In this document: positions 1 through 17,015 of the stretch, in pieces
Numbering within the stretch: the stretch's first letter is position 1
Layout of the letters: every line of letters begins with the position of its first letter
NCBI GenBank assembly: GCA_018971745.1
Contig: JAGXAD010000001.1
Span: 1-17,015, forward strand
Reading direction: 5' to 3'
Length of the DNA stretch: 17,015 nt
Source: Patescibacteria group bacterium
Lineage (GTDB): Bacteria > Patescibacteriota > Minisyncoccia > Sungbacterales > GWA2-42-14
Notes under the pieces: generated by a model
Told to the model about the DNA's origin: nothing
The model's input: only the letters and a program-made list of their open reading frames with translations
Database searches by the model: none
Program-made: the position numbers and the translations under genes

Positions 1-823
1 TTTGGTCAATCCACGCGTCGGTTGGTTTGTGCACTACCCGGCTGGCGCGCCCTTCCGATTCAACCGTTGATTTTGTTTTTGGCCGTATTGGCAGCCAATA
101 TGTTTCCAGTATTTTTTTTCGTTCGTCTTTGGGAAGGCGCTGTTCCGGCGGAAGTTTTTTCCGTTCCCCGATGTCAAGGTAATCTTTTTTTTCAAAATCA
201 ATAAAAAATGCCGCGTTTTCCGCAACCGGATGTTCCAGCACAAAAAATTTCGGAAACACGAACCCGCGGTATCCGTTAAACCCCACATTTTTTTGGAGAA
301 AACCGAACAGAACATCAGGCTGGTTTTCCAAAAATTCAAGGCGCCGCAAGTCAACGCGCGCGGGTGCGCGCTCTTTCCCGTCGATTCCCCTGTCTTCGTG
401 TCCGGATAACACAATGTCTTTTTCTTCAGGCAAATATTCCCAAAAATTCAAATTGATCCGCCGGTACATATCAACGATTTCGTCAATAATTTGCTCGCGC
501 GTTATGTTGCCCAATTCTTTCGGGATAACGCCGGAAAGGCGGCCCTGCTCGCCGAGCGTAAATGTGGCGTGCGCCAATTTGTCCGTTTCCGGTTTGCGGT
601 AAAAAATATCCGCGGTAATGTGGTTTGCGCGCTCATGAACGGGGCGGGTGACGGAAATTGATTCAACGCCGGGAAGCGCGGAAACAAAATTACCTCCCGG
701 AAGCTCGCTGAATTTTCCGGCCAAGGTTTCTTTGAACGCCTGTTCCCGTTTTGTCTGCGCTAGCAATTCCTCCTTCTTTTTCGCATATTCGCCAAAGTTT
801 TCAAATGATTTAAATGTCGGCAT
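1..823 (-). CDS. Unknown protein, C-terminus beyond the left edge
   Basis: An open frame runs without a stop from ATG at 821-823 to the window edge, giving 274 visible codons. The protein begins MPTFKSFENFGEYAKKKEEL and has a charged N-terminal helix (about residues 10-35). Mixed alpha/beta-looking sequence follows, with motifs such as LPGVESISVTRPVHERANH (about 50-68) and FNGYRGFVFPKFFVLEHP (about 190-207). I see no signal peptide, membrane segment or catalytic motif, and I do not recognise the family. No Shine-Dalgarno is visible, but a promoter with a perfect TATAAT lies just upstream. Codon use (GC-rich third positions, GCG, GGC, CGC) matches the housekeeping genes in the window, which argues for a resident gene. 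The start is the first ATG after that promoter. Identity as a real gene is fairly sure; function is unknown. Confidence 0.8.
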   Translation of the reverse strand, partial: MPTFKSFENFGEYAKKKEELLAQTKREQAFKETLAGKFSELPGGNFVSALPGVESISVTRPVHERANHITADIFYRKPETDKLAHATFTLGEQGRLSGVIPKELGNITREQIIDEIVDMYRRINLNFWEYLPEEKDIVLSGHEDRGIDGKERAPARVDLRRLEFLENQPDVLFGFLQKNVGFNGYRGFVFPKFFVLEHPVAENAAFFIDFEKKDYLDIGERKKLPPEQRLPKDERKKILETYWLPIRPKTKSTVESEGRASRVVHKPTDAWIDQ

Positions 824-850
824 AGTAGTTTTTTTTATTTCGGTATTTTA

Positions 851-879
851 ATTATAAAATAGTTGTGGAGTTGTGAAAA
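851..879 (-). promoter_or_regulatory. Sigma70-type promoter for the left-edge gene
   Basis: On the minus strand, a perfect -10 TATAAT (851-856) lies 17 bases from a -35 TTTTCA (874-879). It is back-to-back with the plus-strand promoter at 881-909, so the two units diverge from one control region. The predicted leader is short (about 20-25 bases). Confidence 0.55.
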
Positions 880-880
880 C

Positions 881-909
881 TTGACAAGATTTTATAAATA
901 TGATAGTAT
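881..909 (+). promoter_or_regulatory. Strong sigma70 promoter for a predicted RNA
   Basis: A perfect -35 TTGACA (881-886), a 17-base spacer and -10 TAGTAT (904-909). The predicted start is near 915-917. No long plus-strand gene follows before the terminator at 1120-1151, so the product is probably an RNA or very short peptides. Confidence 0.7.
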
Positions 910-914
910 AGAAA

Positions 915-1151
915 CAGTTCCGAGGCATGGGGCTCCGGAACTAACCCTCGCCAAAGGAGGGAGAAAATGGCCGGAAGATAACTTATATCAAGGAGGATAA
1001 AATTTTAAGTTAAGTATTGATTAAGATGACATTTTGGCCGACACCAAAAGACTAAACAAAATGATTGTTTGGTCTGACTGGCAAAGAGCAGAAAAAAACA
1101 AACTGTTCTGTTTCCAAAAGGGCCTGCGTACGCGCAGGCCCGCATTTTTTT
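915..1151 (+). ncRNA. Predicted structured RNA, about 235 nt, family not recognised
   Basis: Bounded by a strong promoter and a perfect intrinsic terminator. Visible helices are AGTTCCG/CGGAACT (916-922 with 936-942), CCCTC/GAGGG (945-949 with 957-961), and AGACTAAACAA/TTGTTTGGTCT (about 1049-1075, one G-U pair). The second helix buries a strong ribosome-binding sequence (AAAGGAGGG) placed before a four-codon frame, ATG GCC GGA AGA TAA (967-981). A second AAGGAGG follows at 990-996. I looked for signatures of 6S, tmRNA, SRP and RNase P RNA and of common riboswitches and found none. It could be a small regulatory RNA or a leader-peptide unit. The boundaries are predictions. Confidence 0.5.
1120..1151 (+). 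terminator. Intrinsic terminator of the 915-1151 RNA
   Basis: A perfect 9-bp stem GGGCCTGCG/CGCAGGCCC with a TACG tetraloop, followed by GCA and a run of seven T. Confidence 0.9.
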
Positions 1152-1167
1152 CTCAATTCCGATTAAA

Positions 1168-1199
1168 ACATTCTCATATTCTTGAGAATATGAGAATGT
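1168..1199 (-). terminator. Perfect 14-bp hairpin downstream of the TrmB gene
   Basis: ACATTCTCATATTC and its exact reverse complement enclose a 4-base loop. It lies 8 bases after the TrmB stop on the minus strand and is followed there by TTTTAATC. That makes it a plausible, though T-poor, terminator for the gpmI-TrmB operon. Both strands fold equally, so it also insulates against the plus-strand RNA. Confidence 0.55.
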
Positions 1200-1206
1200 C
1201 CAAAAT

Positions 1207-1956
1207 TTAATTTTGAAATTGTTCCGCGGCGTCCCAGGCAAGCTGAAACATTGTTTGCATGGTTCGTGCGATTTCTTCGCTTTCCACAATGACGCCGATG
1301 AGTTTTCCGCGAAGCGCAATCAACGCGATTTTTTTATCATAGATGATGATGCTTGCGGAAACCGGAAATGTTGTCTGCGGCAAAAACCGCTCCTCGCTTT
1401 CGGAGAGCGGGGTTTCGTAAGGCCCCTCTTTTCTCGTATAGAGGGTTCGCTGTTTTATTTTTTCCGCAATCATTTGTTGGTGGATTGTTTCACTTTCCTC
1501 TTTTGAAAATATATTACGCAAATAATCAGCAGGATACATTTCGTCGATTGAGTGCGGTTTGGTCTGCAAAACATCGTTAAAAATTGCACGAGCAACATCT
1601 TTCCCTTCAAAAAAACGGATGCGCGGTTTTTCGGGCCCGAGATTGTAAATTGATTTCAGTTCCGGAAGAATGGCAATAATGTCCTGTTCGTTTTCTTCAA
1701 AATCTTTTTTGCGCAGACGGATGAGTTCCAAAATTTTTTCAGGATTTTCCGCGACATACGCGAGCCGTTTTCCGTTTTTCGCGGTGTACAAGAGTGAGCG
1801 TTTGATGAGCGACTCAATCATAATATAGGCGGTGGTGCGGTTGACCCCAGCTTTTTTTGCGATGTCCTGCACGGACGCTTTGCCAAGCTCAAGCGAGGCA
1901 AGATATACTTTTGCCTCTTTGTCCGAAAGCCCGATTTGTTTGAGTTCATGCAACAT
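1207..1956 (-). CDS. TrmB-family winged-helix transcriptional regulator
   Basis: A 249-residue protein. Residues 1-80 form a TrmB-type winged helix: LSDKEAKVYLASLELGKAS, then the recognition-helix region VQDIAKKAGVNRTTAYIMIE. Residues 85-120 look like the short coiled linker typical of the family. The rest (about 120-249) is an effector-like alpha/beta domain with VSASIIIYDKKIALIALRGK. In characterised relatives TrmB proteins bind sugars and control sugar-metabolism genes. In CPR genomes such proteins are common and mostly uncharacterised. The gene lies 11 bases after gpmI on the same strand, so it is very probably co-transcribed with it. A link to glycolytic control is inference. The ATG start gives the usual N-terminus of the family (MLHELKQIGLS). 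Confidence 0.88.
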   Translation of the reverse strand: MLHELKQIGLSDKEAKVYLASLELGKASVQDIAKKAGVNRTTAYIMIESLIKRSLLYTAKNGKRLAYVAENPEKILELIRLRKKDFEENEQDIIAILPELKSIYNLGPEKPRIRFFEGKDVARAIFNDVLQTKPHSIDEMYPADYLRNIFSKEESETIHQQMIAEKIKQRTLYTRKEGPYETPLSESEERFLPQTTFPVSASIIIYDKKIALIALRGKLIGVIVESEEIARTMQTMFQLAWDAAEQFQN

Positions 1957-1967
1957 AAAATAAAAAT

Positions 1968-3569
1968 TTAGAATTGAGGAGTTTGTTGCAGCAATTGCGG
2001 TAGCAAATTTTGCCCGGTCATCTCGTCCGGCTGTTCAAGATTCATCAGCGCCAGCACGGTCGGTGCGACATCCGTGATAATGCCGGCGGTCTGGTTTTTC
2101 ATCGCGAGAATTTCTTCGTTGCTTCGATCTTTCTGCCGCATGAAATTTTTTCCGACCAAAAAAAACGGCACGGCATTGATTGAGTGTTTGGTGCGCCGCT
2201 CTCCGGTGATGCGGTTTAGTTTTTGTTCCGCATTGCCGTGGTCTCCGGTGATGGCGAGTACCGCATCGGTTTTGAGCGCTTGCTCAATGATATTCCCGAT
2301 CATTTTATCCAATGTTTCCACGGCTTGAATTGCGGCCGGAAGATTTCCGGTGTGCCCCACCATATCCGCGTTTGCAAAATTTGCAACGATAAAATCGTAT
2401 TTTGAAATGTTATCCGTAATTGCTTTTGCGATTGCTTCCGCTTGCATTTCTGGCGCTTCGTCAGCATGCGCTTGCGGTATTGACGGAATAAGAATGCGGT
2501 CTTCGCCCGTAAACGGTTTTTCTTCGCCGCCGTTGAAAAAATATGTCACATGAGCGTATTTTTCCGATTCCGCGATGTGCAATTGGGTTTTTCCGGATTT
2601 GGCAATGACGCGCCCGAGCGGCCAGTTGATTTGCGGAGACGGAAACGCAACTTCTCCGGCAAGATTTTTTTCGTAGCCCGTCATGGTAACCAGCAAAAAA
2701 TTTTTTAACGGGGTTCTTGAAAAATAATCAAAATCGGATTCGGGCGCGGCAAACGGTTTAGTGATTTCGCGCATGGAATCCTCGCGGAAGTTAAACATAA
2801 TCAAAGCGTCGTTGTTTTGCATGATGCCGATCGGGTTTCCCGTTTGGTCGGTTATTTGCGCGGGTTCAATCGCATCGTCAAAAACATTTTTTTGGTATTC
2901 TTCTCCAAGATATTGAATTGGATTTTGGATATGCGCGCCTTCGCCTTTGGTAAGCAAATTAAAACATTTTTGTACTCTGTCCCAGTGTTCGTCGCGGTCC
3001 ATCGCGTAAAATCTGCCGATGACCGAGGCGATAGTGACATTCGGGTACTGCTCCGTAAGTTCTTTTTGCAGGTTTTCTATAAAAATTTTTCCTTCCTGCG
3101 GCGGGGCGTCTTTGCCGTCCGTGATAATGTGCAAAAAAACATTCGGCAGATTTTGCCGTTTGGCAAAAAGAAAGAGCGCGCGGAAATGCTCGGCGTAACT
3201 GTGCACCGAGCCCGAAGAAACCAGCCCGAATAAGTGCAGCCGCGAATTATTTTTTTTAACGTGTTCCGCGGCTTTAAGAAACGCGGGATTTTGGTAAAAT
3301 GTGTTGTCGCGGATTGACGCGACAATGCGCGGCAGGTGGTGATACACGACTCTGCCCGCGCCCATGGTCAGGTGCCCAACTTCGGAATTGCCGGCTTCGC
3401 CAAAGGGAAGCCCGACCGCAACGCCTGATGTTTGCAGAGATACGAACGGGAAAAATTTTTCCAGATATTCAAAAGTCGTCTTGTGGGCTTCGGCAACGGC
3501 GTTTCCTTTTGGTTCGGTTGACACGCCAAAGCCGTCAAGAATGATGATGATAACTGGTTTGTACGGCAT
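1968..3569 (-). CDS. gpmI: 2,3-bisphosphoglycerate-independent phosphoglycerate mutase
   Basis: A 533-residue cytoplasmic enzyme that interconverts 3- and 2-phosphoglycerate in glycolysis using two metal ions. The alkaline-phosphatase-fold metal site starts at LDGFG (11-15). The phospho-acceptor Ser62 sits in GNSEVGHLTMGAG (60-72), the same position as in the Bacillus enzyme. The insert domain carries ITDGKDAPP and GRFYAMDRDEHWDR, which are substrate-binding signatures. The C-terminal metal ligands are in FANADMVGHTGN and ITGDHGNAEQ, followed by TKHSINAVPF. Length is close to the family norm (about 510-530). The ATG at 3569 gives the canonical N-terminus. It is the first gene of an operon with the downstream TrmB-type regulator. 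No key residue appears to be missing. Confidence 0.97.
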   Translation of the reverse strand: MPYKPVIIIILDGFGVSTEPKGNAVAEAHKTTFEYLEKFFPFVSLQTSGVAVGLPFGEAGNSEVGHLTMGAGRVVYHHLPRIVASIRDNTFYQNPAFLKAAEHVKKNNSRLHLFGLVSSGSVHSYAEHFRALFLFAKRQNLPNVFLHIITDGKDAPPQEGKIFIENLQKELTEQYPNVTIASVIGRFYAMDRDEHWDRVQKCFNLLTKGEGAHIQNPIQYLGEEYQKNVFDDAIEPAQITDQTGNPIGIMQNNDALIMFNFREDSMREITKPFAAPESDFDYFSRTPLKNFLLVTMTGYEKNLAGEVAFPSPQINWPLGRVIAKSGKTQLHIAESEKYAHVTYFFNGGEEKPFTGEDRILIPSIPQAHADEAPEMQAEAIAKAITDNISKYDFIVANFANADMVGHTGNLPAAIQAVETLDKMIGNIIEQALKTDAVLAITGDHGNAEQKLNRITGERRTKHSINAVPFFLVGKNFMRQKDRSNEEILAMKNQTAGIITDVAPTVLALMNLEQPDEMTGQNLLPQLLQQTPQF

Positions 3570-3610
3570 AGAATTTAGAAAAAATTGTTGAAAATTTTTG
3601 ACACATTTTT

Positions 3611-3619
3611 ATTGTAGCA
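3611..3619 (-). promoter_or_regulatory. Extended -10 promoter for gpmI
   Basis: On the minus strand, TGCTACAAT: a TGN extension plus -10 TACAAT. There is only a poor -35 (GCATTA) at the right distance. The predicted start near 3605 gives a leader of about 35 bases. The same TGCTACAAT occurs ahead of the tRNA-Gly gene. Confidence 0.55.
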
Positions 3620-3641
3620 TATTGCGAATTTTGTAATGCTA

Positions 3642-3670
3642 TTGACAAAGATAGATTTTTATGATAGGAA
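3642..3670 (+). promoter_or_regulatory. Possible promoter of a second predicted RNA
   Basis: A perfect TTGACA (3642-3647), a 17-base spacer and TAGGAA (3665-3670). The -35 is ideal but the -10 is weak. It resembles the promoter at 881-909 in layout. It diverges from the gpmI promoter. Confidence 0.45.
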
Positions 3671-3676
3671 TGCAAA

Positions 3677-3795
3677 ATTTACGAAAAGATGTTTAAGAAT
3701 TTGTTGGGAGATAACTGTTTTTAAACGTTCCAACACGATTTACCAAGCGCCTTTTTGGATCGCGAGCCAAAAAGGCGCTGGGTTGTTTTTTTTTT
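3677..3795 (+). ncRNA. Predicted small RNA with possible H-type pseudoknot
   Basis: About 120 nt between a TTGACA promoter and a strong terminator. GTTTAA (3691-3696) pairs with TTAAAC (3721-3726), and TGTTGG (3702-3707) pairs with CCAACA (3730-3735). The order a-b-a'-b' is that of an H-type pseudoknot. The first helix can be lengthened to about 9 pairs with wobbles. No coding frame of note. Alternatively this is a leader whose terminator controls read-through into rny. The RNA family is not recognised. Confidence 0.4.
3746..3795 (+). terminator. Strong intrinsic terminator upstream of rny
   Basis: A perfect 13-bp stem, AGCGCCTTTTTGG (3746-3758) with CCAAAAAGGCGCT (3767-3779), with an 8-base loop. 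TGGGTTG and ten T residues follow (3786-3795). Confidence 0.88.
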
Positions 3796-3811
3796 GCTGG
3801 TTTGCTATACT
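3783..3811 (+). promoter_or_regulatory. Promoter for the rny-ymdB unit
   Basis: -35 TTGTTT (3783-3788), a 17-base spacer and extended -10 TGCTATACT (-10 at 3806-3811). A perfect TATAAT also lies at 3815-3820. The -35 overlaps the T-run of the preceding terminator. The predicted start near 3818 gives a leader of about 200 bases. Confidence 0.6.
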
Positions 3812-3817
3812 GAATAT

Positions 3818-4018
3818 AATCACTTTTGTTATTAGTTTTTGAAACCCACCGAAAGATGCATTGTGCCAGAAAAGACAGGTAAAATTGAAACAATTTTTAT
3901 GTCTTTCCAAACATTACTCACTATATTTTCTCGTTCTCTCGGCGCTTAATTGCAAGCGTCAGTGTTTGGATTGCTCCGGCCTTGAGCGGGAGCCAGTGAC
4001 TCTTTCGCGATAATTACT
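3818..4018 (+). promoter_or_regulatory. Long structured 5' leader of rny
   Basis: About 200 untranslated bases precede the rny ATG. They contain a long AT-rich hairpin (3871-3906): AAAGACA/TGTCTTT, a GG bulge, then an A/T-rich stem with an AAA loop. Further on is a GC-rich hairpin around 3974-3993 (GCTCC/GGAGC). No Shine-Dalgarno is visible next to the start codon. No known riboswitch is recognised. Post-transcriptional control, for example autoregulation by RNase Y, is possible but not shown. Confidence 0.4.
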
Positions 4019-5551
4019 ATGAATATACAAATTGCAACACTCGTTGGAGGGGCGATTTTGTTTTTGGTCGGAATCGGCGCGGGCTATGTTATTCGTCAAG
4101 CCATTGCGCGCCAGCGCAAAAATTCCATTGAGGCGCGGCTCAAAAAACTTATTGACGATTCTAAGCAAGAGGCAAAAGAAATTTTAATTGACGCCAAAGA
4201 TAAGGCGGTAAAAATTATTGACGAGGCAAAGCAGGAAGAAAAAGAGCGCGAAGCGCAATTGCGCAAACAGGAAGACCGCTTGCAGTCGCGCGAGGAATTG
4301 CTGGATAAGAAATTCGTGTCCGTTGACGAAAAAGAAAAAGCCGTTGAGGAAAAAATTGAAAAAGTCCGCGCCATCAAAGCGGAATTGGAAGGCATGAAAG
4401 AAAAAGTTGGGGTTGAGCTTGAGCGGGTTGCCGGAATGACGCGAGATGACGCAAAAGGAGAATTGATTAAAAAAATTGAACAGGAAGGGTCAGATGATTT
4501 GCTTGCGCGCGTCCGCAAACAGGAGCAATTTGGCCTTGAAGAACTGGAACGAAAAGCAAAAAACATTATTACCACGATTATTCAACGGCTTGCAACTTCA
4601 ACCGCGTCCGAAGTAACGACTACTACGGTAAATATTCCGTCCGACGAGCTCAAAGGAAAAATTATCGGCCGCGAAGGCAGAAACATACGCGCGCTTGAGC
4701 GCGCCGCGGGCGTTGAAATTATCGTTGACGATACCCCCGGCTCAATCGTTATTTCAGGATTTGATCCGGTGCGCAGGCACATTGCAAAAAACGCTTTGGA
4801 GGCGTTGATTCTTGACGGACGCATACAGCCGGCGCGCATTGAAGAGGCAGTAGACAAATCGCGCGCGGACATTGAAAAACAAATTAAGCAGGCGGCCGAG
4901 ACCGCATCATACGAAATCGGCGTATTTGATCTGGACCCGCGGTTGTTAAGTTTGCTCGGCCGTTTGAAATTTCGCACGAGTTACGGGCAAAATGTGCTTT
5001 TGCATTCCATTGAAATGGCGCACATTGCCGGCATGCTTGCCGAAGAACTTGGCGCGGACGTAAATGTCGCAAAGCGCGGCGCGCTTCTGCATGACATCGG
5101 CAAGGCCGTAGACCACGAAGTGCAAGGTACGCATGTTGAAATCGGCAGGAGAATCCTTGAAAAATTCAACGCGGACAAGCGCATTATTCAGGCGATGCAG
5201 TCGCACCACGAGGAATACCCGTACGAGACTGTTGAATCGGTCATCGTGCAGGTTGCTGACGCGATTTCAGCATCCAGGCCTGGCGCGCGCAGAGACACGG
5301 TTGAAAATTATTTGAAGCGCTTGGCTGATTTGGAAGCGATTGCGAATTCCTTTCCGGGCGTTGAAAAATCATATGCGATTCAAGCTGGCCGCGAAATCAG
5401 GATTTTTGTGACTCCGGAAAAAGTAAGCGACATGGAAGCGCGCACCATGGCGCGGGACATTGCCAATCGCGTTGAAAACGAATTGAAGTATCCGGGCGAG
5501 ATTAAGGTGAATGTGATTCGCGAAACGCGAACCATTGAGTTTGCCAGGTAG
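4019..5551 (+). CDS. rny: Ribonuclease Y
   Basis: A 510-residue membrane-anchored endoribonuclease that starts mRNA decay. Residues 4-25 are a single N-terminal membrane helix. Residues 28 to about 180 are a highly charged coiled coil rich in K, E, A, R and Q. A KH RNA-binding domain lies around 205-270, with the GXXG loop in KIIGREGRNIRALE. The HD phosphohydrolase domain follows at about 330-430, with its metal-binding HD in GALLHDIGKAVDHE (H358, D359). The C-terminal IANRVENELKYPGEIKVNVIRE is typical. Length matches the family (about 510-520). The ATG at 4019 is chosen because it leads directly into the anchor helix. It has a strong promoter and long leader of its own and precedes ymdB, an arrangement also known from Bacillus (ymdA-ymdB). 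Confidence 0.97.
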   Translation: MNIQIATLVGGAILFLVGIGAGYVIRQAIARQRKNSIEARLKKLIDDSKQEAKEILIDAKDKAVKIIDEAKQEEKEREAQLRKQEDRLQSREELLDKKFVSVDEKEKAVEEKIEKVRAIKAELEGMKEKVGVELERVAGMTRDDAKGELIKKIEQEGSDDLLARVRKQEQFGLEELERKAKNIITTIIQRLATSTASEVTTTTVNIPSDELKGKIIGREGRNIRALERAAGVEIIVDDTPGSIVISGFDPVRRHIAKNALEALILDGRIQPARIEEAVDKSRADIEKQIKQAAETASYEIGVFDLDPRLLSLLGRLKFRTSYGQNVLLHSIEMAHIAGMLAEELGADVNVAKRGALLHDIGKAVDHEVQGTHVEIGRRILEKFNADKRIIQAMQSHHEEYPYETVESVIVQVADAISASRPGARRDTVENYLKRLADLEAIANSFPGVEKSYAIQAGREIRIFVTPEKVSDMEARTMARDIANRVENELKYPGEIKVNVIRETRTIEFAR

Positions 5552-5554
5552 TGA

Positions 5555-5675
5555 AACTTCGGATTGCTCGCCCCGACCGCGGTCGGGGCGAGCAGTTTCA
5601 AAATTTTTAACAGAAACTGCATGATTATTGGTTGTGATTTAGAACAGAAGTTTATTGTTTTTACCATCCGAAGTT
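5555..5675 (+). other. Highly structured rny-ymdB intergenic element
   Basis: An outer 10-bp helix AACTTCGGAT/ATCCGAAGTT (5555-5564 with 5666-5675) encloses two arms. The first is a perfect 30-base palindrome (5565-5594; arm TGCTCGCCCCGACC) and the second is GCAGTTTC/GAAACTGC (5592-5599 with 5613-5620). The arms overlap by three bases, so they may compete. The GC arm followed by TTTCAAAATTTTT could act as a weak terminator or as an mRNA-stabilising or processing site between rny and ymdB. Confidence 0.6.
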
Positions 5676-5710
5676 CTACTACTTGGTTTGCCCGTTAATT
5701 TTTGTACGGC

Positions 5711-6520
5711 ATGAAAATTTTATTTTTCGGCGACATTTTCGGCAGGCCCGGGCGAGAAGTTCTGCGCCATATGCTTCCGCAATGGAAAAAAGAATACAAG
5801 CCGGATGTCATTATTGCAAACGGAGAAAACGCGTCGCACGGCGCTGGCATTTCTGAAAACGCGATTAAAGAAATGCTTGGCGCGGGCGTTGATATTGTTA
5901 CCGGCGGCAATCACAGCATTGAAGGAAAAAATGCTGATGTATTGTTGAACGACGCAAAACTTCCTTTGCTTCGTCCGGCAAATATGTCTTCGGCTTGCGC
6001 AGGAAAAGGTCATCGCTATTTTACATTCGGCAATAAAGAAATACTTGTTATCAATTTAATCGGCCAAGTGCACATGCGGTTTCACTATGATTCGCCTTTT
6101 TTGGCGCTTGATAATATTCTTGAAGAAAATAAAAGCGGCAAAAATGCAAATATAATTTTGGTTGATTGGCACGCGGAAGCGTCTTCGGAAAAAGTTGCTT
6201 TGGCGTGGCATGTTGACGGCCGGGTTTCCGCGGTGCTCGGAACGCACAGCCATACGCCAACCGCTGACGCGAGAATTTTACCGCAGGGCACCGGCTTGAT
6301 TTCCGATGTCGGGTTTTTGGGTCCGCACAATTCAATCATCGGCCAGGAAATTTCTCAAAATTTAAAACGATTTCTTACGCAGACGCCAATTAAAGTTGAT
6401 GTGGCTCAAGCGCCGCCGTATGAAATCAACGCAGTTTTTTTGGAAATTGACAATGCGTCAGGAAAAACAATAAAAATAGAACAAGTAAGAAAAATCATTC
6501 AAGAGGATTTGAAAAAGTAA
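5711..6520 (+). CDS. ymdB: YmdB-family metallophosphoesterase
   Basis: A 269-residue cytoplasmic phosphoesterase of the TIGR00282/YmdB family. Its Bacillus member hydrolyses 2',3'-cyclic nucleotides and affects motility and biofilm choice. Metal-binding motifs are visible in order: GDIFGRPGR (7-15, Asp8), IIANGENASHG (34-44), GGNHSI (65-70), VDWHAEASSEK and GTHSHTPTADARI near the C-terminal third, then ISDVGFLGPHNSIIG. The start is the ATG at 5711, giving the family N-terminus MKILFFGD. A TTG three codons upstream is in frame but unneeded. It follows rny by about 160 bases, with a structured RNA between them. This supports a shared role in RNA turnover. Confidence 0.94.
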   Translation: MKILFFGDIFGRPGREVLRHMLPQWKKEYKPDVIIANGENASHGAGISENAIKEMLGAGVDIVTGGNHSIEGKNADVLLNDAKLPLLRPANMSSACAGKGHRYFTFGNKEILVINLIGQVHMRFHYDSPFLALDNILEENKSGKNANIILVDWHAEASSEKVALAWHVDGRVSAVLGTHSHTPTADARILPQGTGLISDVGFLGPHNSIIGQEISQNLKRFLTQTPIKVDVAQAPPYEINAVFLEIDNASGKTIKIEQVRKIIQEDLKK

Positions 6521-6569
6521 ACGAAGTTAAGTTTGTTTTTTGGCGGTCGGCAATTTCTATGCAAAGTGA

Positions 6570-6707
6570 GGATATCTTATTTTTAAACACTCGCTGTTGC
6601 CTTTTGCACGATTCTGTCAACGGCTTTATGCCTTGACAGAAAAAGGCAACAGCGCGTGAGTCAAAAATTCTCGCTGGGAATTTTTGCGTTTTAAAAATAA
6701 GATTTCC
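6570..6707. repeat. 138-bp inverted-repeat element folding into a three-way junction
   Basis: The outer helix spans 18 positions with one mismatch: 6570-6587 with 6690-6707, core ATCTTATTTTTAAA. Arm 1 (6589-6661) has a 14-bp stem CGCTGTTGCCTTTT/AAAAGGCAACAGCG capped by CTGTCAA-GGC/GCC-TTGACAG with a TTTAT loop. Arm 2 (6663-6685) is AAAAATTC/GAATTTTT with loop TCGCTGG. The sequence CTCGCTG occurs twice (6590-6596 and 6670-6676), so arm 1's right strand has two possible partners. It lies between ymdB and the HU promoter, has no ORF and shows no obvious target duplication. It could be a miniature inverted-repeat element or a structured RNA. The strand is undecided. Confidence 0.6.
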
Positions 6708-6732
6708 GAACGACCTTGTGGATAACTGAAAA

Positions 6733-6760
6733 TTGCATAAATCCTTGATTTTGTTATATT
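6733..6760 (+). promoter_or_regulatory. Promoter for the HU gene
   Basis: -35 TTGCAT (6733-6738), a 16-base spacer and an extended -10 with TGTTATATT (TATATT at 6755-6760). The predicted leader is about 115 bases. A perfect DnaA-box 9-mer (TTATCCACA on the minus strand, 6717-6725) lies just upstream. Confidence 0.6.
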
Positions 6761-6881
6761 TTGTGTGTAGGTGTTTCTTAAAAAGGTCGAAAAGCAGGCA
6801 TTATATCTAACAAATTTTTATAAAAGAAGCGTGTGATTAAGCAAAACTCAAGCTTTTTCATCGTTTTTAAGGATTATTTTT

Positions 6882-7163
6882 ATGATGAAGTACGATAAAA
6901 AATGGCTGGCAGAATGGGTAATGGGTCAGACCAACGGCACGAAAAAAGCGTCGCAGGAATTGGTTGACGGCTTGTTTGACAACATTGCAAAAGCAATGGT
7001 AAAAGGCGAGCAGGTTAAAATCGCAGGGTTCGGCGTGTTCAAGGTTTTGCGAAGAGCGGCGCGCGAAGGCCGCAATCCCCGGACCGGCGAAACCATTCAG
7101 ATTAAGGCAAAAGTTGCACCGAAATTCCGCGCCGCAAAACAGTTGAAAGAAATGGTGATGTAA
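6882..7163 (+). CDS. HU-family nucleoid DNA-binding protein
   Basis: A 93-residue histone-like protein that binds and bends DNA as a dimer. Helices 1-2 cover about residues 1-45. The HU signature GFGVFKVLRRAAREGRNP (about 49-66) precedes the DNA-contacting arm RTGETIQIKAKVAPKF and the C-terminal helix RAAKQLKEMV. Length is normal (about 90). An AAGGA sequence 8 bases upstream supports this start. ATG codons at 6882 and 6885 are both possible. It has its own extended -10 promoter and a strong terminator, so it is a single-gene unit. HU, IHF and related paralogues cannot be told apart from this sequence alone. Confidence 0.95.
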   Translation: MMKYDKKWLAEWVMGQTNGTKKASQELVDGLFDNIAKAMVKGEQVKIAGFGVFKVLRRAAREGRNPRTGETIQIKAKVAPKFRAAKQLKEMVM

Positions 7164-7166
7164 TCA

Positions 7167-7229
7167 ATTTCAAAAAGCGCTTTTTGAAATGAAAACCGCT
7201 CCGATTGCTGTCGGAGTGGTTTGTTTTTT
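7167..7229 (+). terminator. Double hairpin terminator after the HU gene
   Basis: First a perfect 24-base palindrome (7167-7190, arm ATTTCAAAAAGC). Then a classical terminator at 7194-7229: AACCGCTCCGA/TCGGAGTGGTT with a TTGCTG loop and six T (7224-7229). Confidence 0.9.
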
Positions 7230-7264
7230 GCGAAGATTTATCATCTTCAATCTTATTTAGTTCA

Positions 7265-7940
7265 TTAACGCATTTTTTGCTTTATTTCGTATAATTGAAT
7301 GGCAATAAATACTAAAACAATAACTATGATTTCTGAAAATGTGAGCGAGGATAAAAAACTAAATGCCAGGTAAATAGCCAATAATCCTAAAATTCCTGTT
7401 CCCAGAATGTTAAAAAAATAATTATAAATACGAAGTAAATAGTGAATTTGATATCCAAAATACGAATCCGTATAATACATATTATCCTTGTAGTTATTAA
7501 GAAATTTTGATTTTATTTCTGTCTTTATTTTCAAAATTTCTAGCCAATCTTCCTCTTGGAGAACAGGGATGGTCGCTAATGATGTAATGACAAGCAAACC
7601 TATAAAAATATAACGATTTTCTGAATTTATATTTGTAGATTCTTCAAAAAATTTTTTATAAAACAAAAAAGCTCCTCCACCAAAAAACAAAATAAAAAGT
7701 ACTACATACGGTAAAACCAGCCATTTGCCCTTTAGCTTTTTGTCAGAAAATGCTTCAATCTTATCTCGGCTTTGCTCTTTGAAAATAATCTTCTCGCCTG
7801 GTGTTAAAGATTTTGATTCTCCAAATTTTTTCCAATAGTAGAAAGCAAAAATAGGCGATACAAATGTACCCATCATCAATATTAGAATAGTTATTGAACT
7901 TTCTTTTACTGGTGTTGATAGATAATTTAACTCGATAATT
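7265..7940 (-). pseudogene. Multi-pass membrane protein, 3' part of a gene split by an IS
   Basis: The frame encodes about 224 residues from the IS boundary, or 203 residues if translation restarts at ATG 7876. Hydrophobic segments include SITILILMMGTFVSPIFAFY, then LVLPYVVLFILFFGGGAFLF, RYIFIGLLVITSLATIPVL and a long C-terminal pair ending LVFIAIQLYEIKQKMR, so roughly five membrane helices. I do not recognise the family. The gene is more AT-rich than its neighbours. Its natural start is missing here; the likely N-terminus is the fragment at 8462-8547 beyond the IS200-type element. Deleting 7941-8461 joins the two fragments in frame (about 253 residues in total). A shortened protein from 7876 could still be made, but that is speculative. 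Confidence 0.7.
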
Positions 7941-7961
7941 CCGCGCAGCTCTGCTGCGCGG
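7941..7961 (+). repeat. Left-end IS hairpin
   Basis: Perfect 8-bp stem with a 5-base CTCTG loop, identical to the copy at 8441-8461. The presumed recognition structure for the transposase. Confidence 0.85.
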
Positions 7962-7985
7962 TACTCCCTATGGTAAGATAAGGGT

Positions 7986-8429
7986 ATGCGAGCGGTCAGG
8001 ACAACTGAACACAATGCCTATCAAATTCACTATCATTTTGTAACTCCGGTCAAATATCGGCTATCTATCTTCGGTCGTCCTGACCGCGAGCAAACCCTTA
8101 TCAGAATATGTTCAGAAATCGAAGAGCGGTATGACTGGATATTTGAGCAGGTTGGTATTGATCAAAATCATATACATTATCTCCTGAGCGCTGCTCCGAA
8201 GTACAGCCCTTCTGAAATCATCCAAGCGATAAAGAGCATCACGGCCAAAGAGTTATTCCGCCGCCATCCCGACCTCCGTGAAGAACTATGGCATGGAGAA
8301 CTTTGGACTGACGGGTTTTTCATAGCGACGGTCGGAGAAGGCGGCAATCGAGACGCGATCAAACGATACGTAGCAAATCAAGGAAAGAAGAAAGAAATAT
8401 CCCCACAACTCAAGCTCTTCGATTTCTAA
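7986..8429 (+). CDS. tnpA: IS200/IS605-family Y1 (HUH) transposase TnpA
   Basis: A 147-residue single-strand transposase. The N-terminal strand AYQIHYHFVTPVKYR (11-25) is the family hallmark. The metal-binding HUH motif is H62-I63-H64 in QNHIHYLLSAAP. The catalytic tyrosine is Tyr128 in AIKRYVANQG. Length and spacing match active members (about 140-155 residues), and no lesion is visible, so the element may be functional. It is transcribed opposite to the gene it interrupts. The start ATG is 25 bases inside the left hairpin, with a weak AAGGG just upstream. Confidence 0.95.
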   Translation: MRAVRTTEHNAYQIHYHFVTPVKYRLSIFGRPDREQTLIRICSEIEERYDWIFEQVGIDQNHIHYLLSAAPKYSPSEIIQAIKSITAKELFRRHPDLREELWHGELWTDGFFIATVGEGGNRDAIKRYVANQGKKKEISPQLKLFDF

Positions 8430-8440
8430 TTCGTCTGATA

Positions 8441-8461
8441 CCGCGCAGCTCTGCTGCGCGG
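8441..8461 (+). repeat. Right-end IS hairpin
   Basis: Exact direct copy of the left-end hairpin, 12 bases after the tnpA stop. Confidence 0.85.
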
Positions 8462-8547
8462 AGGGTCATTACATTCCACGACAACAGTGACAGTATACAA
8501 ATACCGCTTGTAATTAATGCTTTCTGTAATAATTTTTGTTTTTCCAT
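8462..8547 (-). pseudogene. 5' fragment of the IS-interrupted membrane-protein gene
   Basis: ATG at 8545-8547 opens a frame of 28 codons up to the IS boundary: MEKQKLLQKALITSGICILS followed by LLSWNVMT. It has a basic start and a hydrophobic helix, as expected for a membrane protein. Beyond the IS hairpin the frame soon stops inside the element. Bases CT before the IS and A after it would form one codon, and the downstream frame IIELNYLSTPV then continues uninterrupted. The fragment is short, so its coding status rests mainly on that frame match and on its hydrophobic pattern. Confidence 0.55.
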
Positions 8548-8606
8548 AAAAGTTATTTAGACAATCGTATTGTTCCCCGTTCGATTCCACGTCACATTAA
8601 ATGCGC

Positions 8607-8645
8607 AAACAAAAAATATTCGTCTAATGATGAATGTTTTTGTTT
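8607..8645 (-). terminator. AT-rich hairpin after tRNA-Gly
   Basis: On the minus strand, AAACAAAAA-ATTC pairs with GAAT-TTTTTTGTTT, starting a few bases past the tRNA 3' end and ending in T-rich sequence. Probable terminator for tRNA-Gly. Confidence 0.5.
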
Positions 8646-8650
8646 GGCAT

Positions 8651-8721
8651 AGCGGGTAGGGGGAATCGAACCCCCGTCAACAGCTTGGAAAGCTGTGGTA
8701 ATGCCATTATACGATACCCGC
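8651..8721 (-). tRNA. tRNA-Gly(TCC)
   Basis: 71 nt with acceptor GCGGGTA/TACCCGC, anticodon stem ACAGC/GCTGT and loop TTTCCAA (anticodon TCC), T-arm GGGGG-TTCGATT-CCCCC, and discriminator T. CCA is not encoded. It reads GGA codons. The unit has its own promoter and a structured 5' leader. Confidence 0.95.
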
Positions 8722-8723
8722 GA

Positions 8724-8780
8724 GTGTTGCCGTCTTCGTCCCCGACCCGATAAATCGGATTGGGTTTACAGCGGCAACAC
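8724..8780 (-). other. Hairpin leader of tRNA-Gly
   Basis: A 9-bp helix GTGTTGCCG/CGGCAACAC (8772-8780 with 8724-8732) encloses an inner CCGAT/ATCGG hairpin. It ends two bases before the mature tRNA 5' end. The predicted transcription start coincides with the beginning of the helix. It may help folding or RNase P cleavage; this is inference. Confidence 0.5.
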
Positions 8781-8784
8781 ATTG

Positions 8785-8793
8785 ATTGTAGCA
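8785..8793 (-). promoter_or_regulatory. Extended -10 promoter of tRNA-Gly
   Basis: On the minus strand TGCTACAAT, identical to the gpmI extended -10. No good -35 is present. The upstream gene's terminator (8803-8840) lies directly before it. Confidence 0.5.
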
Positions 8794-8802
8794 GAAATGT
8801 TA

Positions 8803-8840
8803 TAAAAAAACAGTCCTCCGACCGCGACCGGAGGACTGTT
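8803..8840 (-). terminator. Terminator of the pilin-like/DUF5671-like unit
   Basis: A 12-bp stem AACAGTCCTCCG/CGGAGGACTGTT with an 8-base loop. On the minus strand it is followed by seven T. Confidence 0.9.
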
Positions 8841-8847
8841 TTCAATT

Positions 8848-9318
8848 TTAATATGTCGGAGCCCGTTTTGTTTTTTGCGTGCTGTATAGTTCCGGGTCAA
8901 TGGTGCGCGTGAAACAGATATGCCCGATGTCATGCGACCAATTTTGGTTTTGTTCGTAGTACGGAGCTGGAATCGGCGCAGTTGCGGCTTGCGGCTGTTT
9001 TTTGCTTGTTGTCTTAAAATTCGCGCAAAGTTCAAACGACAATTTGTTGATTAGGCGGTAATTGTACGGAATGTTGCTTTCCGGGTCAGACGGGGGGACA
9101 AAACCGGTAATGTCATTTTTCAAATCGTTCAATGATGTTGGCAGATAATCTTTTTGTATCCAGTAATTGATAATTTCTGACTGCAAAATAGTTAAATTTT
9201 CAACCCGTTGTTGGTCAAACCGCCGCATCCGTTCGGTTTGCGGCGAACCAACAATAAAAAATCCTGCAACAATGCTTGCGGCAACAATAATAATCACGCT
9301 ATAAATAAATATTTTCAT
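8848..9318 (-). CDS. Small membrane-anchored, pilin-like protein of unknown function
   Basis: A 156-residue protein with one N-terminal membrane helix (about residues 3-25, KIFIYSVIIIVAASIVAGFF). An extended helix follows (FDQQRVENLTILQSEIINYW) that leads into the KDYLPTSLNDLKN segment. This layout resembles type II secretion pseudopilins. The C-terminal half carries NYRLINKLSFELCANFKT and a proline/glutamine-rich stretch, then two cysteines in total (Cys98 and one near HICFTRT). There is no prepilin peptidase glycine-phenylalanine cleavage site of the usual kind, so true pilin processing is doubtful. It lies 18 bases downstream of the DUF5671-like gene and shares its terminator, so the two probably form an operon. 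Confidence 0.75.
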   Translation of the reverse strand: MKIFIYSVIIIVAASIVAGFFIVGSPQTERMRRFDQQRVENLTILQSEIINYWIQKDYLPTSLNDLKNDITGFVPPSDPESNIPYNYRLINKLSFELCANFKTTSKKQPQAATAPIPAPYYEQNQNWSHDIGHICFTRTIDPELYSTQKTKRAPTY

Positions 9319-9336
9319 TGTGTTTCTTTGTATTGG

Positions 9337-9837
9337 CTACTCGGTTTCCTCGTTATATTTATGCATGCGCAAATCCCAGAGATAATATGTGAAAATAGTG
9401 CCGGCAGTAAATAACACAACCAATACTTTCAGAATAAAATGCGCGGTAATCTCGCCTTCCAAAAGATTAAAGATAAGCGTTACCAGATCGGCAATAATTG
9501 CGATGGCCGCAAGAAATAAGGTGAAATAAATAAGCCATTTTCTGATTTTTGATTTTGCTTTTTCGTGATCGTGAACCATTTCTTTTTGCAGAAACCATGA
9601 AATCCAAATATACACGGGAAAAACAATAACAAGCGAGGCAATAGACCAGCGAATAGTTGAGTATGCGCCCTCAAGATAGTAATAGTCTTTTGTAACCAAA
9701 ATATCCGGAAACAAAATATCTATGTATTGAAAAAGCAGGGCAATAAAACTCCCCGCACTTACATATAGGGTTATGATTGCCAAAAGGTACAGAAATACAT
9801 TTTTTGGAGATGTTGATTTTTTTATTTCGTTTTGCAT
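9337..9837 (-). CDS. DUF5671-like multi-pass membrane protein
   Basis: A 166-residue protein with about four membrane helices: VFLYLLAIITLYVSAGSFIA (14-33), IRWSIASLVIVFPVYIWISW, WLIYFTLFLAAIAIIADLVT and FILKVLVVLFTAGTIFTYYL. The arrangement and the LLAIITLYVSA/FPDI signatures match what I recall of DUF5671 proteins, which are frequent in CPR genomes next to small pilin-like genes; the function is unknown. The ATG at 9837 lies just downstream of an extended -10 promoter. First gene of a two-gene operon. Confidence 0.8.
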   Translation of the reverse strand: MQNEIKKSTSPKNVFLYLLAIITLYVSAGSFIALLFQYIDILFPDILVTKDYYYLEGAYSTIRWSIASLVIVFPVYIWISWFLQKEMVHDHEKAKSKIRKWLIYFTLFLAAIAIIADLVTLIFNLLEGEITAHFILKVLVVLFTAGTIFTYYLWDLRMHKYNEETE

Positions 9838-9844
9838 TGTTTTT

Positions 9845-9873
9845 ATGATAACAGATTTTGAATTTGTTTTGAA
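9845..9873 (-). promoter_or_regulatory. Promoter for the DUF5671-like operon
   Basis: On the minus strand, -35 TTCAAA (9868-9873), a 17-base spacer and extended -10 TGTTATCAT (-10 at 9845-9850). The predicted start is only a few bases before the ATG at 9837, so the mRNA would be nearly leaderless. Confidence 0.5.
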
Positions 9874-9948
9874 TGGTCGGGGTGCTGGGAGTTGAACCCA
9901 GCATCTCTTGTTCCCAAAACAAGCGTGTTGCCGCTACACTACACCCCG
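9874..9948 (-). tRNA. tRNA-Pro(TGG) with encoded CCA
   Basis: 75 nt with acceptor CGGGGTG/CACCCCG, D stem, anticodon stem CTTGT/ACAAG with loop TTTGGGA (anticodon TGG), T-arm GCTGG-GTTCAAC-TCCCAGC region, and discriminator A followed by an encoded CCA. The other tRNA genes here lack CCA, so 3' maturation differs between them. Confidence 0.95.
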
Positions 9949-9985
9949 GATTATTGTTTCATATAAAACTGTTTCACAATATACA

Positions 9986-10001
9986 AGTTTCACATGAAAC
10001 G
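9986..10001. promoter_or_regulatory. parS-like palindrome
   Basis: AGTTTCACATGAAACG agrees with the Bacillus-type parS consensus TGTTTCACGTGAAACA at 13 of 16 positions (13 of the inner 14). It could be a ParB binding site or belong to the local GTTTCA array. It is a single good match in the window. Confidence 0.35.
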
Positions 10002-10003
10002 AA

Positions 10004-10363
10004 TCAGATATTTTCAAAATGTTCTATGATTGGTTCCTTGTTTTCTCTAAAAATAACAGATATTGCGTCTATTCTTATTTCTTTTTTCTGATTGATATTG
10101 TTATGTTTCACATAAATCTCTGCTAATTTTCTTAGTCTATTGCGTTTTTTTGCATCTATTCTTTGTTCTGGCAGAAAGTATTTTGTACTTTCGTCTGTTC
10201 CGGTTTTTACCTCAATAATGCAAAGAATTCCATTGTTTTCTGCAATAATATCTATTTCGCCAATCGGTGTTCTGTAATTTTTATCAAGAATAGCATAGCC
10301 ATTTGAAATAAGATAATTTGAAGCAAGTTTTTCGCCTTTTTGTCCCAAAGATTTATTATTCAT
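10004..10363 (-). CDS. YraN/UPF0102-family nuclease-like protein
   Basis: A 119-residue protein, full length for the family. The N-terminal motif GQKGEKLASNYLISNGYAIL (7-26) and the PD-(D/E)XK-type core are visible: Asp38 in GEIDIIAENN, then Glu51-Val-Lys53 in IIEVKTG. These are the expected metal-binding and catalytic residues. The role in cells is not firmly established; relatives are considered nucleic-acid-processing enzymes or Holliday-junction-related. The gene is AT-rich and rich in AAA and ATA codons, unlike its neighbours. GTTTCAC motifs lie upstream, inside and downstream. The ATG at 10363 gives the canonical start MNNKSLGQKGE. Confidence 0.9.
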   Translation of the reverse strand: MNNKSLGQKGEKLASNYLISNGYAILDKNYRTPIGEIDIIAENNGILCIIEVKTGTDESTKYFLPEQRIDAKKRNRLRKLAEIYVKHNNINQKKEIRIDAISVIFRENKEPIIEHFENI

Positions 10364-10539
10364 TATTGTTTCACATTTAACCGTTTCACGAAGTATTAAA
10401 ATAAAGAATAATTTTTGATTGGTTTCATGTGTTACATAGTTTCTTATTGGATTTTCAAGAAAGAAAATTTAAAGTAATTTTTTGTCGTTAATATGTCCTT
10501 TATATGTCGTTAATAAGTTGAATACATTTTTTATAAAAG
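10364..10539. other. AT-rich spacer with short direct repeats
   Basis: No ORF. It holds three of the GTTTCA motifs and two copies of TGTCGTTAATA (10483-10493 and 10505-10515, 22-base period). No clear promoter for yraN could be assigned. Confidence 0.5.
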
Positions 10540-10594
10540 TGGGCGTTGCTGGGATCGGACCAGCGGCCTTTGCAATGTGAATGCAACGCTCTAC
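10540..10594 (-). tRNA. 3' piece of an interrupted tRNA-Val(CAC)
   Basis: 55 nt: end of the D-loop and D stem GTA-GAGC, anticodon stem TTGCA/TGCAA with loop TTCACAT (anticodon CAC), variable loop AGGCC, T stem GCTGG/CCAGC, acceptor strand AACGCCC and discriminator A. The T-loop is TCCGATC, with C at position 55 where T is nearly invariant. The matching 5' piece is at 10707-10725. CCA is not encoded. Confidence 0.75.
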
Positions 10595-10706
10595 TTCACC
10601 CTTCCACCTTTTTAAAAATGGACGGTGCAGGGATCGAACCTGCGAGCTCTCCGATGTGAACGGAGCGTTCTACCACTGAACTAACCGTCCGTAAAAGGTG
10701 GGAGGG
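10595..10706 (-). other. 112-base insert in a D-loop, containing a complete tRNA
   Basis: The insert separates the outer tRNA's pieces within the D-loop. Its ends form a helix, CCCTCCCACCTTTT (10693-10706) with AAAAGGTGGAAGGG (10599-10612), 13 of 14 pairs. The helix closes over the inner tRNA-Val (10619-10690), separated from it by AC on one side and TTTTTA on the other. It is too short and lacks the motifs for a group I intron. Removing 10595-10706 gives a standard 74-nt tRNA with D-loop AGCTTGGTA. Confidence 0.7.
10619..10690 (-). tRNA. tRNA-Val(CAC), intact, nested inside another tRNA
   Basis: 72 nt, all arms canonical: acceptor GGACGGT/ACCGTCC, D stem GTTC/GAAC with loop AGTGGTA, anticodon stem CTCCG/CGGAG with loop TTCACAT (CAC), T-arm GCAGG-TTCGATC-CCTGC, discriminator A. 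No encoded CCA. Five T follow directly, which could act as a termination signal. It reads GTG codons. It differs in most stems from the outer tRNA, so it is not a recent copy of it. Confidence 0.95.
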
Positions 10707-10725
10707 CAAGCTGAGCTAAACGCCC
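10707..10725 (-). tRNA. 5' piece of the interrupted tRNA-Val(CAC)
   Basis: 19 nt: acceptor GGGCGTT, TA, D stem GCTC and D-loop start AGCTTG. GGGCGTT pairs perfectly with AACGCCC at 10541-10547, and GCTC pairs with GAGC at 10588-10591. GGGCGTTTAGCTCAGCTTGG is a textbook tRNA 5' sequence once joined to the 3' piece. Confidence 0.75.
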
Positions 10726-10726
10726 C

Positions 10727-10767
10727 AATATACGCACCTTATCAAATTATTCAACAAGTGGCAACAA
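10727..10767 (-). promoter_or_regulatory. Promoter candidates for the nested tRNA locus
   Basis: Two overlapping choices on the minus strand. TTGAAT (10749-10754), a 16-base spacer and TATATT (10727-10732) score better. They place the start near 10720, inside the outer tRNA's acceptor strand. TTGTTG (10762-10767), 17 bases and TGATAA (10739-10744) would include the whole outer tRNA but have a poor -10. Which one is used decides whether the outer tRNA can be complete. Confidence 0.4.
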
Positions 10768-10795
10768 AAAGCCCCGCGTTAAGCGGGCTTTTTGT
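10766..10795 (-). terminator. Terminator of the rplJ operon
   Basis: AAAAAGCC(C)CGC/GCGGGCTTTTT hairpin with a GTTAA loop, 24 bases after the last gene of the operon. Symmetric A/T flanks make it bidirectional. Confidence 0.85.
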
Positions 10796-10819
10796 TTGAT
10801 AATTTAACAATGAAGAAGA

Positions 10820-11203
10820 TTAAATGCGAAATTTGTTGATTAATTTTTCATGGGGAAATTCAAGAATATCGCGTAAAAACCTGTCGTACATATCCATGCG
10901 ATAACGGAATTCTTCTGACGTAAGCACGACATAATTTAATTCTTTTCCGATTTCAGATTCAAGCCATGAAATGGTCCGCAAAAGTTTTGTTTTTTTGATG
11001 TTGTCGCCGATAAGCAGGAGATCAACCCTTGCGTTTTCGTTGTTGATAAAAATGCCGGAAAGAACGGCAAGTTTAATGTTGCCGAGAGTTTTTACGCGTT
11101 GAAGAATTTTTTGCCGCGATACGGGCGCGGCTTTTAAGAACAAAAGCCGCAATTCCGGAAAAAAGAGAAAATCTTTGTTTGCAAAAAAAATCTGTTTTTT
11201 CAT
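10820..11203 (-). CDS. Nucleotidyltransferase-like domain protein of a CPR regulator family
   Basis: A 127-residue protein. It starts KQIFFANKDFLFFPELRLLF, then has IKLAVLSGIFINNENARVDLLLIGDNI (about 42-68), which looks like a minimal nucleotidyltransferase fold strand-loop (G-(F/I)…D-x-L-L-(I/V)-G-D). The C-terminal LTSEEFRYRMDMYDRFLRDILEFPHEKLIN is a strongly conserved-looking block. From memory, CPR genomes carry one-piece proteins with a winged helix followed by this domain. Here the winged helix is on the preceding ORF, which overlaps by four bases (ATGA), so translation is probably coupled. The catalytic function is unclear; the usual second acidic residue is not evident. Confidence 0.7.
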   Translation of the reverse strand: MKKQIFFANKDFLFFPELRLLFLKAAPVSRQKILQRVKTLGNIKLAVLSGIFINNENARVDLLLIGDNIKKTKLLRTISWLESEIGKELNYVVLTSEEFRYRMDMYDRFLRDILEFPHEKLINKFRI

Positions 11204-11535
11204 TTTCGTTTTTTTGCTTTTTGTTTTCTGGTAAGCATTGTTGCCGTATGTTTGTTTTTTGCCATTTCTTGTTTGGCGTGCAATTTTTTAGGCGCAACTT
11301 TTCGTTTCGGTCTTTTTGCCGCAACCTTTTTTATATCGGGAATGTTTAGGATTTTTGATTTCACCAGTGATATTTTCAAGAGTTTTGCAAGCTCTTTTTT
11401 TGCCGCAAAAGGTTTAAGTTGCGTATGTTTTGCAATTTCGGCAAGAGTAAATTCCTGTTCCGGATTCATCAAAAAGAGCTTTAAAAGCTTGATTTTTGAA
11501 GTTGATTCAAAAAGTTTTTCCAGAGTTTGCTCCAT
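11200..11535 (-). CDS. Winged-helix DNA-binding protein with basic tail
   Basis: 111 residues from ATG 11535. A GTG at 11556 would add seven residues, but the family-like start is MEQTLEKLFESTSKIKLLKL. Residues about 5-65 form a winged helix (FLMNPEQEFTLAEIAKHTQL, then KKELAKLLKISLVKSKI). The last 45 residues are very lysine/arginine-rich (for example KKVAAKRPKRKVAPKK), suited to nucleic-acid binding. The stop TGA overlaps the next start (ATGA). It follows rplL closely and is probably read through with it. Function is unknown; a transcriptional regulator is likely. Confidence 0.72.
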   Translation of the reverse strand: MEQTLEKLFESTSKIKLLKLFLMNPEQEFTLAEIAKHTQLKPFAAKKELAKLLKISLVKSKILNIPDIKKVAAKRPKRKVAPKKLHAKQEMAKNKHTATMLTRKQKAKKRK

Positions 11536-11580
11536 AGTAAGTTTGGCCCGTTTCACCGGTCTAATTAACCAGCAGAAAAT

Positions 11581-11961
11581 TTATTTGATTTCCGCCTGTC
11601 CGCCGGCGGCTTCAATTTTCTTTTTTATTTCCTGCGCTTCTTCTTTGGTAACGCCCTCTTTAATTGCTTTTGGCGCACCGTCAACCAAATCTTTCGCTTC
11701 TTTTAATCCGAGCGTGGTGACTTCGCGAAGCGCTTTAATCACCTGAATTTTTTGCTCGCCTCCGGATTTTAATTCAACGGTAAAAGATGTTTTTTCTTCT
11801 TTTGCCCCGCCTTCGTCATCGCCCGATGTTGCCGGAGTCGCGGCAACTGCCATTGGCATTGCCGCCGATACGCCAAATTTTTCCTCAAGTGCTTTGACTA
11901 GTTCGGAAAGCTCCAAAACGCTCATTTTTTCTACTGCTTCAATAAGTTTTTCCTTGTCCAT
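11581..11961 (-). CDS. rplL: Large-subunit ribosomal protein L7/L12
   Basis: A 126-residue stalk protein that recruits translation factors to the 50S subunit. The N-terminal dimerisation domain (1-35) is [20 protein letters not shown]… with KALEEKFGV. An alanine-rich flexible hinge covers about 36-56. The C-terminal domain (57-126) carries [20 protein letters not shown], then [18 protein letters not shown] and the ending [12 protein letters not shown]. Length is normal. It follows rplJ by about 50 bases in the usual order. The spacer contains AT-rich near-repeats of AGAAAATAGAAATT. No Shine-Dalgarno is visible. Confidence 0.98.
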
Positions 11962-12013
11962 AATTTTTGAAAATAGAAATTAGAAAATAGAAATTTAGAA
12001 AAAATTCTATTTG

Positions 12014-12532
12014 CTATGTTCTAGATTCTTTTACTTTATTGATTACTACGACCAATTTTTTTATATTTGCCTGCAAGACATTGTGGAATCCTTGAATCGG
12101 GGCGTTCAGCGCAAAAACAAGTTTTCCGAGCAGTTGTTCGCGCGACGGCAGTTTTGCAAGTGCCGTTGCTTCTTCGGCGGTAATCAGTTTTCCGTTTAAA
12201 ATTCCTTTCAGCAGTTTGAATGTCGGGTTTTCTTTTCGGAACGAAACTGCGGTTTTTACCGGAGTTACCGAGTCGTCATAGCTGAAAATAACTCCGATTT
12301 CTCCGTCAAGTTCTTTGGGGTCATATTCAACGCCGATTTTTTTGAGTGCGAGGCGTAAAAATGTTTTTCTGGCAACCTTAAACTCAGCGCCTGTTTTTTT
12401 TATAGCCCTGCGGATTGCCATTAATTTATTGACGCTAACGCCTCGAAAATCAGTAAAAATAACCGATTTTTGTTTTTGAAACTTATTGGTGAGTTCCGCA
12501 ACAATTTCCTGTTTTTTTTGTTTGGTGATCAT
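12014..12532 (-). CDS. rplJ: Large-subunit ribosomal protein L10
   Basis: 172 residues from ATG 12532 (MITKQKKQEIVAELTNKF). A longer frame runs upstream, but its N-terminus reads through the leader's terminator and is not family-like. L10 anchors L7/L12 dimers to 23S rRNA. Visible blocks are VIFTDFRGVSVNKLMAIRRA (about 25-44), AEFKVARKTFLRLALKK, then LLKGILNGKLITAEEATALA and LPSREQLLGKLVFALNAPIQ. The C-terminal helix IKKLVVVINKVKES binds L7/L12. A leader with attenuator lies upstream, as expected for autoregulation by L10. Confidence 0.97.
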   Translation of the reverse strand: MITKQKKQEIVAELTNKFQKQKSVIFTDFRGVSVNKLMAIRRAIKKTGAEFKVARKTFLRLALKKIGVEYDPKELDGEIGVIFSYDDSVTPVKTAVSFRKENPTFKLLKGILNGKLITAEEATALAKLPSREQLLGKLVFALNAPIQGFHNVLQANIKKLVVVINKVKESRT

Positions 12533-12565
12533 AATTTTGGAAATGAATACTTTTTGGCTTTGATC

Positions 12566-12596
12566 GGATAAAATACAAAACAAAATTTTGTATTTT
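12566..12596 (-). other. AT hairpin between attenuator and rplJ
   Basis: An 11-bp stem AAAATACAAAA/TTTTGTATTTT with a TTTTG loop, 35 bases before the rplJ start. It may affect initiation or mRNA stability. Confidence 0.45.
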
Positions 12597-12610
12597 GCTC
12601 CTCGCTCGCC

Positions 12611-12640
12611 AAAAATAAAAAATGGGCTTAAAACGCCCAA
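12611..12640 (-). terminator. Attenuator terminator in the rplJ leader
   Basis: TGGGC-GTTTTAA-GCCCA hairpin followed on the minus strand by six T, one A and five T. It lies about 80 bases before rplJ. Confidence 0.7.
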
Positions 12641-12707
12641 AGACAAAGCAAAATTGCGTTTTCCTAAATGGGTCTTATTAGAATTCTTCCGCGCCCATTG
12701 TCTTTGG
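12611..12707 (-). promoter_or_regulatory. L10-type leader with attenuator
   Basis: On the minus strand, AATGGG/CCCATT (12694-12699 with 12667-12672) forms a stem around a purine-rich internal stretch. An outer TGTCTTTGG/CCAAAGACA helix (12699-12707 with 12637-12645) can form. Its 3' strand overlaps the 5' arm of a terminator, TGGGC/GCCCA (12635-12639 with 12623-12627) followed by T-rich sequence. The layout (antiterminator against terminator) fits the ribosomal L10 leader class. I assign it by position and fold, not by alignment. Confidence 0.65.
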
Positions 12708-12722
12708 AAACATTATAGTACC

Positions 12723-12750
12723 AGTATAGGCGCATCTAAAAATTTGTCAA
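12723..12750 (-). promoter_or_regulatory. Promoter of the rplJ-rplL operon
   Basis: Perfect -35 TTGACA (12745-12750), a 16-base spacer and -10 TATACT (12723-12728) on the minus strand. The predicted start is near 12716, giving a leader of about 185 bases. It is among the strongest promoters in the window. Confidence 0.8.
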
Positions 12751-12766
12751 GCTTACGATTGCAAAC

Positions 12767-12794
12767 AAAAAAGAGCAGGCGCGTGGGCCTGCTC
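12767..12794 (-). terminator. Intrinsic terminator before the rplJ promoter
   Basis: Perfect 8-bp stem GAGCAGGC/GCCTGCTC with a 6-base loop. On the minus strand it is followed by six T (12767-12772). It ends the small unit starting near 12923. Confidence 0.85.
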
Positions 12795-12821
12795 ATGAGA
12801 GGATTTTTTTATTGTTTTCTT

Positions 12822-12887
12822 TCAAGGTACGAGGGAATATCCAGTAGTGATAGTGCTTGAAACATGGCTTTGGTTTTTTAAATCCAT
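12822..12887 (-). CDS. Possible 21-residue small protein, low support
   Basis: ATG at 12887 opens the frame MDLKNQSHVSSTITTGYSLV-P, stop at 12822. It is the longest frame in a minus-strand unit with its own promoter (12930-12958) and terminator (12767-12794). There is no Shine-Dalgarno and no recognisable family. The unit may instead be a small non-coding RNA of about 155 nt. Confidence 0.2.
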   Translation of the reverse strand: MDLKNQSHVSSTITTGYSLVP

Positions 12888-12929
12888 TGCCGGATCAAGC
12901 GTAAATTTTATAAACGACATTCCATTTTT

Positions 12930-12958
12930 ATTATGTCGTTTAGAAATATGTATTACAA
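12930..12958 (-). promoter_or_regulatory. Promoter of a small minus-strand unit, with overlapping inverted repeat
   Basis: -35 TTGTAA (12953-12958), a 17-base spacer and -10 CATAAT (12930-12935). An inverted repeat AAACGACAT/ATGTCGTTT (12933-12941 and 12912-12920) straddles the -10 and start region. It could be an operator, or a T-poor terminator for the upstream fusion gene. Confidence 0.45.
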
Positions 12959-12976
12959 GATCAGAACTGTGGATAA

Positions 12977-14758
12977 CTATTGGTTAAGATATTTTGCTTT
13001 TGCTCGGTTATGTTCTTCAAGGGTTTTTGAAAATATGGTTTGACCTTTTTTTGTTGAAAGGTAGTACCAATATGGAGATTTTTCAGGATAAATTGCGGCA
13101 AGTATTGCCGAAAGCCCCGGGTTTGCGATTGGACCGAGCGGCAAGCCTCGGTATTTGTAGGTGTTATAAGGAGAATCAGTTTGAATGTCATTGTTTGAAA
13201 TCGCTCCCTTTTTGCCGGTGACATATGAAACGGTTGCATCAACCTGAAGAGGTATGCCGGCTTGCAATCGTTTCCATAAAATGCCCGAAACAACTTTTCG
13301 GTCGTGTCCGTCCGATACCTCTTTTTCAATAAGAGACGCCATAGTAATGACTTGAAAAATAGTTTTTCCCTGACGGACAATGTCTTGGCGCATTTCATGC
13401 GCCAGCTTTTCGTCAAAGTTGGCAAGCTGGGCAAGCACCATATCTTCCATTGAGGCATCGTTATATATCCGATAAGTATCGGGAAATAAATATCCTTCCA
13501 GCCCGACGGTATCCGGTTTATCCGCCAAAAACGTAAATCTCCAGCTGAAATCTTTCGGCTTCGGATATTTTTTGTTGTATCCGTAATTGACTGCTGGAAT
13601 GCCGACGAATTTTTGAAAATCGTCTGCGGAAAACATTCCTTGTGATTCAACGAAGCGCGATATTTCGCGTACGCTCCATCCTTCCGGAATGGTTACAATT
13701 CGCTCCGCCGGCTTGCCGGCAATGAGATCGCGAGTAATGCTTGCCATGGTTGCGTTTTGGAAGAAAGTATACGAGCCGGGTTTCAAATCGGACGATTTTC
13801 TTAGAGCCGTAACATAGGCGACAAAAGCCCATTTTGAATTGATAAATCCTTGTTCTTTAAGCGCTTCCGCTAGTGCGCGGGATCCCATTCCTTTTTGAAT
13901 GATAATGTTTTTTTGGTTTTGAAAATTGGTGTGCGGCAGGTATGCTTCGTAGGAAAAAACAGCCGCAACCGTTAACACAAAAATTCCGAGAGGCATAAAT
14001 ACTTTTTTGTAGGGATATAATTTGTTTTTTGCGGCTGTTTTTTGTATTTTTGTCGATTCGGATGTTTGGTACGGTTCAGCAATTTTTTTTGTGATTGCGG
14101 CGATGCCGCGTTTCGGCGTTACTTTTGTTTCCGCAACTTTCTCAACTAACGGCACAAACGCAAATCCCTGGAATTCCCGTTCGTCCCATTCCGTTTCCGA
14201 TTTTTTTTCAAAAAGCCAGATTGCATTGCCGACCGGAGCAATAATTTTTCCTCCGATTTTTGTCTGACGGCGCCATGTTTCAGGAATTTCTCGCGATGCC
14301 GCAGCCGCGGCAATGATTTTGTCGTAGTGTCCCTCCGGAATTTCCGTTACTGCGTCTTGACACAACAGTTTTATTCGGCCGGTTCCAAAAAACCCGTATG
14401 TTTCAATGTTTTTTTGGGCAAATGCGCATAGTTCCGGCACGCGCTCAATGCCGATTACTGAACCGTTTTCTCCGACAATGCAGCCGAGCAATGCGGATTG
14501 CCAGCCTGAACCGGCGCCGATGTCGAGAATCCTTTCTCCTTCCTTCGGTTCAAGCAATTCAAGCATAAATGCAACGGTCAGAGGCTGTGAAATAGTTTGC
14601 CCGAACCCTATAGGCAACGGTTTGTTTTCATACGCATTGTTTCGATATTCCGGCAAAACAAAATCAGCGCGATCAATGGCTTTGAACGCTTCAATAATGC
14701 GGGGCGTTTTTAAAAATCCGCCGTTGATAAGTGATTGCAACAAACCTTCTTTTGTCAT
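12977..14758 (-). CDS. Fusion: protein-L-isoaspartate methyltransferase + MltG transglycosylase
   Basis: One uninterrupted 593-codon frame with two enzymes. Residues 1 to about 215 are a PCMT (Pcm) domain: GFGQTISQP (51-59), the SAM-binding motif I ILDIGAGSGWQSALL (77-91), ERVPELCAFA and APVGN. It repairs isoaspartyl residues in aged proteins. A linker (215-252) leads to one membrane helix (about 253-270, VFMPLGIFVLTVAAVFSY). Residues about 283-593 are an MltG/YceG endolytic transglycosylase: a LysM-like segment (283-335), then GLEGYLFPDTY (419-429) and the catalytic ASLIEKE (474-480, Glu478 the likely catalytic residue). MltG cuts nascent glycan strands at the membrane. With this topology Pcm would face the cytoplasm and MltG the cell wall. 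No internal stop or obvious second start separates the two. It follows lon by 32 bases, across a terminator. Confidence 0.93.
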   Translation of the reverse strand: MTKEGLLQSLINGGFLKTPRIIEAFKAIDRADFVLPEYRNNAYENKPLPIGFGQTISQPLTVAFMLELLEPKEGERILDIGAGSGWQSALLGCIVGENGSVIGIERVPELCAFAQKNIETYGFFGTGRIKLLCQDAVTEIPEGHYDKIIAAAAASREIPETWRRQTKIGGKIIAPVGNAIWLFEKKSETEWDEREFQGFAFVPLVEKVAETKVTPKRGIAAITKKIAEPYQTSESTKIQKTAAKNKLYPYKKVFMPLGIFVLTVAAVFSYEAYLPHTNFQNQKNIIIQKGMGSRALAEALKEQGFINSKWAFVAYVTALRKSSDLKPGSYTFFQNATMASITRDLIAGKPAERIVTIPEGWSVREISRFVESQGMFSADDFQKFVGIPAVNYGYNKKYPKPKDFSWRFTFLADKPDTVGLEGYLFPDTYRIYNDASMEDMVLAQLANFDEKLAHEMRQDIVRQGKTIFQVITMASLIEKEVSDGHDRKVVSGILWKRLQAGIPLQVDATVSYVTGKKGAISNNDIQTDSPYNTYKYRGLPLGPIANPGLSAILAAIYPEKSPYWYYLSTKKGQTIFSKTLEEHNRAKAKYLNQ

Positions 14759-14773
14759 TTCGGTTTTATGGTA

Positions 14774-14804
14774 ACAAAAAACGGAGCAAATTACGAGCTC
14801 CGTT
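14774..14804 (-). terminator. Terminator overlapping the lon stop codon
   Basis: An 8-bp stem AACGGAGC/GCTCCGTT whose loop contains the lon TAA, followed by six T on the minus strand. It lies 16 bases before the next gene's ATG, so the fusion gene depends on read-through or an unseen promoter. Confidence 0.75.
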
Positions 14805-17015
14805 GTTTTTCGAAATAATGTGTTATTTTTTCGTCATTCGGATACATAATATGTAACGCTTCAGGTATCGTTTGCACTGGAATGATTTCAACTTCATTTA
14901 AGATTTCCTGCGGAATGTCGGCGATGTCCCTTTCGTTTTCTTTTGGGATGATGATGCGGCGAACGCCGCGCCTGTGTGCGGCAAGAATTTTGTCTCGTAC
15001 GCCGCCTATTGCCCTTATCAAGAGCATATTTTTTGTGATTTCCCCGGTTGCGGCAAGAAGCGGGATTTCTTTGGTTGGTTTTATGGATTGTCCGGTTATT
15101 GCGCCGTAGATTGCTCCGGTAATGGATACGCCCGCAGATGGCCCGTCTTTGGGCACTGCGCCGTCGGTGATGTGGCCGGTAAGAAGAATCGGGCCAATTT
15201 TCTTTTCATATTTTTGAACATCTTCAAAAATTATTTTCATGACCCACATCAGCGCGTCAAATCCGTCTTTTGCCGATTCTTCAATTTTGTTGACGACATC
15301 TTTGGTTTGCGGGGCGCTTCGTATGCCGGTCATGGTGATTTTGCGGCCGCCCGGATGATAGCCCTTCGTTACCTCCACTTCCATAACATGCCCGCCGGTA
15401 TCTGAAACCGAAAGAATGGGCACGACACCCGGCGGAAGCACATCGGGGATTTTGTGCTGAATAAACATCAGTTTGCCGCAGTATGTTTCCAAATTTTCTT
15501 CGGTAATTTCAATTATGCCGCTAATGGTTTCGTCTCCTGATTGCACGGCGCGGGCAACGTTACGAAACGGCCTGTCAATGATTTCTTCCAAATTGCGCAC
15601 GCCCGCTTCGCTGGTGTAGTCATTCACCATTTTAAGAATTGCCGCGTCGGAGAAATGAACATCAATTTGCGATTTTCCTTCGCGAATAATAGGGAAGCCG
15701 TTTTCTTTTTTTCTTCGGTTAATCAAATGGCATTTGGCAATCTGCAATTTTTGTAACGGCGTATAGCCGGGGATTTCTATAATTTCAAGACGGTCTTCCA
15801 GCGCCGGCAATATCGTTTCAAGGATATTTGCCGTTGCGATAAAGAGTACGCGCGAGAGATCAAAAGGCGCTTTTGCGTACCAATCAAAGAATCTGTTGTT
15901 TTGCTGCGGGTCAAGAATGGAAAGCAGCGCGGCTGACGGGTCGCCTCTATAGTCCCTGTTGACTTTATCAAGTTCATCAAGGACAAACACGGGGTTTGCG
16001 CTGTTTGCGCGTTTTATGTGTTCAAGAATCAGACCTGCCGCGGCGCCGATGTAGGTGCTGCGATGTCCGCGCAGTTCGGCTTCGTCCCGAAGGCCGCCTA
16101 ATGATAAGCTGATGAATTTCCTGTTGAGGGCGTTGGCAATTAATTCGCCAAGCGCGGTTTTGCCGACTCCCGGAGGACCTACAAAACAAAGCGTTCGTGA
16201 TTTTGCCGCCGGGTTAAGCTGGCGTACCGCAAGAAATTCAAGAATCCTGTTCTTTATTTTTTCCAAGCCGTACATGCCGTTATCAAGCGCTTGGTTTACG
16301 CCCGATAAATTTTTCGGGTCTTCGGTGTATTTTCCCCACGGCAGATCAACAAGAAATTCGGCATGGTCGTACACAACGGACACCTCAGCCGGGTGTTGCG
16401 CGTGTTTTATTTTTTCAAGATCTTTTTCAATTGCGTTTCTTGCTTCTTCGCAAATGTCGTTTTTTTTCTTTTCGTATCGTTCGGCAAGCCCGTTCGTTGC
16501 TTGTTGCGCGTCAGCTTCATTAATTTTGCCGTTCTTGAGCTCCGCGCATTGTTTAAATAACTCGTGAAGAAGACCGACGGTTTTTCCCAAACGGAGCATA
16601 ATGACCGGTTCCGCCAATATGAGAAGCGATTGTTTGTATATGCTGATTTGTTCGTTTTTCTTGTTAGAAAATGTGATGTGGTTCAGCATATTCATAATGC
16701 CGTCAATGACGGAAACGACATTTTCCGCGTCTACGCGGCGGAGCCGTTGTATCGCGTCTTGAACATAAAGAAGCGAGAAAAATTCGTCCGCTTGGTCATT
16801 GCCAAGCATTTCGTTGAGCAATAAAGAAAAAAGACGCGGAAATTTTTCCTGGAGAAACAAAAATAAATCTTTGAATTCTTGCGTTTTCGTTTCTTGCGCG
16901 GGAATCGGAATTTCAACCAGCGGTTTGTGCCGCGCCAGAATTATCCCGTTTTTGCTTTCCGCCCGTTCAACATAGACGCGGTTTCTGCCGATAACACGAA
17001 AAGACGGCCGCGCAG
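14791..17015 (-). CDS. lon: ATP-dependent protease Lon, N-terminus beyond the right edge
   Basis: The frame is open from the right edge to the stop at 14791, giving 740 visible residues. A TTG at 16860 is internal and not the start. Lon hexamers unfold and degrade damaged and regulatory proteins in the cytoplasm. The visible N-terminal substrate domain includes RVIGRNRVYVER at the edge. The AAA+ module has Walker A GPPGVGKT (visible residues 279-286) and Walker B VFVLDELDK (about 342-350). Sensor and arginine-finger region is in IATANILETILPALEDRLEI. The protease domain has catalytic Ser626 (PKDGPSAGVS) and Lys675 (GGVRDKILAAHR). The distance between them is about six residues longer than in E. 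coli Lon, because of an insertion near QSIKPTKEIPLLA. Probably only a few dozen residues are missing at the start. Confidence 0.97.
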   Translation of the reverse strand, partial: ARPSFRVIGRNRVYVERAESKNGIILARHKPLVEIPIPAQETKTQEFKDLFLFLQEKFPRLFSLLLNEMLGNDQADEFFSLLYVQDAIQRLRRVDAENVVSVIDGIMNMLNHITFSNKKNEQISIYKQSLLILAEPVIMLRLGKTVGLLHELFKQCAELKNGKINEADAQQATNGLAERYEKKKNDICEEARNAIEKDLEKIKHAQHPAEVSVVYDHAEFLVDLPWGKYTEDPKNLSGVNQALDNGMYGLEKIKNRILEFLAVRQLNPAAKSRTLCFVGPPGVGKTALGELIANALNRKFISLSLGGLRDEAELRGHRSTYIGAAAGLILEHIKRANSANPVFVLDELDKVNRDYRGDPSAALLSILDPQQNNRFFDWYAKAPFDLSRVLFIATANILETILPALEDRLEIIEIPGYTPLQKLQIAKCHLINRRKKENGFPIIREGKSQIDVHFSDAAILKMVNDYTSEAGVRNLEEIIDRPFRNVARAVQSGDETISGIIEITEENLETYCGKLMFIQHKIPDVLPPGVVPILSVSDTGGHVMEVEVTKGYHPGGRKITMTGIRSAPQTKDVVNKIEESAKDGFDALMWVMKIIFEDVQKYEKKIGPILLTGHITDGAVPKDGPSAGVSITGAIYGAITGQSIKPTKEIPLLAATGEITKNMLLIRAIGGVRDKILAAHRRGVRRIIIPKENERDIADIPQEILNEVEIIPVQTIPEALHIMYPNDEKITHYFEKQRSS

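Follow-up and report, generated by a model that had tools for sequence, protein, structure and literature searches.

Nested tRNA-Val(CAC) genes in a Sungbacterales genome, and the probable displacement of resident tRNA genes by hairpin-ended cassettes carrying like tRNAs

An intact tRNA-Val(CAC) gene lies within the D-loop of a second tRNA-Val(CAC) gene, on the minus strand of a window of 17,015 nucleotides (the whole stretch of DNA that was analysed) from a bacterium of the order Sungbacterales, Patescibacteria. The nested arrangement is real and recurrent rather than a one-off, and its recurrence across genomes excludes a chance origin. We consider it probable that a hairpin-ended tRNA cassette of about 110 bp displaced a resident tRNA gene of its own kind, and that the outer copy was left to decay. 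The features of the locus, all on the minus strand, are the following.

10820..11203, minus: conserved neighbour gene, used as syntenic anchor and matched in 20 of the order's 23 genomes
10727..10754, minus: weak promoter-like match TTGAAT / TATATT directly before the outer tRNA
10711..10725, minus: 5' part of the outer tRNA-Val(CAC), comprising acceptor strand GGGCGTT, TA, D-stem strand GCTC and AG (from sequence, pairing and fold)
10707..10710, minus: left end tetranucleotide CTTG of the insert, missing in the intact G005 ortholog (L028) and recurring at other nests
10693..10706, minus: left inverted arm CCCTCCCACCTTTT (inverted repeat I11 with 10599-10612, 93% complementary)
10619..10690, minus: inner intact tRNA-Val(CAC), the proposed working gene (ARAGORN; Rfam RF00005, 66.9 bits)
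10599..10612, minus: right inverted arm AAAAGGTGGAAGGG (inverted repeat I11)
10595..10598, minus: right end tetranucleotide TGAA of the insert, recurring at other nests
10540..10594, minus: 3' part of the outer tRNA-Val(CAC), the proposed displaced gene, comprising D-stem strand, anticodon arm CAC, T arm, acceptor strand and A73 (from sequence, and from ARAGORN on joined flanks)
10004..10363, minus: UPF0102 (YraN-type) gene on the other side of the nest (PF02021, 84.4 bits)

Read along the minus strand, the outer 5' part is followed by CTTG, a 14-nt arm, the dinucleotide AC, the inner tRNA, a short spacer, the second arm, TGAA and the outer 3' part. A reading made earlier from the sequence only had described an outer tRNA-Val(CAC) split around an intact one and a helix of 13 of 14 bp closing the insert; both descriptions hold, including the coordinates. 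When the outer halves are joined, the acceptor stem pairs at 7 of 7 positions, the D stem at 4 of 4, and the anticodon and T stems at 5 of 5 each, and the arms of the insert pair at 13 of 14 positions. The split outer tRNA is reported by neither ARAGORN nor Rfam, which call only the inner tRNA. With the flanks joined without the insert at varied offsets (361 joins), ARAGORN reads tRNA-Val(CAC) in 130 of the 146 joins that yield any tRNA. The RNA is predicted to fold with the inner cloverleaf enclosed by the outer (-79.2 kcal/mol; z = -4.98 relative to 200 shuffles). Only 2 nt separate the left arm from the inner tRNA, so the region upstream of the outer gene very probably drives the inner copy, and we infer that the two share it. 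The promoter-like match in this region is at chance level (one found, 0.9 expected in shuffles) and carries no weight alone.

The 112 nt between the outer halves hold the inner tRNA between 14-nt inverted arms, as the earlier reading had it, but the limits of the insert that were drawn there need revision: CTTG (10710-10707), like TGAA (10598-10595), belongs to it. In the intact gene of G005 (L028; G and L numbers denote genomes and loci) the D-loop is AG-TG-GTA, within CAG-TG-GTAGAGC, whereas the window has AG-[CTTG...TGAA]-GTA and the nests have CAG-[CTTG...TGAA]-GTAGAGC. This comparison indicates that CTTG and TGAA arrived with the insert and that the host TG was lost. The loop AGCTTGGTA, which had been proposed as the outer D-loop by assigning CTTG to the outer gene, differs from the ancestral one. 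Since the host TG was swapped for CTTG...TGAA, plain excision fails to regenerate the D-loop of the relatives; exact removal does not restore the ancestral tRNA, though D-loop nests still give a readable tRNA.

Parts of the 206-nt locus recur in relatives. A search of 55 genomes with this locus led to 20 matching places that were then read, and more nests are among them; intact (G005, L028), nested and decayed versions of the locus were all found. The ends AGCTTGCCC...GGGTGAA, taken as an exact pattern, match 24 places in 20 genomes when 383 genomes of the class, an even draw from a larger group, are scanned. At 15 of these a tRNA lies within the insert (13 genomes in 9 families, by our classification), three others are the same kind of element with other cargo, and six are unrelated; the reversed end pattern, as a control, gives three matches in the 383 genomes. 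A stricter pattern applied to a named collection of 84,980 species matches 39 stretches, and the four with a tRNA between the ends are all from Patescibacteria (L095 from the Patescibacteria group, L097 and L099 from Portnoybacteria, and L102 from Sungiibacteriota). Most of the genomes are draft metagenome assemblies, on whose completeness claims of absence depend, and many readings of decayed layers were made by eye.

Nests of this kind could in principle be produced by an assembler that misjoins reads of two tRNA genes, as metagenome assemblies may do with such repeats. The genome that contains the window is a draft of 190 contigs, and one locus of G015 is a suspected chimaera: in the tRNA-Ile(GAT) nest L022 (G015:C8 around 55950), two layers have exchanged their 5' and 3' acceptor strands, and this is likely a product of recombination or misassembly. 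However, nests are present in many genomes, in named records and in a genome assembled as one contig, and matched arms and decayed outer layers accompany them. We give an assembly artefact next to no credence as the general explanation.

The one-contig genome, G012, has 923,369 bases and no N, and ARAGORN predicts 70 tRNAs and one tmRNA in it. An array of 21 tRNA genes (G012:C1 439820-442718, in L237) includes many isoacceptors and is possibly of phage or other mobile origin. By our count, the 49 tRNAs outside the array cover all 20 amino acids, and ARAGORN reads uninterrupted tRNAs for every amino acid. Split tRNA flanks, with no fewer than 6 of 7 pairs in the acceptor stem and 4 of 5 in the T stem, surround nine of the 49 non-array tRNAs and 11 of about 2000 random positions. 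Among the nine, Asp and Lys look spurious in our judgement, and the filter misses nests at Tyr, Gln, Cys, Arg, Trp and Phe tRNAs that are visible by eye. At about 683.7-684.3 kb, a tRNA-Ile(GAT) nest has four layers, three of which are readable as GAT by eye: an intact tRNA-Ile(GAT) and two outer copies with both halves and the GAT anticodon. The fourth layer is a 3' part with an incomplete anticodon.

The conserved neighbour gene at 10820-11203 makes it possible to follow the Val(CAC) locus among relatives. In 13 genomes a tRNA-Val(CAC) gene follows this gene on the same strand. Nested remains are found at seven of the 13 loci (G000, G005, G007, G011, G014, G016 and G018), and none were seen at the other six (G006, G008, G009, G012, G019 and G013, the last judged by a low arm score only). 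The outer tRNA of the window, when joined, is 93% identical to the intact syntenic gene of G016 and G005, whereas the inner tRNA is 76% like its own outer copy and 89% like a tRNA of G043, which belongs to another order. Likewise, the outer copy of G011 is 96% like the G013 gene while its inner and outer copies share 68%, and the outer copy of G007 is 94% like the G008 gene while its inner and outer copies share 76%. Because the outer copies match the intact genes of relatives and the inner copies diverge, we take the outer copy as the resident gene, into which the inner one arrived later. Sequence comparison thus shows the outer gene to be of older origin at the syntenic locus.

Many relatives have outer layers that are decayed or truncated (by eye, in G005, G014, G016, G018, L023, L045, L046, L048, L050 and L052). 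G005 has two additional decayed 3' parts, and G016 has several 5' parts without 3' parts (L029). The sequence-only reading had named decay of the outer stems in relatives as the mark of a dead remnant, and had offered, as its simpler alternative, a tRNA-bearing insertion that killed the outer gene. That alternative is supported, and such insertions prove to be recurrent and matched in anticodon; the interpretation as a whole is partly supported.

The anticodon comparison used 231 distinct tRNAs, of which 116 have inverted flanks at a score of at least 16. In 33 of the 116 cases, joining the flanks gives a sequence that ARAGORN calls a tRNA spanning the joint, and the commonest flank reading equals the inner anticodon in 14 and differs in 19; on inspection by eye, we judge the 19 to reflect extra hairpins, broken anticodon loops, decayed arms, or flanks taken from the tRNA array. 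A set chosen independently of outcome leaves out seven nests of the G012 array and requires the whole outer anticodon arm in one flank. In this set the inner and outer anticodons are the same in 11 of 17 nests; with at least two joins, 11 of 16 agree, compared with 0.94 on average and never more than 7 in 100,000 shuffles. Agreement between inner and outer anticodons is therefore far above chance. The agreeing nests are Val cac, Arg tct and Ile tat in G000, Thr ggt (L099), Val gac (L102 and L043), Ala ggc (L002), Thr tgt (L062), Gln ctg in G015, and Met and Arg gcg in G012.

The six disagreeing nests are L108, Leu(aag); G012 Lys, read as Cys(aca); G012 Thr(tgt), read as Gly/Gln; L201, a tie between Asp(gtc) and Val(cac); L060, Gly(tcc); and L061, Cys(gca), with one join. 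In our judgement by eye, these carry additional hairpins, an anticodon loop that is broken or an arm that has decayed, and the right flanks of L060 and L201 still carry a GAT arm and a CAC arm, respectively. When the lost dinucleotide is restored under a TG/CA rule, a tRNA results in nine of 24 rows (23 nests), all nine of which agree with the inner tRNA, and the other 15 rows give no tRNA. Two of the nests, L207 and L209, are interrupted in the anticodon loop and read as CAC only after the dinucleotide is restored; simple removal yields SeC or Asn. Between them, the two tests identify 13 different nests that agree.

These data bear on whether the outer copy functions. Perhaps the inner tRNA is cut out and the paired outer halves are ligated to a mature tRNA, and a split or cis-spliced tRNA had in fact been suggested for the window. 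Such splicing would be consistent with the fold, which keeps both cloverleaves, with the Val(CAC) reading of the joined halves, and with the location of insertions in or beside loops. Removal, however, leaves CTTG where TG was, gives the wrong identity in L207 and L209, and would have to act on outer copies that are truncated in many relatives. The tRNA splicing endonuclease domain tRNA_int_endo (PF01974) is found in none of the 19 genomes searched, MAGs being incomplete, whereas it is found in four of 14 control genomes, the four archaea. RtcB (PF01139), the only ligase searched, is above the cut-off in none of the 15 genomes searched from the window's order (23 in the set) and in nine of the 14 control genomes. 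It is above the cut-off in two of the 19 genomes, G177 and G282, neither of which is in that order, and G003 has a fragment below the cut-off. Because neither PF01974 nor RtcB above the cut-off was found in the searched genomes of the order, protein splicing there would have to proceed without a known enzyme. Nor is there a group I intron or other self-splicing core in the window: a scan with all of Rfam at the gathering threshold finds three tRNAs only. We regard splicing of the outer tRNA as highly unlikely, and the earlier suggestion of it as unsupported, given the enzymes not found in the searched genomes, the replaced dinucleotide and the decay of outer layers.

Alternately, the outer tRNA might work as an unligated, nicked molecule of two pieces held together by the acceptor stem, the D stem and the arm helix. 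In favour of such a molecule are the stems, all intact in the window, and the low z score of the fold. Insertions in the anticodon loop (L207 and L209) are hard to reconcile with a two-piece tRNA, though, outer copies that have lost a half exist in relatives, and no amino acid in G012 depends on an outer copy. A functional two-piece tRNA is accordingly given very little weight.

Nests occur in or beside D, anticodon and T loops. Replacement of TG also fits L025, in an anticodon loop, and L058, at a non-tRNA site that was judged against a paralogous stretch. Anticodon-loop nests have the ends TTCA...CAAG, the reverse complement of CTTG...TGAA, and for that reason the idea that D-loop and anticodon-loop nests are two element types was given up. 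A universal TG rule was given up too: T-loop insertions replace TTCG (G000 C41, G012 Arg and G015 Gln), and G015 Thr(CGT) fits neither TG nor TTCG replacement. Terminal inverted repeats are present in the window and in other nests, and arms that differ in sequence between nests remain complementary.

The arm families also turn up around other cargo and outside tRNA genes. In G012, TCCCCCAC(C/T)TATT arms enclose tRNA-Met, tRNA-Ile(TAT), tRNA-Ile(GAT) and two non-tRNA cargos, showing that cargo is exchangeable between like arms. G015 contains dozens of CCCCGTTAGA elements of about 47-138 bp (54 pairings, some overlapping). Several of those in intergenic regions have 4-nt repeats on both flanks, whereas tRNA nests have the dinucleotide replacement instead. 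Cassette ends surround a non-tRNA cargo of about 60 nt in L058 (G015:C7 240632) and L064 (G022:C12 12285), with a long terminal stem GGGCCATGAAG...CTTCATGGCCC, and this cargo sits at a site resembling a copy of the same cargo element.

Other loci have additional structures. In L045, L060 and L062, whose outer tRNAs already hold an inner copy, palindromes without cargo lie at about one common point of the outer D stem (after position 12). The tRNA-Val(TAC) nests L039 (G000:C55) and L010/L274 (G040:C8), from two families, have in common an extra hairpin in the outer tRNA immediately before the anticodon loop. In L061 (G177:C26), a tRNA-Pro(CGG) gene, a non-tRNA insert occupies the D loop and the anticodon region holds a tRNA-Pro(CGG) cassette.

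Nests might instead arise by local copying of a tRNA gene into itself, for example by template switching or fold-back synthesis at a replication fork, which would explain the agreement of anticodons without selection. Inner and outer tRNAs are 90% alike in L270 and 96% alike in L099, where local copying is possible. In L056, L060, L046 and L048, moreover, the right arm complements, by eye, the left arm plus the first 4-5 nt of the inner tRNA, and these right arms look like products of fold-back synthesis. In the window, G011 and G007, by contrast, the inner copy is only 68-76% like an outer copy that is 93-96% identical to genes of relatives, and the recurrence of arm families with other cargo and at non-tRNA places also argues against copying in situ. 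We think local copying unlikely to be the general origin of the nests.

Candidates for a mobiliser or carrier of the cassette were sought and rejected. The window contains a gene for a Y1 (IS200-like) transposase (7986-8429, plus strand; PF01797, 114 bits) flanked by two CCGCGCAGCTCTGCTGCGCGG palindromes (7940-7963 and 8439-8462) in a RAYT/REP-like unit, but these palindromes are unlike the cassette arms. Y1_Tnp is present in 13 of 19 genomes and absent from the nest carriers G015, G011, G040 and G282, and a tblastn search with the window's Y1 protein gives no match in G015, whose sequence contains about 75 kb of N, or in G012. No convincing larger autonomous element with the same ends was found; a 3.2-kb candidate in G012, with reading frames that we read as thioredoxin- and reductase-like, is probably two separate short elements. 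A viral carrier was rejected because the one match in viral_contigs is without a tRNA. A tRNA-targeting genomic island does not fit either, as the 112-nt insert has no coding room and both outer halves keep their own ends. An origin of the integrase type, through crossovers in loops, was weighed and set aside. The idea that G015 is without tRNA-Val, -His and -Asn owing to interruption was dropped in view of the N in its sequence.

In the displacement that we favour, the cassette would consist of the left end CTTG, an inverted arm, a complete tRNA gene, the second arm and the right end TGAA, and we infer that it moves as a unit. It would have inserted into the D-loop of the tRNA-Val(CAC) gene already in place, replacing TG, and the cell would have survived because the cassette brought a full tRNA-Val(CAC). 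This tRNA may be transcribed from the region upstream of the old gene and released by ordinary 5' and 3' tRNA processing, so that it took over as the presumed working copy, leaving the interrupted outer copy to decay as a remnant. Such displacement would have been repeated in the class with many isoacceptors and loop sites, layer upon layer. A break in a single-copy tRNA gene is survivable only when the same tRNA is supplied, and this would account for the agreement of anticodons, the decayed outer layers and the repeated nesting; mismatched insertions would presumably be lost as lethal.

Several observations weigh against this displacement. The outer stems of the window are all intact, which function could equally explain, and insertions at loops are also expected if a working outer tRNA constrains where they can lie. 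Among the 17 anticodon readings chosen independently of outcome, six disagree, the inner and outer tRNAs of L270 and L099 look locally copied, and assemblies may misjoin such repeats, as is likely at L022. No transposase for the cassette ends was found with Y1_Tnp, the transposase family searched, and no transposition intermediate was found.

A broader view, which we put forward tentatively and rate at somewhat less than even, is that of a "home and rescue" system occurring in nature. Here a mobile cassette with hairpin ends would attack tRNA loops, and the surviving cells would be those that received a sequence-diverged copy of the same tRNA. Essential tRNA genes could then be displaced repeatedly, also by copies from other lineages, the cell would become dependent on the cassette, and each locus would hold one living tRNA gene with dead ones stacked around it.

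No published report of tRNA genes nested in tRNA genes was found among titles and abstract starts in the open-licence PMC library. The nests resemble the split, permuted and intron-containing tRNAs of archaea, as outlined in PMC3218864 and PMC2237900, in the interruption of a loop, the pairable halves and the extra helix at the break. Unlike archaeal split tRNAs as outlined there, the nests occur where no splicing endonuclease was found in the genomes searched, the insert is a complete tRNA that is usually readable as having the outer anticodon, and outer copies decay. In Caldiarchaeum, an archaeon, a 1.8-kb mobile element encoding a recombinase disrupts a tRNA gene, in a case of intron gain, and fragments are left beside an intact gene, much as in the nests; the abstract describes no whole tRNA nested in a loop (PMC3293823). 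Bacterial MITEs and REP/RAYT palindromes, the subject of a review (PMC10969869), are likewise short, noncoding elements with inverted ends, multiple copies and varied interiors. The cassette differs from them in that its cargo is an intact tRNA gene placed within its own kind and TG is replaced rather than plainly duplicated at the target; no partner transposase was identified by the search for Y1_Tnp.

Some genomic islands and phages use tRNA genes as integration sites and restore the gene's 3' part. They share with the cassette the choice of tRNA genes as targets and the preservation of host tRNA function by element-borne sequence. The cassette, in contrast, is about 110 bp long with inverted arms and no integrase, supplies a complete second tRNA, and keeps both outer halves. 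Engineered cleave-and-rescue or home-and-rescue elements disrupt an essential gene and supply a sequence-diverged working copy, and the cassette appears to do the same, although it is natural, carries only a tRNA, and has no known nuclease. tRNA genes are regarded as stable, vertically inherited and essential, yet here they appear to be displaced by like cassettes, stacked in as many as four layers, across several families of a single class. If this is true, replacement of tRNAs would mislead tRNA annotation, gene counts and tRNA phylogenies in Patescibacteria, the nests would be a readable record of serial gene displacement, and the cassettes would be a natural counterpart of engineered rescue drives.
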